The translations under genes were made by a program, and so were the position numbers. The notes beneath the pieces were generated by a model, which did no database searches, was not told the DNA's origin, and saw nothing but the letters and a program-made list of their open reading frames with translations. From contig NZ_CP027707.1 of assembly GCF_003850345.1 (NCBI RefSeq), positions 2,418,001 to 2,482,000 of the forward strand: a stretch of 64,000 bases of DNA, read 5' to 3'. The number at the start of each line of letters is the position of its first letter. Positions within the stretch are counted from its first letter, which is position 1. This stretch comes from Pseudomonas chlororaphis subsp. piscium (GTDB lineage: Bacteria; Pseudomonadota; Gammaproteobacteria; Pseudomonadales; Pseudomonadaceae). This document shows, in pieces, positions 1 through 64,000 of the stretch.

Positions 1-1
1 C

Positions 2-357
2 AGCCTGAAGTTCGAGAAAGTCGCCCGGCGTTATCGCCAGCTGGGTTGGCAGCAGGCCATAGGTTCCTCGGGCACCGCCCGGTTCCTGGCCAAGGTGCTC
101 AAGGCCAACGGCCTGAACGATTATGGCCAGGACGGCATCACCTACGGCGGGCTGTTGCGCCTGTCGCTGCGCCTGCTGGAAGCCGGGCATGTCAAACGCC
201 TCAGGCTGGCCGGGCTGCAGTCCCATCGCCTGAGCATCCTGCCCGGCGGCCTGGCGGTGATGCTGGCGGCGTTCAAGGTGTTTGGCGTCACCCATATGAC
301 GCCTCCGAGCCGGGGCTGCGTTTCGGCGTGCTGCATGGCCTGATATGTAACAACTGA
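2..357 (+). pseudogene. 3' end of a short Ppx/GppA-family phosphatase, apparently frameshifted
   Basis: The frame open from base 2 reads LGWQQAIGSSGTARFLAKVL, which matches the ATP/phosphate-binding (GSSGT) part of exopolyphosphatase / pppGpp phosphatase proteins. It continues through the family motif LPGGLAVMLAAF to GVTHMT near base 299. The expected family ending (SEPGLRFGVLHGLI) is then found in the -1 register, ending at the TGA at 355-357. Inserting one G in ATGACG-CCTCCGAG (about 298-301) would join the two as MTASEPG. So either a one-base deletion has damaged the last 20 or so codons or the sequence has an error there. The protein would end without the C-terminal HD-like region of E. 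coli Ppx, so it belongs to the short form. The 5' part lies outside the window. Confidence 0.7.
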
Positions 358-376
358 TTACCAATCGTCATCTGCA

Positions 377-405
377 AACCGCTGGCCTTCCTCCGGCCAG
401 CGGTT
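377..405. terminator. Strong hairpin after the Ppx-like gene
   Basis: A perfect 11-bp inverted repeat (AACCGCTGGCC / GGCCAGCGGTT) with a 7-nt loop lies 20 bases past the stop codon. There is no clear U tract, so termination is inferred from position and stem strength. Confidence 0.5.
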
Positions 406-581
406 CCCACCAGGGTGTTCCGTCGCTCTATTTCAATCCTTCGCCGGCCACGCCGAAATCAATCGACGAGGCAACGCCTGCGCGCCGTCGCCGCGGCATC
501 CCGCCGTCGAAAAACGGCTGTCATAAAAAGTGCGATTTTCCGGGGCACTATCCCAGCAGTCTGAAAACAGGGGAATGAACC

Positions 582-995
582 ATGAGTGACAAACGCCGCG
601 TGCTGTTCGTGTGCGCCAGGAATGACGCCCGCTCGCTGATGGCCGAAGCGCTGCTGCGCCACGCCGACGCCGAAGACTTCGACGCTTTCAGTGCCGGCCT
701 GGAGGCCAGCGAGATCGACCCGCGCACCCTGGAGTCTCTCGAACATATCGGCATCGACACCGAGGGGCTGCGCAGCAAGGCCCTCGACGAGTTCGCGGGG
801 CAGCAGTTCCACTATGTCATCACCCTGTGCGACAAGTCCTCGGAAGAGGCCGCGCGCATGCCGTCCTCCGGCGAGGTGATCGTCTGGAACTTCGAGGACC
901 CGGTCACCAGCGACAAACATGAACCGTTCCGCCACACCCTCCAGGAAATCCACGATCGGCTGCATATGTTCATCACCGTGAAAACCCGCTCGTGA
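582..995 (+). CDS. Low-molecular-weight phosphatase / arsenate reductase-like protein
   Basis: A 137-residue cytoplasmic protein of the low-molecular-weight tyrosine phosphatase / thioredoxin-coupled ArsC fold. The catalytic P-loop C-x5-R is at residues 11-17 (VCARNDARS), close to the N terminus as the family requires. The distal acid loop is read in WNFEDP, where the family usually has a DP pair. Family members dephosphorylate phosphotyrosine or reduce arsenate through this cysteine. The P-loop departs from the commoner CTGNSCRS / CxxNSARS forms, having D where S is usual, so the substrate is uncertain. No arsR, arsB or arsH is adjacent, which argues against a dedicated arsenic operon. The ATG is preceded by GGGGAATG at suitable spacing. 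Confidence 0.75.
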   Translation: MSDKRRVLFVCARNDARSLMAEALLRHADAEDFDAFSAGLEASEIDPRTLESLEHIGIDTEGLRSKALDEFAGQQFHYVITLCDKSSEEAARMPSSGEVIVWNFEDPVTSDKHEPFRHTLQEIHDRLHMFITVKTRS

Positions 996-1104
996 TGGGC
1001 AAGGATCACCGATCCTCTCTTGCTGAATCGCTGATTCTCCCTCGCTGACAAGCACGGCCGGGCCTTGTACCGGCCAACCCCTTGCCACCCCGAACCAAGA
1101 CTCC

Positions 1105-1133
1105 CCAGGCGCGCCCTTGGCGGGAGCGCCTGG
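1105..1133. other. Inverted repeat upstream of tctC
   Basis: CCAGGCGC and GCGCCTGG form an 8-bp stem around a 13-nt loop. It sits in the 284-base gap between the phosphatase gene and tctC. It could be a terminator for the first gene or a leader structure; nothing distinguishes the two. Confidence 0.3.
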
Positions 1134-1279
1134 CCCTGGTCGTTTTGTTTACCCCGGGCTCTCTCCTCTGGCGGTCGCCAACCTCTGGCCGTCTACACTT
1201 AACTCCAGGCCACACAGGGCGACTGCCCTGGGCGCATTCAACCGGTATCAACAAAAACAATAGTCTCGGGAGAAACCTG

Positions 1280-2251
1280 ATGTTCACAGCACTGCGTCGA
1301 TTCAGCCGCGGCATGGCCATTGCCGCCAGCCTCGCCACGCTCACCCTCGCGACCCCGGCGCTCGCCCTGGATACGGTCAAGTTCATGGCCCCGGGCTCCG
1401 TGGGCGGCGGTTATGACCAGACCGCGCGGGTCCTGGGCAAGGCTTTGCTCGAGGCCGGCACGGCCAAGTCCGTGACCTTCGAGAACAAGGGCGGAGCCGG
1501 GGGCACCCTGGGGCTGGCGCAGTTCGCCAACAGCACCAAGGGCGACCCGAATGCGCTGCTGGTGGTGGGGGCGATCATGGTCACCGCGGTGGAGCAGAAC
1601 AAGCCGCAGATCAGCCTCAAGGACGTGACGCCGATCGCCCGCCTGTTCACCGAATACAACGTGTTCGCCGTGCGTGACGAGTCGCCCTACAAGACCCTCG
1701 AGGACTTGCTCAAGGACTTCAAGGCCAACCCGGCCAGCATCAAATGGGGCGGTGGCTCCAAGGGTTCCATCGACCATATCGGCATTGCCGAGCTGGCGAG
1801 CAAGATGGACGTTCCGGTGAACAAGGTGAACTACGTTGCCTATGCCGGCGGCGGCGAGGTGGTGGCCGCGACCCTGGGCGGGCACATCACGGTGATCACC
1901 GGCGGTTATGCCGAGCTGGCCAAGTACGTGCAGTCCAAGCAGTTCCGCCTGCTCGCCATCGGCGCTCCGGAGCGCGTTCCCGGCATCGATGCGCCGACTC
2001 TCAAGGAGAATGGCTACGACGTGATCATCGGCAACTGGCGCGGCGTCTATGGCGCGGCCAACCTCACGGCCGAGCAGCGCAAGGAGGTCACCGACGCGGT
2101 CCTGGCCGCCACCAACAGCAAGGTCTGGCAGGACAATGTGAACGCCAACGCCTGGTCGCCGAGCATCCTTACCGGTGATGAGTTCGGCACGTTCGTCGAC
2201 GAGGAACACCTGCGTCTGCGGGCGATGCTGGTCAAGGTCGGGCTGCTTTGA
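1280..2251 (+). CDS. tctC: Tripartite tricarboxylate transporter substrate-binding protein (TctC family)
   Basis: A 323-residue periplasmic solute receptor of the Bug/TctC family. The signal peptide spans about residues 1-29 (RR near the N terminus, hydrophobic core, cleavage after PALA). The mature protein starts with the family's VKFMAPGSVGGGYDQTAR segment, the first ligand-contacting loop. An AGGGG-type loop (NKGGAGGTLG) follows. The ATG at 1280 is chosen because it follows CGGGAGAAACC and starts the signal peptide; the same frame is open for about 200 bases upstream but lacks a credible start. The stop is followed one base later by the tctB start, so the genes are co-transcribed. The ligand (citrate, another tricarboxylate or an unrelated carboxylate) cannot be read from the sequence. 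Confidence 0.9.
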   Translation: MFTALRRFSRGMAIAASLATLTLATPALALDTVKFMAPGSVGGGYDQTARVLGKALLEAGTAKSVTFENKGGAGGTLGLAQFANSTKGDPNALLVVGAIMVTAVEQNKPQISLKDVTPIARLFTEYNVFAVRDESPYKTLEDLLKDFKANPASIKWGGGSKGSIDHIGIAELASKMDVPVNKVNYVAYAGGGEVVAATLGGHITVITGGYAELAKYVQSKQFRLLAIGAPERVPGIDAPTLKENGYDVIIGNWRGVYGAANLTAEQRKEVTDAVLAATNSKVWQDNVNANAWSPSILTGDEFGTFVDEEHLRLRAMLVKVGLL

Positions 2252-2252
2252 G

Positions 2253-2747
2253 ATGGCCGGGCGCAGCAGGGTCGTGCTGTCGCAGTTGGCGATTGGCCTG
2301 GGGCTGGTCGCCGTCAGCCTGGTGCTGGTCATCGGCGCCTTGCGCTTTCCGCCCGAGATGGGCTTCGTCATCCTCGGTGCCCATGTCTATCCCTGCGCCG
2401 TCGGTGCTTTTCTGGGGGCCGTGGGCCTGCTGTTGAGCTACCAGGCCTGCACCGGTGGTTTCCGCGAGCTGGCCGAACCCGGCGACGACAGCGTCCAGGC
2501 CCAGCCCGGTGGCTGGCCGGGGGCGGCCTGGGTCACCGCCGGCCTGGTGGCGCTTGCCGTGCTGATCAACCTGATCGGTTTCGTCCTGGCCGCCGGGTTG
2601 CTGTTCGCCTGTTCCGCGCGAGGTTTCGGCAGCCGGCGTCCGCTGCGCGACCTGGCCATCGGCATCGCCCTGACCCTGCCGATCTACTGGCTGTTCAACG
2701 CCGGGCTGGGCGTGGCCCTGCCACCCCTGGTCAACGCCTGGATCTGA
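2253..2747 (+). CDS. tctB: Tripartite tricarboxylate transporter small membrane subunit (TctB family)
   Basis: A 164-residue integral membrane protein with four predicted hydrophobic segments (about residues 12-34, 42-60, 90-112 and 130-155). This is the length and topology of TctB, the small subunit that pairs with TctA in TTT transporters. The start ATG at 2253 lies one base after the tctC stop. Earlier in-frame starts lie inside tctC and would add residues with no hydrophobic or family character. Sequence conservation in TctB is low, so the call rests on size, topology and its place between tctC and tctA. Confidence 0.85.
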
Positions 2748-2770
2748 GCCGGGCCGAAGGAGGTCACACG

Positions 2771-4279
2771 GTGGACATTCTCTTGAACCTGGCGGCAGGT
2801 TTCTCCGCGGCGCTGGCGCCGATCAACCTGCTCTGGGGTTTTATCGGTTGCCTGCTGGGCACGGCGATCGGCGTGTTGCCGGGGATCGGCCCGGCGCTGA
2901 CCGTGGCCCTGCTGTTGCCGATCACCGCCAAGGTCGATCCCACTGGCGCGCTGATCATGTTCGCCGGGATCTATTACGGCGCGCAGTTCGGTGGCTCGAC
3001 CACCTCGATCCTGCTCAATACCCCGGGTGAGTCGTCGTCCATGGTCACCGCCCTGGAAGGCAATCTCATGGCCCGCAACGGCCGCGCCGGGCCGGCCCTG
3101 GCCACCGCGGCGATCGGCTCGTTTTTCGCCGGAACCATCGCCACGGTGTTGCTGACCCTGTTTGCTCCCCTCGTCGCCATGCTGGCGTTGAAGTTTGGCC
3201 CCGCGGAGTATTTCGCGATCCTGGTGCTGTCCTTCACCACGGTGTCGGCGGTGCTCGGCGCGTCCATGCTGCGCGGTTTTGCTTCGCTGGGGCTGGGCCT
3301 GAGCATCGGCCTGATCGGCCTCGATTCGACCTCGGGCATTGCCCGCTACACCCTGGGCGTTCCCGAAATGGTCGATGGCATCGAAGTGGTGCTGGTGGCG
3401 GTCGGTCTGTTTGCTGTGGGGGAGGCCTTGTACAGCCTGCTGTATCAGAAGGAGGAAGCGTCTGGCCGGCATCGCCTGACGTCGCTGTGGATGACCCGCG
3501 CGGACTGGCGGCGCTCGATTCCCGCCTGGCTGCGGGGCACCCTGATCGGCTTTCCCTTCGGTTCGATCCCGGCCGGCGGCGCGGAAATCCCGACCTTCCT
3601 GTCCTATTCCACCGAACGCAAGCTGAGCAAGCACCCGCAAGACTTTGCCGCCAACAAGGGGCAGGGCGCCATCGAAGGGGTGGCCGGCCCGGAAGCCGCC
3701 AACAATGCCAGCGCCACCGGTTCCCTGGTGCCGCTGCTGACCCTCGGCATCCCGACCTCCGCCACTGCGGCGATCCTGCTGGCAGCGTTCCAGAACTACA
3801 ACCTGCAGCCGGGGCCACTGCTGTTCCAGACTTCCGGCGACCTGGTCTGGACCCTGGTGGCCTCGCTGTACATCGGCAACGTCATCTTGCTGGTGTTGAA
3901 CCTGCCGCTGGTCGGGCTCTGGGTGAAACTGCTGCGGATCGCCCGGCCGTACCTCAATGCCGGGATCCTGGTGTTCGCCTCCATCGGCGTGTACGGCATG
4001 CGCCATTCGTCCTTCGACCTGTTGCTGATGCTGGCGATCGGCTGGGGCGGGGTGCTGATGCGGCGTTTCGACTTCCCGGTCGCGCCGGTGATCGTCGGTA
4101 TGCTGCTGGGGCCGATGGCGGAAAAACAGCTGCGCAATGCCTTGTCCATCAGCCAGGGCGATTGGTCGATATTCGTCACCCAACCCATATCCGCCGCCTT
4201 CCTGGCGATGACCCTGCTGGTGCTGCTGGTGCCCCACCTGCTGCATGCCCGGGGTATCAAATTGCAAGAGGATGATTGA
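2771..4279 (+). CDS. tctA: Tripartite tricarboxylate transporter large permease (TctA family)
   Basis: A 502-residue polytopic inner-membrane protein of normal TctA length, with about 11-12 hydrophobic segments. Two family signatures are present: [16 protein letters not shown] near residues 35-50, and the block [20 protein letters not shown] followed by GIPTSATAA near residues 305-340. A further conserved loop reads [19 protein letters not shown]. The GTG start at 2771 is preceded by GAAGGAGGTCAC, a very strong ribosome-binding site, 23 bases after tctB. It carries out secondary, ion-coupled uptake of the ligand delivered by TctC. No TctDE-type two-component regulator is adjacent. Confidence 0.92.
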
Positions 4280-4565
4280 GCGGTGCGGGCCCCGCGATAG
4301 GCTTCTGGAGCCGGGTAAGGTCGTGCCGCATCGAGCGGCGTGCCTGGCGCCCGGCAATGAGCTGGAATAGGTAGATGGAGCATGGAACCTAGGGGGTTTA
4401 CCAGGGTCAACGGCTGCACTTCCCGGTAATGTCCCAGCCCTGGCTTGGGTTCTTCAAGGACGAAGTAAAGGATGAGGAATGATTTCCTGTGTCTGACGGT
4501 GCGGCAAGCGCCTTTGCCCCAGTCGAGATCCCTACGACCAATAGCAATAAAACAGGGTGCCGGTG

Positions 4566-5981
4566 ATGCAAGAAGTGGTAACCAAGGTTTTCTCTGGCTT
4601 CGACAAGATAAGAGTCTCGGTGTCGGTGCTTGTCCTGTGTTTGTTGGCGGGGGCTTTTGTTGTCGTCAAATTGAATTCGGCCGCGCGCGAGGCTGACTCG
4701 GCCCATACCATTCAAGTAGCCAGCAGTTACGCCAGCTCGATCGAGAAAGTCATACAGCACGCTTTGTCGTCGACCAATACCTTGGCGGTCATGGTTCATC
4801 AGGGGGAGGGCAGGGTTCCGGGCTTTAGCCAGTTGGTGCGCTACATGCTGCCCATGTACAAAGGCGCTTTTGCATTGTCGCTGGCGCCGCAGGGGGTAAT
4901 TCGGCAAATAGAGCCGGCCGCTCCCAATATCCTGGTCAAGAACCATGATCTTTTCGAGGGCAAGGATCGCGCCGAAGTCATCAAGAACGTTCGCGAAGGC
5001 GAGTTGCTGTTCCGCGGGCCGTTCACCTTGATCCAGGGGCCGCAGGGCGCGATAGGAACGTTGCCGGTATTTCTGCAAGAACCGAATGGCAGGAAGTACT
5101 TCTGGGGTTACACGGTCGTGACCTTGAAGTTTCCGGATGCCTTTGCCGACTCGGATTTACCGTCCCTGGAGAAGCTGGGTTATGCCTACAGGTTTTCCGG
5201 GGTGAACCCGGAAACCGGGCAGGAAGAGCTGATCCAGGCATCCGCCGCGCCCTTGGGCGCGGATGCCGCGCGAATTCCAGTCACCCTGTACGAGGCGCAG
5301 TGGGAACTCAGGGTTTCCAGGATCGCCGACTGGCGAAATACCGCTCTGCTGCTGTTCGAGGTTTTTCTTGTGCTGCTGGGGGCAACGCTGATGGCCTGGC
5401 TCGCTTACTCCCTGGCGACCTTGGACCAGCAGCGAAAAAAACTGCAGGAAATCGCCATGTATGACCCCTTGACCCACCTTCCCAACAGAAGGTTGCTGGG
5501 CATGAAGCTCGATCAGATTCTCGAAAGAGTGCGAGGGCGAAACCCCAATGTGGTGGTCTGTTATCTGGACCTGGACGGCTTCAAGTTGGTCAACGATAAC
5601 CTGGGGCATGCGGCGGGCGATCAGTTGCTGACCATCATCGCCGATCGCCTGCAGTCCTGTTTGCGGGAATGCGACCTTCTGGCACGCGTGGGAGGCGATG
5701 AGTTCGTGGTCGTCCTGGATGACCTTGGATCGATCGACGAAGTGACGCCGATTCTCGACCGGATCATTCATGCGGTCGGCCAGCCCCTGACGATCTCTGG
5801 GGTGAGGGCCGATGTTTCCGCAAGCCTCGGCGCGGCGTTCTACCAGACCCATGGGGTGGAAGCGGATCAGCTGTTGCGGGCCGCGGACCAGGCCATGTAC
5901 CTGGCCAAGAAGCTGGGCAAAAACAGATACGTGTTCGCGCAAAGCGAGGGACCGGGCAGGGTTGCCCAGATCGGCAAATGA
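4566..5981 (+). CDS. Membrane-bound diguanylate cyclase with periplasmic CHASE-like sensor
   Basis: About 471 residues. An N-terminal transmembrane helix (about residues 15-38) is followed by a periplasmic region of about 210 residues resembling a CHASE sensor, a second helix near residues 260-285, and a C-terminal GGDEF domain. The active-site GGDEF motif is intact (RVGGDEFVVVL, about residue 382). The inhibitory I-site RxxD (RECD) is five residues upstream, so product-inhibited c-di-GMP synthesis is expected. The ATG at 4566 is chosen; a GTG nine bases earlier (4557) is an in-frame alternative. There is no EAL domain. The signal sensed is unknown. The gene stands alone, 286 bases after tctA. 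Confidence 0.88.
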   Translation: MQEVVTKVFSGFDKIRVSVSVLVLCLLAGAFVVVKLNSAAREADSAHTIQVASSYASSIEKVIQHALSSTNTLAVMVHQGEGRVPGFSQLVRYMLPMYKGAFALSLAPQGVIRQIEPAAPNILVKNHDLFEGKDRAEVIKNVREGELLFRGPFTLIQGPQGAIGTLPVFLQEPNGRKYFWGYTVVTLKFPDAFADSDLPSLEKLGYAYRFSGVNPETGQEELIQASAAPLGADAARIPVTLYEAQWELRVSRIADWRNTALLLFEVFLVLLGATLMAWLAYSLATLDQQRKKLQEIAMYDPLTHLPNRRLLGMKLDQILERVRGRNPNVVVCYLDLDGFKLVNDNLGHAAGDQLLTIIADRLQSCLRECDLLARVGGDEFVVVLDDLGSIDEVTPILDRIIHAVGQPLTISGVRADVSASLGAAFYQTHGVEADQLLRAADQAMYLAKKLGKNRYVFAQSEGPGRVAQIGK

Positions 5982-6232
5982 CCACCTGTCATGGGGCTGC
6001 CTGCGCACCCGGGCCACCAGGCCGGTGGGACCTGCCGGCATCCGCCGCCGGGGCATTCGTCAGCAGTCCTCGGAGGGCACCCGGCGCTGCCCGGAACGCT
6101 CCCGCGGGCGGCTCGCTACGAGCATGAGACGAAGCCCTGACTCAGCGAACTGACCGTCCGCCCTTTCGATATGCCTCCAGTGAAGGCACAATGCGCATCC
6201 TTTTTTTGGCTGGCCTGGCCGGAGGCCTCGAA

Positions 6233-7330
6233 ATGATCAAAACGCCGTACTACCTCATCGACAAACAGAAACTGCTCGGCAACATGGAGAAGATCGCTTA
6301 CGTGCGTGAACAGTCCGGGGCCAAGGCCCTGCTGGCGCTCAAGTGCTTCGCCACCTGGTCGGTGTTCGACCTGATGCAGCAGTACATGGACGGCACCACC
6401 TCGTCGTCGCTGTACGAGCTCAAGCTCGGCCGGCAGAAGTTCGCCGGCGAGACCCACGCCTACAGCGTGGCCTGGGCCGACGATGAAGTCGAAGAGATGC
6501 TCGACAACTGCGACAAGATCATCTTCAACTCCATCGGCCAGCTGCAGCGCTTCGCCGCGGCGTCCGAGGGCAAGGTCCGCGGTCTGCGGGTCAACCCTCA
6601 GGTGAGCAGTTCCGATTACCTGCTGGCCGACCCGGCGCGTCCGTTCAGCCGCCTGGGCGAGTGGGACCCGGTGAAGGTCGAGGCCGTCATCGAGCAGATC
6701 TCCGGCTTCATGTTCCACAACAACTGCGAGAACAGCGACTTCGGCCTGTTCGACCAGATGCTGGGCACCATCGAGGAACGCTTCGGCCACCTGCTGCACA
6801 AGGTCGAATGGGTCAGCCTCGGCGGCGGCATCCACTTCACCGGCGAAGGTTATGCCCTGGATGAGTTCTGCGCGCGCCTCAAGGCGTTCTCCGAGAAGTA
6901 CGGCGTGCAGGTCTACCTGGAGCCGGGCGAAGCGGCGATCACCCAGAGCGCCTCGTTGGAAGTCACCGTGCTCGACACCCTTTACAACGGCAAGCACCTG
7001 GCGGTGGTCGACAGCTCCATCGAGGCGCACATGCTCGATCTGCTGATCTATCGCCTGAACGCCAAGCTGGCGCCCAGCGCGGGCGAACACACCTACATGG
7101 TGTGCGGCAAGTCTTGCCTGGCCGGAGACATCTTCGGCGAGTACCAATTCGATCGTCCGCTGGCCATCGGCGATCGGCTGTCGTTCGTTGACGCGGCGGG
7201 TTACACCATGGTCAAGAAAAACTGGTTCAACGGCCTGAAAATGCCGTCCATCGTAGTGAAACAACTCGACGGTAGTGTCGAGGTGGTTCGTGAGTTTGGG
7301 TTCGAAGACTACCTGTCCAGCCTCTCGTAA
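6233..7330 (+). CDS. nspC: Carboxynorspermidine decarboxylase
   Basis: A 365-residue PLP enzyme of the alanine-racemase-like (fold III) decarboxylase group. The PLP lysine is in LLALKCFATW (Lys37). HNNCENSDF and the glycine-rich VSLGGGIHFTGEG phosphate-binding loop follow, and the C-terminal cysteine motif is CGKSCLAGD. These are features of NspC, which decarboxylates carboxynorspermidine or carboxyspermidine to the triamine. The ATG at 6233 follows GGAGGCCTCG at good spacing; an upstream in-frame ATG at 6191 would add 14 residues with no ribosome-binding site. The partner dehydrogenase starts 17 bases downstream, so the pair forms an operon in the order decarboxylase-dehydrogenase. Confidence 0.88.
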   Translation: MIKTPYYLIDKQKLLGNMEKIAYVREQSGAKALLALKCFATWSVFDLMQQYMDGTTSSSLYELKLGRQKFAGETHAYSVAWADDEVEEMLDNCDKIIFNSIGQLQRFAAASEGKVRGLRVNPQVSSSDYLLADPARPFSRLGEWDPVKVEAVIEQISGFMFHNNCENSDFGLFDQMLGTIEERFGHLLHKVEWVSLGGGIHFTGEGYALDEFCARLKAFSEKYGVQVYLEPGEAAITQSASLEVTVLDTLYNGKHLAVVDSSIEAHMLDLLIYRLNAKLAPSAGEHTYMVCGKSCLAGDIFGEYQFDRPLAIGDRLSFVDAAGYTMVKKNWFNGLKMPSIVVKQLDGSVEVVREFGFEDYLSSLS

Positions 7331-7347
7331 GCTGGCGGAAAGGAGAG

Positions 7348-8592
7348 ATGAAGAAATTGAAGAAGAACGTTCTTATCATTGGTGCAGGAGGTGTCGCCAA
7401 GGTGGTGGCCCACAAGTGCGCGCAGCACAACGACGAACTCGGTCGTATTGCTATCGCGTCGCGCAACATCTCCAAATGCCAGGCCATCATCGACAGCGTC
7501 AAGGCCAAGGGCAGCCTCAAACAGCCCGCTGAAATCAAGGCCTACGCGCTCAATGCGCTGGATATCGAGGCGACCAAGGCGCTGATCCGCGAGACCGAAT
7601 CGCAGATCGTCATCAACGTCGGTTCCGCCTTCCTCAACATGTCGGTGCTGCGTGCCTGCATCGATACCGGCGTGGCCTACCTGGACACCGCCATTCACGA
7701 AGAGCCGGGCAAGATCTGCGAGACGCCGCCCTGGTATGGCAACTACGAGTGGAAGCACCTCGAGGAATGCCAGCAGAAGAACGTCACCGCCATTCTCGGC
7801 GTGGGCTTCGACCCGGGTGTGGTCAACGCCTATGCGGCCCTGGCCAAACAACAGTATTTCGACCGCATTGATTCGATCGACATTCTCGACGTCAATGCCG
7901 GTTCCCATGGCAAATATTTCGCCACCAATTTCGATCCGGAAATCAATTTCCGCGAATTCACCGGACAGGTGTGGAGCTGGCAGAACAACCAGTGGACCAG
8001 CAACACCATGTTCGAAGTCAAGCGCACCGACGACCTGCCGGTGGTGGGCGCGCAGAACCTGTACCTGACCGGTCACGATGAAGTGCACTCGCTGTCGAAG
8101 AACCTTGACGTGCCCAACGTGCGCTTCTGGATGAGCTTCGGCGAGCACTACATCAACGTCTTCACCGTGCTCAAGAACCTCGGCCTGCTCTCCGAGCAAC
8201 CGGTCAAGACCGCCGAAGGCCTGGAAGTGGTGCCGCTGAAAGTGGTCAAGGCCGTGCTGCCCGATCCTGCGTCGCTGGCGCCGGGCTACACCGGCAAGAC
8301 CTGCATCGGCGACCTGGTCAAGGGCACCAAGGATGGCCAGTCGCGCGAAGTCTTCATCTACAACGTGGCCTGCCACGAAGAAGCCTTTGCCGAAACCGAC
8401 AGCCAGGGCATTTCCTACACCGCGGGCGTACCGCCGGTGGCTGCGGCCCTGCTGGTGGCCCGTGGCGAATGGGACGTGCAGCGCATGGTCAACGTCGAGG
8501 AACTGCCGGCCGAGCCGTTCCTCAAGGCGCTGGACGTGATGGGCCTGCCGACCCGGGTCAAGGACGAGAACGGCGACCGTCCCTGGAACTGA
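7348..8592 (+). CDS. Carboxynorspermidine / carboxyspermidine dehydrogenase (saccharopine dehydrogenase fold)
   Basis: A 414-residue protein with an N-terminal Rossmann fold (VLIIGAGGVAKVVAHKC, residues about 8-24) typical of saccharopine dehydrogenase-like enzymes. In operon with nspC it is expected to condense L-aspartate semialdehyde with a diamine and reduce the adduct with NADPH to a carboxypolyamine, which NspC then decarboxylates. GVGFDPGVVNAYAA and NAGSHGKYFATNFDPEINFRE are recognisable CANSDH segments. The start ATG is preceded by GGAAAGGAG. The operon ends at a 12-bp stem terminator. Whether the product is norspermidine, spermidine or homospermidine cannot be told from the sequence. 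Confidence 0.88.
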   Translation: MKKLKKNVLIIGAGGVAKVVAHKCAQHNDELGRIAIASRNISKCQAIIDSVKAKGSLKQPAEIKAYALNALDIEATKALIRETESQIVINVGSAFLNMSVLRACIDTGVAYLDTAIHEEPGKICETPPWYGNYEWKHLEECQQKNVTAILGVGFDPGVVNAYAALAKQQYFDRIDSIDILDVNAGSHGKYFATNFDPEINFREFTGQVWSWQNNQWTSNTMFEVKRTDDLPVVGAQNLYLTGHDEVHSLSKNLDVPNVRFWMSFGEHYINVFTVLKNLGLLSEQPVKTAEGLEVVPLKVVKAVLPDPASLAPGYTGKTCIGDLVKGTKDGQSREVFIYNVACHEEAFAETDSQGISYTAGVPPVAAALLVARGEWDVQRMVNVEELPAEPFLKALDVMGLPTRVKDENGDRPWN

Positions 8593-8614
8593 TTCACCCT
8601 CCGCTGTAAAAAAA

Positions 8615-8642
8615 CCAGGTGCGCCCACAGGGGCGCACCTGG
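8615..8642 (+). terminator. Terminator of the nspC operon
   Basis: A perfect 12-bp stem (CCAGGTGCGCCC / GGGCGCACCTGG) with the tetraloop ACAG, beginning 23 bases past the stop. The downstream T run is short (CTTTC). The upstream A run would make it work on the other strand as well. Confidence 0.75.
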
Positions 8643-8701
8643 CTTTCGATTCCCGTTACTCCCTCCTGTCAAGACAACTGCCTCCTGCCTTCAATCCCAG
8701 G

Positions 8702-8860
8702 GGCGCGACCGTATCCGAGCGACGCCAGAAGCACGCCAGCATCGAGGCTGGGTGGGTGGCCTATCGGCAGTTCAAGACCAAGCACCTGGCCCGGATCAAG
8801 GGCGTTCAGCGCCTGAAGACGAAAATCCCCATGCAGGAAAGCACCGGACTACCGGTGTGA
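8702..8860 (+). pseudogene. Unrecognised open frame, probable gene remnant
   Basis: The frame reading RRQKHASIEAGWVAYRQFKT and continuing with basic, protein-like sequence to a TGA at 8858-8860 has no ATG. It runs upstream into the nspC terminator without a start, apart from a GTG at 8756 that would give 34 residues. It has the look of the C-terminal tail of a lost gene, possibly a mobile-element protein, but I do not recognise the family. Confidence 0.2.
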
Positions 8861-8941
8861 CGCTCGTCGGTTACCTGGAGGGAAACGGCTCGTCGGCGAT
8901 ACTCAAGGATCGGGACGAGCCCCCTCCAGAGGATGACCAGG

Positions 8942-9346
8942 ATGAAAAAACATACCCGCGACGCCACGCCGGCAGAGCAGAGCGGTTGCGCTTCACAACT
9001 GATAGACGGGCGCATCGAAGAGCTGGGCGATTGGCGCGGCGAGATGCTGGCCCGGGTCCGGGGGCTGATCAGGCAGGCCGACCCGCAGGTGGTCGAGGAG
9101 TGGAAGTGGCGCGGGGTGCCGGTGTGGTCCCACGGCGGCATTCTTTGCACCGGCGAGACCTACAAGAGCGTCGTGAAGCTGACCTTTGCCAAGGGCGCCG
9201 CGCTGGACGACCCGGCAGGCCTGTTCAACGCCAGCCTCGAGGGCAATACCCGACGGGCGATCGATCTGCATGAGGGTGACAGCCTTGACGAGGCCGCCTT
9301 GAAGGCGCTGATCCTGGCTGCCGTGGCGCTCAATACGGCGCGCTGA
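8942..9346 (+). CDS. DUF1801 domain protein
   Basis: A small cytoplasmic protein of 134 residues matching DUF1801 (YdhG-like fold). The signatures are EWKWRGVPVWSHGG, GETYKSVVKLTFAKGA and a C-terminal EGNTRRAIDLHEGD segment. The biochemical function of the family is not established. ATG 8942 is preferred over ATG 8933, because the GAGG at about 8929-8932 lies nine bases before 8942 and abuts 8933. It ends opposite the convergent hsp20 gene, with a shared hairpin between them. Confidence 0.75.
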   Translation: MKKHTRDATPAEQSGCASQLIDGRIEELGDWRGEMLARVRGLIRQADPQVVEEWKWRGVPVWSHGGILCTGETYKSVVKLTFAKGAALDDPAGLFNASLEGNTRRAIDLHEGDSLDEAALKALILAAVALNTAR

Positions 9347-9363
9347 GCGGGCGTGCCGGCGGC

Positions 9364-9399
9364 AAAAAAAGCCCCTTGCCGGTTGCCTGGCAAGGGGCT
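9364..9399 (-). terminator. Terminator of hsp20
   Basis: An 11-bp perfect stem (AGCCCCTTGCC / GGCAAGGGGCT) with an 8-nt loop. The A run at 9364-9370 becomes a U tract on the minus strand, so it terminates the heat-shock gene. It also lies just after the DUF1801 stop. Confidence 0.85.
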
Positions 9400-9411
9400 G
9401 GCTGGCCTGGG

Positions 9412-9954
9412 TCATTCGCCTTTGATCTGCACGACCTTGTCCGCATTCAGGGCGGCGGGTCTTTTCGGCAGCGAGATGCTCAGCACGCCTTTGCTGAAGC
9501 TCGCCTCGATCTTCTCGGCATCGACCCCCTTGGGCAGGTTGAATACTCGCTCGAAGGAACCGTAATGACGTTCGCTCAGGTGATAGCCCTTCCTGTTTTC
9601 TTGTGTTTCCTCTCTCTTTTCACCCTTGATGATCAGGCTGCCGTCGGAGAGTTTGATCTCGATATTCTTCTGATCCATGCCGGGCAATTCGGCAGTGATT
9701 TCGAAGCTTTCGTCTTTCTCGGTGATGTCCACGGCAGGCATGCCGCGGCCGATCAGTTCACGCCGCCAGAACGGATCCACATCGAACAGCCCGCGGCTGA
9801 AGGGAGACAGGCCGGGGCCACGATTGAAGTCTTCGAACAGGTGATCGACTTGATGCCGCAGTTTTTCCAGAGGTTGCCACAGGTCGCTCATGGTCGAGCG
9901 CCGGGTGGCCTTGTCTTCAGTCTGGATCGGCATTTTTTTCACGGAGTTGGCCAT
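9412..9954 (-). CDS. Small heat-shock protein, Hsp20/alpha-crystallin family
   Basis: A 180-residue chaperone. The alpha-crystallin domain spans about residues 70-170: PAVDITEKDESFEITAELPG opens it, LIIKGEKREE forms the central strands, and GVLSISLPK is the diagnostic GVL motif. The N-terminal arm contains WQPLEKLRHQVDHLFEDF. There is no signal peptide. It should bind unfolding proteins without using ATP. The start at 9954 is chosen because the minus strand reads GGGAGGAGAAGCGAAA just before it; the frame remains open upstream without a better site. It stands alone and is probably induced by heat or stress, though no clear sigma-32 promoter could be identified in the 500 bases upstream. Confidence 0.92.
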   Translation of the reverse strand: MANSVKKMPIQTEDKATRRSTMSDLWQPLEKLRHQVDHLFEDFNRGPGLSPFSRGLFDVDPFWRRELIGRGMPAVDITEKDESFEITAELPGMDQKNIEIKLSDGSLIIKGEKREETQENRKGYHLSERHYGSFERVFNLPKGVDAEKIEASFSKGVLSISLPKRPAALNADKVVQIKGE

Positions 9955-10456
9955 TTTCGCTTCTCCTCCCGGGTTGAGGGCGGGCCGCGAACCTTCCCTG
10001 GGGCGACCTGCCACGCCAGAACAGGAACCAGGCTGACCTGCCTGTAAGCCCGGTTCTCCCGTCCGCGACAGCCACCCTGCGCAGCTGGCTGCCGATGGGG
10101 CTCGCTCGAAGCCCTCGATGCGCTGCCCGGCAGAGGGTTGGCCAGGGGCTGTGTTCACGGACGAGTGGTCCTGCACACGCCGCGAATACGTGCTGGGAGC
10201 GCAGGTTTTTCATGCCTGCTTGAACGGCTCGGGCGTGTGTTCGTTAGATCAAAAATCGGCCCGACAGTTGCGTCTCGGGTCATTTGCCTGACAGGCGTAC
10301 CGACCTGTTTTCACGGCATTGTTACCAAAGCGGAAACGCAGTCTTGGCGACGCGGTGTTTGTGCCGGTCGCGGCTTCGGGCATAAGCTTCGCTCTTTTTA
10401 GCTGCGGTCCTTTCGCACCCAGCCTTGCCTTACTTGGCCTGCCCTGAGGAAATCCC
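9955..10456. other. Intergenic region between hsp20 and hemB
   Basis: About 500 bases between two divergent genes, so it must hold promoters for both. No convincing gene is seen. No sigma-32 (CTTGAA..CCCCAT) pair with correct spacing, Zur-like palindrome or RNA thermometer could be recognised by eye. Confidence 0.4.
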
Positions 10457-11431
10457 ATGCCCAGCCAGTTCCCCCAAGCCCGTCCCCGTCGCCTGCGCCG
10501 TTCCGAACAGATGCGCAGCCTGTTCCAGGAAACCGAGTTCAGCCTCAACGACCTGGTGCTGCCGATTTTCGTCGAGGAAGAGATCGACGATTTCGTGCCG
10601 ATCAAGAGCATGCCGGGGGTGATGCGCATTCCGGAGTCGAAGCTGGCCGGGGAGATCGAGCGTTACGCCCGCGCCGGGATCAAGTCGGTGATGACCTTCG
10701 GTGTGTCTCACCACCTGGACAGCAACGGCAGCGACACCTGGAACGACAACGGCCTGGTGTCGCGCATGTCGCGGATCGCCAAGGACGCGGTGCCGGAGAT
10801 GATCCTGATGTCCGACACCTGTTTCTGCGAGTACACCGACCACGGCCACTGCGGCGTGCTGCACGGCCATGAAGTGGACAACGACCAGACCCTGGTCAAC
10901 CTCGGCAAGCAGGCGGTGGCCGCGGCCCGCGCCGGCGCTGATGTGATCGCGCCGTCGGCGGCCATGGACGGGCAGGTCCAGGCCATCCGCCGCGCCCTCG
11001 ACGAGGCCGGCTTCACCCAGACCGCGATCATGGCCTATTCCACCAAGTTCGCCTCGGCGCTCTACGGTCCGTTCCGCGAGGCCGGCGGCAGCGCGTTGAA
11101 GGGCGATCGCAAGAGCTACCAGATGAACCCGATGAACCGCCGCGAAGCAGTGCGCGAATCGCTGCTGGACGAGCAGGAAGGCGCGGACTCGCTGATGGTC
11201 AAGCCGGCCGGTGCTTACCTGGACATCATCCGCGACATCCGCGAAGCCTCGCGCCTGCCGGTGACCGCGTACCAGGTCAGCGGCGAGTACGCGATGATCA
11301 AGTTCGGCGCCCTGGCCGGGGCCATCGACGAGGCGCGGGTGGTGCGTGAAAGCCTGGGTTCGATCAAGCGTGCCGGCGCCGACCTGATCTTCACCTACTT
11401 CGCGATGGACCTGGCGTTGAGCGGGATCTGA
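10457..11431 (+). CDS. hemB: Porphobilinogen synthase (delta-aminolevulinate dehydratase), three-cysteine type
   Basis: A 324-residue enzyme that condenses two 5-aminolevulinate molecules to porphobilinogen in haem synthesis. The Schiff-base lysines are Lys197 ([14 protein letters not shown]) and Lys249 ([12 protein letters not shown]). The metal loop reads [15 protein letters not shown], with cysteines at 122, 124 and 132. That is the zinc-binding triad of zinc-dependent enzymes. The well-studied P. aeruginosa HemB has no such cysteines and is magnesium-dependent. So this looks like a second, zinc-type copy rather than the housekeeping gene usually found beside ppk-ppx. The start ATG lies after TGAGGAAATCCC. 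Confidence 0.92.
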
Positions 11432-11454
11432 CGCCTCTGTAGCCTTCAAGGGCC

Positions 11455-11506
11455 TCATCGCGGGCAAGCCTCGCTCCTACGTAGGAGCGAGGCTTGCCCG
11501 CGATGA
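11455..11506. repeat. REP palindrome pair (GTAGGAGCGAG family)
   Basis: An almost uninterrupted palindrome of about 26-bp arms: TCATCGCGGGCAAGCCTCGC then TCCTAC, facing its inverse. Two REP elements in opposite orientation meet head to head at CCTACGTAGG. It lies between hemB and a convergent gene, the usual location of Pseudomonas REP sequences, and it may also act as a transcription stop. Confidence 0.85.
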
Positions 11507-11566
11507 CGTCAGCTCTAACACCGCAAAAAATCCCTGCTGCCCAGTCGACTGCGGCTGCAACACCAC

Positions 11567-13087
11567 TCACAACACAATCTTGCGCTCCTCGAAATACCGC
11601 TCCATGACCTTCGGGTCCGCCGATTTTTCCGCCAGTGCCACGTAGGTGTCCGGCCGCAGCAGGTAGAAGCCGTTGCGCGCCAGGCCGGCGGCCTGGTGCG
11701 CCGTTTCCCAGTCGAACACCCTCAGCGGCAGTTGCCGCTCGGCGCACCAGGCGCGCAGGGCGTCGCTGGTGACGCCGTACACATGCACCTGCCACCCCAG
11801 GTAGTCGAGGCTGGCGAAGTTGTCGGTGACGGCGCCGTGGGCCCAGGGCAGGCGATCGCCGCCGTGGACATGACCGGCGCTGCCGCAGCTCAGGGGCATG
11901 TCGCGGTAGTTGAGGGTGATCTGCGACACCGTGCGAAACAGGAACTCGCGCGCCGCCTCCACCGCGGTCACCTTGGGAATCAGCAGCGGCGCCAGGCGGG
12001 TGCGCAGCAGGTTGGCGATCGGCCCGTCGGCGGTGATGAAACTGAACACCCGGTCGGTGGTGGCCACCAGGCGCCGGGCGAATTCGATGCGTTCGAACTC
12101 ATAGGTCGCCAGCAGGTGCTCCTCGGCCTTGCCGCTGAGCACCGCGGCGAGTTTCCAGGCCAGGTTGATGGCGTCGCCGATCCCGGTGTTCATGCCCTGG
12201 CCGCCGGCCGGGCTGTGCACGTGGGCGGCGTCGCCGAGCAGGAAGGCGCGGCCGCTGAAGAAGCGCTCGGCCACCCGGTGATGCACGCGGTAGGTGGAGA
12301 ACCAGTTGACCCGGTCGACCTGGACTTTGAGGCTGTCCATGGCGCGCCGGCTGACGTCCTCGAACTTGAGGGTTTCCGCGTGTTCGGCGCGTTCGTCGCG
12401 CACCGTGCCGATCAGCCGTGCCCGGCCTTTGCCGGCCAGCGGAAAGACCGCGAGGAAATCCGCCTCGTCAAGGTCCGCATGCAGTTCGCCATTGAGCGCC
12501 GGGCCCTGGGCGTCGACGTCCGCCACATAAAACACCTGCTGATAGGTGCCGCCGGGAAAGTCGATGCCGAGGGTCTTGCGCACTGTCGAGCGGGCGCCGT
12601 CGCAGCCGGCCAGGTAGAAGGCCTGGCAGGTTTCCTCCTGGCCGTCGGCGCCGCGCAGCTGGGCGCTGACCAGGTGGCCGTGGTCGGTGAAACTCAGCAG
12701 TTCGGTCTGGCGCTCGACCGTCACGCCGAAACGTTCCAGGCGCTCGATCAGCAATTGTTCGTGCTGGTCCTGCGGGTAGATTTCCAGGAAGGGGTAGGGC
12801 GTCAGGTCCGCGCCGATGCTGCTCAGGGGCAGGTGGGCGGCCTGTTCGCCCTTGACCCAGAGGTTGGCGGCCGGCACCTGGTGACCCTGGTCGAGGATGG
12901 CCTGGGTCAGGTCCAGCTGGCGGTACAGCTCAAGGGTCCGGGCCTGCACCGCCAGGGCCCGGGAGGTGGTGCCCGGGCCGGCGGTCTGGTCGAGGATACG
13001 CACCTTGACCCCCTGGCGGCTCAGCCACAGTGCCAGAACCAGGCCGGTGGGGCCGGCGCCAATGATCAGTACGTCGCTGCGGTTCAT
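11567..13087 (-). CDS. FAD-dependent aromatic monooxygenase (PheA/TfdB-like hydroxylase)
   Basis: A 506-residue class A flavoprotein monooxygenase. The N-terminal FAD-binding motif GAGPTG is at about residues 10-15. The middle DG motif is GCDGARSTVRK, near residue 165. The GD motif is LLGDAAHVHSPAGGQGMNTG, near residues 290-310. The C-terminal thioredoxin-like region (DYLGWQVHVYGV) resembles phenol and pentachlorophenol hydroxylases. Enzymes of this group hydroxylate aromatic rings or polyketide-like compounds using NAD(P)H and O2. The substrate is unknown. It precedes a LysE-type exporter gene and a VOC gene on the same strand side, so detoxification or modification of a small molecule is possible. 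Confidence 0.85.
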   Translation of the reverse strand: MNRSDVLIIGAGPTGLVLALWLSRQGVKVRILDQTAGPGTTSRALAVQARTLELYRQLDLTQAILDQGHQVPAANLWVKGEQAAHLPLSSIGADLTPYPFLEIYPQDQHEQLLIERLERFGVTVERQTELLSFTDHGHLVSAQLRGADGQEETCQAFYLAGCDGARSTVRKTLGIDFPGGTYQQVFYVADVDAQGPALNGELHADLDEADFLAVFPLAGKGRARLIGTVRDERAEHAETLKFEDVSRRAMDSLKVQVDRVNWFSTYRVHHRVAERFFSGRAFLLGDAAHVHSPAGGQGMNTGIGDAINLAWKLAAVLSGKAEEHLLATYEFERIEFARRLVATTDRVFSFITADGPIANLLRTRLAPLLIPKVTAVEAAREFLFRTVSQITLNYRDMPLSCGSAGHVHGGDRLPWAHGAVTDNFASLDYLGWQVHVYGVTSDALRAWCAERQLPLRVFDWETAHQAAGLARNGFYLLRPDTYVALAEKSADPKVMERYFEERKIVL

Positions 13088-13139
13088 GTCCTTGCCCTCG
13101 TCGAGAGATCAATGTCATGCCGGTATTGCGTACAAGGTT

Positions 13140-13754
13140 TCAGCGCTGGGCGAACGCCAGGTTCAGGCCCAGGGCGGCGAAGCTGGCGGCAAAGCTGCGG
13201 CGCAGCCAGTTCTGCACCTGGGGCGACTCGATCACCGCCTTGCGGAACAGGTTGGCCAGCAGGCCGTAGACCACGAACACGGCGAAGGTCATCGCCATGA
13301 ACACGCCGCTCAGGCCGAGCATCTGCATGGCTGGCGACGGGCCGTCGTGGCTGATGAACTGCGGCAGGAAGGCCAGGAAGAAAATCGTCAGCTTGGGGTT
13401 GAGGATGTTCAGCAGGCAGGCCTTGAGCACCAGGCCGCCGGCGCTGGTGGCAGGGGCGCTGGTGTCCACGGCGAAGGCCGAGCGGTCGCGCCAGGTGGCG
13501 TAGGCCAGGTACAGCAGGTAGGCGACCCCCGCGAACTTCAGGCCCTGGAAGGCCAGCGCGCTGGTGTGCAGGATCGCCGACAGGCCCAGCACCGAGGCCA
13601 GCAGGTGCGGGACTATCCCGGCGGTGCAGCCGATGGCGGTGAACAGGCTGGCGCGCTTGCCGGCCACCAGCGCCGTGGAAATGGTCAGGATCACGCCGCT
13701 GCCGGGGATCAGCACGACGATCAGCGAGGTAATGAGAAAGTCCAGTGAGAGCAT
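13140..13754 (-). CDS. LysE/RhtB-family amino-acid exporter
   Basis: A 204-residue membrane protein with about six hydrophobic segments and the family N-terminal signature (LIVVLIPGSGVILTISTAL), where the G-x-G after P is typical of LysE/RhtB. NILNPKLTIFFLAFLPQF in the middle is the second diagnostic block. It exports amino acids or related small metabolites by proton exchange. It lies 33 bases from the VOC gene upstream and 52 bases from the monooxygenase downstream, all on the minus strand, so the three may be one operon. Confidence 0.88.
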   Translation of the reverse strand: MLSLDFLITSLIVVLIPGSGVILTISTALVAGKRASLFTAIGCTAGIVPHLLASVLGLSAILHTSALAFQGLKFAGVAYLLYLAYATWRDRSAFAVDTSAPATSAGGLVLKACLLNILNPKLTIFFLAFLPQFISHDGPSPAMQMLGLSGVFMAMTFAVFVVYGLLANLFRKAVIESPQVQNWLRRSFAASFAALGLNLAFAQR

Positions 13755-13787
13755 GGCGCGGGGAACTCCAGGGCAGGTGACGGGGGT

Positions 13788-14156
13788 TCAGCTCTGACTG
13801 AACACTTCCAGCAGGTGGCCGTCGGGGTCATCAAAATACACCCGGCGAGCGCCTTCATGGCGGTTGATTTCATTCGGGCGCTGCTTGCCCGGGTCGGCCC
13901 AGAACGCCAGGCCGCGCTGGCGAATGCGTTGCAGTATCGGTTCGAAGTCGTCGGCGGCGACGAGAAAGGCATAGTGCTGGGAGGCGATGGGCGGGTCGTT
14001 GTCGTAGTAATCCAGGGACACGCCGTTATCCAGCTGCACCACCAGCATCGGGCCGAAGGGCGTTGGCGGCGGCAGGCCGAGCAGGTGCACGAGAAAATCC
14101 GCCGACCGTCGCTTGTCGCGGCACCAGACGATGGTGTGGTTGAGTTGCACGCTCAT
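13788..14156 (-). CDS. VOC-family (glyoxalase-like) protein
   Basis: A 122-residue protein with two beta-alpha-beta-beta-beta units of the vicinal oxygen chelate fold. It begins with LNHTIVWCRDKRRSADFLVH and ends with RRVYFDDPDGHLLEVFSQS, where DPDGH-LLE is the standard family ending. Metal ligands of the kind seen in the family are His7 and the terminal Glu. The specific reaction (glyoxalase, antibiotic binding, dioxygenase or none) is not readable. It is probably co-transcribed with the LysE exporter gene downstream. Confidence 0.85.
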   Translation of the reverse strand: MSVQLNHTIVWCRDKRRSADFLVHLLGLPPPTPFGPMLVVQLDNGVSLDYYDNDPPIASQHYAFLVAADDFEPILQRIRQRGLAFWADPGKQRPNEINRHEGARRVYFDDPDGHLLEVFSQS

Positions 14157-14352
14157 GATGGGCCCCGCGTGTTGTTTTTCTGTGGGCGATGAAGTTTCAG
14201 ATTAGGTGAAATTCGCCGTCGGTCACGGGGAATGCTCAAATGGCCTGTCGCTGGCGCGGAACAGCGCGGCGTCTTGAGGGTCGATATCCGCGGCCGCGTG
14301 CCTCATTCAAGGTCCTCAAGGCGCGGGCCGTCTTCGGAATTACTGGGAAGCC

Positions 14353-15450
14353 ATGTCTATCAAACCTCTGCATTCACTTCGCTGGGCCGCTGTCGCGGCC
14401 TCGCTGGCCCTGGCCGGCTGTGCCGGCCAGCTCGGTTCAAAGGCGCCGGCGCCAAGCCCGGCCGAGGTCCAGGCCCAGGTGGTGCGTCTGCTGCCGGCCA
14501 AGGTCGCCGATCGCCAGGGCTGGGCCCGGGATATCCAGGTGGCCTTTACCGCCCAGGGCATCGAACCGAGCAAGAGCAACCTCTGCGCGGTGCTGGCGGT
14601 GGCCGAGCAGGAGTCCACCTATCAGGTCGACCCGCCGGTGCCGGGGCTGGGCAAGATCGCCCGCGGCGAAATCGACCGTCGCGCGGCCAAGGTGCATGTG
14701 CCGTCGATGCTGGTGAGCGCGGCGTTGCTGGTGCGCTCGCCGAACGGCAAGTCCTACAGCGAACGTCTGGCCGGGGCGCGCACGGAAAAGGAACTGAGCA
14801 CGATCTTCGACGACTTCATCGGCAGTGTGCCCATGGGCAAGACCCTGTTCGGCGGTTTCAACCCGGTGCACACCGGCGGGCCGATGCAGGTCAGCATCGA
14901 CTTCGCCGAGCAGCAGGCGCGCAATTACCCCTACAGCGTGGACGGCTCGATCCGTCGCGAGGTGTTCAGCCGGCGTGGCGGCATGTACTTCGGCATCGCC
15001 CACCTGCTCGGTTACCCGGTGAATTACCCGCAGCCGCTGTACCGCTTCGCCGACTTCAACGCCGGCTGGTACGCCAGTCGCAATGCCGCGTTCCAGAACG
15101 CCCTGAGCGTGGCCTCGGGGATTTCCCTGACGCTGGACGGCGACCTGATCCGCTACGACTCGATCATGCCCGGCAGCACCGAGCTGGCGGTGCGCGCCCT
15201 GGGCAAATCCCTGGACATGCGCAACCCGACCATTCGCGACCAGCTGGAGAAGGGCAACAGCCTCGAATTCGAGGACACCAAGCTGTACAAGCGGGTATTC
15301 GCCTTGGCCGAGCAAGCCCAGGGCAAGGCCTTGCCGCGGCAGATCCTGCCGGGCATCCAGCTGAAGAGCCCGAAGATCACCCGCAAACTGACCACCGCCT
15401 GGTTCGCCAAACGGGTGGATGAGCGTTATCAGCGCTGCATGGCCAGGTGA
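14353..15450 (+). CDS. DUF1615 lipoprotein
   Basis: A 365-residue protein with a lipoprotein signal peptide: positively charged start, hydrophobic run and lipobox LAGC (cysteine at about residue 23). The body matches DUF1615, a family of Proteobacterial outer-membrane-linked lipoproteins of unknown role. AEQESTYQVDPPVPGLGKI and RRGGMYFGIAHLLGYPV are characteristic blocks. The first of these resembles the catalytic-glutamate region of lysozyme-like transglycosylases (AEQES), so a peptidoglycan-related role is possible but not shown. Monocistronic, followed by a clear terminator. Confidence 0.85.
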   Translation: MSIKPLHSLRWAAVAASLALAGCAGQLGSKAPAPSPAEVQAQVVRLLPAKVADRQGWARDIQVAFTAQGIEPSKSNLCAVLAVAEQESTYQVDPPVPGLGKIARGEIDRRAAKVHVPSMLVSAALLVRSPNGKSYSERLAGARTEKELSTIFDDFIGSVPMGKTLFGGFNPVHTGGPMQVSIDFAEQQARNYPYSVDGSIRREVFSRRGGMYFGIAHLLGYPVNYPQPLYRFADFNAGWYASRNAAFQNALSVASGISLTLDGDLIRYDSIMPGSTELAVRALGKSLDMRNPTIRDQLEKGNSLEFEDTKLYKRVFALAEQAQGKALPRQILPGIQLKSPKITRKLTTAWFAKRVDERYQRCMAR

Positions 15451-15507
15451 GCAGGGCGCTGATCCGGGTGATGGCGATCGATTGGGGAATCCCGACGCCC
15501 TGAAATG

Positions 15508-15541
15508 AAAAAAGCCCGACTGGTAAGGCCGGGCTTTTTTT
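15508..15541. terminator. Bidirectional terminator
   Basis: AAAGCCCG and CGGGCTTT form the stem, with A6 on one side and T7 on the other. It serves the DUF1615 gene on the plus strand and the repeat-protein gene on the minus strand. Confidence 0.88.
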
Positions 15542-15562
15542 CGAGTACCGCGGACCACACAA

Positions 15563-16081
15563 TCATACGGCGCGGCGCTCGATCAGACGGTCGGAACCAC
15601 CTTCGGCAACGCGGCGCTCGATCAGACGGTCGGAACCACCTTCGACAACGCGACGTTCGATCAGGCGATCAGCACCACCTTCGGCAACACGACGTTCGAT
15701 CAGACGGTCAGAGCCACCTTCGGCAACGCGGCGCTCGATCAGACGATCAGAGCCACCTTCGGCAACGCGGCGTTCGATCAGACGGTCAGAGCCACCTTCG
15801 GCAACACGACGTTCGATCAGACGATCGGCACCACCTTCGGCAACGCGGCGTTCGATCAGACGGTCAGAGCCACCTTCGGCAACGCGACGTTCGATCAGGC
15901 GATCGGCACCACCTTCGGCAACGCGACGTTCGATCAAGCGATCGGCGCCACCTTCGGCGACACGTTTTTCAATCAGGCGATCCGAGCCGCCTTCGGCGAC
16001 CACCGGGTGGGCCGAGGACGCGGCAAAAGCGTTTGCTGCAAGAACCGAGAAAGCGATGCTGAGAAGGATTTGGCGTTTCAT
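15563..16081 (-). CDS. Secreted 13-residue tandem-repeat protein
   Basis: A 172-residue protein: a signal peptide (MKRQILLSIAFSVLAANAFA), a short linker (ASSAHPV), then eleven back-to-back copies of VAEGG(S/A)DRLIERR and a final AV. The only variation is S/A at position 6, one VVEGG copy and one K for R. The repeats carry equal numbers of acidic and basic residues and no cysteine, so a regular helical or solenoid surface structure is likely. The start at 16081 is fixed by the signal peptide and the CCCCGGAG ahead of it. Similar Pseudomonas proteins are sometimes labelled phage-infection proteins; I cannot confirm that role. The 39-bp DNA repeats make copy number likely to vary between strains. 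Confidence 0.85.
   Translation of the reverse strand: MKRQILLSIAFSVLAANAFAASSAHPVVAEGGSDRLIEKRVAEGGADRLIERRVAEGGADRLIERRVAEGGSDRLIERRVAEGGADRLIERRVAEGGSDRLIERRVAEGGSDRLIERRVAEGGSDRLIERRVAEGGADRLIERRVVEGGSDRLIERRVAEGGSDRLIERRAV
15570..16000 (-). repeat. Eleven tandem 39-bp coding repeats
   Basis: The repeat unit of the gene above, visible on the plus strand as GTTCGATCAGACGGTCAGAG followed by CCACCTTCGGCAACGCGAC variants. Copies differ mostly at third codon positions, which shows selection for the amino-acid repeat rather than a very recent DNA expansion. Confidence 0.9.
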
Positions 16082-16159
16082 GGTGGTGTGCTCCGGGGTG
16101 TTGTTTGGTTGGTATGGAGCAGATGTTACGCGGCGGATTTTTTTTGAGAATTTCATTGG

Positions 16160-16178
16160 GTCGATGGTGACCATCGAC
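16160..16178. promoter_or_regulatory. Palindrome upstream of the repeat-protein gene
   Basis: GTCGATGG-TGA-CCATCGAC, 8-bp perfect arms around 3 bases, 80-98 bases upstream of the start codon. It may be an operator. It also lies just beyond the end of yejF and could be part of that transcript's 3' end. Confidence 0.3.
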
Positions 16179-16214
16179 GCCAATGATAGCCGCGCCAACC
16201 CCCGGAACAGAGCC

Positions 16215-17825
<1,611 letters not shown>

Positions 17826-17826
17826 G

Positions 17827-18849
17827 TCAGCTCCGGGGATCGAAGGCGTCGCGGCAGGCTTCGCCGATAAACACCAGCAACGAGAGAATCAGCGCCAGGG
17901 CGAAAAACGCCGTCAGGCCCAGCCAGGGGGCTTGCAGGTTGCGCTTGGCCTGGCCGATCAGCTCGCCCAGGGAGGCGGTGCCGGCGGGCATGCCGAAGCC
18001 GAGAAAATCCAGGGCGGTGAGGGTGGCGATGGCGCCGGTGAGAATGAACGGCAGGTAGGTCAGGGTGGAGGTCATGGCGTTGGGCAGGATGTGCCGGCGC
18101 ATCAGTTCGCCGTCGCTCAGGCCCAGGGCCCGCGCGGCCTTGACGTACTCCAGGCTGCGGCCGCGCAGGAACTCGGCGCGCACCACGTCCACCAGGGCCA
18201 GCCAGGAGAACAGCGCCATGATCCCCAGCAGCCACCAGAAGCTCGGCGAGACGAACCCCGAGAGAATGATCAGCAGGTACAGCACCGGCAGCCCCGACCA
18301 GATTTCCAGCAGGCGCTGCCCGAGCAGGTCGACCCAGCCGCCGTAATAGCCCTGCAGGGCGCCGGCGGTGATGCCGATCAGCGCGCTGATGGCGGTCAGC
18401 ACCAGGGCGAACAGGATCGACACCCGCGTACCGAAGATCACCCGCGCCAGCACGTCCCGGGCCTGGTCGTCGGTGCCCAGCCAGTTCTGCGCCGAGGGCG
18501 GGCTGGGCGCCGGTTCCGCCAGGTCGTAGTTGACCGTGTCGTAGCTGAAGGGGATCGGCGGGAACAGCATCCAGCCGCCCTGGCCCTCGATCAGTTCGTG
18601 CACGTAGCTGCTGGCATAGTCCGGCTGGAACGGCAGTTCGCCGCCGAACTCGGTTTCGTCGTAGTCGCTGAGGATCGGGAAATACCAGGCGCCGTGATAG
18701 CGGATGACCAGGGGCTTGTCGTTGGCGATCAGTTCGCCGCCCAGGCAGACCAGGCACAGGCCGATAAACAGCCACAGCGACCAGCGACCCCGGCGGTTGG
18801 CCTTGAAGTGTTCGATGCGGCGACGGCCCAGGGGAGAGAGTGTGAACAT
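17827..18849 (-). CDS. yejE: Microcin C-type ABC transporter permease YejE
   Basis: A 340-residue inner-membrane permease. An N-terminal helix is followed by a periplasmic stretch of about 90 residues, with HGAWYFPILSDYDETEFGG as its marker, and then the five-helix permease core. The cytoplasmic EAA-type loop that contacts YejF is EYVKAARALGLSDGELMRRH. The start ATG overlaps the yejB stop by one base (TGATG). The long periplasmic insertion is characteristic of YejE compared with DppC/OppC. Confidence 0.93.
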   Translation of the reverse strand: MFTLSPLGRRRIEHFKANRRGRWSLWLFIGLCLVCLGGELIANDKPLVIRYHGAWYFPILSDYDETEFGGELPFQPDYASSYVHELIEGQGGWMLFPPIPFSYDTVNYDLAEPAPSPPSAQNWLGTDDQARDVLARVIFGTRVSILFALVLTAISALIGITAGALQGYYGGWVDLLGQRLLEIWSGLPVLYLLIILSGFVSPSFWWLLGIMALFSWLALVDVVRAEFLRGRSLEYVKAARALGLSDGELMRRHILPNAMTSTLTYLPFILTGAIATLTALDFLGFGMPAGTASLGELIGQAKRNLQAPWLGLTAFFALALILSLLVFIGEACRDAFDPRS

Positions 18850-19913
18850 CAGGCAGTCCTCGCCGAGAAGTCGATGCGCGGATCGACCAGGCTGTAGCAC
18901 AGGTCGCCGATCAGCTTGATCAGCAGGCCGAACAGGGTGAACAGGAACAGCGCGCCGAACACCACCGGGTAGTCCCGCGACACCGCCGCCTCGTAGCTCA
19001 TGCGCCCGAGGCCATCGAGGTTGAAGAGGGTCTCGATCAGCAGCGAGCCGGCGAAGAACACCTCGATCAGCGCCGTGGGAATTCCGGCGATCACCAGCAG
19101 CATGGCGTTGCGAAACACGTGGCCGTAGAGCACCCGGCGCTCGCTCAGGCCCTTGGCCCGGGCGGTGACCACATACTGGCGGCTGATCTCGTTGAGGAAG
19201 CTGTTCTTGGTCAGCAGGGTCAGGGTGGCGAAGCCGCCGATCACCAGGGCCGACACCGGCAGCACCAGGTGCCACAGGTAGTCGCCGACCTTGGCCAGGG
19301 GCCCGAGGCTGGCGAAGTTGTCCGAGACCAGGCCCTGCACCGGGAACCAGTCCAGGTAGCTGCCGCCGGCGAACACCACGATCAGCAGGATGGCGAACAG
19401 GAACGCCGGCATGGCGTAGCCGAGGACGATGGCGCTGCTGGTCCAGGCATCGAAGGCGCTGCCGTTGCGGATCGCCTTGCGCACCCCCAGAGGAATCGAC
19501 ACCAGGTAGGTGATCAGGGTCGCCCACAGGCCGAGGGACAGCGAGGTCGGCAGCTTCTGCAGGATCAGGTCGGTGACCTTGGCCCCGCGAAAGAAGCTGT
19601 TGCCGAAGTCCAGTTGCGCGTAGTTTTTCAGCATCAGCCACAGGCGTTGGTGCATCGGCTTGTCGAAGCCGTAGTGGTGCTTGATCTCCTCGATCAGCGC
19701 CGGGTCCAGGCCCCGGCTGCTGCGTCCGCCGCCGCCCACCGCGGCGACCTCGGCGCCACCGCCCATGGCATGCCCGCCGAAGCCTTGCAGGCGGGCGATG
19801 GCCTGTTCCACCGGGCCGCCGGGCGCGGCCTGGACGATCAGGAAGTTGACCACCAGGATGCACAGCAGGGTGGGGATGATCAGCAGCAGGCGACGACTCA
19901 GGTAACGGCCCAT
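18849..19913 (-). CDS. yejB: Microcin C-type ABC transporter permease YejB
   Basis: A 354-residue permease, YejE's partner. It starts with [17 protein letters not shown] and has the conserved [10 protein letters not shown] segment after the first helix. A glycine-rich periplasmic insert ([20 protein letters not shown], about residues 50-70) looks variable. The EAA loop reads [20 protein letters not shown]. The start at 19913 is chosen over an upstream in-frame site because it begins at the first helix and leaves a 1-base gap to the yejA stop. Confidence 0.92.
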
Positions 19914-19914
19914 G

Positions 19915-21795
19915 TCAGTGCGCCCCCACGGTGTCGCGCAGGGCACTCATCTGGCTGGCGGTCAGGGCCTTGGGGCTGACCTCCCACCAGGTGTTCAGGC
20001 CCTCGTCGTAGATCGGCGCGATGGCCGGCCGGCCGAAACGGTTCTGGAACACCGTGGGCGTGCCCTTGGAGTAGTAATTGGGAATCATGTATTGGCCCCA
20101 CTGCAGCACCCGGTCCAGGGCCCGGGCGTAATGCACCATCTCGTCGCGGCTATTGGCCTGGACCAGGCCGTCGATCAGGCGGTCCACCGCCGGGTTGGCC
20201 AGCACCATGGAGTTGGAGCTGCCGACCTGGGTCGCGCTTTGCGAGCCGTACAGGCTGTACAGCTCGCGACCCGGGGAGACGATGGGGTCGCCGCTGCGGG
20301 GGAAGCTGGTGACGATCATGTCGTAGTCCCGGGCGTTGAGCAGGTTGATGTACTGCGCCGAATCGATGCGCCGCAGGTTGAGGGTGATGCCGATCTGCGC
20401 CAGGGTGCGTTTGTACGGCAGCAGCATGCGGTCGAAGCCGCCCTGGCCATCGAGAAAGGTGAACTCCAGCGGCTCGCCGGCGGCGTTCACCAGGCGGTTG
20501 TTGCGGGGTGTCCAGCCGGCCTCGGCCAGCAGGCGCAGGGCCTGCAGCTGCTTGTCGCGGATGCGGCCGCTGCCGTCGGTCTGCGGGGCCCGGTAGACCT
20601 GGCTGAAGACTTCGTCGGGGATCTGCCCGCGCAAGGGTTCGAGGATCTCCCGCTCGCGGGCGTCCGGCAGGGCGCTGGCGGCCATTTCGCTTTTCGGCCA
20701 GTAGCTCTGCTGGCGCACGTAGAAGCCGCGCATCATCTGCTTGTTGGTCCACTCGAAATCCCACAGCAGGGTCAGCGCCTGGCGCACCCGGCGGTCGTGG
20801 AACACCGGCCTTTGCAGGTTGAACACAAAACCCTGGGCGGCGGTGGGCTTGTCTGGCGCGAGGATCGCTTGTTGCAGGCGGCCGTCGCGCAGGGCCGGGC
20901 TGTCGTAGCCGACCACGTAGCCGGACGAGGAAAACTCGCGGTTGTAGTCGAAGGCGCCGGCCTGCAGCAGCTGGCGGGCGACGTCGGTGTCGCCGTAGAA
21001 ATTCACCGTCAGGCTGTCGAAGTTGTACATGCCGCGGCTGACCGGCAGGTCCCTGGCCCACCAGTTCGGGTCGCGCTCGAAGCTGATGCTGCGCCCGGCG
21101 TCGACCTTGCCGACCTTGTACGGCCCGCTGCCCAGGGGCGGCTCGAAACCGCCGCCGTTGGCGAAGTCGCGGCTCTTCCACCAATGCTCGGGCAGCACGC
21201 GCAGGGTTGCCAGGTCCAGGGCCAGGGTGCGGTTGAGGTTGTTCTTGAAGTCGAAGCGTACCTGTCCGGGGCCTTCGATCACCACGTCCCGCACGTCGCC
21301 GTACTGTTGGCGATAGCTCAGGCTGCCCTTGCTCAGCAACAGGTCGAAGGTGTAGCGCACGTCTTGCGCGGTGATCGGCGTGCCATCGGCGAAGCGCGCC
21401 CTGGGGTCGAGGTAGAAGCGCACCCACAGGCCGTCGGGGTCGCGCTCCATGCGTTCGGCCACCAGCCCGTAGACGGTGTAGGGCTCGTCCAGGGAGCGAA
21501 AGGCCAGGGGCGAATACACCCAGTCGTTGACCTGGACCACCGCGATGCCCTGGTCGGCATAGGGGGTGATGTAGTTGAACTGGCCGATCTCCATCGCGGC
21601 GCGGCTCAGGGAGCCGCCCTTGGGCGCATCGGGGTTGACGTAGTCGAAGTGCTGGAAGCCCGGCGGGTACTTCGGTGGTTCGCCATAGACCGTCATGGCA
21701 TAGCTGCCGTGAACGGCGGCCAGGGCTTCGCCGGCGGCGCCAAGCAGCGCGGCGGCCAGCGCCAGACCAGTCAGGGTGCGAGTCAGTGCAGACAT
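19915..21795 (-). CDS. yejA: Peptide/microcin C-type ABC transporter substrate-binding protein YejA
   Basis: A 626-residue periplasmic receptor of the SBP family 5 (oligopeptide class). The signal peptide (about residues 1-26) ends in EALA. The mature protein opens with [20 protein letters not shown], and [14 protein letters not shown] is a YejA marker. [21 protein letters not shown] and [20 protein letters not shown] are further family blocks. In E. coli this system imports the peptide-nucleotide antibiotic microcin C and some peptides. The gene is preceded by a TonB-dependent receptor gene on the same strand, which suggests that the substrate first crosses the outer membrane by that receptor. 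Confidence 0.93.
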
Positions 21796-21890
21796 GATCG
21801 AAAGGTTCCTCGTGATGCGGAAAGCCTGGGTCGGCAGGGCGAAAAGACCCACGGCGGCGGGCCGCCATGGGGCGCGAATTCGCAATGCGG

Positions 21891-21922
21891 CCGGGGCCGG
21901 CCGGAGTCTTGCGCGGCCCCGG
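21891..21922 (-). terminator. GC-rich hairpin between the receptor gene and yejA
   Basis: CCGGGGCC and GGCCCCGG form an 8-bp stem with a 16-nt loop just past the receptor's stop codon. There is no U tract. It may reduce rather than block read-through into yejA. Confidence 0.45.
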
Positions 21923-21929
21923 CTGTGAC

Positions 21930-24653
21930 TCAGAAGTGGTACGTCATGCGCGCGAACAGGGTGCGGCCCAGCGGGTCGGTGTAACGGGGGTCGTAGCCGC
22001 TCTGGAAGTTGTAGGCCTGGTTGGAGAAGGGTGGATTGCGGTCGAAGACGTTCTTCACCCCGGCGTCGACGTCCAGCACCTTGTCGAAGGTGTAGCCGGC
22101 CGCCAGGTCCCACACCGAGTACGAGGCCACCCGGGCATTGGTGCTGCGGTCGTAGTCGTTGTAGCCGGTGGTGAAGCGGTTGCTCAGCGAGGCCCGCGCG
22201 GCGCCCAGGGTCCAGGTGCCGGTGAGGTTGTGTTTCCAGCGGGCGATCACGCCATCGCCCTCGAAGTCGCCGACCTTGTCGGTGAACGGCCCCTTGATGG
22301 TGCTCTGGAAGTCGTAGCTCTTGACGTAGGTGCCCTGCAGCCCGAGGCCAAACTGGCCGTAGGGGGTATTGGGGAAGCGGTAGTCCAGGGACACGTCGAC
22401 ACCGTTGGTCTCGACTATGCCCAGGTTGGCGTTGCCGGTGACGATGTAGTTCAGCGAACCGTCGGCGTTGCGCACGAAGCGGTCGGCGTAGGCGCCGGAC
22501 TGGTCGAACACCGTGGATTCGGGGAACGGCTGGATCTGGTTGGAGATGTGAATCCACCAGAAGTCCAGGCCCACCGACAGGTCGCGGATCGGCTGATAGA
22601 CGAAGCCCAGGGTCACGTTGCGGGCCTTTTCCGGCGCCAGGTCGGTGTTGCCGCCGATCTGGTTGAGGAACTGCTGGCCGCAGTCGCGCCCGCCGTTGCC
22701 GCCGGGTTGTACCACGCCGCCGGTACAGAGCACCGGGTCGTTGTAGTAGCCCTGGGTGTAGGTGATGCTGCGCGGCGCATACAGCTCGTACAGCGACGGC
22801 GCGCGGAAGCCTTCGCTGTAGGCGCCGCGCACCACCAGTTCTTTGATCGGCTGGTAGCGGAACGAGTATTTCGGGTTGGTGGTGCTGCCGAAGTCGCTGT
22901 ATTTGTCGTGGCGGATGGCGACGGACAGCTCCAGGCTGTCGAGCACCGGCACGCTCAGTTCGGCGTAGGCCGCCTTGACGCTGCGATCGCCCTCGACGCT
23001 GCCGGACGGGTCGATGCCCAGGCTCTGGATGTCGCCGGCGAACTCTTCGTAGTCCTGGTGGAATTTCTCCTTGCGGTACTCGCCGCCCAGGGCCAGGCCG
23101 GAAGGACCGGCACCGAACCAGTCGCCGATCTCGCGGCTGACGCGCCCATCGAAACCGACCACCCGGCCGACTGCCGTGGAGTAGGCACCGTGGTAGGCCG
23201 CTTGCTCGATGTAGTCCTGGCCGGCCTGGGTCTGTGGGCCGAACGGATTGAGCAGGCCGCTGGCCAGGCCGGCGATCATCGCGCGGTCGCTGACGTAGCC
23301 GTTGGTGACACTGGAGACCACCTTGTTCTGGTTGTAGGAGGCACCGAGGTTGTAGTCCCAGCCGGCCACCAGACCGTCGAAACTCAGGACGAAGCGCTGG
23401 CTGGTGTTCTGGTCCTTGGATTCCCGGGCACCGGCGGCGGTTTCGCGCCAGTTCACGCCGATTGGCTGGCTCGGGTCGAGGCTGAAGCCGGTCGGCGCCG
23501 GGGTGATGCCGTTGCCCGGGTAGTAGGGCGAGGAAGCGTCCAGGCTCAGGCCGGTGAGGGGCGCCGGGCCGACCGCCGTGGCGTTGTTGTTGCGCGACCA
23601 GAAGTACTCCAGGTTGACGTTGTGGTCGTCGGCCAGCTTGGCGGTGCTCTTGCCGAAGAACGAGGTCTTTTCGGTCTCCGGCACCAGGTCGATGTACTCG
23701 CGGGTACTGAAGCGGCACAGGCCCTGGCGGGCAATCAGGTTCGGCCCGTTGCAGTTGCTGCCGGCCAACGGGTTGGTGGCGTTGTCGCCCTGGGTGTAGT
23801 TGCCCGGAAAGGCCGTGCCCGAGGTCTGGTCGAGGCCGCGGCCGGGGCGGTAGTCGGTGGCGAAGGAGCGGTCGTTGGCATCGAGGTTCTGCTGCTTGTT
23901 GTAGTTGAACACCCCGAGCACGTTGAAGCGGTCTTCCTCCAGGTCGCCGAAGCCCCAGCTGGCGCTCATGTCCTTGCTCGCACCGCCGCCGCTGTGGGTC
24001 GGGGTTTCGCCGCCCAAGGTCAACTGGCCGTCGGTCAGGGATTTCTTGGTGATGAAGTTGATCACGCCGCCGATGGCGTCGGTGCCGTAGAGGGCCGAGG
24101 CGCCGTCGCGCAGCACTTCGACGCGGTCGATGGCGGCGAAGGGGATCATGTTCAGGTCCACCGCGCCGCCGGCCGAGTTGGTGCCCGACAGCGCGTTGTT
24201 GGCCAGGCGCCGGCCGTTGAGCAGCACCAGGGTCTTGTTGGCGCCGATGCCGCGCATGTCGGCGAAAGAGGCGCCGCCGGTGGCGGCTCCCACCGAGCCG
24301 GCGCTGTTGTTGATCGACTGGCTGCCGGTGATGCGCTGCACCAGTTCGGCGGTGGTGCTTACCCCCTGTTTGCGCAGCTCTTCGGCGCGCAGGATGGTGA
24401 TCGGCACCGCGGTTTCGGCATCGACCCGGCGGATCGCCGAACCTGTCACTTCGACCCGTTGCAGCTGGGTGGTGGGCGCCACTGCCGTGGCACTGGCGGC
24501 CGGGGCGGTGGCGCTGCTGTCGGCCTCCTCTTCGGCGGCTTGCGCGGTGCCGACGCCCAGGCCCATGGCCATCAGGTACAGCGGGACAAAACGGTGCCGT
24601 TGCAGCGTGGTCACCAGTGGCTTGAGCGTGAAACGTGGAATGTTCATCAGCAT
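21930..24653 (-). CDS. TonB-dependent outer-membrane receptor
   Basis: 907 residues. The signal peptide ends near GVGTAQA (about residue 36). A proline/alanine-rich linker precedes QRVEVTGSAIRRVD, the likely TonB-box/plug start. The plug domain has LLNGRRLANNAL, IDRVEVLRDGASALYGTDAI and GGVINFITKK. The rest is a 22-strand barrel with GEYRKEKFHQDYEEFAG and YSEGFRAPSLYELYAP, ending in aromatic ARMTYHF as outer-membrane proteins do. No N-terminal signalling domain is present, so no sigma/anti-sigma control is expected. Genes for ExbD, ExbB and TonB follow upstream on the same strand, and yejABEF lies downstream. The start codon is that of MLMNIPRFTLK, preceded by a GGAAG. Confidence 0.9.
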   Translation of the reverse strand: MLMNIPRFTLKPLVTTLQRHRFVPLYLMAMGLGVGTAQAAEEEADSSATAPAASATAVAPTTQLQRVEVTGSAIRRVDAETAVPITILRAEELRKQGVSTTAELVQRITGSQSINNSAGSVGAATGGASFADMRGIGANKTLVLLNGRRLANNALSGTNSAGGAVDLNMIPFAAIDRVEVLRDGASALYGTDAIGGVINFITKKSLTDGQLTLGGETPTHSGGGASKDMSASWGFGDLEEDRFNVLGVFNYNKQQNLDANDRSFATDYRPGRGLDQTSGTAFPGNYTQGDNATNPLAGSNCNGPNLIARQGLCRFSTREYIDLVPETEKTSFFGKSTAKLADDHNVNLEYFWSRNNNATAVGPAPLTGLSLDASSPYYPGNGITPAPTGFSLDPSQPIGVNWRETAAGARESKDQNTSQRFVLSFDGLVAGWDYNLGASYNQNKVVSSVTNGYVSDRAMIAGLASGLLNPFGPQTQAGQDYIEQAAYHGAYSTAVGRVVGFDGRVSREIGDWFGAGPSGLALGGEYRKEKFHQDYEEFAGDIQSLGIDPSGSVEGDRSVKAAYAELSVPVLDSLELSVAIRHDKYSDFGSTTNPKYSFRYQPIKELVVRGAYSEGFRAPSLYELYAPRSITYTQGYYNDPVLCTGGVVQPGGNGGRDCGQQFLNQIGGNTDLAPEKARNVTLGFVYQPIRDLSVGLDFWWIHISNQIQPFPESTVFDQSGAYADRFVRNADGSLNYIVTGNANLGIVETNGVDVSLDYRFPNTPYGQFGLGLQGTYVKSYDFQSTIKGPFTDKVGDFEGDGVIARWKHNLTGTWTLGAARASLSNRFTTGYNDYDRSTNARVASYSVWDLAAGYTFDKVLDVDAGVKNVFDRNPPFSNQAYNFQSGYDPRYTDPLGRTLFARMTYHF

Positions 24654-24860
24654 GATTACTTCCGACTCTTTCAGACGTTTATCGAAATGGCCTTGTGGGC
24701 CCTCATTGCTCCGGCTGGGTTGTACCGACCCCGGAAAACCACTTTCTTCAAGCAAGCCGATCCCCTCCGCAGGCGCGTGGCGCCTTGCGGTCGGCCGATT
24801 GCGACGGGATTTTTCGAGGCAGTGCCTGGTGCATCCCTCAGGGGGCGCCAGGCACTGCCT

Positions 24861-25261
24861 TCATCGGGTGGTCATCACGGATATCCTGGTGATCCCCGAA
24901 CGTTCGATGGAGGCCATGGCCTTGGCCACCTGGCCGTAGTTGACGGCGGCGTCGGCCTGCAGCTGCACGCGCACCTCGCTGTCCTTGGCCTTGACCTCCT
25001 TGAGGCTGCTTTCCAGCAGCTCGGGGGCCACTTCGGACCTGGCCAGGTAGAACTTGCCGTCCTGGTCGACGCTGACCACCACCGGGTCTTTTTTCTCGGC
25101 GGGGGCCACGGCGTCAGTTTTCGGCAGGTTGACCTTGATCGCGTTGGTCATCAGCGGGGCGGTGACGATGAACACCACCAGCAGCACCAGCATCACGTCC
25201 ACCAGTGGCGTGACGTTCATTTCACTGAGCACTTCGTCGCTGTCTTGAGTAGAGAAGGACA

Positions 25262-25262
<1 letters not shown>
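24861..25262 (-). CDS. exbD: Biopolymer transport protein ExbD
   Basis: A 133-residue protein with one N-terminal transmembrane helix (MLVLLVVFIVTAPLMT). The essential membrane aspartate is in NVTPLVDVMLVLL (about residue 22). A periplasmic domain of about 85 residues follows. ExbD works with ExbB to pass the proton-motive force to TonB. The start overlaps the exbB stop by one base. It lies 200 bases upstream of the receptor gene, which it is likely to serve. Confidence 0.93.
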
Positions 25263-25969
<707 letters not shown>

Positions 25970-26019
25970 GGCTACACCTCGCATGCGTAAACAGGTTGTG
26001 AGTTCAGGTCAGGCCGCGG

Positions 26020-26832
26020 TCATTGCGGCAATTTGAAATCGATGGTCTGGGTGGCGAAGCCTTCGATCGGCGTGTCGCCGCGCTTGGCCGGGATGAATTT
26101 CCAGTTCTTCACCGCGGCCACGGCGGCCTCGTCCAGTTGCGGCTTGCCGCTGGAGCGGGTGACCTCCACGCTGCCGGCGCGGCCGTTGGGCAGCACCTTG
26201 ATGCGCAGCACCACCGTGCCTTCCCAGTTGCGGCGCAGGGCCAGGGACGGGTATTCCGGCGGCGGGTTGCCGAGGCTGGCCAGGCCGGAAACCGCCGCCG
26301 ATTCCTTGACCGGCCCGGGGGCCGCGGCAGGCGCCGGAGCCGCGGCCGGTTGGCTGGGCGCGGTCGGTGGCGCGGGGGCGGGTGGAGCCGGCGTTTTCGG
26401 CGGCTCGGGCTTTTTCACCGGCTTGGGTTTCTCGACCGGCTTGGGCTTTTCGATGGGCTTGGGTTTCTCCACCGGCTTGGGCGGCGGCTTGAGCGCGTCT
26501 TCGTCTTCCACCGGTTGCTCGGGTTCGGGCGGCGGCGGAGGTGGCGGGGGTTCCGGGGGGGGCGGCGCGGGTGGGGTCGGGCTGCTCAGCTCGACGGTCA
26601 TCTCCGGGATTTGCGGGGGCGTTTCCAGCGGCGCGGCGCGGGTCTGCTGGAAGAACCACCAGGCGCCACCATGGAGCAGGGCCGAGACCGTCACCAGCAA
26701 CAGCACCTGGCGCTTGCTCAGGCCTCCGGGTTTCGATGCATTGCCCTTATAAGGACGGCCCCGCGCAACCTGGACGACGGCTTCATCGCCCAAGGGCCTC
26801 GGCAGGGTTCTGTTCTTTACCGCATCGTTCAT
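26020..26832 (-). CDS. tonB: TonB energy-transducing protein
   Basis: 270 residues. A cytoplasmic N terminus of about 40 residues is followed by one transmembrane helix (VLLLVTVSALLHGGAWWFF). The His in that helix (SALLHGG) is the functionally important one. A long Pro/Glu/Lys-rich periplasmic spacer has PEPPPP runs and VEKPKP-type repeats. The C-terminal TonB domain includes YPSLALRRNWEGTVVLRIKV and a VTRSSGKPQLDEAAVAAVK block. The start at 26832 has GAGGGAG before it. It probably serves the receptor encoded downstream rather than being the cell's general TonB, judging by the operon order tonB-exbB-exbD-receptor. Confidence 0.93.
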   Translation of the reverse strand: MNDAVKNRTLPRPLGDEAVVQVARGRPYKGNASKPGGLSKRQVLLLVTVSALLHGGAWWFFQQTRAAPLETPPQIPEMTVELSSPTPPAPPPPEPPPPPPPPEPEQPVEDEDALKPPPKPVEKPKPIEKPKPVEKPKPVKKPEPPKTPAPPAPAPPTAPSQPAAAPAPAAAPGPVKESAAVSGLASLGNPPPEYPSLALRRNWEGTVVLRIKVLPNGRAGSVEVTRSSGKPQLDEAAVAAVKNWKFIPAKRGDTPIEGFATQTIDFKLPQ

Positions 26833-26871
26833 TAAAGCTCCCTCGGTCGGATGAAGGGCAATAAGGCACCG

Positions 26872-26897
26872 TTCGAACATTGGCTGGAATGTTCGAA
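26872..26897. promoter_or_regulatory. Perfect 10-bp inverted repeat ahead of tonB
   Basis: TTCGAACATT and AATGTTCGAA separated by six bases, 40-65 bases upstream of the tonB start codon. The symmetry and position suit an operator for the tonB operon. It does not match a Fur box. Confidence 0.45.
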
Positions 26898-26933
26898 AGT
26901 CGGGTTTAACTTTTTCAAGGGTGAGCAAAAGCC

Positions 26934-26948
26934 GATAGTTGAACTATC
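26934..26948. promoter_or_regulatory. Second palindrome ahead of tonB
   Basis: GATAGTT-G-AACTATC, 7-bp perfect arms around one base, about 100 bases upstream of tonB. It may be a second regulatory site. Confidence 0.35.
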
Positions 26949-27786
26949 CAGTTGAACGGGCTTGTGCAAACGAGTGGCTTAACGCCTTCGGCTTCGATTG
27001 TTCATTACCACTCCCTGGAACAGTGTTATGGGATGAGTCGGTGTTTGTAATGCACCTGTCTCGTACTCGTTACATATAGCAACCGCTATGCCAGATTGTG
27101 TCGCTCGTTATGCAATTGGCGATGGCTCGGAGTGCATGTCGCATTTATATAAATTTGCGCGAAAAACTGGCGCAATAACCTATATTCAGTGCCTCGAAAA
27201 GTTGACCTTAAATGCTTTTTACGGGCGAGCCCGCCTGCCCTGGGTTATCCGCTTTTCAGCCGGAAACAGGGGCGATCAGTGCCGTGGCCAACGCACTAAA
27301 AAGTGTCTGGCGAATTGATTTGGTGCAAATAAACAGTGACTAGCCGGTCATTGCCTGGGGGTCCTTGATCTTGTTGTCTTCAGGGCGCTGTGTAGCGTTT
27401 CTGCTGCCTTTGGCGGCCCGCTCCGGGGGCATCCTTGAGTATCCATGGCGCGCTCGCCAGCCCGTCATGGAGCAGGGTGGTGGCGGACGTCTTATCAGTC
27501 TGTTGGGGGTGTAAATAATTAACCGGTACGTACATTGAGTGTATGTAAATAGCGGTCCGCTCATTACCCAGTGGTCGATGCATTGATATTGAATTGCCTT
27601 ATTGTCGGGCAAAACTCTGGTCATCCAGTTTTAACGCGCTTTGGCACGTTTGTTTGTTGTCGAATACGCAACGACAGAAATACGGATTTCGCTCAGTGAA
27701 GTGTCACTGAGTGAAAAATTAAGTTGGCCGCTTAGTGGTTAAAAAACAGTCGACTATAGGTCTTGTCGAAGGTTCTTCCGTCGACG
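26949..27786. other. Gene-poor, AT-richer intergenic stretch
   Basis: About 840 bases with visibly lower GC than the surroundings. Small open frames on both strands lack ribosome-binding sites and Pseudomonas-like codon use. No insertion-sequence ends, integrase site, tRNA or recognisable small RNA could be seen. It may be a scar of a lost insertion or hold untranslated RNAs. Confidence 0.4.
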
Positions 27787-28122
27787 CTACTTGGACAGTG
27801 GCGAGACCGGGCAGGGGGCGAATGTTTGTGTCGGGATACCCTTGGCAGTATCCGGGACGACGGGCTTGAATATCGGTATCGGGACAGGGTCGGCCTTATA
27901 ACAGCCGCTGCCGCCAGCCTGGAAGTTATCCTGTCGACTGGAGCGGGGGGCATTACTAGAGGCTGGCACAGGCAGCGCCGCGTAGCGTGCGCAAGGTCGA
28001 TCGTCGATGACGCACAGGGCGCGAGGGCCGGTCCGGGCAGGGCTGCCGGACGAGGCGGAACCAGGGGCGAAACGGTGGAGCCAATAGCGGAAAACGCCGG
28101 TGAACATGACTGCACATCGCAC
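27787..28122 (-). CDS. Possible small unknown protein
   Basis: A GTG-started frame of 111 residues beginning MRCAVMFTGVFRYWLHRF and ending in a proline-rich tail (PVPIPIFKPVVPDTAKG). The minus strand has AAGGAAG eight bases before the GTG. An ATG two bases upstream opens an alternative overlapping frame of 130 residues (27732-28124) whose composition looks less protein-like. Third codon positions in the chosen frame are mostly G or C. I do not recognise a family. It lies alone in a gene-poor stretch. Confidence 0.25.
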   Translation of the reverse strand: MRCAVMFTGVFRYWLHRFAPGSASSGSPARTGPRALCVIDDRPCARYAALPVPASSNAPRSSRQDNFQAGGSGCYKADPVPIPIFKPVVPDTAKGIPTQTFAPCPVSPLSK

Positions 28123-28407
28123 ATGAGACTTCCTTATCGCCAGTCTCAGCTCAACGAGCTTTTGGCTCGCCGTCTGCACTTTATAGGGACGCGGATAGCG
28201 TCCGATGATTGCTATTGGTGCGGGTAGGCACCGTCGATGCGGCTCTTCCGGTGGGTCGATTCGCAAGCTGCAGGTGCATGGGAAAAACGTGCCAGTTCCA
28301 GGTACGTTCGTGCAGTTTTCTTCGCCAGTGCTCGCCAGGCCTTGTTTGGTGGGGCCTGGCGGTGGGCAGAGGGTGCTGGTGAGGCGAGGTTCGCCCATCG
28401 TGCCCAT

Positions 28408-28436
28408 AAAAAAGCCCGGCGTATCAGGCCGGGCTT
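28408..28436 (-). terminator. Terminator of the DUF4349 gene
   Basis: AAGCCCGG and CCGGGCTT form a GC-rich stem. The A6 run at its left becomes a U tract on the minus strand, 25 bases past the stop of the gene ending at 28462. Confidence 0.85.
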
Positions 28437-28461
28437 GTTGGGCTTTGCAGAGTGCTGCGAC

Positions 28462-29250
28462 TCAACGACGGCGCACGAACCGGCGCCACAGCCAGACCCA
28501 GATCATCACCAGCGGGAAGGCCAGGACCAGGAACGGCAGCACGTAGCTGCCTTTCTCCAGGGCTTCGGCGGTGCCGTAGGCGAGGTTGTCCAGCAGGTTG
28601 TCGAAGGCCTGTTGCAGGGTCGAGCCGCGCTGGCTGCTGTCGGTGGGCACGAAGTTCAGGGTCAGGCGGTTGGTGTCGAGCCGTCGCTGGTGCCCGGCGG
28701 CGGCCTGGGCCAGGGCTTGCAGGTCGTTCTCGATGCTCGCCTGTTCCTTGCTCAGGGCGATCAGGTCGCTGACGGTGATGTCCTTGCGCGCCGCCAGCTG
28801 ATCGAGGCGTTGCTGCTGGGCCTTGAGCCGCTCCTGCTGGCGCTGCACGTCGGCCACGGCGTCGGCCAGGTCTTCGGCGCTGGTGATGCGTTCGCCGATT
28901 TCGGCGCCCTGGGCGGCCAGCGCCACTATCGGTTCGACGCCGTCGGGCACGATGCGCAGGACCACCTGGGCGTGATACTGGCCTTGTTGCAGGCGCAGGA
29001 TATTGCAGGCGCCGAACTTGGCGTTTTCGCAGGCTTCGCGGGTGGCGGCCAGGCGCGGCGCGATCTGCGCCGAGGGCAGCGACAGGCTCAGTTCATGTTC
29101 ATAGGCCAGTTGCGCGCCGGCCTTGCCCTGGGCACCGCCGACCGCCACCGAGGACGAGTGATCGCTGGGAGAACAGGCGGTCAGCAGAGTGCTGAGCAGC
29201 ACCACGGCGAGGCTGCGCAGCGGAGTAGGGGTGTCGTCCTGAGGGTGCAT
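28462..29250 (-). CDS. DUF4349 lipoprotein
   Basis: 262 residues. A lipoprotein signal peptide with lipobox LLTAC (cysteine near residue 26) is followed by a periplasmic domain. A long coiled coil (DLADAVADVQRQQERLKAQQ onward, about residues 128-200) comes next, with a single C-terminal transmembrane helix (FLVLAFPLVMIWVWLW) and a basic cytoplasmic tail. This matches DUF4349, a family of unknown function in envelope proteins. Having both a lipid anchor and a C-terminal membrane helix would span the periplasmic face at both ends. It stands alone, divergent from the thioesterase gene. Confidence 0.8.
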   Translation of the reverse strand: MHPQDDTPTPLRSLAVVLLSTLLTACSPSDHSSSVAVGGAQGKAGAQLAYEHELSLSLPSAQIAPRLAATREACENAKFGACNILRLQQGQYHAQVVLRIVPDGVEPIVALAAQGAEIGERITSAEDLADAVADVQRQQERLKAQQQRLDQLAARKDITVSDLIALSKEQASIENDLQALAQAAAGHQRRLDTNRLTLNFVPTDSSQRGSTLQQAFDNLLDNLAYGTAEALEKGSYVLPFLVLAFPLVMIWVWLWRRFVRRR

Positions 29251-29468
29251 GGTCGCTCCTTGAAATAAATGATCGTGCCCGGGCTGGCGGGACGGCTGCG
29301 TATCTTATCGTCGATTGCCCGGGGAGGGGCGAGGATGTGGTGTCGCCGCGGCTTATCGCCAGGGATTTGCCGGATGGATACGACTGGGCGCGGGTACCGC
29401 TTCGGGGTACACCTCGGGGACCGATGACCCGCGCCCCCTGTCATCGCCATCGGCAACGGAGACCCGCC

Positions 29469-29888
29469 ATGAGCACGCCCGAGTTACCCGAAGGTTATGC
29501 CCCCTTGTCCCGCAGCAGCCCGCTGCTGGAGCTGATCGGCCCGGTGTATTGCCGTGGCAGCGGCCTGCAGCTGGAGATCGGCCTGCGTGCCGACAGCCGT
29601 CACGCCAACGGGCGTGGCACCGTGCACGGCGGCATCCTCGCCACCCTGGCCGATATCGGCATGGGCTACGCCATGGCCTTCGCCAGCGACCCACCGCTGC
29701 CGCTGATCACCGCCAGCATGCACCTGGACTACCTCGGCGCGGTGCAGGTCGGCGAGTGGATCGACGTGCGCCTGGAGCATTCCAAGCGCGGCCGGCAGAT
29801 GGCCTTTGCCACCGTCACCCTGCAGGTCGGCGAGCGGGTGGTGGCCAGGGCCAACGCGGTGTTCGCGGTGCCGGCGCAGGGTGGTTGA
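29469..29888 (+). CDS. PaaI-family hotdog-fold thioesterase
   Basis: 139 residues of the PaaI / YbgC-like acyl-CoA thioesterase group. The catalytic loop reads TVHGGILATLADIGMGYA, with the HGG and the acidic residue downstream typical of the family. The second half (MHLDYLGAVQVGEWIDVRLE) forms the long beta sheet. It hydrolyses an acyl- or aryl-CoA of unknown identity. ATG 29469 is preceded by GGAGACCC; the frame is open further upstream but without a good start. Convergent with rtcR, ending 25 bases from the rtcR stop. Confidence 0.85.
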   Translation: MSTPELPEGYAPLSRSSPLLELIGPVYCRGSGLQLEIGLRADSRHANGRGTVHGGILATLADIGMGYAMAFASDPPLPLITASMHLDYLGAVQVGEWIDVRLEHSKRGRQMAFATVTLQVGERVVARANAVFAVPAQGG

Positions 29889-29913
29889 GAGCAGGGTGTT
29901 GCGGCGGCGCGGC

Positions 29914-31521
<1,608 letters not shown>

Positions 31522-31573
31522 TTTTATACCTGAAGATAAAAGGCGATAAACAAAGATATAAAATTATCAGCGG

Positions 31574-31596
31574 CTTTGTCTCGAAGACTCGCAAAG
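31574..31596. promoter_or_regulatory. Candidate RtcR upstream activating site
   Basis: CTTTG..CAAAG arms enclosing GTCT-CGA-AGAC: two nested imperfect symmetries about 85 bases upstream of the -24 element. This is a usual distance for an enhancer-binding protein. The binding consensus of RtcR in Pseudomonas is not known to me, so this is position and symmetry only. Confidence 0.4.
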
Positions 31597-31626
31597 GAAA
31601 AATGATTTAAAAATAAAAACGTTATA

Positions 31627-31639
31627 AATCAATTTGTTA
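31627..31639 (+). promoter_or_regulatory. IHF site between enhancer and sigma-54 promoter
   Basis: AATCAATTTGTTA fits the IHF consensus WATCAANNNNTTR at every position. It sits in an AT-rich stretch about 30 bases upstream of the -24 element, where a DNA bend would bring bound RtcR to the polymerase. Confidence 0.7.
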
Positions 31640-31666
31640 AAAAATAATTCACAGGAAAAAATAAAA

Positions 31667-31683
31667 CTGGCACAGCGGCTGCA
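31667..31683 (+). promoter_or_regulatory. Sigma-54 (-24/-12) promoter of the rsr-rtcBA operon
   Basis: CTGGCACAGCGGCTGCA. The GG (31669-31670) and GC (31681-31682) are separated by exactly ten bases. The -24 half is a full TGGCAC, and the -12 half is CTGC in place of TTGC. Transcription should begin near 31694, about 32 bases before the rsr start codon. Confidence 0.85.
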
Positions 31684-31725
31684 ATCTCTCTGGCAACGAA
31701 CAAGACAACAGAGCGAGACGCCAAG

Positions 31726-33276
31726 ATGGCCAACTTCCAGCTGTTCAACACCCAACAGGCAAAAGCGCCAGCGAGCGACACCCTGAACGCTGCCCAGGCC
31801 CCGGCCTATGCCTACAACGCCAAGCACCGCCTGGCCCAACTGGCGGTGACCGGTTGCCTGAACTCGACCTTCTACACCTCGCCTGAAGGTCAGCTGGAAG
31901 CGGTGCTGCAACTGGTGAGCGAAGTCGACAGCCGTTTCGTCGCCCAGGCCGCGCGTTACGCTCGGCAACAGGGTCATATGAAAGACATGCCGGCCTTGCT
32001 GCTGGCGGCGCTGACCGCGCAACGCTCGGCCCTGGTGCCGGAGCTGTTTGCCCAGGTGGTGGACAACGGCAAGATGCTGCGCAACTTCGTGCAGATCCTG
32101 CGCAGCGGGGCGACCGGGCGTAAATCCCTGGGGTCGCAGCCCAAGCGCCTGGTGCAGAACTGGTTGAACAGCGCCACCGAGCGCCAGCTGTTGCAGGCTT
32201 CGGTGGGCAACCAGCCGTCGCTGGCGGACGTGGTCAAGATGGTTCACCCCAAGCCAAGCGAGGCCTGGCGCGCAGCCTTCTTCGCCTGGTTGATCGGCAA
32301 GCCGGTGGATGTGCAGGCGCTGCCTGAGCTGACCCGCGCCTTGCTGGCCTTTCGCAGCGGTGCGACCACGGCTGTGCCGCAGGTGCCGTTCCAGTTGCTT
32401 GGCAACGAAACCCTGAGCCGCGAGCAATGGGCCGAACAGGCGCACAATATGGGTTGGCAGGGGTTGCGCATGAACCTCAACACCCTGGCCCGCCATGGCG
32501 CGTTCCAGGTGCCGGGTTGCACCGAGTATGTGGCGGCGCGGCTGGCGGATGCCGCGGAGGTGGCCAAGGCCCGGGTCTACCCGTACCAGTTGCTGGCGGC
32601 CTACCGCATGGCCGGGGACGAGGTGCCGCAGCCGGTGCGCGAGGCGTTGCAGGATGCTCTGGAGCTGTCCCTGGCCAACGTGCCGGCGCTGCAAGGCGCG
32701 GTGGTGGTGTGCCCGGATGTCTCGGGGTCGATGCACAGCCCGGTCACCGGTTATCGCCAGGGCGCCACCACGGCGGTGCGCTGCATCGATGTGGCGGCAC
32801 TGGTGGCTGCCGCGGTGTTGCGCAAGCAGCCGGCGGCGCGGGTCATGCCGTTCGAGGTGGGGGTGGTGGATATTCGCCTCAACCCGCGGGACAGCGTGAT
32901 GAGCAACGCGCAGAAACTGGCGGCCATCGGCGGTGGCGGGACCAACTGCTCGGCGCCCCTGGCACAGTTGGCCAACGCCAAGTGCAAGGTGGACACCCTG
33001 ATCCTGGTCTCGGACAACGAGTCGTGGATCGATGCGCGGCGCCATGGGGCGACTGAAACCCTGCGCCAGTGGGAGCGGATCAAGGCCATCAACCCGCAGG
33101 CGCGGCTGGTGTGCATCGATATGCAACCCGGGGCCACCACCCAGGCACCGGACCGCGAGGACATCCTCAACGTCGGCGGCTTCAGTGACGCGGTGTTCGA
33201 TGTGATCCAGCAGTTCACCGCGGGCAACTACGGTGCACAGCACTGGGTCGAGGCGATCGAGGCGATGGCGCCCTGA
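31726..33276 (+). CDS. rsr: Ro60-like TROVE-domain RNA-binding protein (Rsr)
   Basis: 516 residues. The N-terminal TROVE/HEAT ring (about residues 20-310) opens with FQLFNTQQAKAPASDTLN and has ARYARQQGHMKDMPALLLAA, where Y RNAs and misfolded RNA ends bind in Ro60. The C-terminal von Willebrand A domain has the MIDAS motif DVSGSMHS (about residue 331) and the later T and D positions (GGGGTNCSAP, LVSDNESW). Bacterial Ro proteins bind Y RNAs and hand structured RNA to exonucleases such as PNPase. Here the gene is followed immediately by five Y-RNA-like elements, which makes the pairing direct. First gene after the sigma-54 promoter. Confidence 0.95.
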   Translation: MANFQLFNTQQAKAPASDTLNAAQAPAYAYNAKHRLAQLAVTGCLNSTFYTSPEGQLEAVLQLVSEVDSRFVAQAARYARQQGHMKDMPALLLAALTAQRSALVPELFAQVVDNGKMLRNFVQILRSGATGRKSLGSQPKRLVQNWLNSATERQLLQASVGNQPSLADVVKMVHPKPSEAWRAAFFAWLIGKPVDVQALPELTRALLAFRSGATTAVPQVPFQLLGNETLSREQWAEQAHNMGWQGLRMNLNTLARHGAFQVPGCTEYVAARLADAAEVAKARVYPYQLLAAYRMAGDEVPQPVREALQDALELSLANVPALQGAVVVCPDVSGSMHSPVTGYRQGATTAVRCIDVAALVAAAVLRKQPAARVMPFEVGVVDIRLNPRDSVMSNAQKLAAIGGGGTNCSAPLAQLANAKCKVDTLILVSDNESWIDARRHGATETLRQWERIKAINPQARLVCIDMQPGATTQAPDREDILNVGGFSDAVFDVIQQFTAGNYGAQHWVEAIEAMAP

Positions 33277-33299
33277 TCGGCAAGACATGAGATAAACCC

Positions 33300-33319
33300 T
33301 GCGCCGCTCACCCGGCGCA
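33300..33319 (+). other. Hairpin between rsr and the Y RNA array
   Basis: TGCGCCG and CGGCGCA pair over a 6-nt loop, 24 bases past the rsr stop. A T5 run (33330-33334) follows after 10 bases, too far for a standard terminator. It may be a weak terminator, or it may protect the 3' end of rsr mRNA after processing. Confidence 0.5.
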
Positions 33320-33341
33320 CGCCGAAGAATTTTTGTTCATT

Positions 33342-33399
33342 GGCCCTGAATGCCGCTGTGACTACATCCAAAGACGTCTCAGCAGATCTTGTCAGGGCC
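33342..33399 (+). ncRNA. Y RNA 1 (minimal, no tRNA-like part)
   Basis: The outer stem GGCCCTGA (33342-33349) / TCAGGGCC (33392-33399) is a perfect 8 bp. It is followed by the array's shared internal-loop strand (GAATGCC). The inner stem GCTGTGAC (33355-33362) / GTCTCAGC (33376-33383) has one mismatch. The apical loop is only 13 nt and starts with the shared TACA. The 3' internal-loop strand ends in CTTG, as in the other copies. It resembles the Ro-binding half of a Y RNA without an effector module. Confidence 0.7.
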
Positions 33400-33405
33400 T
33401 GTGAA

Positions 33406-33490
33406 GGCACGAATACCAGTGGCTGTACATCATGGTTATGCCGGTTCGATTCCGGCGATCAGTCACTCCTTTTGTCGTGCCACCTTTTTT
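33406..33490 (+). ncRNA. Y RNA 2 (carries a lone T-arm)
   Basis: Outer stem GGCACGA (33406-33412) / TCGTGCC (33475-33481). The inner stem AGTGGCTG (33418-33425) / CAGTCACT (33460-33467) is 8 bp with one G-U. The internal loop is the shared one (GAATACC opposite CCTTTTG). The apical part starts TACAT and contains a 5-bp T-arm hairpin GCCGG-TTCGATT-CCGGC (33440-33456) but no D-arm or acceptor-like stem. The outer stem is followed by ACC and six T, a plausible intrinsic terminator or 3' end. Confidence 0.75.
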
Positions 33491-33499
33491 GCAGTTTCA

Positions 33500-33635
33500 G
33501 CGACGAATGCTGATGGAACTACATACCAGATTCGTGATGCGGGTTCGAGTCCCGCCGGTGCCTGAAAAGGTGCCGTAGTTCAAAGGTCAGAACACGAGTG
33601 CACTGTTTCATCGACCCTTGTCGTCGCAGGTTTTT
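33500..33635 (+). ncRNA. Y RNA 3, YrlA-like with permuted tRNA mimic
   Basis: Outer stem GCGACGA (33500-33506) / TCGTCGC (33621-33627), then AGG and five T. Inner stem GATGGAAC (33512-33519) / GTTTCATC (33605-33612). Inside, in 5'-3' order: anticodon-stem 3' strand TTCGT (33531-33535), T-arm GCGGG-TTCGAGT-CCCGC (33539-33555), acceptor-like 7-bp stem CGGTGCC/GGTGCCG closed by a 6-nt loop (33556-33575), D-arm with GTTC/GAAC (33578-33593), and anticodon-stem 5' strand ACGAG (33594-33598). This is a tRNA opened at the anticodon loop and closed at the acceptor end, as in bacterial YrlA RNAs. Confidence 0.85.
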
Positions 33636-33653
33636 CTCCCGCCCGAGCGGGAT

Positions 33654-33761
33654 GGCAGCGAATGCCACAGGTACTACATCGTGTCGCGGGTTCGAGCCCC
33701 GCCAGCCGCAAGGCTGTAGCTCAGTCGGTAGAGCGCATGTGCCTGTTCTCTTGTCGTTGCC
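33654..33761 (+). ncRNA. Y RNA 4, YrlA-like with permuted tRNA mimic
   Basis: Outer stem GGCAGCGA (33654-33661) / TCGTTGCC (33754-33761) with one G-U. The inner stem ACAGGTAC (33667-33674) / GTGCCTGT (33739-33746) is 8 bp with one wobble. The T-arm is GCGGG-TTCGAGC-CCCGC (33686-33702). The acceptor-like stem CAGCC-GCAA-GGCTG (33703-33716) is capped by a GNRA tetraloop. The D-arm GCTC/GAGC (33719-33734) has the loop AGTCGGTA, whose GG is as in real tRNAs. The anticodon-like stem is weak. The internal loop (GAATGCC / TCTCTTG) matches the other copies. Confidence 0.85.
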
Positions 33762-33788
33762 CGCGGGCTTGGCCTGCACCGATTGACC

Positions 33789-33903
33789 CGGCGAATGCCG
33801 GTGGAACTACAGGACAGCGTGGTCGCGGGTTCGATTCCCGCCAACCGCAAGGGGCTAGCTCAGTGGCAGAGCGCGCTGCATGTTTCACCTTCACTGGTCG
33901 CCG
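33789..33903 (+). ncRNA. Y RNA 5, YrlA-like with permuted tRNA mimic
   Basis: Outer stem CGGCGA (33789-33794) / TCGCCG (33898-33903). Inner stem GGTGGAAC (33800-33807) / GTTTCACC (33882-33889). Anticodon-like stem CAGCG (33815-33819) / CGCTG (33874-33878). T-arm GCGGG-TTCGATT-CCCGC (33825-33841). A GCAA tetraloop (33847-33850) is closed by CC/GG, with the rest of the acceptor-like stem poorly paired. D-arm GCTC/GAGC (33858-33872). The internal loop is GAATGCC opposite TTCACTGG. It is the last element, 66 bases before the rtcB start codon. Confidence 0.85.
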
Positions 33904-33932
33904 TTTATGCCGGACCACCGGTCACAGAACAA

Positions 33933-33948
33933 GGTCGGATTTTCGACC
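33933..33948 (+). other. Hairpin just upstream of rtcB
   Basis: GGTCG-GATTTT-CGACC, a 5-bp stem 22 bases before the rtcB ATG. It could be a processing landmark separating the Y RNA array from the rtcB message. Confidence 0.4.
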
Positions 33949-33969
33949 ACAGAAAAAAGAGTCAGGAAC

Positions 33970-35196
33970 ATGGAACACAAGACCTACCAACTGCTGGAAG
34001 TCGCCAACGGCAAGCCGATCAAGATGTGGACCGAGGGCGTGCCCGTGGAAAACGAAGCCCGCCAGCAACTGATGAACACCGCGAAGATGCCGTTCATCTT
34101 CAAGCACCTGGCGGTGATGCCGGATGTGCACCTGGGCAAGGGCTCGACCATCGGCAGTGTGATCCCCACCCTGGGCGCGATCATCCCGGCGGCGGTCGGG
34201 GTGGATATCGGTTGCGGCATGATCGCCGCCCGCACTTCGCTGACCGCAGCCGACCTGCCGGATAACCTGCACGGTCTGCGCAGCGCCATCGAACAGGCGG
34301 TGCCCCACGGCCGCACTTCGCCGCGCAGCGGTCGCGACAAGGGCGCCTGGGGCGACGTGCCGCGCCAGGCCGACCACGCCTGGGCGGCCTTGCACCCACG
34401 CTTCAAGGCGATCACCGACAAGTACCCGGCGCTGGCCAACAGCAACAACCGCCAGCACCTGGGCACCCTCGGCGGCGGCAACCACTTCATCGAGGTCTGC
34501 CTGGATGAGGCCAACCGGGTCTGGTTCATGCTCCACAGCGGTTCCCGTGGCGTGGGTAACGCCATCGGCAACCTGTTCATCCACCTGGCCCAGGCGGACA
34601 TGCGCCAGCACATCGCCAACCTGCCAGACCGCGACCTGGCCTACTTCGAGGAAGGCAGCCAGCACTTCGACGATTACGTCGAGGCCGTGGCCTGGGCCCA
34701 GGATTTCGCCCGGCACAACCGTGAACTGATGATGCAACTGGTGATCCAGGCCACCCGCAAGGTGATCAACAAGCCCTTCGACGTGGCGCTGGAGGCGGTG
34801 AACTGCCACCACAACTACGTGCAGAAGGAGCGCCACTTCGGTGAAGAGGTGCTGGTGACCCGCAAGGGCGCGGTGTCGGCGCAGAAGGGCGAGCTGGGGA
34901 TCATCCCGGGATCGATGGGCGCCAAGAGCTTCATCGTTCGCGGGTTGGGCAACGAGGAGGCGTTCTGCTCCTGCAGCCACGGTGCCGGGCGCACCATGAG
35001 CCGCACCAAGGCCAAGAACACCTTCACCCTGGCCGACCAGATCCGCGCCACCGCCCATGTGGAGTGCCGCAAGGACACAGCTGTGATCGATGAAATTCCG
35101 ATGGCCTACAAGGACATCGACCAAGTCATGCACGCCCAGCGCGAGCTGGTGGAAGTGCTGCACACCCTGCGTCAGGTGGTGTGCGTCAAGGGGTAG
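33970..35196 (+). CDS. rtcB: RNA-splicing ligase RtcB
   Basis: 408 residues, the exact length of E. coli RtcB. It joins 2',3'-cyclic phosphate (or 3'-phosphate) and 5'-OH RNA ends using GTP and manganese. Metal ligands are visible in GVDIGCGM (Cys), LGGGNHFIEV, WFMLHSGSRG (His) and VNCHHNY (His). The guanylated histidine is in CSCSHGAGRTMSR. The start MEHKTYQLL is chosen because it begins the family's first strand; the frame is open into Y RNA 5 upstream but the extra residues have no family character. AGGA lies just before the ATG. Confidence 0.95.
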   Translation: MEHKTYQLLEVANGKPIKMWTEGVPVENEARQQLMNTAKMPFIFKHLAVMPDVHLGKGSTIGSVIPTLGAIIPAAVGVDIGCGMIAARTSLTAADLPDNLHGLRSAIEQAVPHGRTSPRSGRDKGAWGDVPRQADHAWAALHPRFKAITDKYPALANSNNRQHLGTLGGGNHFIEVCLDEANRVWFMLHSGSRGVGNAIGNLFIHLAQADMRQHIANLPDRDLAYFEEGSQHFDDYVEAVAWAQDFARHNRELMMQLVIQATRKVINKPFDVALEAVNCHHNYVQKERHFGEEVLVTRKGAVSAQKGELGIIPGSMGAKSFIVRGLGNEEAFCSCSHGAGRTMSRTKAKNTFTLADQIRATAHVECRKDTAVIDEIPMAYKDIDQVMHAQRELVEVLHTLRQVVCVKG

Positions 35197-35200
35197 AACA

Positions 35201-36544
35201 ATGGACGACATGGATGCAGTGATAGCGGCCCCGCCCAGCTGGCATGACCAGCTGAGCGACTACGAAGCCCGCCGCGTGCGGGAGGTGATGGACACCCTGG
35301 ACAGGCACAGCGCCTGGCTGGAACTGAGCCGCTTCGGCAACGGGTTCGTGCGTCAGGCCGCGGTACGCGGCCTGGCCGCACAGCCTTCGGCAGAGGCCCT
35401 GGCCGCCTTGCTGGAGCGCCTCAACGATTGGGTGCCCCAGGTTCGCCAGGAGGCGGCCGCGGCAGTCGAGGCGTATTGGGCGCCGGAGCACGCCGGGCTG
35501 CTGTTGCAGACCCTGGCACCGTTGCTGGCCCTTACCAGCAAGCAGCGGGCCGACCACGGCGCGACCCTGGAGCGGGCCACCGCGGTGTTGCAACTGGCCC
35601 AGGTGCGCGACGAAGTGCAAGGGGCCTTTGGCGATTGCCGGGGCAAGGCCGCGCGCTTTGTCTTCGAGCTGTTGCTCAAGGGTGTCGAGGACCGGCCGGC
35701 GCTGCTGGCCATGGCGTTGCGTCACCCCGAGGTCAGCGTGCGGCAGATGGCGGTGGATGCCTGCGCCGAACTGCCCGACGAGCAGGCGGTGCCTTTGCTG
35801 GAAGAGGTGATGCGCAGCTGTGGCGCCAGTGTGCGGATCAAGGCCCTGCGGCTGTTGCTGCCGTTGCTGGCCGACCCGGGCGCGCATCTGCGCCAGGCCT
35901 TGCTGGACCCTTCGGGAGCCCTGCGTTGCCTGGCCCACTGGGCGGCGCCGCGTTATCGGCTCGACCCGCGGGAGGTATTGCTGGCCCGGCTGCTCGAGCC
36001 GGCACCGCTGAACAAGCGCGAGTGGCTGGGCCTGCTGGGGCTGGCCAAGGAACTGCGGGAGCCACAGGCCGACGCCATGCTGCAACAGGCCCTCGCCTCC
36101 AAGGCGCTGACCGTGCGCCTGCTGGCCCTGCAAGCCCTTGGCGAGCGTGGCCTGGCCCAGCAGCTGGCGGCCCTGGACGATCCGTCGGACAAGGTCTTCG
36201 ACTGCGCCCTCGGCCTGTTGCGCGAGCAGCCCTGGGCGGCGTTCGAGGAGGCTCTGGAGCAGCGTCTGGACCAGCATTGGCATGACCTGCCCAAGGCGCG
36301 GCGCTGGGCCTTGCTGGGGCTCAAGCCGGGCTGGCGCCAGTTGCAATACCTGCTGCATCGCCTGGACCAGGCGGGCAGCGAGGCAGCTTATTGGCGCGAG
36401 ACCCTGGCCCGTTGGTGCGATGCCCGCTACGCGATGTTCGACCCGGTGACCCCCAAGCCACTGCGAGAAGCACTGGCGCAGCGGTTGCAGGCGATGGAGG
36501 AGGCCGGTGAAGTGCCTCGGGGATCGCTCAAGCGCCTGCTGTGA
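35201..36544 (+). CDS. HEAT-repeat protein in the RNA-repair operon
   Basis: 447 residues, almost entirely helical. Degenerate HEAT repeats are visible as GFVRQAAVRGLAAQPSAEAL, RHPEVSVRQMAVDACAELPD, SGASVRIKALRLLLPLL-like units and LTVRLLALQALGERGLAQQL. There is no catalytic motif, signal peptide or membrane segment. It starts four bases after the rtcB stop, so it is co-translated with rtcB, and lies upstream of a nucleotidyltransferase gene. A scaffold or RNA-binding role with the repair enzymes is inferred from context. It is leucine- and alanine-rich, and the codon use is like that of its neighbours. Confidence 0.8.
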   Translation: MDDMDAVIAAPPSWHDQLSDYEARRVREVMDTLDRHSAWLELSRFGNGFVRQAAVRGLAAQPSAEALAALLERLNDWVPQVRQEAAAAVEAYWAPEHAGLLLQTLAPLLALTSKQRADHGATLERATAVLQLAQVRDEVQGAFGDCRGKAARFVFELLLKGVEDRPALLAMALRHPEVSVRQMAVDACAELPDEQAVPLLEEVMRSCGASVRIKALRLLLPLLADPGAHLRQALLDPSGALRCLAHWAAPRYRLDPREVLLARLLEPAPLNKREWLGLLGLAKELREPQADAMLQQALASKALTVRLLALQALGERGLAQQLAALDDPSDKVFDCALGLLREQPWAAFEEALEQRLDQHWHDLPKARRWALLGLKPGWRQLQYLLHRLDQAGSEAAYWRETLARWCDARYAMFDPVTPKPLREALAQRLQAMEEAGEVPRGSLKRLL

Positions 36545-36612
36545 ACGAAGCAAGACGATCAGGCCAGCGTGAGAAGCGGCTGGCGATCGTCGATTGAACA
36601 GGACAAGGAACC

Positions 36613-37401
36613 ATGGAACTGCATGAGCGTCACCCGTTGAGCAGCGCCATGCGCGAACGGGTACTGGAAGAGCTGGCGCGGATCGAGCGCGAGCGCAATG
36701 TGCGGGTGCTGTATGCCTGCGAATCGGGCAGTCGGGCCTGGGGTTTTGCCTCCACCGACAGCGATTACGACGTGCGTTTCGTCTATGTGGAGAAGCCCGA
36801 GTGGTTCATCCAGGTGGACTCCGGGCGGGACGTGATCGAGCGGCCTCTGGATGACGAACTGGACATCAGCGGCTGGGAACTGCGCAAGACCCTGGGGTTG
36901 CTGCGCAAGTCCAACCCGACCCTGCTGGAGTGGCTGGATTCGCCCCTGGTGTATCGCAGCGAGCCGGCGGCAACCGCACGCCTGCGCGAGCTGGCGGAGG
37001 CCTTCTACAGCCCGCCGGCGGCCCGCAATCATTACCTGTCGATGGCCAGGAAGAACTTTCGCGGTTACCTGCAAGGCGACAGTGTGCGGTTCAAGAAGTA
37101 CTTCTACGTGCTCCGGCCGTTGCTGGCGGTGCGCTGGATCGATCAGGGGCGCGGCCGCCCGCCGATGATCTTCGCCGACCTGCTGAGCACCGTCGACCAC
37201 CGGCCACTGCTGGACGAGGTGGATGAGTTGCTGGCCTTGAAACGCAGCGCCGACGAGGCCGCTTACGGGCCGAGGCGCCCGGTGCTGCACGCCTTTATCG
37301 CCGCTGAACTGGAACGCCCGGTGCCCAAGCTGGCGCGCACCCATCAAGACAACGCTTTGCTGGACGACTACTTGCGAGACACTGTCCGGCGTTATGCCTG
37401 A
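36613..37401 (+). CDS. Predicted nucleotidyltransferase of the RNA-repair operon
   Basis: 262 residues. The minimal nucleotidyltransferase motif is intact: CESGSRAWGFASTDSDYDVR, with GS followed by the D-x-D metal ligands (Asp at about 54 and 56). The second half (ARKNFRGYLQGDSVRFKKYF, YVLRPLLAVRWI) matches the COG3541-type predicted nucleotidyltransferases often seen with RtcB. It may add nucleotides to RNA or protein ends, or act on a broken tRNA before ligation. Its substrate is not known. ATG preceded by ACAAGGAACC. It lies 68 bases after the HEAT gene and eight bases before rtcA. Confidence 0.85.
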   Translation: MELHERHPLSSAMRERVLEELARIERERNVRVLYACESGSRAWGFASTDSDYDVRFVYVEKPEWFIQVDSGRDVIERPLDDELDISGWELRKTLGLLRKSNPTLLEWLDSPLVYRSEPAATARLRELAEAFYSPPAARNHYLSMARKNFRGYLQGDSVRFKKYFYVLRPLLAVRWIDQGRGRPPMIFADLLSTVDHRPLLDEVDELLALKRSADEAAYGPRRPVLHAFIAAELERPVPKLARTHQDNALLDDYLRDTVRRYA

Positions 37402-37409
37402 GGAATGTA

Positions 37410-38441
37410 ATGAAACAGGATGTCATCGAACTGGACGGCGCCATCGGCGGCGGCCAGGTCCTGCGCAGTGCCCTGAGCCTGTCGATGCTCACCGGCAAGA
37501 CCCTGTGCATCCACAACATACGGGCCCGGCGCAGTCGCCCGGGGCTGCTGCGCCAGCACCTGACCGCGGTGCTGGCGGCGGCGCAGGTCTGCGCGGCCAG
37601 GGTCTTGGGCGCCGAGTTGGGTTCCCGAGCGCTGACCTTCGAGCCGGGGCCGATTCGCGGCGGCGACTACCGCTTCGCCATCGGCACCGCCGGCAGCTGC
37701 ACCCTGGTGTTGCAGACCCTGCTGCCGGCCCTGTTGCAGGCCCCGGAGCCCAGCCGCGTGAGCATCAGCGGCGGCACTCACAACCCGCTGGCGCCGCCGG
37801 TGGATTTCCTCCAGCAGGCCTGGCTGCCGCAACTGCGGCGGATGGGCGGGCAGGTGGAGTTGCAGTTGCTGCGCCATGGCTTTGTTCCCGCCGGCGGCGG
37901 CGAGCTGGAAGCTTTTATCCAGCCCTCGACCCTGCAACCTCTGCACCTGGAACAGCGCGGCGATTTGCTAGGGCGCCGGGCCTGGGCCCTGAGTGCCGGC
38001 CTGCCGGAGCATGTGGCGGAACGCGAATTGCGCCGGGTCGGCACTCGCCTGGAGCTGCCTCGGGAGCACCTGAGCCCGGTGCGGCTGGATGAGCAATGCG
38101 GCCCGGGCAACGTGCTGTTGCTGGAGTTCGTCTGCGAGCACCTGACCGAGCTGTTCAGCGGGTTTGGCCAGAGCAGCCTGCGGGCGGAAAGCGTGGCCGA
38201 CCGCGCCATCGACCAGGCCCGGGACTGGCTGGATTCCGGCGCCGCGGTGGCCGAGCACCTGGCCGATCAACTGCTGCTGCCCATGGCCCTGGCCAGTGGC
38301 GGGAGCTTCACCACCCCGCGCATGACCGAGCACCTGCAAAGCAATATCCGGGTGATCGAGGCGTTTTTGCCGGTGCGTATCGAGTGTTCGACGAGCGCTC
38401 ACGGGGGGCTGCGCGTCGAGGTTCTACCTCAGCGTCATTGA
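37410..38441 (+). CDS. rtcA: RNA 3'-terminal phosphate cyclase
   Basis: 343 residues. It converts RNA 3'-phosphate ends to 2',3'-cyclic phosphates with ATP, giving substrates for RtcB. The N-terminal LDGAIGGGQVLRSALSLSML is the family opener. RARRSRPGLLRQHL is a conserved basic motif. The adenylated histidine lies in AEHLADQLLLPMALA (His at about 290). GSFTTPRMTEHLQSNI closes the catalytic domain. It follows the nucleotidyltransferase gene by eight bases. With rtcB in the same operon the cell can take a damaged end and reseal it. Confidence 0.95.
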   Translation: MKQDVIELDGAIGGGQVLRSALSLSMLTGKTLCIHNIRARRSRPGLLRQHLTAVLAAAQVCAARVLGAELGSRALTFEPGPIRGGDYRFAIGTAGSCTLVLQTLLPALLQAPEPSRVSISGGTHNPLAPPVDFLQQAWLPQLRRMGGQVELQLLRHGFVPAGGGELEAFIQPSTLQPLHLEQRGDLLGRRAWALSAGLPEHVAERELRRVGTRLELPREHLSPVRLDEQCGPGNVLLLEFVCEHLTELFSGFGQSSLRAESVADRAIDQARDWLDSGAAVAEHLADQLLLPMALASGGSFTTPRMTEHLQSNIRVIEAFLPVRIECSTSAHGGLRVEVLPQRH

Positions 38442-38482
38442 ATGGAAGGTCTGCGCTGGCGGACCACTGAAGAGCGTATTGG

Positions 38483-39397
38483 ATGAATTTCACTGAAGTC
38501 TTTTTGCAGAAGAAACTGCGCCTTACCGAACAGCTGTTGCAGGGGTTCGATATCGCCAATGATCTGGTGGTTTACTGTCAGAAAACCACGATCAAGGACG
38601 GAGCGTCGCATATCCATTTCAATGCAATCAGCTATCACTCCTCATTGGTCCGCAAGTCGCTGGACAGCCATGAGCATCTTTCAATGTTCCCCGTGGTCTT
38701 CGACTACCTGGACCTGATGGTCGACCAGCAGTACGGGACGAGCGACAAGTTGTTCCATGAAAAACTGAATATTTTCCGCCGCAGGAACCGGCAGCCCGAT
38801 CCGTTGCTCAGGCATATCGAGATCATGGTTTTCGATTACGCGATCACCGTCCGCAACAAGCTTGTCCATCACAAGACCCGGTTCTCTGCGTGCGGCAAGT
38901 TCTTGCAGGTGAAGGCCGGGATGCGGCTGGAGATCGCGCGCTTCGGGCTGCTCAACCGCTTGATCCATTTCCTGGTGCGGCGCATGGCGGCTCCCAAACC
39001 GCTGAGCCTTTATCGGCGGGCGCTGCTGGTGAGTGCTTATCGTGCAGTGTTCGGGCATCTGGATCGCCGGCTTGATGGATGGGTCGCCAAGGGGCCACGC
39101 TTGCCTTCGATGAATATCACCTATTCTCGTTATCTGGTCGATATGGCCCAGGAGGCGGTGGCCGAGGACGTGGTGCTGTTCGATAAGCTGGCACGGTTTC
39201 CGGACCCTACCGGTTATCCCGATCGTCAAGCCTTCCTCAAGGCGCATCCGGATCCCGAGCGCAAGATCATGTATGGCAATTACACCTATCTTCTGAGCTA
39301 CCGTGGGACTGTCCTGCGAGTGCCGGCCGAGGCGATCCATCAGCATCCGACCTACCGCCTCGCGGACTTCCGGCATTGGAATGAACAACCTGTGTAG
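38483..39397 (+). CDS. Unknown protein with a HEPN-like R-x4-H motif, 3' of rtcA
   Basis: 304 residues, no signal peptide or membrane segment. I do not recognise a named family. Around residues 116-134 the sequence reads VFDYAITVRNKLVHHKTRF. Arg124-Asn-x3-His129 in a helical context is the shape of the catalytic R-x4-6-H of HEPN-fold ribonucleases. The rest has no clear motif; the C-terminal part (YTYLLSYRGTVLRVPAEAIH) looks like a small beta domain. Codon use is visibly less GC-rich than in the neighbouring rtcA. It begins 41 bases after the rtcA stop on the same strand and could be the last gene of the operon. The HEPN reading is inference. Confidence 0.6.
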   Translation: MNFTEVFLQKKLRLTEQLLQGFDIANDLVVYCQKTTIKDGASHIHFNAISYHSSLVRKSLDSHEHLSMFPVVFDYLDLMVDQQYGTSDKLFHEKLNIFRRRNRQPDPLLRHIEIMVFDYAITVRNKLVHHKTRFSACGKFLQVKAGMRLEIARFGLLNRLIHFLVRRMAAPKPLSLYRRALLVSAYRAVFGHLDRRLDGWVAKGPRLPSMNITYSRYLVDMAQEAVAEDVVLFDKLARFPDPTGYPDRQAFLKAHPDPERKIMYGNYTYLLSYRGTVLRVPAEAIHQHPTYRLADFRHWNEQPV

Positions 39398-39436
39398 CCC
39401 GTCGGCCGCAAGATCCAGTCAACCGAGGGAATGGTC

Positions 39437-40066
39437 ATGTATCAACTTTATGGGGCGCAAGGCTCTGGTTCTGCCATCGTCGAGATCGCCCTGGAGTGCT
39501 GCCAGGTGCCGTACCGCATCCTTGAGGCCACCCCCTGGGAGGACTGCCCGGGGCTCGTGGCCCTGGCGCGGCTCAATCCGCTGAAACAGATCCCGACCCT
39601 GCAACTGCCGGACGGCAGCATCCTCACCGAAAGCGCGGCGATCCTGATCGAGCTGGGCCTGCGTTATCCAGGCTCCGGGCTGCTGCCGGAGGATGAGGGC
39701 GCCCGGGCCCAGGCCATTCGCGGGTTGGTGTATATCGCCGCCAACTGCTACTCGGCGATTGGCGTGATCGATTACCCGGAGCGCTGGTTGCGGGGCGCCG
39801 ATGAGCCGTTGCAGGCGCGGGTGCGGGAAACAGCTCGGGAGCGCCTGCATCGCAGTTGGGAGATCTTCGCCGATCAGTTCGCGGCGCAGCTGTGTGCGAG
39901 CAGTACGACTCTGGCGGCCCTGGATTTTCACGCGGCGGTGGTGTCGCGTTGGGCGGGCAGTCGCGAGCATCTGCGCCGCGAACGCCCCGACTGCTGCGCG
40001 CTGCTGGAGCGCATCGACCGCCATCCGCAGGTGGCGCCGGTGCTGGCGCGGCACTGGCCGGACTGA
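39437..40066 (+). CDS. Glutathione S-transferase family protein
   Basis: 209 residues. The N-terminal thioredoxin-like domain opens YQLYGAQGSGSAIVEIALE, has the cis-proline region KQIPTLQLPDGSILTES (glutathione-binding ES) and leads to an all-helical C-terminal domain (about residues 85-209). The usual catalytic Ser/Cys position is occupied by SGSA, so a serine-type site is likely. The substrate is unknown. ATG 39437 is preferred to the ATG six bases earlier, because GAGGG (39425-39429) is seven bases away from it. Confidence 0.85.
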   Translation: MYQLYGAQGSGSAIVEIALECCQVPYRILEATPWEDCPGLVALARLNPLKQIPTLQLPDGSILTESAAILIELGLRYPGSGLLPEDEGARAQAIRGLVYIAANCYSAIGVIDYPERWLRGADEPLQARVRETARERLHRSWEIFADQFAAQLCASSTTLAALDFHAAVVSRWAGSREHLRRERPDCCALLERIDRHPQVAPVLARHWPD

Positions 40067-40167
40067 GTGTGGCAAGGTGCGATGCAGCGAAAGCCGTCGA
40101 TGGTTGAGCGCGAGGCTCTTATACTCGCCGGCTTTCTTTCATGCCTACTTCTCAAGAGGAACGCCCC

Positions 40168-40461
40168 TTGGCCAACGAATCGGATCAGGACTTCTACAAC
40201 CGCGCCGATGCCATCATCGAACTGGCAAACACCCATATCAGCGACAGCAGCCGCGGCAAGGCCAGTGCCTCGCTGATGTATGCCAACTCGCGGTTTGCCG
40301 CCTGGGTCAGCGCCTGCGGTTGCCGCAACGCCGAAGAACTGGCGGCGGCCAAGCAGCAGGCGGTGGATTATTTCGTCGAGGAATTCCGCCTGATGATGGA
40401 AGAGAACCTCACCGACTACATCGAGAATTTCAGCCTCTACATGACGCCTCAGGACAGCTGA
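40168..40461 (+). CDS. DUF3144 protein
   Basis: 97 residues from a TTG start, or 106 from an ATG at 40141. TTG 40168 is preferred because AGAGG precedes it by eight bases and family members begin close to this point (ANESDQDFYNRADAIIELAN). It is an all-helical small cytoplasmic protein. DUF3144 has no known function; KASASLMYANSRFAAWV is the conserved core. Monocistronic, followed by a REP pair. Confidence 0.8.
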   Translation: MANESDQDFYNRADAIIELANTHISDSSRGKASASLMYANSRFAAWVSACGCRNAEELAAAKQQAVDYFVEEFRLMMEENLTDYIENFSLYMTPQDS

Positions 40462-40466
40462 AAAAG

Positions 40467-40576
40467 CATCGCGGGCAAGCCTCGCTCCTACAGGTTCGCG
40501 TCGTTTCCGCCGTGGCGATCAACACGCGCTTCTGTAGGAGCGAGCGGGCGGCGATCCGACTTGCCCGCGATGACGT
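40467..40576. repeat. Inverted REP pair (GTAGGAGCGAG family)
   Basis: Left copy GCATCGCGGGCAAGCCTCGC plus TCCTACAG (40467-40494). Right copy in inverse orientation from CTGTAGGAGCGAG (40532) to CTTGCCCGCGATGACGTC (40576), interrupted by a short insert GGGCGGCGATCCGA. It lies between the DUF3144 gene and lysA, which converge. Confidence 0.85.
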
Positions 40577-40603
40577 CAGTGGCGTCGCCGCAAAAAAAGC
40601 GAC

Positions 40604-41842
40604 TTACAACCCCATCTCCAGTTCCAGCAGATCCGCCAGTGGCTGGCGCCGGCGGATCAGTTTCACCTGGCCGTCCTCGAACAGCACCTCCGGCAGCAGC
40701 GGCCGGCTGTTGTAGTTGGAGGACATGCTGGCGCCGTAGGCGCCGGTGTCGTGGATCACCAGCAGGTCGCCGACCCGGGCCTGGGGCAGTAGCTGCGGGG
40801 TCAGGCTTTCGTCGTCCTGGGTGAAGATATCGCCGGACTCGCACAGCGGGCCGCCGACCACAGTGGGCCGCGGTTCGCGCTGCACCGACTGGCCGTTGGC
40901 GTCGATCAGGCTCATGGCGTGATAGGCGCCGTACATGGCCGGGCGCATCAGGTCGTTGAAGCCGGTGTCGGCCAGCACGAAGTGATGATTGCCAGCATCT
41001 TTCACCACCCGCACTTCGCTGACCAGGCAGCCGGCCTCGGCCACCAGGAAACGCCCGGGTTCGATTTCCATGCGCACGCCGTGGCCGAGCCAGGCTTCGA
41101 TTTCCTCGCGGGCCTGGCGCCAGGCATTGGCATAGCGACGCACGTCCACCGGCTCGTCGCCCGCGCGGTACGGGGTGGACAGGCCGCCTCCGATGGAGAA
41201 GGCCTCGATGTCGTGGTCCAGGGACTTGACCGCCGCCACCATGGCCGCGCCGACCTGTTCCAGGTGCCCGTAGTCCACGCCGGAGCCGATGTGCATGTGC
41301 AGGCCCACCAGCTTCAGGCCGTACTGGCGGATCACCGCCAGGGCTTCGTCGACCTGCTCGTGCCAGATGCCGTGCTTGCTGTTTTCGCCGCCGGTGTTGG
41401 TCTTGCGGCTATGGCCGTGGCCAAAGCCCGGGTTGATCCGCAGCCACACGCGGTGGCCCGGGGATTTCTCGCCGAGCTGGCGCAGCATGTCGATGGAACC
41501 GGCGTTGACCTCGATGTTCAGCTCCACCACCCGTTGCAGGGTGGCGGTGTCGAACAGGTCGCAGGTGAAGACGATGCCGGCCGGATCGCCCTCCGGGCTG
41601 AACCCGGCCAGCAGCGCCCGTTCGATTTCCCCCAGGGACACCGCGTCCACCCGCACTCCGGCCTCGCGGATCAGGCGCAGCACCTGCAGGTTGGAGCAGG
41701 CTTTCTGCGCGTAACGCACCACGTCGAAGGCCTTCAGTTGCTGGATGCGCACCTTGATGGTCCGCGCGTCGTAGCACCACAACGGGGTGCCGTACTGGCG
41801 GGCGGCGGCGGTCAGTTGTTCGGGAGAAAAGGGAATGGCCAT
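40604..41842 (-). CDS. lysA: Diaminopimelate decarboxylase (LysR-controlled copy)
   Basis: 412 residues. It makes L-lysine from meso-diaminopimelate with PLP. PLP fold III features: the lysine in VRYAQKACSNLQVLRL (about Lys48), the HMHIGSG segment, the phosphate loop SIGGGLSTPYR, EPGRFLVAEAG and the intersubunit cysteine GPLCESGDIF. The start at 41842 (MAIPFSPEQL) begins the family's first strand. The gene is divergent from a LysR-type regulator, the classic lysR-lysA arrangement. Pseudomonas usually carries another lysA beside dapF, so this is probably a second copy. Confidence 0.92.
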   Translation of the reverse strand: MAIPFSPEQLTAAARQYGTPLWCYDARTIKVRIQQLKAFDVVRYAQKACSNLQVLRLIREAGVRVDAVSLGEIERALLAGFSPEGDPAGIVFTCDLFDTATLQRVVELNIEVNAGSIDMLRQLGEKSPGHRVWLRINPGFGHGHSRKTNTGGENSKHGIWHEQVDEALAVIRQYGLKLVGLHMHIGSGVDYGHLEQVGAAMVAAVKSLDHDIEAFSIGGGLSTPYRAGDEPVDVRRYANAWRQAREEIEAWLGHGVRMEIEPGRFLVAEAGCLVSEVRVVKDAGNHHFVLADTGFNDLMRPAMYGAYHAMSLIDANGQSVQREPRPTVVGGPLCESGDIFTQDDESLTPQLLPQARVGDLLVIHDTGAYGASMSSNYNSRPLLPEVLFEDGQVKLIRRRQPLADLLELEMGL

Positions 41843-41978
41843 GGCAATCGTCTGTGGCGAGGAAAGAGGCCTGCATGATGCCGAGGGCGGTGTATTCAAT
41901 AAAATATCTATTCTTTGTATCTCGATTCAGTTTTGATATGGGTTGTGTAAGTTAGAGTCGCAAACCAAGGAGCAAGCG

Positions 41979-42905
41979 GTGGACATTTCCCTGCGCCATA
42001 TCGAGGTGTTCCGCGCCATCATGCAGGCCGGCAGCGTCACCGGCGCGGCGCGCCTGCTGTTCACCTCGCAACCCACGGTCAGCCGCGAACTGGCGCGACT
42101 GGAGAGCCTGTCCGGGCTGAGCCTGTTCGACCGCGAGGGCGGCCGCCTGCTGCCGACCGCCCAGGCCATGCTGTTGCTGGAGGAGGTGGAGCGGGCCTAT
42201 GTCGGCCTGGAGCGGATCAACAGCGTGGCGCAGTCGATCCGCCGCTTCGAGCATGGCCAGTTGAGCCTGACCTGCCTGCCGCTGTTCTCCCAGACCCTGC
42301 TGCCGCGGGTGTGCAAGCACTTCCAGCAGCGCCACGCCGGCATCGGCCTGAGCATCACCGCCCAGGAATCGCCCTTGCTGGAAGAGTCCCTCAGTGCCCA
42401 GCGCCACGACCTGGGCCTGACCGAAAGCGAGCACCTGCCTCGCGGCACCCAGGGCGAACTGCTGTTCTGCGCCGATATGGTGTGCATCCTGCCGGAAGGG
42501 CATCCGTTGCTGGCCAAGCCGCTGCTGCACAGCGAAGACTTTCGCGGGGTGAATTTCATCAACCTGTCAGGCCTGGACATTTATCGTCAGACCCTCGACG
42601 AGCACTTTCGCCAGGCCGGCATCGACCGCCGGGTGGTGATCGAAACCACCAATGCCGCCTCGGTCTGTGCCATGGTGCGCCAGCAACTGGGGGTGGCGAT
42701 CATCAACCCGCTGAGCGCCATGGAGGAGGCGGGCAGGGGCCTGGCGATCCGGCCACTGCAGTTGTCGGTGCCGTATCGGGTGATGCTGATCCGCCCGGAT
42801 TTCCGGCCGTCGTCGATTTTCGTCGAGGCCTTCTGCGCTTCCTTGAAACAGGAGGCGTCGGCCCTGGCCGCGGCCCTCGAGCGTCGATTGCAACGGGAGC
42901 CATGA
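41979..42905 (+). CDS. lysR: LysR-type regulator, probable activator of lysA
   Basis: 308 residues with an N-terminal winged helix-turn-helix (IEVFRAIMQAGSVTGAARLL, SQPTVSRELARLE) and a C-terminal substrate-binding domain. In E. coli LysR activates the divergent lysA in response to diaminopimelate and lysine levels; the arrangement here is the same. The GTG start at 41979 follows AAGGAG at six bases. The 136-base intergenic gap is AT-rich, as expected for shared promoters. Confidence 0.88.
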   Translation: MDISLRHIEVFRAIMQAGSVTGAARLLFTSQPTVSRELARLESLSGLSLFDREGGRLLPTAQAMLLLEEVERAYVGLERINSVAQSIRRFEHGQLSLTCLPLFSQTLLPRVCKHFQQRHAGIGLSITAQESPLLEESLSAQRHDLGLTESEHLPRGTQGELLFCADMVCILPEGHPLLAKPLLHSEDFRGVNFINLSGLDIYRQTLDEHFRQAGIDRRVVIETTNAASVCAMVRQQLGVAIINPLSAMEEAGRGLAIRPLQLSVPYRVMLIRPDFRPSSIFVEAFCASLKQEASALAAALERRLQREP

Positions 42906-42968
42906 CGGGCAGTGCCGCTGTTGTCGGCCTAGGCTTGGAACAACCGGATTCTTGGTAAACCCTGGGGG

Positions 42969-44183
42969 ATGTCTGTCATGGCGGGACCTGTAACGAGCGA
43001 ATCCGGGAAACACCTGAGCCGCGGCATTCCGCGCACCGTCTGGGCGCTGGGACTGGTCAGCCTGTTCATGGACCTGTCGTCCGAGCTGGTACACAGCCTG
43101 TTGCCCCTGTACATGGTCGGTACCCTGGGGATCAGCATGCTGGTGGTCGGCATCATCGAGGGCGTGGCGGAAGCCACGGCGCTGATCGTGAAAGTCTTTT
43201 CCGGCGCCATCAGTGACTTTATCGGCCGGCGCAAGGAGCTCCTGCTGCTGGGTTACGGCCTGGCGGCGCTGACCAAGCCGCTGTTCCCCCTGGCGAGTTC
43301 GGCGGAACTGGTGTTCAGCGCGCGCCTGCTGGACCGCATCGGCAAGGGCATTCGCGGCGCACCCCGGGATGCCCTGGTGGCGGACGTGGCCCCGGCGGAA
43401 ATTCGTGGCGCCTGTTTTGGCCTGCGCCAGTCGCTGGACACCGTAGGGGCGTTCCTCGGGCCGATCCTGGCCATCGGCCTGATGCTGTGGCTGGCCAACG
43501 ATATCGCCCATGTCCTGTGGCTGGCGGTGATCCCCGCAGTGGTGGCCGTGGCGCTGCTGATCTTCGCCATCCGTGAACCCGAACATGCCCCCGGCACCCG
43601 GCACTTCCGGTCGCCATTGCGCCTGGCCTCGCTGCGGCGTTTTTCCCGGCATTACTGGTGGGTGGTGGCCATCGGCGCGGCCTTCACCCTGGCCCGTTTC
43701 AGCGAGGCATTCCTGGTGCTGCGGGCCCAGCAACTGGGCTTTTCCGCCGCCTGGGTGCCACTGGTGATGGTGGTCATGGCCGGGTTCTACATGGTCTCGG
43801 CCTATCCGGTCGGCAAATGGTCGGACCACATCAACCGCAGCGCCTTGCTCAGCGTCGGCCTGCTGTTGCTGATCCTCGCCGACCTGGTGCTGGCCTATGC
43901 CGAATCGGTGCCGATGGTGCTGCTCGGCGTCGCCCTGTGGGGCCTGCACATGGGTTTCAGCCAGGGCATCCTCGCCACCCTGGTGGCCGACACCACGCCC
44001 GCCGATCTCAAGGGCACCGCCTTTGGCGTGTTCAACCTGCTGAGCGGGATCGCCCTGTTGCTGGCCAGCGTGATCGCCGGCTGGCTGTGGCAGACCCACG
44101 GCGCGGCGCTGACGTTCTACGCCGGGGCGGGGTTTGCCGCTTTGTCGTTGCTGTTGCTGATGGGCAAGCCGAAATCGCAGTGA
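42969..44183 (+). CDS. Major facilitator superfamily transporter
   Basis: 404 residues with 12 predicted membrane helices. The loop 2-3 signature is GAISDFIGRRKELLLLGYGL, a good match to the MFS G-x3-D-R-x-GRR motif. The second half-repeat of the motif is weaker (GKWSDHINRSALLSVGLLLL). LDRIGKGIRGAPRDALVADV is characteristic of a drug/metabolite-export subgroup. ATG 42969 is directly preceded by GGGGG; a second ATG at 42978 would be better spaced. The substrate is unknown. It follows lysR by 63 bases on the same strand, which does not by itself imply a link. Confidence 0.85.
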   Translation: MSVMAGPVTSESGKHLSRGIPRTVWALGLVSLFMDLSSELVHSLLPLYMVGTLGISMLVVGIIEGVAEATALIVKVFSGAISDFIGRRKELLLLGYGLAALTKPLFPLASSAELVFSARLLDRIGKGIRGAPRDALVADVAPAEIRGACFGLRQSLDTVGAFLGPILAIGLMLWLANDIAHVLWLAVIPAVVAVALLIFAIREPEHAPGTRHFRSPLRLASLRRFSRHYWWVVAIGAAFTLARFSEAFLVLRAQQLGFSAAWVPLVMVVMAGFYMVSAYPVGKWSDHINRSALLSVGLLLLILADLVLAYAESVPMVLLGVALWGLHMGFSQGILATLVADTTPADLKGTAFGVFNLLSGIALLLASVIAGWLWQTHGAALTFYAGAGFAALSLLLLMGKPKSQ

Positions 44184-44203
44184 CCGCCTCTCGGGGCAAG
44201 GCG

Positions 44204-44794
44204 CTAGCTGCTCCCGCCGGGCTGGTCGGCCGACAGGCTCCAGACAATCGAGGTCAGGATGCCCAGGTCGAGCAGCAGGGCTTGTGAGCGCAGGGCCTTG
44301 CGCAAGGGACTGTAGTCGGCCTTGGTCGCCTTGAAGCTGGACTTTTCCAGCACATGGATATGCTTGGTCACCGCAGTGACGGCCAGGTTGGCCAGCTGCT
44401 TCTCGGTGTCGGGTTCAGCGATACCCAGCTCCTTCAAGCGGTCCTGGAAGGCGGCGATGGCTTCTTTTTCACTGTCATCCCGGGGCTGGTAGAGGATCTT
44501 CCGCTCGGGGGCGCTTGCAGTGACTTTCTTGAACAGCACGGCTGACTCGTTGAAGTGTTGCAGGGCCGCTGCCTTGGCCTCGGTGGCATGCAGGGGTTCC
44601 TTCAGTTCGAGGTACATCAGCATTTCGTGGAATTTCTGAAAGCCCCGGTGCAGCTCGGCGCCGGCGTTGGCCGAGAGTTTCTCGAGCCCTTTTCTGTCCG
44701 CGTCGAAGGAGGGGCCGGCACTGGCCTGGAGGCCGGCCAGCCCCGTCAGCAATATGCAAAAGCCGGTGTAGAGCAGGCATCTGATCAGGCGCAT
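44204..44794 (-). CDS. Exported helical protein of unknown function
   Basis: 196 residues. A signal peptide (MRLIRCLLYTGFCILLTGLA, cleavage after QASA near residue 26) is followed by a mostly helical domain rich in Lys, Glu and Leu with no cysteine. Recognisable stretches are LEKLSANAGAELHRGFQKFH and TAVTKHIHVLEKSSFKATKA. I do not recognise a domain family. ATG 44794 follows GAGGAG on the minus strand. Monocistronic, convergent with the MFS gene. Confidence 0.65.
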   Translation of the reverse strand: MRLIRCLLYTGFCILLTGLAGLQASAGPSFDADRKGLEKLSANAGAELHRGFQKFHEMLMYLELKEPLHATEAKAAALQHFNESAVLFKKVTASAPERKILYQPRDDSEKEAIAAFQDRLKELGIAEPDTEKQLANLAVTAVTKHIHVLEKSSFKATKADYSPLRKALRSQALLLDLGILTSIVWSLSADQPGGSS

Positions 44795-45051
44795 GTTCCG
44801 CTCCTCGTTATCGGGTCGATGCAGGAGGCAAAGGACTGGGTGGCAGGCCGCGCTCTGCCCATGCGGGCTTGAGCGCTGTGATCCGGCTTCGACAGATAAC
44901 GCACCGCGCACCGACCGGGACTGTTTCAGCCGTGAGTCAGTGGGCAGGAAGGAGTGGAAAACGGGTCTCGCCAGCCGTATGAGTTGAATGTAGCTGACGG
45001 ATGGGCGGCTGCCAGAGGCCTCTGTTCAGCGTCTGCCGGGCCGCAAAATAA

Positions 45052-45079
45052 ACCCGGCGCACCATGAGGTGCGCCGGGT
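45052..45079 (-). terminator. Terminator of the acetoacetate operon
   Basis: A 12-bp perfect stem (ACCCGGCGCACC / GGTGCGCCGGGT) with tetraloop ATGA. AAAATAAA on its left gives a U-rich tail on the minus strand, about 60 bases past the thiolase stop. Confidence 0.88.
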
Positions 45080-45139
45080 GTGTTGCCGGCTGGCCGCCGG
45101 ATGTCGTGGGTCCGAGGGCCGGCCGTGGTGCGCGGTAAG

Positions 45140-46318
<1,179 letters not shown>

Positions 46319-46332
46319 GGTCTGGTTGCTCC

Positions 46333-46992
46333 TCAGGCGAACTGCATTTCAGGCACGTGGGCCGGCACGATCAGCTTGCCGGCGGTCTTGCTGACGATTT
46401 CCTCGACGCTCACGCCCGGGGCGCGCTCCTTGAGGATGAACGCGCCGTTCTCGATCTCCAGGTAAGCCAGGTCGGTCAGCACGCGCTTGATGCAGTTGGC
46501 GCCGGTCAGCGGCAGGCTGCAGCGCGACAGCAGTTTCGACTCGCCGTCTTTCGAGGCGTGGGTCATGGTGACGATGATGTTGTCCGCGCCGGCCACCAGG
46601 TCCATGGCGCCGCCCATGCCCTTGACCAGCTTGCCGGGGATCATCCAGGAGGCGATGTTGCCCTGCACGTCGACCTCGAAGGCGCCGAGCACGGTGAGGT
46701 CGATATGGCCGCCACGGATCATCGCGAAGGATTCGGCGGAAGAGAAAATCGACGCGCCGATGCGCGCGGTGACGGTCTGCTTGCCGGCGTTGATCATGTC
46801 CGCATCGACTTCGTCGTCGGTGGGGAAGGCGCCCATGCCGAGCAGGCCGTTTTCCGATTGCAGCATCACTTCCATGCCGGCGGGGATGTAGTTGGCCACC
46901 AGGGTCGGGATGCCGATGCCGAGGTTCACGTAGAAGCCGTCCTGCAGTTCGCGGGCGACGCGTTGAGCCATTTGTTCGCGGGTAAGAGCCAT
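46333..46992 (-). CDS. scoB: 3-oxoacid CoA-transferase, subunit B
   Basis: 219 residues. The catalytic glutamate of class I CoA-transferases is in [11 protein letters not shown] (Glu about 45). [18 protein letters not shown] opens the family fold, and [15 protein letters not shown] is a further marker. With subunit A it moves CoA from succinyl-CoA or acetyl-CoA to acetoacetate. It lies between subunit A and thiolase. Confidence 0.93.
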
Positions 46993-47024
46993 TTTTTATT
47001 CTCCGTCAGTCGTTGGGCGGGCGA

Positions 47025-47723
47025 TTACTTGCGCACGGTGCGCTGTTCGATGCGTTTTTCGAACGTGCCGCAAATGATCCGGTCGACGTAGATGCCGGGG
47101 GTGTGGATCTGCGTCGGGTCCAACTCGCCCGGTTCGACGATCTCTTCGACCTCGACCACGGTGATCTTGCCGGCGGTGGCCGCCAGCGGGTTGAAGTTCT
47201 GGGCGGTGTGGCGGTAGACCACGTTGCCGAAGTGGTCGGCCTTCCAGCCTTTGACGATGGCGAAGTCGCCGGTGATGGACTCTTCCATCAGGTAGGCACG
47301 GCCGTTGAATTCACGGGTTTCCTTGCCGTCGGCGACCGGGGTGCCGACGCCGGTGGCGGTGAAGAAGGCCGGGATACCGGCGCCGCCGGCGCGCATTTTC
47401 TCGGCCAGGGTGCCTTGGGGGGTCAGTACCACTTCGATTTCGCCGCTCAGCAGTTGCTTCTCGAACAGGGCGTTTTCACCGACGTAGGAGGCCACCACCT
47501 TGCTGATCTGCCGGTCCTCCAGCAGCACGCCGAGGCCGAAGCCGTCGACGCCGCAGTTGTTGGAGACCACGGTCAGGTCGCGGGTGCCGCGACGCTTGAT
47601 CTCGGCGATCAGGTTTTCCGGAATGCCGCACAGGCCGAAGCCGCCGGAGATCACGGTCATGCCGTCCTTGAGACCTTCGAGGGCTTCCTCGTAGGACGCC
47701 ACGCGCTTGTCGAAACCTGCCAT
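47025..47723 (-). CDS. scoA: 3-oxoacid CoA-transferase, subunit A
   Basis: 232 residues. The class I signature is [17 protein letters not shown] (about residues 27-43), and [18 protein letters not shown] and [20 protein letters not shown] are conserved family blocks. The start at 47723 (MAGFDKRV) has AAGAGG eight bases ahead. First gene of the operon scoA-scoB-atoB, which lets the cell use acetoacetate (or hydroxybutyrate after oxidation). It is divergent from a LysR-type gene that probably controls it. Confidence 0.93.
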
Positions 47724-47865
47724 CTGCACATCCTCTTGTTATTGGTATTTGCGTTGCCAGCCGGCTGGCTGACCGTATGAATAGAGTGGACAGCAGTGTT
47801 GCGCCGAGGAATTCATTTGTTAAGTTTATTTTTAAGGTTGATTGATTTATAAAACAGAACAATTG

Positions 47866-47913
47866 GCCGCAAGCCGCAAGCCGCAAGCCGCAAGCCGCAA
47901 GCCGCAAGCCGCA
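47866..47913. repeat. Tandem heptamer repeat GCCGCAA
   Basis: Six exact copies of GCCGCAA and a seventh ending in T, next to the LysR gene's ribosome-binding site and about 140 bases upstream of scoA. A heptamer in the intergenic regulatory region can slip during replication and change promoter spacing. Confidence 0.9.
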
Positions 47914-47948
47914 TCTAGCTTGCAGCTGCCTCTTTCTTGGAGCTCCGA

Positions 47949-48854
47949 ATGACCGTCAAACAGATCCGCGCCTTCCTGGCCGTGGCCCAGAGCCTGAGTT
48001 TCGCCGTGGCCTGCGAGCGCCTGCACCTGTCGCAGTCGGCCCTGAGCCTGACCATCAAGGCCCTGGAGGACGGCCTGGGCGGGCGGCTGTTCAGCCGCAA
48101 CACGCGCAACGTCGCCCTGACCCCGGAAGGCGAGGCCCTGGTGCCCCTGGCGCGGCGCCTGATCGCCGACTGGGACAACGCCGAGGACGAACTGCGCCAG
48201 CGCTTCACCCTGCAACGCGGGCGGGTGACCCTGGCGGCCATGCCGTCCTTTGCCGGCAACCTGCTGCCGCCGATTCTCAAGACCTTTCGCGCGCGGTACC
48301 CGCAGGTCAACGTCACGGTCAACGACGTGATCAACGAGCAGGTGCTGGAAATGGTCCGCGATCGCCAGGTGGAACTGGGGGTGGCTTTCGAGCCGCAGCA
48401 AAGCGCGTCGCTGCAATTCACCCCGCTGTACATCGACCGCTTCGTCGCCGTGGTGCCCAGCGATTCACCCCTGGCCAACCTGAAGGACATCGATTGGCAG
48501 TCGCTGCTGGAACAGCCTTTTATCACCCTGCAACGACCGTCCACGGTGCGGGTGATGCTCGAAGAACATCTGCGGGCGCGGGACATGAAACTGCCGGTGG
48601 AATTCGAAAGCCATCAACTGGCGACGGTGGGGCGCATGGTTGCCAGCGGTCTTGGCGTCAGCGCGGTGCCGGCCCTGTGCGCCGGGCAGATGCGCGAGCT
48701 GGGCGCCCGCTGCATCACCCTGCGCGACCCGGTGGTGGAGCGGGCCATCGGCGTGCTGACCAACCCCGGGCATGAACTGTCGAGCGCGGCCCAGGCGCTG
48801 TTCGACATTCTGCGCGGGGCCGGTCTGGCCGAGCGCCTGTCGGTGGCCTCCTAG
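47949..48854 (+). CDS. LysR-type regulator, probably of scoAB-atoB
   Basis: 301 residues with a standard N-terminal helix-turn-helix (IRAFLAVAQSLSFAVACERL, SQSALSLTIKALE) and a ligand-binding C-terminal domain. Divergent from scoA, so it is likely to control acetoacetate use. ATG 47949 is preceded by TTGGAGCTCC; an in-frame start 12 bases upstream is less well placed. The stop overlaps the stop of the convergent sirtuin gene on CTAG. Confidence 0.85.
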   Translation: MTVKQIRAFLAVAQSLSFAVACERLHLSQSALSLTIKALEDGLGGRLFSRNTRNVALTPEGEALVPLARRLIADWDNAEDELRQRFTLQRGRVTLAAMPSFAGNLLPPILKTFRARYPQVNVTVNDVINEQVLEMVRDRQVELGVAFEPQQSASLQFTPLYIDRFVAVVPSDSPLANLKDIDWQSLLEQPFITLQRPSTVRVMLEEHLRARDMKLPVEFESHQLATVGRMVASGLGVSAVPALCAGQMRELGARCITLRDPVVERAIGVLTNPGHELSSAAQALFDILRGAGLAERLSVAS

Positions 48855-49690
48855 GAGGTCAGGCGCTCGGCCAGCAGCGGCAACAGCTGCTCGCAGGAGG
48901 CGGCAATCTTCAGGTCCAGCAGTTCGTCGGCGCGGGTCTTGCCGAAGTTGATGGCGATCAGCGGCTTGCCCTGGTCGGCCATGACCTTGCACAGGCGAAA
49001 GGCCGAATAGGCCATCAGGGACGAACCCACCACCAGCAAGCCGGCGGCCTGTTCGGTGCTGTGCATGGCTTTGGCGGCGGTGGCCTGGGCCATGTTCTCG
49101 CCGAAGAACACCACATCCGGTTTCAGCCGCTCGCCATCGCAATGGGGGCAGCGGGGCACCTGAAAACGCTCTTCGAACATCGGGTCGAGCAGGGTGTCGC
49201 CGTCAGGCGCCTGCACCGCGTCGACGCCAGCCAGATAAGGGTTGTGCAGTTCCAGCAACTGCTGGATCGCCTGCCGATCGCTGCGTTGGCTGCAATCGAG
49301 GCAGACCACCCGGTGCAGATTGCCGTGCAGTTCGATCACGTCGCGGCTGCCGGCTTGATCATGCAGGGTGTCGACGTTCTGGGTGATCACCCCGGCGATC
49401 TTCTGCCGCGCCTGCAAATGCGCCAGGGCCTCGTGGGCCGCGTTCGGCCGCGCCTGGCGGATCCGCGGCCAGCCGAGCATGGCCCGCGCCCAGTAGCGCC
49501 GCCGGGCCTTGGGCTCGGCCAGGAACTCCTGGTACATCATCGGTTGGCTGCCGCGACGCACGCCGTCGTTGTCGCGGTAGTCGGGAATGCCCGAAGGGGT
49601 GCTGATGCCGGCGCCGGTGAGGACCAGGAAGGGGCGCTCGGCCATCAGTCGCTGCAACTGCTCCAGAGGGTTGTCCAGGCTGTCGGTCAT
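48851..49690 (-). CDS. Sir2-family NAD-dependent protein deacylase
   Basis: 279 residues. NAD-binding TGAGISTPSGIPDYR (about residues 25-39), GVITQNVDTLHDQAG with the conserved Gln-Asn-x-Asp, and the catalytic His in ELHGNLHRV. Zinc is held by two Cys pairs (VCLDCSQ and CPHCDGE). RLKPDVVFFGENM follows. It removes acyl groups from lysines and produces O-acyl-ADP-ribose and nicotinamide. ATG 49690 follows AGGAGGACGC. The protein is longer than CobB and has an N-terminal extension. Targets unknown. Confidence 0.9.
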   Translation of the reverse strand: MTDSLDNPLEQLQRLMAERPFLVLTGAGISTPSGIPDYRDNDGVRRGSQPMMYQEFLAEPKARRRYWARAMLGWPRIRQARPNAAHEALAHLQARQKIAGVITQNVDTLHDQAGSRDVIELHGNLHRVVCLDCSQRSDRQAIQQLLELHNPYLAGVDAVQAPDGDTLLDPMFEERFQVPRCPHCDGERLKPDVVFFGENMAQATAAKAMHSTEQAAGLLVVGSSLMAYSAFRLCKVMADQGKPLIAINFGKTRADELLDLKIAASCEQLLPLLAERLTS

Positions 49691-49820
49691 GTGCGTCCTC
49701 CTACTCTGGTGGTGGCGCTGCGGACCGCAGCGAGGCCATACCTTGTGCCTGACGAGGAGTTTAGACAAGGGCGCGGGAGCTGGACGGTGGTGCCGCCGTC
49801 CAGCTTCCCGGGGAGGCGAT

Positions 49821-52046
49821 TCAGGAGGACTGCGCGCTGTCGTCCTGGGGTTCTTCGCTGGTTTCTTCTTGCCCCGGCAGTTCGGTGATCACGCTGAAGT
49901 CACTGACTTCCACCGCGCCCAGGCCGTAGCCCAGCAGGTGGAAGGAGAAGGCCTTGCGCGATTCCGGGTTGGCGAAGCTGAAGTCCATTTCCAGCGGCTG
50001 GTCGGGGGTGACCAGCATCTCTTCCGGCAGGCCCAGGGCCACGTCCTGTTCGCGCTCCTTGCCCTTGAGCAGGATGTAGGCGTTCTGCTGCGGGTCGGCC
50101 GAGCGCACGGTGAAGCGCACGCGGGTCAGCGAGCCCTTGGGCATTTCCAGGTACTGCGCGCCGATCAGGTTGTCGGCCCAGTCGTCCTTGATCTGCGCTT
50201 GCAGCGGGATGATCGCCGGGCTGCCGAACTGGTAGTGCAGGTTCAGTGGCGATTGCAGCAGGGTGCGGTCCAGGCCTTCGGCCCGGGCGCTGATCTGGCG
50301 CGCCCGCAGGCCGCCGTACTGGCCCTTGAAGGTGGCGCTGTCGGCGATAAAGCCGGGGCTGGCGTAGTAGCGGCAGCGCTGCTGGAAATCGCATTCGGTC
50401 AGGGTGCCCTGGCCATCGTGATAACGCAGCTTGCCGTTGGTGTAGGACATGATTTCCCGGCCCAGGGTGTAGTCACGGAATAGCGAGCGACCGCTGAGGC
50501 TGTCCGGTACCTGGAAACCGAAATAGTCGAGCACCGAGGCGCTCAGGTCGACATGGCCGTAGGTCCCGGACTTGAGTTTGGGTAACTGCGCCTGCTCCGG
50601 GGCGAGCATCAGGTTGAAGCCCCAGGACGATGCCAGGCGCACGCCATCGATGCCGTGGGACTCATCCGAGGTGATCACCACCAGGGTGTCCTTCAGCACG
50701 CCCTGGCGCTCCAGCTGGTCCATGAACTGGCCGATGGCATCGTCCAGGTAGGCCACCGCGGCCTGCTTGGGTGTGTCGAAGCGGTTGAGGTATTCCTCCG
50801 GCGCGGAGTAGGGCTGGTGGGTGCCGACGGTCAGCAGGGTGAGCATCCACGGCTGCTTCTGCTTTTTCAGTTGGCCGACATAGTCCAGCGCGCCTTCGAA
50901 GAAGGCCTTGTCGTCCTTGCCCCAGGGGAAGTCCAGGTAGTTGGCGTTGCTGAACCACTCCAGGCCGTGGGTCGAGTCGAAGCCGATATGCGGCATGATC
51001 TTGTCTTTGGCCATGAAGCGCAGGCCGGCGCCTTGCAGGTAATGGGTATTGAAACCCTGCTTGCGCAGTTGGGCCGGCAGGCAGGCCTGGTTGCGCTGGC
51101 TTTGGGTCAGCAGCTCGATGCCCTTGGGCGTACCGTTGTCGAGCTTGTCGTAGTCGCCGCAGAGCATGGCGTACAGGCCGCGGATGGTCTGGTGGCTGTG
51201 CAGTACGTAGTCCGGGGTGTTCATGCCGCGTTCGGCCCAGGCGCTGAGCTTGGGCATCAGGTTGTCCTGGTAGCGGCTGTGCAGGGCCTCGCGGTTGGTC
51301 TTGATATAGGCCCCGGGAATGCCTTCCAGGGCGATCACCAGCACGTTGCGCGCCTGGCCCGGGGCGGCCAGCAGCGGCTCGCCGTCGAGGTCGAGCTGGG
51401 TCAGGCCGGCCATCTGCACCGGCAGTTCGGGCACGTCGCCTTCCAGCCATTGTTCCAGCTGCACCTGGCCTTGGCCGGCCGCGGCCGCGAGCAATTGGTG
51501 CGGCAGGTTGAACAGGCGCCATTGATCGGTTTCGCTGGGGTTCAGGTATTGCACGCCGCCATGGGCCAGCCACAGCAGCACCGGGGCGGTCCAGGCATGG
51601 CGCGGCAGGCGCGGGGCGCGGGTGCCGCGGGCTGCCCATTGCACGGCCAACCACAACGCCAACCCGGACAGCAGCGCCGCCGCCAGCCAGGGATGGGCCA
51701 GGCCGCCGCCGGTGGAGTTGCCGACGAACTGCGGGTCGAACAGGTAATGCAGGTCAGAGGCATTAGGCAGGCGGCCCACGGCGCTGACCAGCTCGGCGCT
51801 GGCGATGCTCAGCAGGGCCCACACCAGCAGCACCGGCAAGGCCAGCCACCAGGGCCGGCGGTACAGCAGCAGGGTCAACAGGCCCGCGGTGCCCAGGTCC
51901 GAGAGATAGCCCAGGGGATCGGACCAGCCGAGCAGCGCACGCGCCACCAGGGGCACGAGCAGCACCAGGCTCAGCAGTGCGCCGAGGGGCGCCAGGGGAT
52001 GATGGAAAACACGCCGGATGAAATTCACAAAAAACCTGCCAGTCAT
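49821..52046 (-). CDS. LTA synthase-like membrane sulfatase
   Basis: 741 residues. Four or five N-terminal membrane helices (about residues 15-180) are followed by an extracytoplasmic alkaline phosphatase/sulfatase domain beginning NVLVIALEGIPGAYIKTN. The metal and nucleophile sites are LEGIPG (first acidic ligand), HSHQTIRGLYAMLCGDY (threonine nucleophile region), VGTHQPYSAPEEYLNRF and TSDESHGIDG. The C-terminal part adds a beta domain. Family members transfer phosphoglycerol or phosphoethanolamine to surface glycans. In a Gram-negative this suggests an OpgB/OpgE-like role on osmoregulated glucans, but the donor is not readable. Start at 52046 (MTGRFFVNF) because it begins the first helix. 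Confidence 0.8.
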   Translation of the reverse strand: MTGRFFVNFIRRVFHHPLAPLGALLSLVLLVPLVARALLGWSDPLGYLSDLGTAGLLTLLLYRRPWWLALPVLLVWALLSIASAELVSAVGRLPNASDLHYLFDPQFVGNSTGGGLAHPWLAAALLSGLALWLAVQWAARGTRAPRLPRHAWTAPVLLWLAHGGVQYLNPSETDQWRLFNLPHQLLAAAAGQGQVQLEQWLEGDVPELPVQMAGLTQLDLDGEPLLAAPGQARNVLVIALEGIPGAYIKTNREALHSRYQDNLMPKLSAWAERGMNTPDYVLHSHQTIRGLYAMLCGDYDKLDNGTPKGIELLTQSQRNQACLPAQLRKQGFNTHYLQGAGLRFMAKDKIMPHIGFDSTHGLEWFSNANYLDFPWGKDDKAFFEGALDYVGQLKKQKQPWMLTLLTVGTHQPYSAPEEYLNRFDTPKQAAVAYLDDAIGQFMDQLERQGVLKDTLVVITSDESHGIDGVRLASSWGFNLMLAPEQAQLPKLKSGTYGHVDLSASVLDYFGFQVPDSLSGRSLFRDYTLGREIMSYTNGKLRYHDGQGTLTECDFQQRCRYYASPGFIADSATFKGQYGGLRARQISARAEGLDRTLLQSPLNLHYQFGSPAIIPLQAQIKDDWADNLIGAQYLEMPKGSLTRVRFTVRSADPQQNAYILLKGKEREQDVALGLPEEMLVTPDQPLEMDFSFANPESRKAFSFHLLGYGLGAVEVSDFSVITELPGQEETSEEPQDDSAQSS

Positions 52047-52269
52047 TAAATCGTCACGCAAATGTGCGCCATGGTAACAACAGCTGGCGGCAAGACGTTT
52101 CTTATTCGAGAAGGAAATAAGGTTCCGGGCCGCTGGCGAAACAGCCCGGGGGGCTGCAGGACAGTGGCTTGAAGCCCGTATTCAGGCACTTGGCGGCGGG
52201 GCCAGGGAAGGAGGGGATGGCGCTTGGATTTACTATTTCAGAGTGTTTAAAGACGCGCGGCGTCAGGGT

Positions 52270-53346
52270 TCAGCTGGCCCACTTGATGATCAGCCGGGCG
52301 AAAAACGCGCCGCTGACGATCACCGCGAACAGCCGCAGGGTCTGCATGGCCAGCACCAGGCCGACGTCGGCGTGGGTGTCCACCGCGATGATCGTCATGG
52401 CGTCCAGGCCGCCGGGGCTGGTGGCGAGGTAGACCGAGAGGAAGTCCTTGTCCAGCCAGTGCGCCAGCAGCCAGGCCGACAGCGCACAGAGGGCGATCAG
52501 CAGCACCGCGCCGAAGATCATCGCCGGCAGGCGGGTCCAGACGTAGCGCAGGGTCGGCCGGTCGAAGCGCAGGCCGATGTAGCAGCCGATGGCGCCGTAG
52601 GCCAGGGCCAGCAGCCAGCCGGGCAGGGTGATGTGCAGCAGCCCGGAGATCTGCAGCGCGCCGCCAATCAGCAGCGGCACCAGCAGGGCCCCGGCCGGCA
52701 CCCGCGAACCGAGCAGCACGCCCAGCACTATGGTGCCCAGGGTCAGGCCGAGGTTGAGCAGGGTGAAGGTCTGCAGGACCACCTCGGTGCTGTGGGCCTG
52801 GCTGCCGCCGGCCGGGACGCCGATCCAGTGGCTGGCCAGGGCGCCGATCATCACCACGCACACCACCCGCACGTACTGCATGGTGGCCACCACCCGCGAG
52901 TCGGCGCCGAAATCGTCGGCCATCGCCACCATGGCCGAGGCCGCTCCCGGAGCGGTGCCCCAGGCCGCGGTGCTGGGTGCCAGGCCGCCTAGACGCACCA
53001 GCGCCAGGCCGACCAGGGCGCTGAGGCAGACGGTGAGCAGGGTGGCGAACAGCATCACATGCCAGGACTGCGCCATCGAGGCCAGCACCGCCATGGTCAT
53101 GGAGTGGGCGGCCAGGACCCCGACCGAGCCCTGGCCGAGGCGGAAGGCCTGGCGCGGCACGCGGATGCTGGCGCCGCTGACGCCGAAAGCGATAGCCACC
53201 AGCATCGGCCCGAGGAACTGCCCGGCAGGCACTTGGAAATGTTTTAGCAACTGCCCGGCGCCGCCGGCGAGGATCAGCAGCGCCAGCCATTGCAGGGCAA
53301 GGGGCCAGGCGGACAGGGACAAAGGCGAGGGACGAGGCAAGGGCAT
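52270..53346 (-). CDS. AbrB-family putative membrane transporter
   Basis: 358 residues with about ten hydrophobic segments, matching the AbrB/PF05145 family (formerly mislabelled ammonia monooxygenase). LLKHFQVPAGQFLGPMLVAI is the conserved N-terminal re-entrant segment. LGTAPGAASAMVAMADDFGA-type and LATSPGGLDAMTIIAVD in each half are an inverted-repeat pair of the family. Transport role inferred; the substrate is unknown. Divergent from a LysR regulator with which it probably forms a unit. Confidence 0.8.
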   Translation of the reverse strand: MPLPRPSPLSLSAWPLALQWLALLILAGGAGQLLKHFQVPAGQFLGPMLVAIAFGVSGASIRVPRQAFRLGQGSVGVLAAHSMTMAVLASMAQSWHVMLFATLLTVCLSALVGLALVRLGGLAPSTAAWGTAPGAASAMVAMADDFGADSRVVATMQYVRVVCVVMIGALASHWIGVPAGGSQAHSTEVVLQTFTLLNLGLTLGTIVLGVLLGSRVPAGALLVPLLIGGALQISGLLHITLPGWLLALAYGAIGCYIGLRFDRPTLRYVWTRLPAMIFGAVLLIALCALSAWLLAHWLDKDFLSVYLATSPGGLDAMTIIAVDTHADVGLVLAMQTLRLFAVIVSGAFFARLIIKWAS

Positions 53347-53474
53347 TCTCCAGCGCGCTGGCCGTTCCTGTTGCGGGACCGTTGCTACCAGCGCTTCGGA
53401 GCAAATTATTGATAGCGCAATTGATCAAGTCCAGTTTCTAATTGTGATCAACCAATAACTCTGGTTTATCGATT

Positions 53475-54377
53475 ATGGACCTGCGCGACCTGACCTATTT
53501 CGAAACCATCGCCGAGCTCGGCCACCTCGGACGCGCGGCGCAGAAGCTCAATCGCAGCCAACCGGCGCTGACCAAAAGCATCCAGCGCCTGGAGGAGTCC
53601 TTCGGCACCAAGCTGTTCGAGCGCGACGGACGGCGGATCAAGCTGACGGCGGTGGGCGTGTTGCTGCAACAGCGTGCCCGGCAGTTGCAGCAGAACATCG
53701 CCGAGACCCATCGCGAGGTGCGCGATTTTGCCAGCGGCGTGCTCGGCAATATCCGCCTGGGCTGCGCCGCCAGCATGGCCGAACACCTGCTGCCGCAGAT
53801 GACCGCGACTTTGCTGGAGCGCGCTCCGGACATCACCCTGAACCTGGTGATCGGCCAGGACGACGTGCTTCGCGAATCCCTGCGCTCGGGGCGCCTGGAC
53901 ATGGTGATCTGCCCGCTGTTCGAGGGCGACCCGCACCTGAGCCACCACACTCTGTTCGAAGACCAGGCCGTGGTGGTGGCCAGCCGCGACCATCCGGTGT
54001 TCGGCACGCCGATGCGCCTGCGCGACCTGTGCGACTACCGCTGGGTGCTGCCGGGGACCGGGGTCTCGGCCCGGCGCTGGATCGACAACGTGTTCCAGAG
54101 TCACAAGCTGCCGTTGCCGTCGGTGCAGATCGAGACCAACACCATCTCCCTGCTGCCGCGGCTGATCGCCAAGACCGGGCTGCTGAGCTTCCTGGCCCGG
54201 GAAACCCTGGACGACTTCAAGGGCATCGCCCACCTACGGGAAGTGCCGCTGGCGCAAACCCGCATGCATCGCAGCATCGTGGTGCTGGTGCGGACCGAAG
54301 GCTACCTGTCGCCGGCGGCCCAGTTGCTGCTGGATCTGCTCAAGCAGGATGGGCGGCAGTTCTTCACCGCGGGTTGA
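53475..54377 (+). CDS. LysR-type regulator next to the AbrB-type gene
   Basis: 300 residues. Helix-turn-helix LTYFETIAELGHLGRAAQKL and SQPALTKSIQRLE, then a type 2 periplasmic-binding-like domain. Divergent from the AbrB-family gene, 128 bases apart. The gap contains TGATCA twice, about 20 bases apart (around 53425 and 53445), in an AT-rich context that would suit LysR T-N11-A sites. Likely a local regulator of that transporter. Confidence 0.85.
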   Translation: MDLRDLTYFETIAELGHLGRAAQKLNRSQPALTKSIQRLEESFGTKLFERDGRRIKLTAVGVLLQQRARQLQQNIAETHREVRDFASGVLGNIRLGCAASMAEHLLPQMTATLLERAPDITLNLVIGQDDVLRESLRSGRLDMVICPLFEGDPHLSHHTLFEDQAVVVASRDHPVFGTPMRLRDLCDYRWVLPGTGVSARRWIDNVFQSHKLPLPSVQIETNTISLLPRLIAKTGLLSFLARETLDDFKGIAHLREVPLAQTRMHRSIVVLVRTEGYLSPAAQLLLDLLKQDGRQFFTAG

Positions 54378-54415
54378 TCCGTGCCTGATAACCGGCTGAG
54401 CGCCGGGGGCTTTTG

Positions 54416-54560
54416 TGTAGGAGCAGCCGGTCGACGCTCGATTGCTCGCGATAGCCGGCAAAGCCGGCGCTATGGCAGCCAATGCGCGACATCAGGTAAA
54501 CCGCATGCATAGGTTTTGCGACCGCTACGCGGTCGATCGCGAGCTGTGTGCTCAGGCAGG
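54416..54560. repeat. REP-like inverted pair (GTAGGAGCAGCCGG family)
   Basis: GTAGGAGCAGCCGG and GCTCGATTGCTCGCGATAGC on one side face ACCGCTACGCGGTCGATCGC then GAGCTG on the other, giving several overlapping inverted repeats (for example GCCGGC-AAA-GCCGGC). A degenerate member of a Pseudomonas REP family. Confidence 0.6.
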
Positions 54561-54580
54561 GCGGTTTGCTTGCTGGTCGA

Positions 54581-54910
54581 TCAGTGTGCGGAGCTTTCCG
54601 TCAGCGAGGCGGGAATGTCCCGCATGGCGTGCAGGACGCGCCACACGTCAATGTGGTCATCGTGCCGGGCGTAGAACACCAGATAGGGATAGCGGCTTAG
54701 TGGCCAGTAGAGAAGCCCTGGCAAGTCGAGCTCATGGGTGTAGCGGGAAAGGCCTGAGGCCGGATGCCGGGCGATATGGGCATAGGCGGCTTGCAGATCG
54801 TCGATGAAACCCAAGGCTGCCTGCTCGGCCTGTTGAGCCAGGTAGTAATCGATAGCGTCCTCTACATCCTGATTGGCCAGAGCCCTTGGAATGACCCGCT
54901 GTGCCTTCAT
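54581..54910 (-). CDS. parE: ParE/RelE-family toxin
   Basis: 109 residues. RALANQDVEDAIDYYLAQQA is the N-terminal helix pair and the central RYPYLVFYARHDDHIDVWRV is the beta-strand core of the ParE/RelE fold. The C terminus is LHAMRDIPASL, where ParE toxins normally have R-x-P-like residues (HAMRDIP). It probably inhibits gyrase, although RelE-type RNase activity is possible. Its start overlaps the antitoxin stop by four bases (ATGA). Confidence 0.88.
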   Translation of the reverse strand: MKAQRVIPRALANQDVEDAIDYYLAQQAEQAALGFIDDLQAAYAHIARHPASGLSRYTHELDLPGLLYWPLSRYPYLVFYARHDDHIDVWRVLHAMRDIPASLTESSAH

Positions 54911-55137
54911 TCCTTACGAACCCTGGCGCGCAGAGCGTCGAAGTAATGACCGTCCACCGGAGTGCCAGGAGCCGACTCAGCCCCTGCCAGTAGCAGGCCG
55001 CGCAGGTGCTGTCGATCCTGATCCTTGCGGATCAGCTCCCGCACGTACTCGCTGCTGGTGCTGTAGCCCCGCTGGCTGACCTGATCATCGACGAAGGCCT
55101 TGAGGGCCTCTGGCAGAGAAATGTTCATGGTGCTCAT
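54907..55137 (-). CDS. parD: ParD-like antitoxin, ribbon-helix-helix
   Basis: 76 residues. The N-terminal MNISLPEALKAFVDDQVSQR is the strand-helix of a ribbon-helix-helix DNA-binding domain, and GYSTSSEYVRELIRKDQD is the second helix; both are ParD hallmarks. The tail should wrap the toxin. Start at 55137 (MSTMNISL); a longer frame is open upstream. The antitoxin gene precedes the toxin, as usual. The pair likely represses its own promoter through the repeats just upstream. Confidence 0.88.
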   Translation of the reverse strand: MSTMNISLPEALKAFVDDQVSQRGYSTSSEYVRELIRKDQDRQHLRGLLLAGAESAPGTPVDGHYFDALRARVRKE

Positions 55138-55150
55138 GGTTTTGTCCGCT

Positions 55151-55169
55151 TTTGACAAAATTTGCCAAA
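55151..55169 (-). promoter_or_regulatory. Candidate ParD operator
   Basis: TTTGACAAA and TTTGCCAAA, two near-palindromic 9-mers whose starts are exactly ten bases apart (one helical turn), immediately upstream of parD. TATACT on the minus strand (55169-55174) overlaps the second and could be the -10 element, so binding would block the promoter. Confidence 0.55.
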
Positions 55170-55261
55170 GTATACGCCGCTAACCTGGCCTTGCCACAGT
55201 CGATGAAGAGGAGTCCCACTGTGCCCGATTGCGGCGAGCGAGTCGGCGGGATGCTTGCGAT

Positions 55262-55307
55262 GCAGGAGCCGGCTTGTGGGCCTCTTCGCCGACAAACTGG
55301 CTCCTGC
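55262..55307. repeat. REP-like inverted repeat (GCAGGAGCCGGCTTGT family)
   Basis: GCAGGAGCCGGCTTGT and ACAAACTGGCTCCTGC are imperfect inverses around a 14-base spacer. It lies between parD and the CBS-domain gene. Confidence 0.75.
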
Positions 55308-55334
55308 GGGGGATGGTATTGGGGAGGAGAGGGC

Positions 55335-55775
55335 TTATTCGCCGCGAATGTACTGTTCCAGCTGGCGGATCAGGTCGGCCTGTTCGGCGATGGCTTCCTT
55401 GACCAGGTCGCCGATCGACAGCAGACCCAGCAACTGGCCGTCTTCCACCACCGGCAGGTGCCGCAGGTGGCTGTCGGTCATGATGCCCATGCAGGTTTCC
55501 ACGCTCTGGTGCGAGTCCACGGTGATCACCGGCGAACTCATGATCGCGCTGACCGGCGTGCCCACCGAGGAGCGGCCGTGCAGCACCAGTTTGCGCGCGT
55601 AGTCGCGTTCGCTGATCACCCCGACCACTTCGCCGTTCTGCATCACGGGCAGGGCGCCGACGTTCTTCTCGGCCATCAGCATTAGCGCCTCGAGCACCAT
55701 CTGGTGGGGCGCGATGGTGTGCACTTGCTGGTTGTGCTTGGCCTTCAACTTCAGTACTTCAGCGACGCTCTTCAT
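55335..55775 (-). CDS. Two-CBS-domain protein
   Basis: 146 residues made of one pair of CBS motifs: VLEALMLMAEKNVGALPVMQ with VGVISERDYARKLVL, then ETCMGIMTDSHLRHLPVVED with LLGLLSIGDLVKEAIAEQ. Such stand-alone Bateman modules bind adenosyl ligands (AMP, ATP, SAM, c-di-AMP) and act as sensors, often on membrane or metabolic partners. No partner gene is fused or adjacent. Confidence 0.88.
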   Translation of the reverse strand: MKSVAEVLKLKAKHNQQVHTIAPHQMVLEALMLMAEKNVGALPVMQNGEVVGVISERDYARKLVLHGRSSVGTPVSAIMSSPVITVDSHQSVETCMGIMTDSHLRHLPVVEDGQLLGLLSIGDLVKEAIAEQADLIRQLEQYIRGE

Positions 55776-55949
55776 GGGGCGCTCCTGTTGTTTTGCCTGG
55801 GACGGCCTGGCGCCGCCCCGCGGGGGTCTCTACAGAATCGTAGAGACTGAACGAAGGGGCAAGGTTGAAAGCGGCGCCCACAGAAGGAAAAACGTCACTG
55901 AATCGTTTCTTCCCGGAAAGCGCCCCATCCAGGGGCGTCCAGGCGCCGC

Positions 55950-57134
55950 TCAATGGCCGAAGCGCGCCAGGGAAAACGCGCTCAAATCGATCTCGCTGCG
56001 CCCATCCACCAGCCGCTGGGCCAGGGCTTCGCCAATCGCCGCCGAGTGCTTGAAGCCGTGGCCCGAGCAAGCGCTGACCACCGTGACATTGGCCAGGCGC
56101 GGATGCTCGTCGATGATGAAGTGCGAGTCCGGGGTCACGGTGTAGGCGCAGACGGCGGACTTCACCAACTGCGGCGTGACCCCGGCGATATTGGCCAACA
56201 CCAAATCGCGATACATCGTCTCGCTCTGCGCCGCGCTGACCTGACGGTCCAGGCTGTCCGGCGTCGAGGTCTCGCTGTACTGCTCGGTGGCGATCTTCAT
56301 GCTGCCTTCGCCGGGGATCGGCGGGAAGCCGTAGCAGGTCTGCTCGTCGCTGGCGCCGTGGACGATAAAGCTCGGTGACTGCTCGGGGAAGATCAGCGGC
56401 TCCGCCAACTGGTACCAGTACAAGGTCTGCCGGCACACTCGCAGCAGCTTGTCGAAGGGCGCGCCGAGCAATTGGCTGGACCACATGCCGGCACAGACCA
56501 CGACTTTTGCCGCGCTGATGCGCCGGTTCTGGCAGGTGACCTGTACCCGGCCCGGGTCGCTGTCGATACCCAGCACCGTCTCGCCGGTGATCAGGGTCGC
56601 GCCCAACTGGCGGGCCAGGTTCAACTGCGCGTCGATGCAACGCTCCGGCCGCACATAACCGCCGCCGGGTTCGAAGTAACCCAGGGCGCTGTCGTGGATC
56701 GGCGCGAACTGCGGGAAGCGCTGGCGGATCTGCGCGGCGTCCAGCGCCTCATGCTCGATGCCGAATTGGCGGGCCAGGGCCAGGGTGTTTGCGGTGAAGT
56801 CCGGGGTGCCGTCCTGGCCGGTCGGGGTGGCGCTGGAGGTCATCACCAACACGCCGCATTGCTCGAACAACGGCTGCTCTGTCGGCACATCCAGCTCGGC
56901 TTCCAGCTCGCGCCAGATCTGCTGCGCGCGGATCGCCAGCGGCACATAGGCAACGCCTTCGCCCACAGCCTGGCGGGTGATGCGGGTGTCGCCATGGCTC
57001 GAACCCTGGTCATGGGGCGGGACAAAACGGTCGATGCCGGCCACCTTCCCCCCGCGCTTGGCCAACTGGTACAGGGTCGCGGCGCCCATGGCGCCCAGGC
57101 CTACTACAACAACGTCGAACTCGGGTGTCTGCAT
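55950..57134 (-). CDS. solA: N-methyl-L-tryptophan / sarcosine oxidase (SolA family)
   Basis: 394 residues. FAD-binding VVVVGLGAMGAATLYQLAKR at residues about 8-27; DQGSSHGDTRITRQ is a SolA/MSOX marker. The covalent FAD cysteine is in SAVCAYTVTPDSHFIID (about Cys312). It oxidises N-methyl amino acids (N-methyltryptophan, sarcosine) to the amino acid, formaldehyde and H2O2. The start ATG is the first Met of MQTPEFDVVVVG. The neighbouring DUF2867 gene is on the same strand, 24 bases upstream, and may be co-transcribed. Confidence 0.85.
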   Translation of the reverse strand: MQTPEFDVVVVGLGAMGAATLYQLAKRGGKVAGIDRFVPPHDQGSSHGDTRITRQAVGEGVAYVPLAIRAQQIWRELEAELDVPTEQPLFEQCGVLVMTSSATPTGQDGTPDFTANTLALARQFGIEHEALDAAQIRQRFPQFAPIHDSALGYFEPGGGYVRPERCIDAQLNLARQLGATLITGETVLGIDSDPGRVQVTCQNRRISAAKVVVCAGMWSSQLLGAPFDKLLRVCRQTLYWYQLAEPLIFPEQSPSFIVHGASDEQTCYGFPPIPGEGSMKIATEQYSETSTPDSLDRQVSAAQSETMYRDLVLANIAGVTPQLVKSAVCAYTVTPDSHFIIDEHPRLANVTVVSACSGHGFKHSAAIGEALAQRLVDGRSEIDLSAFSLARFGH

Positions 57135-57158
57135 GGCAGTGTCCTTGAAAGTGGCGGC

Positions 57159-57683
57159 TCAGCGGCGATTGATGTTGGCCAGGGTCATGGGCGCGATGAG
57201 CCGGTGGAACGGCGCCACCGGCAGCATGTACAAGCGCCCCAACAGGTTGTGCGGATGGACCACGGTGGACAGCACTACCGGGCGTTGGCCCTCGGCGGTC
57301 AGCGGCAGGCGATTGAGGGACAGGTACACGTCCAGGTGCTTGTCGCGGTCCACCACCAGTACCTCGTCGGGGGCCTGGGCAACCAGGGTGAAGATGCCGA
57401 CCCGATCGTCCGGCCGGTAATCTTCGTCCGCCCTGGCCAGGTCGATGCGTGTCAGGCGCCCCAGGTCCTTGAGGCCGAACAACTGCACCACGCGGTTGCG
57501 CAGGCCCATCATCCGGTCGATCCAGGCCGGGGTCTGGCTCATCAGGTTGAGCAGGTGGCGCATGGCCGTGCGGTCGGGGTCGTTGGCCAGCACCTGGCGG
57601 CAATCGATGAAGCTCGCCCCGATGGCCAGGTTGGCAATGCTGGACTGGCTGGGCAATGGGCAAGGCTGGACGGCGGTCTGCAT
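57159..57683 (-). CDS. DUF2867 protein
   Basis: 174 residues, mixed alpha/beta, no signal peptide. VHPHNLLGRLYMLPVAPFHR and DRDKHLDVYLSLNR are DUF2867 blocks; the family is of unknown function. ATG 57683 follows AGGGAACC on the minus strand. It precedes solA on the same strand by 24 bases, so it is probably the first gene of a two-gene unit. Confidence 0.75.
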   Translation of the reverse strand: MQTAVQPCPLPSQSSIANLAIGASFIDCRQVLANDPDRTAMRHLLNLMSQTPAWIDRMMGLRNRVVQLFGLKDLGRLTRIDLARADEDYRPDDRVGIFTLVAQAPDEVLVVDRDKHLDVYLSLNRLPLTAEGQRPVVLSTVVHPHNLLGRLYMLPVAPFHRLIAPMTLANINRR

Positions 57684-57784
57684 CGATACGGTTCCCTGTA
57701 AAAGTGGCGGTGCCCGGCTGCACCGCAAGCGGCGAAAAATATCATTGTTTGGGGTTGGGAGGACCCGCCGGATGATGCCGCGCC

Positions 57785-57897
57785 CCTGTAGCCGCTGCCG
57801 AGCCCGCGAGGCTGCGACAAGGCCCGCAGGGCCTTCAGCGGTCTTGAAATCGCCGCGCCCCTTCGGGTCGTACGCAGCCTGCGGCAGCGGCTACAGG
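57785..57897. repeat. Inverted REP pair (CTGTAGCCGCTGCCG family)
   Basis: CCTGTAGCCGCTGCCG (57785-57800) and CGGCAGCGGCTACAGG (57882-57897) are perfect 16-bp inverses around an 81-base core that itself contains GCGAGGCTGCG-type halves. A second REP family, distinct from the pairs at 11.46 and 40.47 kb. Confidence 0.85.
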
Positions 57898-57917
57898 ATT
57901 TTGTGCGGCCTGAAAGC

Positions 57918-57942
57918 AAAAAAGGCGCCCGAGGAGGGCGCC
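57918..57942 (-). terminator. Terminator downstream of potF
   Basis: GGCGCCC-GAGGA-GGGCGCC, a 7-bp GC stem. The A6 run on its left is a U tract on the minus strand. A further hairpin (TCACCTG / CAGGTGA, 57949-57974) lies just before it. Confidence 0.8.
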
Positions 57943-58064
57943 AAGGAGTCACCTGAGCCGAGGGAGCCAGGTGAGCCCGTTCGCAGGCGTGTCGCGGTGG
58001 TAAGGCGCGACTGAACGGAAGAGGGCTGCAGCGCCCGCCGCGATGGTCGGGCGGGCGCGATGTG

Positions 58065-59177
58065 TCATTTGCCGAGCTTGATCCGCGTCCAGCCACGGTT
58101 CATCACGCGCTGGATGGCGATCGGCTGGTCGGGCACCGCGTACAGGGTGGCGAGCACCGCTTGCGGCGGGTACGAGGCCGAGTCGTTGCGGATGGCTTCG
58201 TCCACCAGCGGCGTGGCGGCGGCGTTGGCGTTGCTGTAGCCGAGGCTGTTGGTGACCTCGGCGATGATGTCCGGGCGCATCAGGAAGTTCATGAACAGGT
58301 AGGCGTTGTCGACGTTGGTCGCGTCCTTGGGCATGGCCATCATGTCGTAGAAACTGCCGGCGCCTTCCTTGGGAATACTGAAGGCGACCTTCTCCTTATT
58401 GCCGGCCTCTTCGGCGCGCGAGCGGGCCTGCAGCACGTCGCCGGAGTAACCCACGGCCACGCAGATGTTGCCGTTGGCCAGGTCGGAAATGTACTTGGAG
58501 GAGTGGAAGTAGGTCACCGAAGGACGGATCTTCATGAACAGCGCCTCGGCCTCGAGGATCTGCGCCTTGTCCTTGCTGGTCACCGGGTAGCCCAGGTAGT
58601 GCAGGGCGGCGGGGAGCATTTCCGTCGGCGAGTCGAGGAAGCTGATGCCGCAGGCCTTGAGCTTCTCGGCGTTCTCCGGCTTGAACAGCAGGTCCCAGGA
58701 GTTGGTTGGCGCGTCGCTACCCAGCACCGCCTTGACCTTGTCCGGGTTGTAGCCGATGCCGATCGAGCCCCACATGTAAGGGAAGGCATGGGCGTTGCCC
58801 GGGTCGCTGGCGGCGGCGTTCTGCAGCAGCACCGGGTTGAGGTTCTTCCAGTTCGGCAGCCGCGACTTGTCCAGTTCCTGGTAGACCCCGGCCTTGATCT
58901 GCTTGGCCAAAAAGCTGTTGGAAGGGACCACTATGTCATAGCCGGACTTGCCGGTGAGCAGGCGCGCTTCCAGGGTTTCGTTGCTGTCGAAGACATCGTA
59001 GGTGACGTGGATGCCGGTCTCGGCCTCGAACTTTTTCAGGGTGTCCGGGGCGATATAGTCCGACCAGTTGTAGACACGCAGCTCCTTGTCGCTGGCTTGA
59101 GCGCCGGTCACCATCGCGCCCATCAAGGACAGGGTCAGCATGGTTTTGGCGAACAGTATCCTGCCAAGCATTTTCAT
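58065..59177 (-). CDS. potF: Polyamine ABC transporter substrate-binding protein
   Basis: 370 residues. A signal peptide (about 1-28, ending AQAS) is followed by the PotF/SpuD fold. Ligand-contact segments are [20 protein letters not shown] and [20 protein letters not shown]. Family blocks [36 protein letters not shown] and [18 protein letters not shown] are intact. It binds putrescine or spermidine in the periplasm. It lies after the permease genes, so it is the last gene of the operon potG-H-I-F. The specific ligand cannot be read. Confidence 0.92.
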
Positions 59178-59284
59178 CGGTACAACTCCATTTCTTATTG
59201 TGCAGATGGCTGCATTCGCAACGCGGTGTATCAGGTTGCACGCCTTCGCCAGCCGGTTGGCTGGCGAAGTTGGTTAATGAGGAT

Positions 59285-60166
59285 TCAGGCCGTCGCTTGC
59301 ATCCGTGGGCTTGCCGGTTGATAGGCTTCGTTGGCGGTGTATTCCATGGCTTCCTGGATCGCCCGCTTGCGGGCCGCTTCGGCGCGACGGCCGAAGTACC
59401 AGACCAGGAAGGTCACCAGCGACACCGCCAGCAGGATCAGGCTGGCCACCGCGTTGATCTCCGGCTTCACGCCGAGGCGCACCGCCGAGAACACTTCCAT
59501 CGGCAAGGTGGTGGAGCCCGGACCGGAGACGAAGCTCGCCAGCACCAGGTCGTCCAGGGACAAGGCGAAGGACATCATGCCGCCGGCCGCCAACGAGGGC
59601 GCGATCATCGGGATGGTGATCAGGAAGAACACCTTCCATGGCCGCGCGCCCAGGTCCATGGCCGCCTCTTCGATGGACAGGTCCAGCTCACGCAAGCGCG
59701 CGGAGACTACCACGGCCACATAGGCGGCGCAGAATGTGGTGTGGGCGATCCAGATGGTGACGATGCCACGCTCCTGCGGCCAGCCGATCATCTGCGCCAT
59801 GGCCACGAACAGCAGCAACAGCGACAGACCGGTGATCACTTCCGGCATTACCAGCGGCGCGGTGACCAGGCCACCGAACAGGGTGCGGCCCTTGAAGCGG
59901 GTGACCCGGGTCAGCACAAAGGCCGCCAGGGTGCCCAGGGCCACCGCGGCAATCGCGGTGTAGCAGGCGATCTCCAGGGAGCGCACTACCGAGCCCATCA
60001 ACTGCTGGTTATCCAGCAGGCCGACATACCACTTCACCGACCAGCCGCCCCAGACCGTCACCAGCTTGGAGGCGTTGAACGAGTAGATCACCAGGATCAG
60101 CATCGGCAGGTAAATGAACGCCAGGCCGAGCACCAGCATCAGGCTGGAAAATCCGAAACGTTTCAT
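59285..60166 (-). CDS. potI: Polyamine ABC transporter permease PotI-like
   Basis: 293 residues with six membrane helices. The EAA loop reads LDLSIEEAAMDLGARPWKVF, and GGMMSFALSLDDLVLASFVS is the conserved region after it. It opens with FGFSSLMLVLGLAFIYLPML. Its start overlaps the potH stop by four bases (ATGA), so the two permeases are translationally coupled. Partner of PotH and PotG. A 107-base gap separates it from potF. Confidence 0.92.
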   Translation of the reverse strand: MKRFGFSSLMLVLGLAFIYLPMLILVIYSFNASKLVTVWGGWSVKWYVGLLDNQQLMGSVVRSLEIACYTAIAAVALGTLAAFVLTRVTRFKGRTLFGGLVTAPLVMPEVITGLSLLLLFVAMAQMIGWPQERGIVTIWIAHTTFCAAYVAVVVSARLRELDLSIEEAAMDLGARPWKVFFLITIPMIAPSLAAGGMMSFALSLDDLVLASFVSGPGSTTLPMEVFSAVRLGVKPEINAVASLILLAVSLVTFLVWYFGRRAEAARKRAIQEAMEYTANEAYQPASPRMQATA

Positions 60167-61092
60167 GCCCGTCCCTCCATCTCTTTGGCCTGGCTGCGGT
60201 TGAACAGCAGGATCGGAATAATCAGGATCGCCAGCATCACCACCGCCAGGGCGGAGGCCACCGGCCAGTCACGGTTGTTGAAGAACTCCTGCCACAGCAC
60301 GCGGCCGATCATCAGGGTCTCGGGGCCGCCCAGCAGTTCGGGAATCACGAACTCGCCGACCACCGGAATGAACACCAGCATGCAACCGGCAATGATGCCG
60401 TTCTTGGCCAGGGGCACGGTGATTTTCCAGAAGTTGTTGAAGTTGCTCGAACCCAGGTCCGAGGCGGCTTCCAGCAGGCTCTGGTCGTGCTTGACCAGGT
60501 TGGCGTACAGCGGCAGCACCATAAATGGCAGGTACGCATACACCACGCCGATATAGACCGCGGTGTTGGTGTTGAGGATTTCGATCGGCGCCGAGGTCAG
60601 GCCGCTCCACATCAGGAAGCCGTTGAGCAAACCGTTGTTGCTGAGGATGCCCATCCAGGCATAGACGCGGATCAGGATCGCGGTCCAGGTCGGCATCATG
60701 ATCAGCAGCAGCAAGACGTTCTGCGTCTCCTTGCTGGCCTTGGTGATCGCGTAGGCCATGGGGAAGCCGATCACCAGACACATCAGGGTGCTGAGCAGGG
60801 CGACTTTCAGCGAGCCGAGGTAGGCCGAGATATACAGCTCGTCACCCACCAGCAACGCGTAGTTGCCGACGTTGAGCAGCAGCTGGAATTTCTGTTCGGC
60901 GAAGCTGTAGATCTCCGAGTAGGGAGGGATGGCCAGGGCCGCTTCCGAGAAGCTGATCTTCATCACCAGGAAAAACGGCAGCATGAAGAACAGGAACAGC
61001 CAGAGGAACGGAATGCCGATCACCAGCTTGCGACCGCTGGGCAGCACACGGGTCAAACGCCGATTGAGAGTGCTCATGGTTAACGTGCTCAT
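60163..61092 (-). CDS. potH: Polyamine ABC transporter permease PotH-like
   Basis: 309 residues, six membrane helices. The EAA-type loop is LLEAASDLGSSNFNNFWKIT, and GEFVIPELLGGPETLMIGRV is the conserved C-terminal cluster. The start at 61092 (MSTLTMSTL) overlaps the end of potG by four bases. Longer frames upstream lie inside potG and carry no family residues. Confidence 0.92.
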   Translation of the reverse strand: MSTLTMSTLNRRLTRVLPSGRKLVIGIPFLWLFLFFMLPFFLVMKISFSEAALAIPPYSEIYSFAEQKFQLLLNVGNYALLVGDELYISAYLGSLKVALLSTLMCLVIGFPMAYAITKASKETQNVLLLLIMMPTWTAILIRVYAWMGILSNNGLLNGFLMWSGLTSAPIEILNTNTAVYIGVVYAYLPFMVLPLYANLVKHDQSLLEAASDLGSSNFNNFWKITVPLAKNGIIAGCMLVFIPVVGEFVIPELLGGPETLMIGRVLWQEFFNNRDWPVASALAVVMLAILIIPILLFNRSQAKEMEGRA

Positions 61093-62231
61093 GTGCGCAG
61101 TACCACGCCGCTGTCGTCTTCCCACCACACGTAGACCTGGTCGTCCCAGGTCGGCCGCGCGCCACGGCGTTCGGCGTTGGCCATGAACGACTGGACGATC
61201 TTGCCGCCAGGCAGCTCGACGTAGAACACCGAATGCCCGCCGAGGTAGGCGATGTCATGCACCTTGCCCTGGGACCAGTTGTAGCGGTGCTCGGGCCGGG
61301 TGGTGCTGACCAGCATCTTTTCCGGGCGGATAGCGTAGGTCACCGACTTGTCCTGCACCGAGGTGCTGACGCCGTGGCCGACGTAGATCTTCTGTTCCAG
61401 CTCCGGGCAATGAATCACCGCGTGGCCTTCCAGGTCTTCGATGACGGTGCCGTCGAAGGCGTTCACGTTGCCGATGAACTCGCAGACCATACGGCTGACG
61501 GGGGCCTCGTAGATGTCCACCGGGCTGCCGATCTGGGCGATCCAGCCCAGGTGCATGATGGCGATGCGCTGGGCCATGGTCATGGCCTCTTCCTGGTCGT
61601 GGGTCACCATCACGCAGGTCACGCCGACCCGTTCGATGATCTCCACCAGTTCCAGCTGCATCTGCGAGCGCAGCTTTTTATCCAGGGCGCCCATGGGTTC
61701 GTCGAGCAGCAGCAGCTTCGGCCGCTTGGCCAGGGAGCGGGCCAGGGCCACGCGCTGGCGCTGGCCGCCGGACAGCTGGTGCGGCTTGCGCTTGGCGTAC
61801 TGGGTCATGTGCACCAGCTTGAGCATCTCGGCCACGCGGGCATCGATCTCGGCCTTGGGAATCTTGTCCTGCTGCAGGCCGAAGGCAATGTTCTGGGCCA
61901 CGGTCATGTGCGGGAACAGCGCGTAGGACTGGAACATCATGTTGATCGGCCGCTCGTAGGGCGGCATGTCGGTGATGTCCACGCCGTCCAGGTAGATACG
62001 CCCCTCCGTCGGCCGCTCGAAGCCCGCCAGCATGCGCAGCAGGGTGGACTTGCCGGAACCCGAGCCACCGAGCAGGGCGAAGATCTCGCCCTGGTGAATG
62101 TCCAGGGACACATCGTCCACGGCCACGGTTTCATCGAACTTCTTGGTCACGCGGTCGACTCTCACCAGCACCTTCTGCGGTTGCGGGTGACCTTCCAGAG
62201 CCTTTCTGTACGTGCTGGAGGCGTTTGCCAT
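61089..62231 (-). CDS. potG: Polyamine ABC transporter ATPase PotG-like
   Basis: 380 residues. Walker A LGGSGSGKSTLLRMLAGFE, signature [19 protein letters not shown], Walker B KLLLLDEPMGALDKKLR and the switch His in CVMVTHDQEEAM are all intact. A C-terminal TOBE domain follows (about residues 290-380). It powers polyamine import with PotH, PotI and PotF. First gene of the four-gene transporter operon, downstream of the puuD gene on the same strand. Confidence 0.93.
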   Translation of the reverse strand: MANASSTYRKALEGHPQPQKVLVRVDRVTKKFDETVAVDDVSLDIHQGEIFALLGGSGSGKSTLLRMLAGFERPTEGRIYLDGVDITDMPPYERPINMMFQSYALFPHMTVAQNIAFGLQQDKIPKAEIDARVAEMLKLVHMTQYAKRKPHQLSGGQRQRVALARSLAKRPKLLLLDEPMGALDKKLRSQMQLELVEIIERVGVTCVMVTHDQEEAMTMAQRIAIMHLGWIAQIGSPVDIYEAPVSRMVCEFIGNVNAFDGTVIEDLEGHAVIHCPELEQKIYVGHGVSTSVQDKSVTYAIRPEKMLVSTTRPEHRYNWSQGKVHDIAYLGGHSVFYVELPGGKIVQSFMANAERRGARPTWDDQVYVWWEDDSGVVLRT

Positions 62232-62293
62232 GTGGAACTCCCAACAGATGTCAGTCGTCGGGCCAAAACGGCCCGGCTTAATAGATGGATGAC

Positions 62294-62313
62294 AAACCCG
62301 CGGTGGCGGGTTT
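62294..62313 (-). terminator. Hairpin downstream of puuD
   Basis: AAACCCGC-GGTG-GCGGGTTT, a perfect 8-bp stem between puuD and potG. Its U tail is short; it may allow partial read-through into the transporter operon. Confidence 0.5.
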
Positions 62314-62481
62314 ATTCGGCGCTGCCGTCCTGGCGGCCTGACGCTGGTTATTGTTTTTCAAAAGCAGGTTTTCGTATTGCTGGGTGTGGCTTGAACCGCC
62401 CCACGGGCCAAGGCGGGCGCACAAGGGCGCACCGCCGCCGGCCGGGGGCGTGGCAGTCAATTTCGCGGGTGAAGCTTTTAG

Positions 62482-63243
62482 TCAGTGGCCGTTGCGCTGC
62501 GCCGCCCGTTGCCGGCAGGCATCGCCGAAGGCCTGGAAGATCCGCAGGTAGACCGGGTTCGACAGCACCTGCCATTCCGGATGCCACTGCACGCCCAGGG
62601 CAAAGGCCGGACTGTGTTCGACCGACACCGCCTCGATCAGGCCGTCCGGCGCCAGGGCCTCGGCGCGCAGGCCGGGGGCCAGGCGGTCGATGCCCTGGCT
62701 GTGGATCGAGTTGACCTGGAATTCCTGGGGCAGATCCAGGGCCTGGAACACGCCGCCCGGTTGCACCCTGACGGCATGGGCGGGGGCGTATTGCACGGCC
62801 AGGTCCGGGTGGTCGGCTTCACGGTGATCGAGGTAGCCCGGCAACTCATGCACCTTCTGGTGCAGGCTGCCGCCGAAGGCCACGTTCATCTCCTGGAAGC
62901 CGCGGCAGATGCCCAGCACCGGCACGCCGGCGGCAATCGCCGCGCGCAGCAGGGGCAGGGTGGTGGCATCGCGCTGGGGATCGTGGGCGGTGCCCGGTTC
63001 GCTGGCCGGGCCCTGATAGTGGAAAGGCTCCACATTCGACGGCGAGCCGGTGAACAGCAGGCCGTCCAGGTTCTGCAGCAGAGCCTCGGTATCGATGAGG
63101 TCCGCCAGGGAAGGAATGATCAGGGGCAGGCCCTCGGCCGCGCTGCTGACAGCACGCAAGTACTTGTCGCCGCTGACGTGGTAGGGGTGCAGCCCGATCT
63201 CTTTGACGCACGCAGTAACGCCGATCAATGGCTTGAATGCCAT
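62482..63243 (-). CDS. puuD: Gamma-glutamyl-GABA hydrolase (class I glutamine amidotransferase-like)
   Basis: 253 residues. Nucleophile Cys in VLGICRGFQEMNVAFGG (about Cys118), catalytic His-x-Glu in LGVQWHPEWQVL and the oxyanion segment FTGSPSNVEPFHY. It releases GABA from gamma-glutamyl-GABA in the gamma-glutamylated putrescine route (PuuD; called SpuA in P. aeruginosa). Start at 63243 (MAFKPLIGVT), preceded by CGAGGTGATAA. It is divergent from a glutamylpolyamine synthetase gene and upstream of potGHIF, so the block couples uptake and catabolism of polyamines. Confidence 0.9.
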   Translation of the reverse strand: MAFKPLIGVTACVKEIGLHPYHVSGDKYLRAVSSAAEGLPLIIPSLADLIDTEALLQNLDGLLFTGSPSNVEPFHYQGPASEPGTAHDPQRDATTLPLLRAAIAAGVPVLGICRGFQEMNVAFGGSLHQKVHELPGYLDHREADHPDLAVQYAPAHAVRVQPGGVFQALDLPQEFQVNSIHSQGIDRLAPGLRAEALAPDGLIEAVSVEHSPAFALGVQWHPEWQVLSNPVYLRIFQAFGDACRQRAAQRNGH

Positions 63244-63508
63244 TTTTATCACCTCGAAATTCACGCTGGAACGAGTTTTTCGAGAGCTTATCCTCGTTGA
63301 TTTTAATTAACAACTTCCGTGTAAAAAATTCTAAACGTTTTTCGTCTGAAACCCGTGAGCGGCACGGGTTACGGGGTAAATAAAGATCTTGAGGCGCAAA
63401 ATAATTGACGATCGGCGGCCATTTCTGGCGCTTGACTTCACTTTTCCTTTCGGATTGACTGCTCCTACGAAACCGTTTTGAACATAATAATTAACACATA
63501 GGTGCATC
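63244..63508. promoter_or_regulatory. Divergent control region of the polyamine genes
   Basis: An AT-rich 265-base gap between puuD and the divergent synthetase gene. It contains runs such as TTTTAATTAACAA and AATAATTAACACATA, which suit two divergent promoters. No operator could be assigned by eye. Confidence 0.4.
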
Positions 63509-64000
63509 ATGTCGGTCCCACTGCGTGCCGTTCAGCTCAACGAAGCCAACGCCTTCCTGAAGAACCATCCCGAGATCCTCTACGTCGACCTGCTGATTGC
63601 GGACATGAACGGCGTGGTGCGCGGCAAGCGCATCGAGCGTACCGCCCTGCACAAGGTGTACGAGAAGGGCATCAACCTGCCGGCCTCGCTGTTTGCCCTG
63701 GACATCAACGGCTCCACCGTGGAAAGCACCGGCCTGGGCCTGGACATCGGCGACGCCGACCGCATCTGCTACCCGATCCCCTGCACCCTGAGCGTCGAGC
63801 CCTGGCAGAAGCGCCCGACCGCGCAACTGCTGATGACCATGCACGAGATCGAAGGCCAACCGTTCTTCGCCGACCCGCGGGAAGTGCTGCGGCAAGTTGT
63901 CGCCAAGTTTGATGAATTGGGCCTGACCATCTGCGCGGCCTTCGAGCTGGAGTTCTACCTGATCGACCAGGACAACGTGAACGGTCGTCCGCAGTCGCCG
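63509..64000 (+). CDS. spuI: Glutamylpolyamine synthetase (glutamine synthetase family), truncated by window end
   Basis: The first 164 codons of a GlnA-like ligase; the frame is open to the last base. The N-terminal beta-grasp domain contains LYVDLLIADMNGVVRGKRIE and LPASLFALDINGSTVESTGL, and AAFELEFYLID begins the catalytic domain with the E-x-E metal ligands. In the polyamine setting it should join glutamate to putrescine or spermidine using ATP (PuuA/SpuI/SpuB). The symbol follows the divergent position relative to spuA/puuD and could equally be spuB. The ATG at 63509 follows ACATAGGTGCATC. Confidence 0.85.
   Translation, partial: MSVPLRAVQLNEANAFLKNHPEILYVDLLIADMNGVVRGKRIERTALHKVYEKGINLPASLFALDINGSTVESTGLGLDIGDADRICYPIPCTLSVEPWQKRPTAQLLMTMHEIEGQPFFADPREVLRQVVAKFDELGLTICAAFELEFYLIDQDNVNGRPQSP

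What the first reader, a model, noticed from the sequence alone, without database searches (positions are those of the whole stretch)
33342..33903. Tandem array of five Y-RNA-like elements between rsr and rtcB
Each element has the same design: an outer stem of 6-8 bp ending in (C)GA, the internal-loop strand ATRCY, an 8-bp inner stem, TACA, a variable apical part, the inner stem's other arm, a 7-8 nt internal-loop strand that usually ends in TTG, and the outer arm. The stems differ completely in sequence between copies yet pair in every copy (for example GATGGAAC/GTTTCATC, ACAGGTAC/GTGCCTGT, GGTGGAAC/GTTTCACC), which is compensatory variation. Known bacterial Y RNAs (YrlA) sit near Ro genes, usually one or two. 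Five in a row in a sigma-54 RNA-repair operon, sharing one internal loop, point to a set of paralogous partners for the adjacent Ro protein.
Basis: partly seen in the sequence, partly recalled or inferred. Interest (0 to 1): 0.92.

Follow-up and report, generated by a model that had tools for sequence, protein, structure and literature searches.

The report
Ordered array of five Y RNAs
Between two RNA-repair genes this Pseudomonas carries five related small-RNA genes that share one end, thought to grip a ring-shaped protein, but differ at the other end from a bare loop to a near-complete tRNA look-alike; such sets turn out to be usual beside this protein, here in a full and well-kept form.

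Summary
Y3, Y4 and Y5 match Rfam YrlA (63.0, 68.5, 70.2 bits; gathering 69). Y1 is a bare stem-loop of the YrlB kind; Y2 carries only a tRNA T-arm. Paralogous partners for Rsr: supported by comparison, untested.

Corrections: several Y RNAs beside Rsr are the rule. 81 of 81 fetched rsr loci hold 2-6 elements (23 hold five); at a stricter score 80 of 81 hold 2-5 and one holds one. The stems covary but do not "differ completely".

Added: the far ends form a graded series (none, T-arm, whole permuted tRNA) in fixed order; in 62 of 63 loci with both kinds every short element precedes every T-arm/D-arm-bearing long one. Y1 to Y5 stay in order in 32 Pseudomonas loci, which differ mainly by loss. P. 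sputi and another species show no tRNA mimic. An enteric-type rsr operon seems to hold a third Y element after yrlA.

Verdict: Y RNAs of a known kind in a little-described ordered array, most likely competing adaptors for one Rsr ring. No expression or binding data.

The parts
33342..33399 (+). Y1: short (S class, YrlB-like) Y element; 8-bp outer stem, 8-bp inner stem with one mismatch, 13-nt apical loop, no tRNA-like part
   Evidence: Descriptor score 38; R1 60.5 bits, though Y1 is in the training set; no Rfam Y RNA match up to E 10; folding z 0.41
33406..33481 (+). Y2: M class Y element; apical part holds a tRNA T-arm hairpin only
   Evidence: Descriptor score 38; folds as drawn, z -2.67; Rfam YrlB only 15.8 bits against gathering 97; not found by R1
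33500..33627 (+). Y3: F class (YrlA-like) Y element with T-arm, 7-8 bp acceptor-like hairpin and D-arm
   Evidence: Rfam YrlA 63.0 bits, below gathering 69; R1 43.3 bits, not in training
33654..33761 (+). Y4: F class (YrlA-like) Y element
   Evidence: Rfam YrlA 68.5 bits, gathering 69; not found by R1
33789..33903 (+). Y5: F class (YrlA-like) Y element
   Evidence: Rfam YrlA 70.2 bits, above gathering; R1 31.6 bits; covariation in two apical helices across 18 orthologues
33638..33651 (+). Small GC hairpin in the Y3-Y4 spacer (CCCGC/GCGGG), whose stem varies in relatives with pairing kept; possible processing or protective hairpin
   Evidence: Sequence; alignment of relatives read by eye
31726..33276 (+). 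rsr, Ro60 orthologue
   Evidence: Pfam vWA_Ro60 and TROVE; PDB 2nvo, Rsr, E 9e-26
31668..31683 (+). sigma-54-type site TGGCACAGCGGCTGCA, ending 42 nt before the rsr start
   Evidence: One mismatch to the pattern; by itself not significant (4 matches in the window, 5.2 expected). With the window's variant letter allowed, a like site lies upstream of rsr in 69 of 81 loci and in 0 of 413 control segments
29914..31521 (-). rtcR, divergent sigma-54 activator
   Evidence: Pfam RtcR and Sigma54_activat
33970..35196 (+). rtcB, RNA ligase
   Evidence: Pfam RtcB, E 3.4e-132
35204..36544 (+). HEAT-repeat protein of the operon
   Evidence: Pfam HEAT_2
36613..37401 (+). RlaP nucleotidyltransferase of RNA-repair pathways
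   Evidence: Pfam RlaP, E 1.5e-96
37410..38441 (+). rtcA, RNA 3'-phosphate cyclase
   Evidence: Pfam RTC

Best explanation
The array is five bacterial Y RNA genes co-transcribed with rsr from an RtcR/sigma-54 promoter (inferred). Each RNA has the same base (outer stem ending GA, loop ATRCY, inner stem, TACA, second loop ending T-N-G, outer arm), taken to be the Rsr-binding site by analogy with Salmonella and Deinococcus Y RNAs. They differ at the far end: Y1 has none, Y2 a T-arm, and Y3-Y5 a circularly permuted tRNA (T-arm, closed acceptor, D-arm) in which the Y stem takes the place of the anticodon arm. Likely mechanism: the RNAs are cut from the polycistronic transcript and compete for one Rsr ring. 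Y3-Y5 (perhaps Y2) tether PNPase or another tRNA-reading protein to Rsr; Y1 occupies and gates Rsr without tethering. The mix sets how much Rsr is a decay machine and how much is free or locked. Shown here: homology, structure by covariation, co-location, ordered conservation, separate upkeep of the paralogues. Inferred: transcription, processing, binding, tethering, division of labour.
For: Rfam YrlA on Y3-Y5. R1 finds Y1, Y3 and Y5 and the known enteric YrlB (36.9 bits), so short and tRNA-like elements share a base. Covariation: S class 13 of 17 pairs changed on both sides, 179 such cells against 44.3 in shuffles; M class 12 of 15 pairs, 162 against 55.4; two Y5 apical helices that played no part in picking elements, 5 of 5 and 4 of 5 pairs. 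Order: in 62 of 63 loci that hold S and long T- or D-arm elements, every S comes first. Y1 to Y5 in order in 32 Pseudomonas loci, bar one Y1-Y2 duplication and one unlabelled element; nearest neighbour by apical part alone carries the same core label in 56 of 56 cases against 33% by chance, so the copies are not homogenised. R1 hits of 54 bits or more: 16 genomes, all among the 17 rsr carriers of 149 Pseudomonas. In relatives the Y stem binds Rsr and a two-hairpin region with a T-arm binds PNPase (PMC6181284 passages; PMC8394870 passages).
Against: No expression, processing or binding data. F elements are lost easily: 10 of 32 Pseudomonas loci keep the full Y1-Y5 set, strain NFIX28 lacks only Y4, and P. 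sputi shows no tRNA mimic, so the tRNA-like copies may be redundant. Y2 is in 32 of 32 loci but its apical part is the least conserved (0.54 against 0.81 for its core), a poor fit to a specific effector end. Y5 outer and inner stems show no two-sided change. R1 misses Y2 and Y4 and the enteric YrlA. The tRNA-like parts do not point clearly to one tRNA.
Confidence: 0.6

Rival explanations
1. Dosage: each transcript is translated into many Rsr proteins but yields one copy of each Y RNA, so tandem copies simply raise the Y RNA supply; the copies are equivalent and their far ends drift.
For: F copies are lost singly without visible pattern; the Y2 apical part drifts; P. ovata L013 has a duplicated Y1-Y2 block.
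Against: No homogenisation: 56 of 56 apical nearest neighbours are orthologues. S before long T/D-arm elements in 62 of 63 loci. The Y1 loop is well conserved (0.81) and two apical helices of Y5 covary.
Confidence: 0.2
2. tRNA decoys: Y3-Y5 are baits or competitive inhibitors for the nucleases, ligases or modification enzymes that act on cleaved tRNAs when the operon is on, with Rsr as the holder.
For: In Salmonella the operon answers to tRNA fragments, and the authors name competitive inhibition of the anticodon nuclease by YrlA as one possibility (PMC7790460 passages). In the F domain the Y stem replaces the anticodon arm; by a permissive rule 110 of 113 F elements have an acceptor-like helix abutting the T-stem and 1-2 nt before the D-stem.
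Against: Does not explain Y1 and Y2, which are kept in species without a detected tRNA mimic. Fragments of Salmonella YrlA were not detected (passage).
Confidence: 0.12
3. Cis elements: the hairpins stay in the rsr-rtcB mRNA and act on stability or rtcB translation, not as separate RNAs.
For: No sigma-70-type promoter and no plus-strand terminator were found by consensus scan in 31500-34000.
Against: The design is that of YrlA and YrlB, treated as noncoding RNAs in the papers whose passages I read. In 5 of the 81 loci no rtcB match lies in the fetched stretch (one of them ends about 0.7 kb after rsr), yet 3-6 elements follow rsr. In several viral contigs elements lie upstream of rsr.
Confidence: 0.06
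4. Decaying tandem duplicates of one YrlA, with Y1 and Y2 as truncated relics.
For: Real relics exist: L017 and L008 keep a 5' half of a lost element.
Against: Y1 and Y2 are the most retained elements (29 and 32 of 32 Pseudomonas loci), their classes have covarying stems, and Y1 has a YrlB counterpart in enterics.
Confidence: 0.02

Closest known systems
YrlA (Rfam RF02553), tRNA-mimicking bacterial Y RNA
   Same: Y3, Y4 and Y5 share stem design, ATGCY loop, TACA, T-arm, closed acceptor hairpin and D-arm; they match the model end to end.
   Different: Three adjacent, diverged copies; only Y5 passes Rfam's gathering score; the acceptor-like hairpin of Y3 is as long as a tRNA's (7-8 bp).
YrlB (Rfam RF02565), short Y RNA of the enteric rsr operon
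   Same: Y1 has the same base, no tRNA-like part, and the first place after rsr; R1 finds both Y1 and YrlB.
   Different: Y1 is shorter (58 nt against a 78-position model) and does not match the Rfam YrlB model.
Deinococcus radiodurans Y RNA / RYPER (Rsr, Y RNA, PNPase)
   Same: Works like: Rsr next to Y RNAs; Y2 has a T-arm end like the PNPase-binding end described in PMC6181284 (passage).
   Different: Not compared by sequence here; PNPase binding untested; the passage describes one tether, not a graded set.
Salmonella rsr-yrlBA-rtcBA RNA-repair operon
   Same: rtcR divergent from rsr - Y RNAs - rtcB ... rtcA, under sigma-54 control (PMC7790460 and PMC9879122 passages).
   Different: Two Y RNAs named there, five here; here also a HEAT-repeat gene and rlaP. 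An enteric-type copy read here has a third, unnamed Y element.

Membership tests
Bacterial Y RNA (broad) | Encoded next to an rsr (Ro60 orthologue) gene | tested here: met
   rsr 31726-33276, vWA_Ro60/TROVE and PDB 2nvo
Bacterial Y RNA (broad) | Long stem of 5' and 3' ends with a conserved internal-loop region | tested here: met
   5 of 5 elements; covariation for the S and M classes; Y5 stems conserved without two-sided change
Bacterial Y RNA (broad) | Discrete small RNA bound by Rsr | not testable with these tools
   Needs RNA-seq or Northern and co-purification
YrlA (RF02553): Y5 | Covariance-model match at or above gathering score (69 bits) | tested here: met
   70.2 bits
YrlA (RF02553): Y3 and Y4 | Covariance-model match at or above gathering score (69 bits) | tested here: not met
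   63.0 and 68.5 bits, end to end but below the cut-off; they work like YrlA by layout
YrlA (RF02553): Y1 and Y2 | Covariance-model match at or above gathering score (69 bits) | tested here: not met
   No YrlA match up to E 10
YrlA (RF02553) | tRNA-like domain: T-arm, acceptor-like hairpin, D-arm | tested here: met
   Y3, Y4, Y5; not Y1 or Y2
YrlA (RF02553) | Carries tRNA modifications; substrate of TruB and DusA | not testable with these tools
   Reported for YrlA (PMC8394870 passage)
YrlB (RF02565) | Covariance-model match (gathering 97 bits) | tested here: not met
   Y1 no match; Y2 15.8 bits
YrlB (RF02565) | Works like YrlB: Y base without tRNA-like end, first after rsr | tested here: met
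   Y1; R1 bridges Y1 and YrlB
RYPER-type tether | Apical part binds PNPase | not testable with these tools
   Binding assay needed
tRNA | Complete tRNA with anticodon arm | tested here: not met
   ARAGORN finds no tRNA in the window. Rfam's tRNA model passes its cut-off once (30.0 bits against 29) at 33710-33849, from inside Y4 to inside Y5

The most novel reading that the evidence does not exclude
Rsr does not have 'a' Y RNA but an ordered kit. One Rsr-gripping base is combined with graded effector ends (bare loop, T-arm or T-arm plus acceptor, whole permuted tRNA), short ones first and tRNA-like ones last, in proteobacteria and with mixed sets also in predicted phages. Rsr can work with no tRNA mimic at all (P. 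sputi), and the enteric rsr-yrlBA-rtcBA operon carries a third, overlooked Y RNA.
Probability: 0.45. Interest if true: 0.65.

Novelty: new variant of a known kind. Interest (0 to 1): 0.5.

Why it matters
In the passages I could read, bacterial Y RNAs appear as a single tether (Deinococcus) or a pair (Salmonella). A fixed-order set with graded ends makes a specific question testable: does Rsr change partner according to which Y RNA it holds? Natural strains that differ by one element (NFIX28 without Y4) or show no tRNA mimic (P. sputi) are ready-made comparisons. A short-element model that, among 149 Pseudomonas genomes, gives strong hits only in rsr carriers offers annotators a handle on Y RNAs that Rfam misses, including a probable third one in an enteric-type operon.

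Tried and rejected
Single-sequence folding as proof: weak for Y1 and Y4, so comparison was used. Rfam alone: misses Y1 and Y2. The four YrlA hits of 36-43 bits in Pseudomonas genomes without rsr: in three (G009, G105, G096) the hit spans two adjacent tRNA genes, in the fourth (G130) it overlaps one tRNA gene, and the descriptor finds nothing there; weaker hits of about 28-33 bits were not followed. Mimicry of one particular tRNA: halves of the Pseudomonas F elements were compared with 43 distinct tRNA sequences of this genome. The 3' halves come nearest to tRNA-Asp and tRNA-Gly (mean score 0.65-0.79, against 0.63 between real tRNAs of different amino acids); the 5' halves come near none (0.50-0.57 against 0.65). 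So a tRNA-Asp or tRNA-Gly flavour of the T side is possible, no clear identity. Anti-phage defence: PADLOC has no match for Rsr, RtcB or RlaP, only a weak HEAT match. Encoded CCA after the acceptor strand: flagged in two loci, L049 and L078, among the 57 F elements with an acceptor helix of 7 bp or more. Myxococcus phage Mx1 rsr locus: no element within 3.5 kb. R1 across the wider class: 3 of 369 genomes, and 6 of 99 in one family, with filters that lose weak matches.

Literature: the papers I took to be central (Chen 2013, Chen 2014, Sim and Wolin 2018, Wang 2018, Sim 2020, Wolin 2013) are not in the library; two further look-ups also failed. So the published number of Y RNAs per species could not be checked and the novelty rating carries that doubt. 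Passages only were seen of PMC7790460, PMC8394870, PMC9879122, PMC7765460, PMC7824862, PMC4726728, PMC6181284 and PMC12282133; other papers only as search listings. No held paper has both 'yrlC' and 'Y RNA'.
Full report
WHAT WAS CLAIMED AND WHAT IS THERE. The five elements exist at the stated coordinates. A descriptor scan puts them at 33342-33399 (Y1), 33406-33481 (Y2), 33500-33627 (Y3), 33654-33761 (Y4) and 33789-33903 (Y5), scores 36-39. All other hits on either strand of the 64-kb window score 35 or less; 12 of 200 dinucleotide shuffles of the gap gave one hit, none above 32. Rfam's YrlA model matches Y5 (70.2 bits), Y4 (68.5) and Y3 (63.0) end to end; its gathering score is 69. Y2 reaches only 15.8 bits with YrlB, and Y1 matches no Y RNA family. 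A covariance model, R1, built from 50 short elements of many species (Y1 the only one from the window), gives three matches in the window at E up to 10: Y1, Y3 and Y5; it misses Y2 and Y4. Single-sequence folding is not proof: z-scores are 0.41, -2.67, -2.36, -0.76 and -1.89.

SURROUNDINGS. Upstream is rsr with Ro60 domains, whose best sequence match among solved structures is Rsr, 2nvo. Divergent to it is rtcR. Between them lies TGGCACAGCGGCTGCA at 31668-31683, one mismatch from the sigma-54 pattern used. In the window alone such matches are no more frequent than chance (4 found, 5.2 expected). With the window's variant letter allowed, a site of this form lies within 260 bp upstream of rsr in 69 of 81 loci and in 0 of 413 control segments of rsr coding sequence. 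Downstream follow rtcB, a HEAT-repeat gene, rlaP and rtcA. A consensus scan found no sigma-70-type promoter and no plus-strand terminator in 31500-34000, so the RNAs would have to be cut from a long transcript (inference). Named relatives place the genome in Pseudomonas.

HOW USUAL IS A SET? With a refined descriptor at score 40 or more, 81 of 81 hold 2-6 elements, 303 in all: 12 loci with two, 26 with three, 17 with four, 23 with five, 3 with six. At 46 or more there are 297 elements; 80 of 81 loci hold two to five and L081 one. At 50 or more there are 277, with one locus at none and three at one. So the sixes rest on weak elements. Where no rtcB match lay in the stretch (5 loci), up to 2.5 kb after rsr was scanned. 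At 40, shuffled gaps gave 2 hits in 185,433 bases and rsr coding sequence 14 in 250,716; at 44, 0 and 1. A first, different rule gave 0 hits in 405 shuffled gaps. In whole-locus scans at 46 or more, 297 hits fall in the gap on the rsr strand and 5 elsewhere. The descriptor recovers YrlB and YrlA of an enteric-type operon as Rfam calls them.

CENSUS IN THE GENUS. Of 149 Pseudomonas genomes, 17 have rsr. R1 gives hits of 54 bits or more in 16 genomes, all among these 17; one genome without rsr has a marginal 27-bit hit. Descriptor counts in the 17 are five in 7 (G000 counted from the window), four in 1, three in 8, two in 1. Across the wider class R1 hits 3 of 369 genomes, with filters that lose weak matches; the two new ones hold three and four elements by descriptor.

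THREE KINDS OF FAR END. By apical part the 303 elements were sorted by rule into S (short loop, 75), M or m (up to 60 nt, with or without a strict T-loop, no D-arm, 85), F (T-arm plus D-arm, 113) and others (30). By a permissive rule (5-8 bp, one mismatch allowed), 110 of 113 F elements have an acceptor-like helix that abuts the T-stem and leaves 1-2 nt, mostly UA, before the D-stem. That is tRNA geometry, circularly permuted, with the Y stem where the anticodon arm would be. Consistent with this, the YrlA model also fires across adjacent ordinary tRNA genes. In 62 of 63 loci with S and F-type elements (F, or long ones with only a T- or D-arm) every S precedes every F-type; L078 is the exception. 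In 68 of 68 loci with M/m and F-type the last F-type lies after the last M/m.

COVARIATION. S class: 13 of 17 pairs have changes on both sides, 96.5% of cells pair, 179 two-sided cells against 44.3 in shuffles; slid versions reach at most 59% paired. M class: 12 of 15 pairs, 99.1% paired, 162 against 55.4. These elements were picked by a rule that requires pairing, which inflates the percentage paired. Y5 across 18 Pseudomonas orthologues: the outer and inner stems hardly vary and show no two-sided change. Two apical helices that were not used for picking do: the anticodon-stem-like helix in 5 of 5 pairs (90% of cells paired) and the acceptor helix in 4 of 5 (80.5%). The T and D stems are nearly constant. 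I drew the structure from rows of that alignment, which favours it somewhat.

ORTHOLOGUES, NOT RECENT COPIES. In 32 Pseudomonas loci core sequences label elements Y1 to Y5 in the same order, with one Y1-Y2 duplication (L013, P. ovata) and one unlabelled first element (L025). Ten keep Y1 to Y5; Y2 is in 32 of 32 and Y1 in 29 of 32. With labels from the core and similarity from the apical part alone, the nearest neighbour in another locus (under 95% similar) has the same label in 56 of 56 cases against 33% expected. In five near relatives (L005, L006, L007, L009, G061) elements are 84-98% identical and spacers 66-83%, L009 lacking Y5; in the more distant G073 spacers are at 64%, Y1 also at 64%, and Y2-Y5 at 82-93%. 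Strain NFIX28 (L004, rsr 98% identical) lacks just Y4, with the junction at the TTGTCG shared by element ends, which keeps the Y3 outer arm intact. Mean alignment score per length in Pseudomonas, core and apical: Y1 0.77 and 0.81, Y2 0.81 and 0.54, Y3 0.87 and 0.73, Y4 0.78 and 0.74, Y5 0.84 and 0.73.

LOSS OF tRNA MIMICS. P. sputi (L017) and Pseudomonas sp. Irchel s3h14 (L008) keep only Y1 and a Y2 without a T-loop, plus a 5' remnant of a lost element. The YrlA model finds nothing at E 0.001 in either whole genome. A third genome, G016, looks the same, though one search used stricter filters. L017 and L008 are the only 2 of 81 loci with no strict T-loop. From memory, Chen 2014 states that at least one Y RNA per species has a tRNA-like domain; I could not read that paper, and these species would be exceptions.

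BEYOND BACTERIAL CHROMOSOMES. Of 32 predicted viral contigs with an rsr relative (two pairs look like duplicates), 7 have no element at score 46 or more, 25 at least one and 19 at least two, up to six (counted, which also lists two non-viral loci). Hits lie 78 on the rsr strand and 1 on the other. Myxococcus phage Mx1 has none within 3.5 kb.

A THIRD ELEMENT IN AN ENTERIC-TYPE OPERON. Two records labelled Salmonella and Escherichia phage (unverified organism, probably host DNA) hold the end of rsr, YrlB (Rfam 105.5 bits), YrlA (70.9 bits) and then a further element, L195:925-1033, before rtcB. Rfam does not list it at E 0.001. It has the outer and inner stems, ATGCC, TACA, T-arm, second hairpin and TTG, folds as drawn (z -2.62), and is found by R1, whose training loci include no enteric (22.7 bits, E 1.7e-4, E-values rough). 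R1 finds YrlB (36.9 bits) but not YrlA there. The Y elements printed for the two records are the same; their rtcB pieces are 91% identical. The RtcB belongs, at 99% identity, to an unnamed cluster of 3,087 sequences; named hits at 82-88% are Escherichia, Enterobacter, Klebsiella and Phytobacter. The source species is thus not settled. E. coli genomes and plasmids have no near match, and a class sample of 369 genomes only 22-base matches. The passages read in PMC7790460 and PMC9879122 name only yrlB and yrlA.

MECHANISM. In relatives the Y stem binds Rsr, and a two-hairpin region, one like a T-arm, binds PNPase (PMC6181284 passages; PMC8394870 passages). In Salmonella the operon is switched on by tRNA fragments ending in 2',3'-cyclic phosphate (PMC7790460 passages). 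The simplest reading is one Rsr with competing adaptors: Y1 as lock without tether, Y3-Y5 as tethers to PNPase or other tRNA-reading proteins, Y2 between. Against it stand the easy loss of F copies and the drift of the Y2 end, which keep a pure dosage explanation alive.

VERDICT. A Y RNA array of a known kind, with order, grading and long-kept paralogues as the new part. Interest 0.5, held down because several Y RNAs per species are probably known to specialists and because nothing here is functional evidence.

Noticed in passing
L195:925-1033 (and L196:1078-1186): Probable third Y element between yrlA and rtcB of an enteric-type rsr operon, not listed by Rfam at E 0.001 and not named in the passages read. 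Source species unsettled.
   Followed up: partly
L017, L008, L084 (G016): Pseudomonas loci with Rsr but no detected tRNA-mimicking Y RNA; a 5' remnant of a lost element remains in L017 and L008.
   Followed up: partly
one F element in many betaproteobacterial arrays, e.g. L034, L038, L044, L062, L066: Exactly 7-bp acceptor-like stem closed by an 8-nt loop resembling A/G-N-A-U-C-A-G-G; purpose unknown, not counted formally.
   Followed up: no
L049 element 5, L078 element 4: Alphaproteobacterial F elements with CCA after the acceptor strand, as if from a junction of two tandem tRNA genes.
   Followed up: no
L095 (G108): rsr reads as two overlapping pieces, one with a TAA inside, yet five Y elements remain, the first at the score limit. 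Described only.
   Followed up: no
window 33638-33651: Spacer hairpin before Y4 whose stem changes in relatives with pairing kept (CCCGC/GCGGG, CCCAC/GTGGG in L009).
   Followed up: no
L163, L165, L175 and other predicted viral contigs: Phage-like contigs with rsr and up to six mixed Y elements on the rsr strand.
   Followed up: partly
first element in L037, L038, L041, L044, L045, L047, L054, L056, L058, L065: Another class with an apical part of 53-55 nt that looks like a junction of two hairpins without a T-loop.
   Followed up: no
window 35204-36544: HEAT-repeat protein inside the RNA-repair operon, found in some fetched loci and not in others, within the limited flanks held; weak PADLOC HEAT match.
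   Followed up: no
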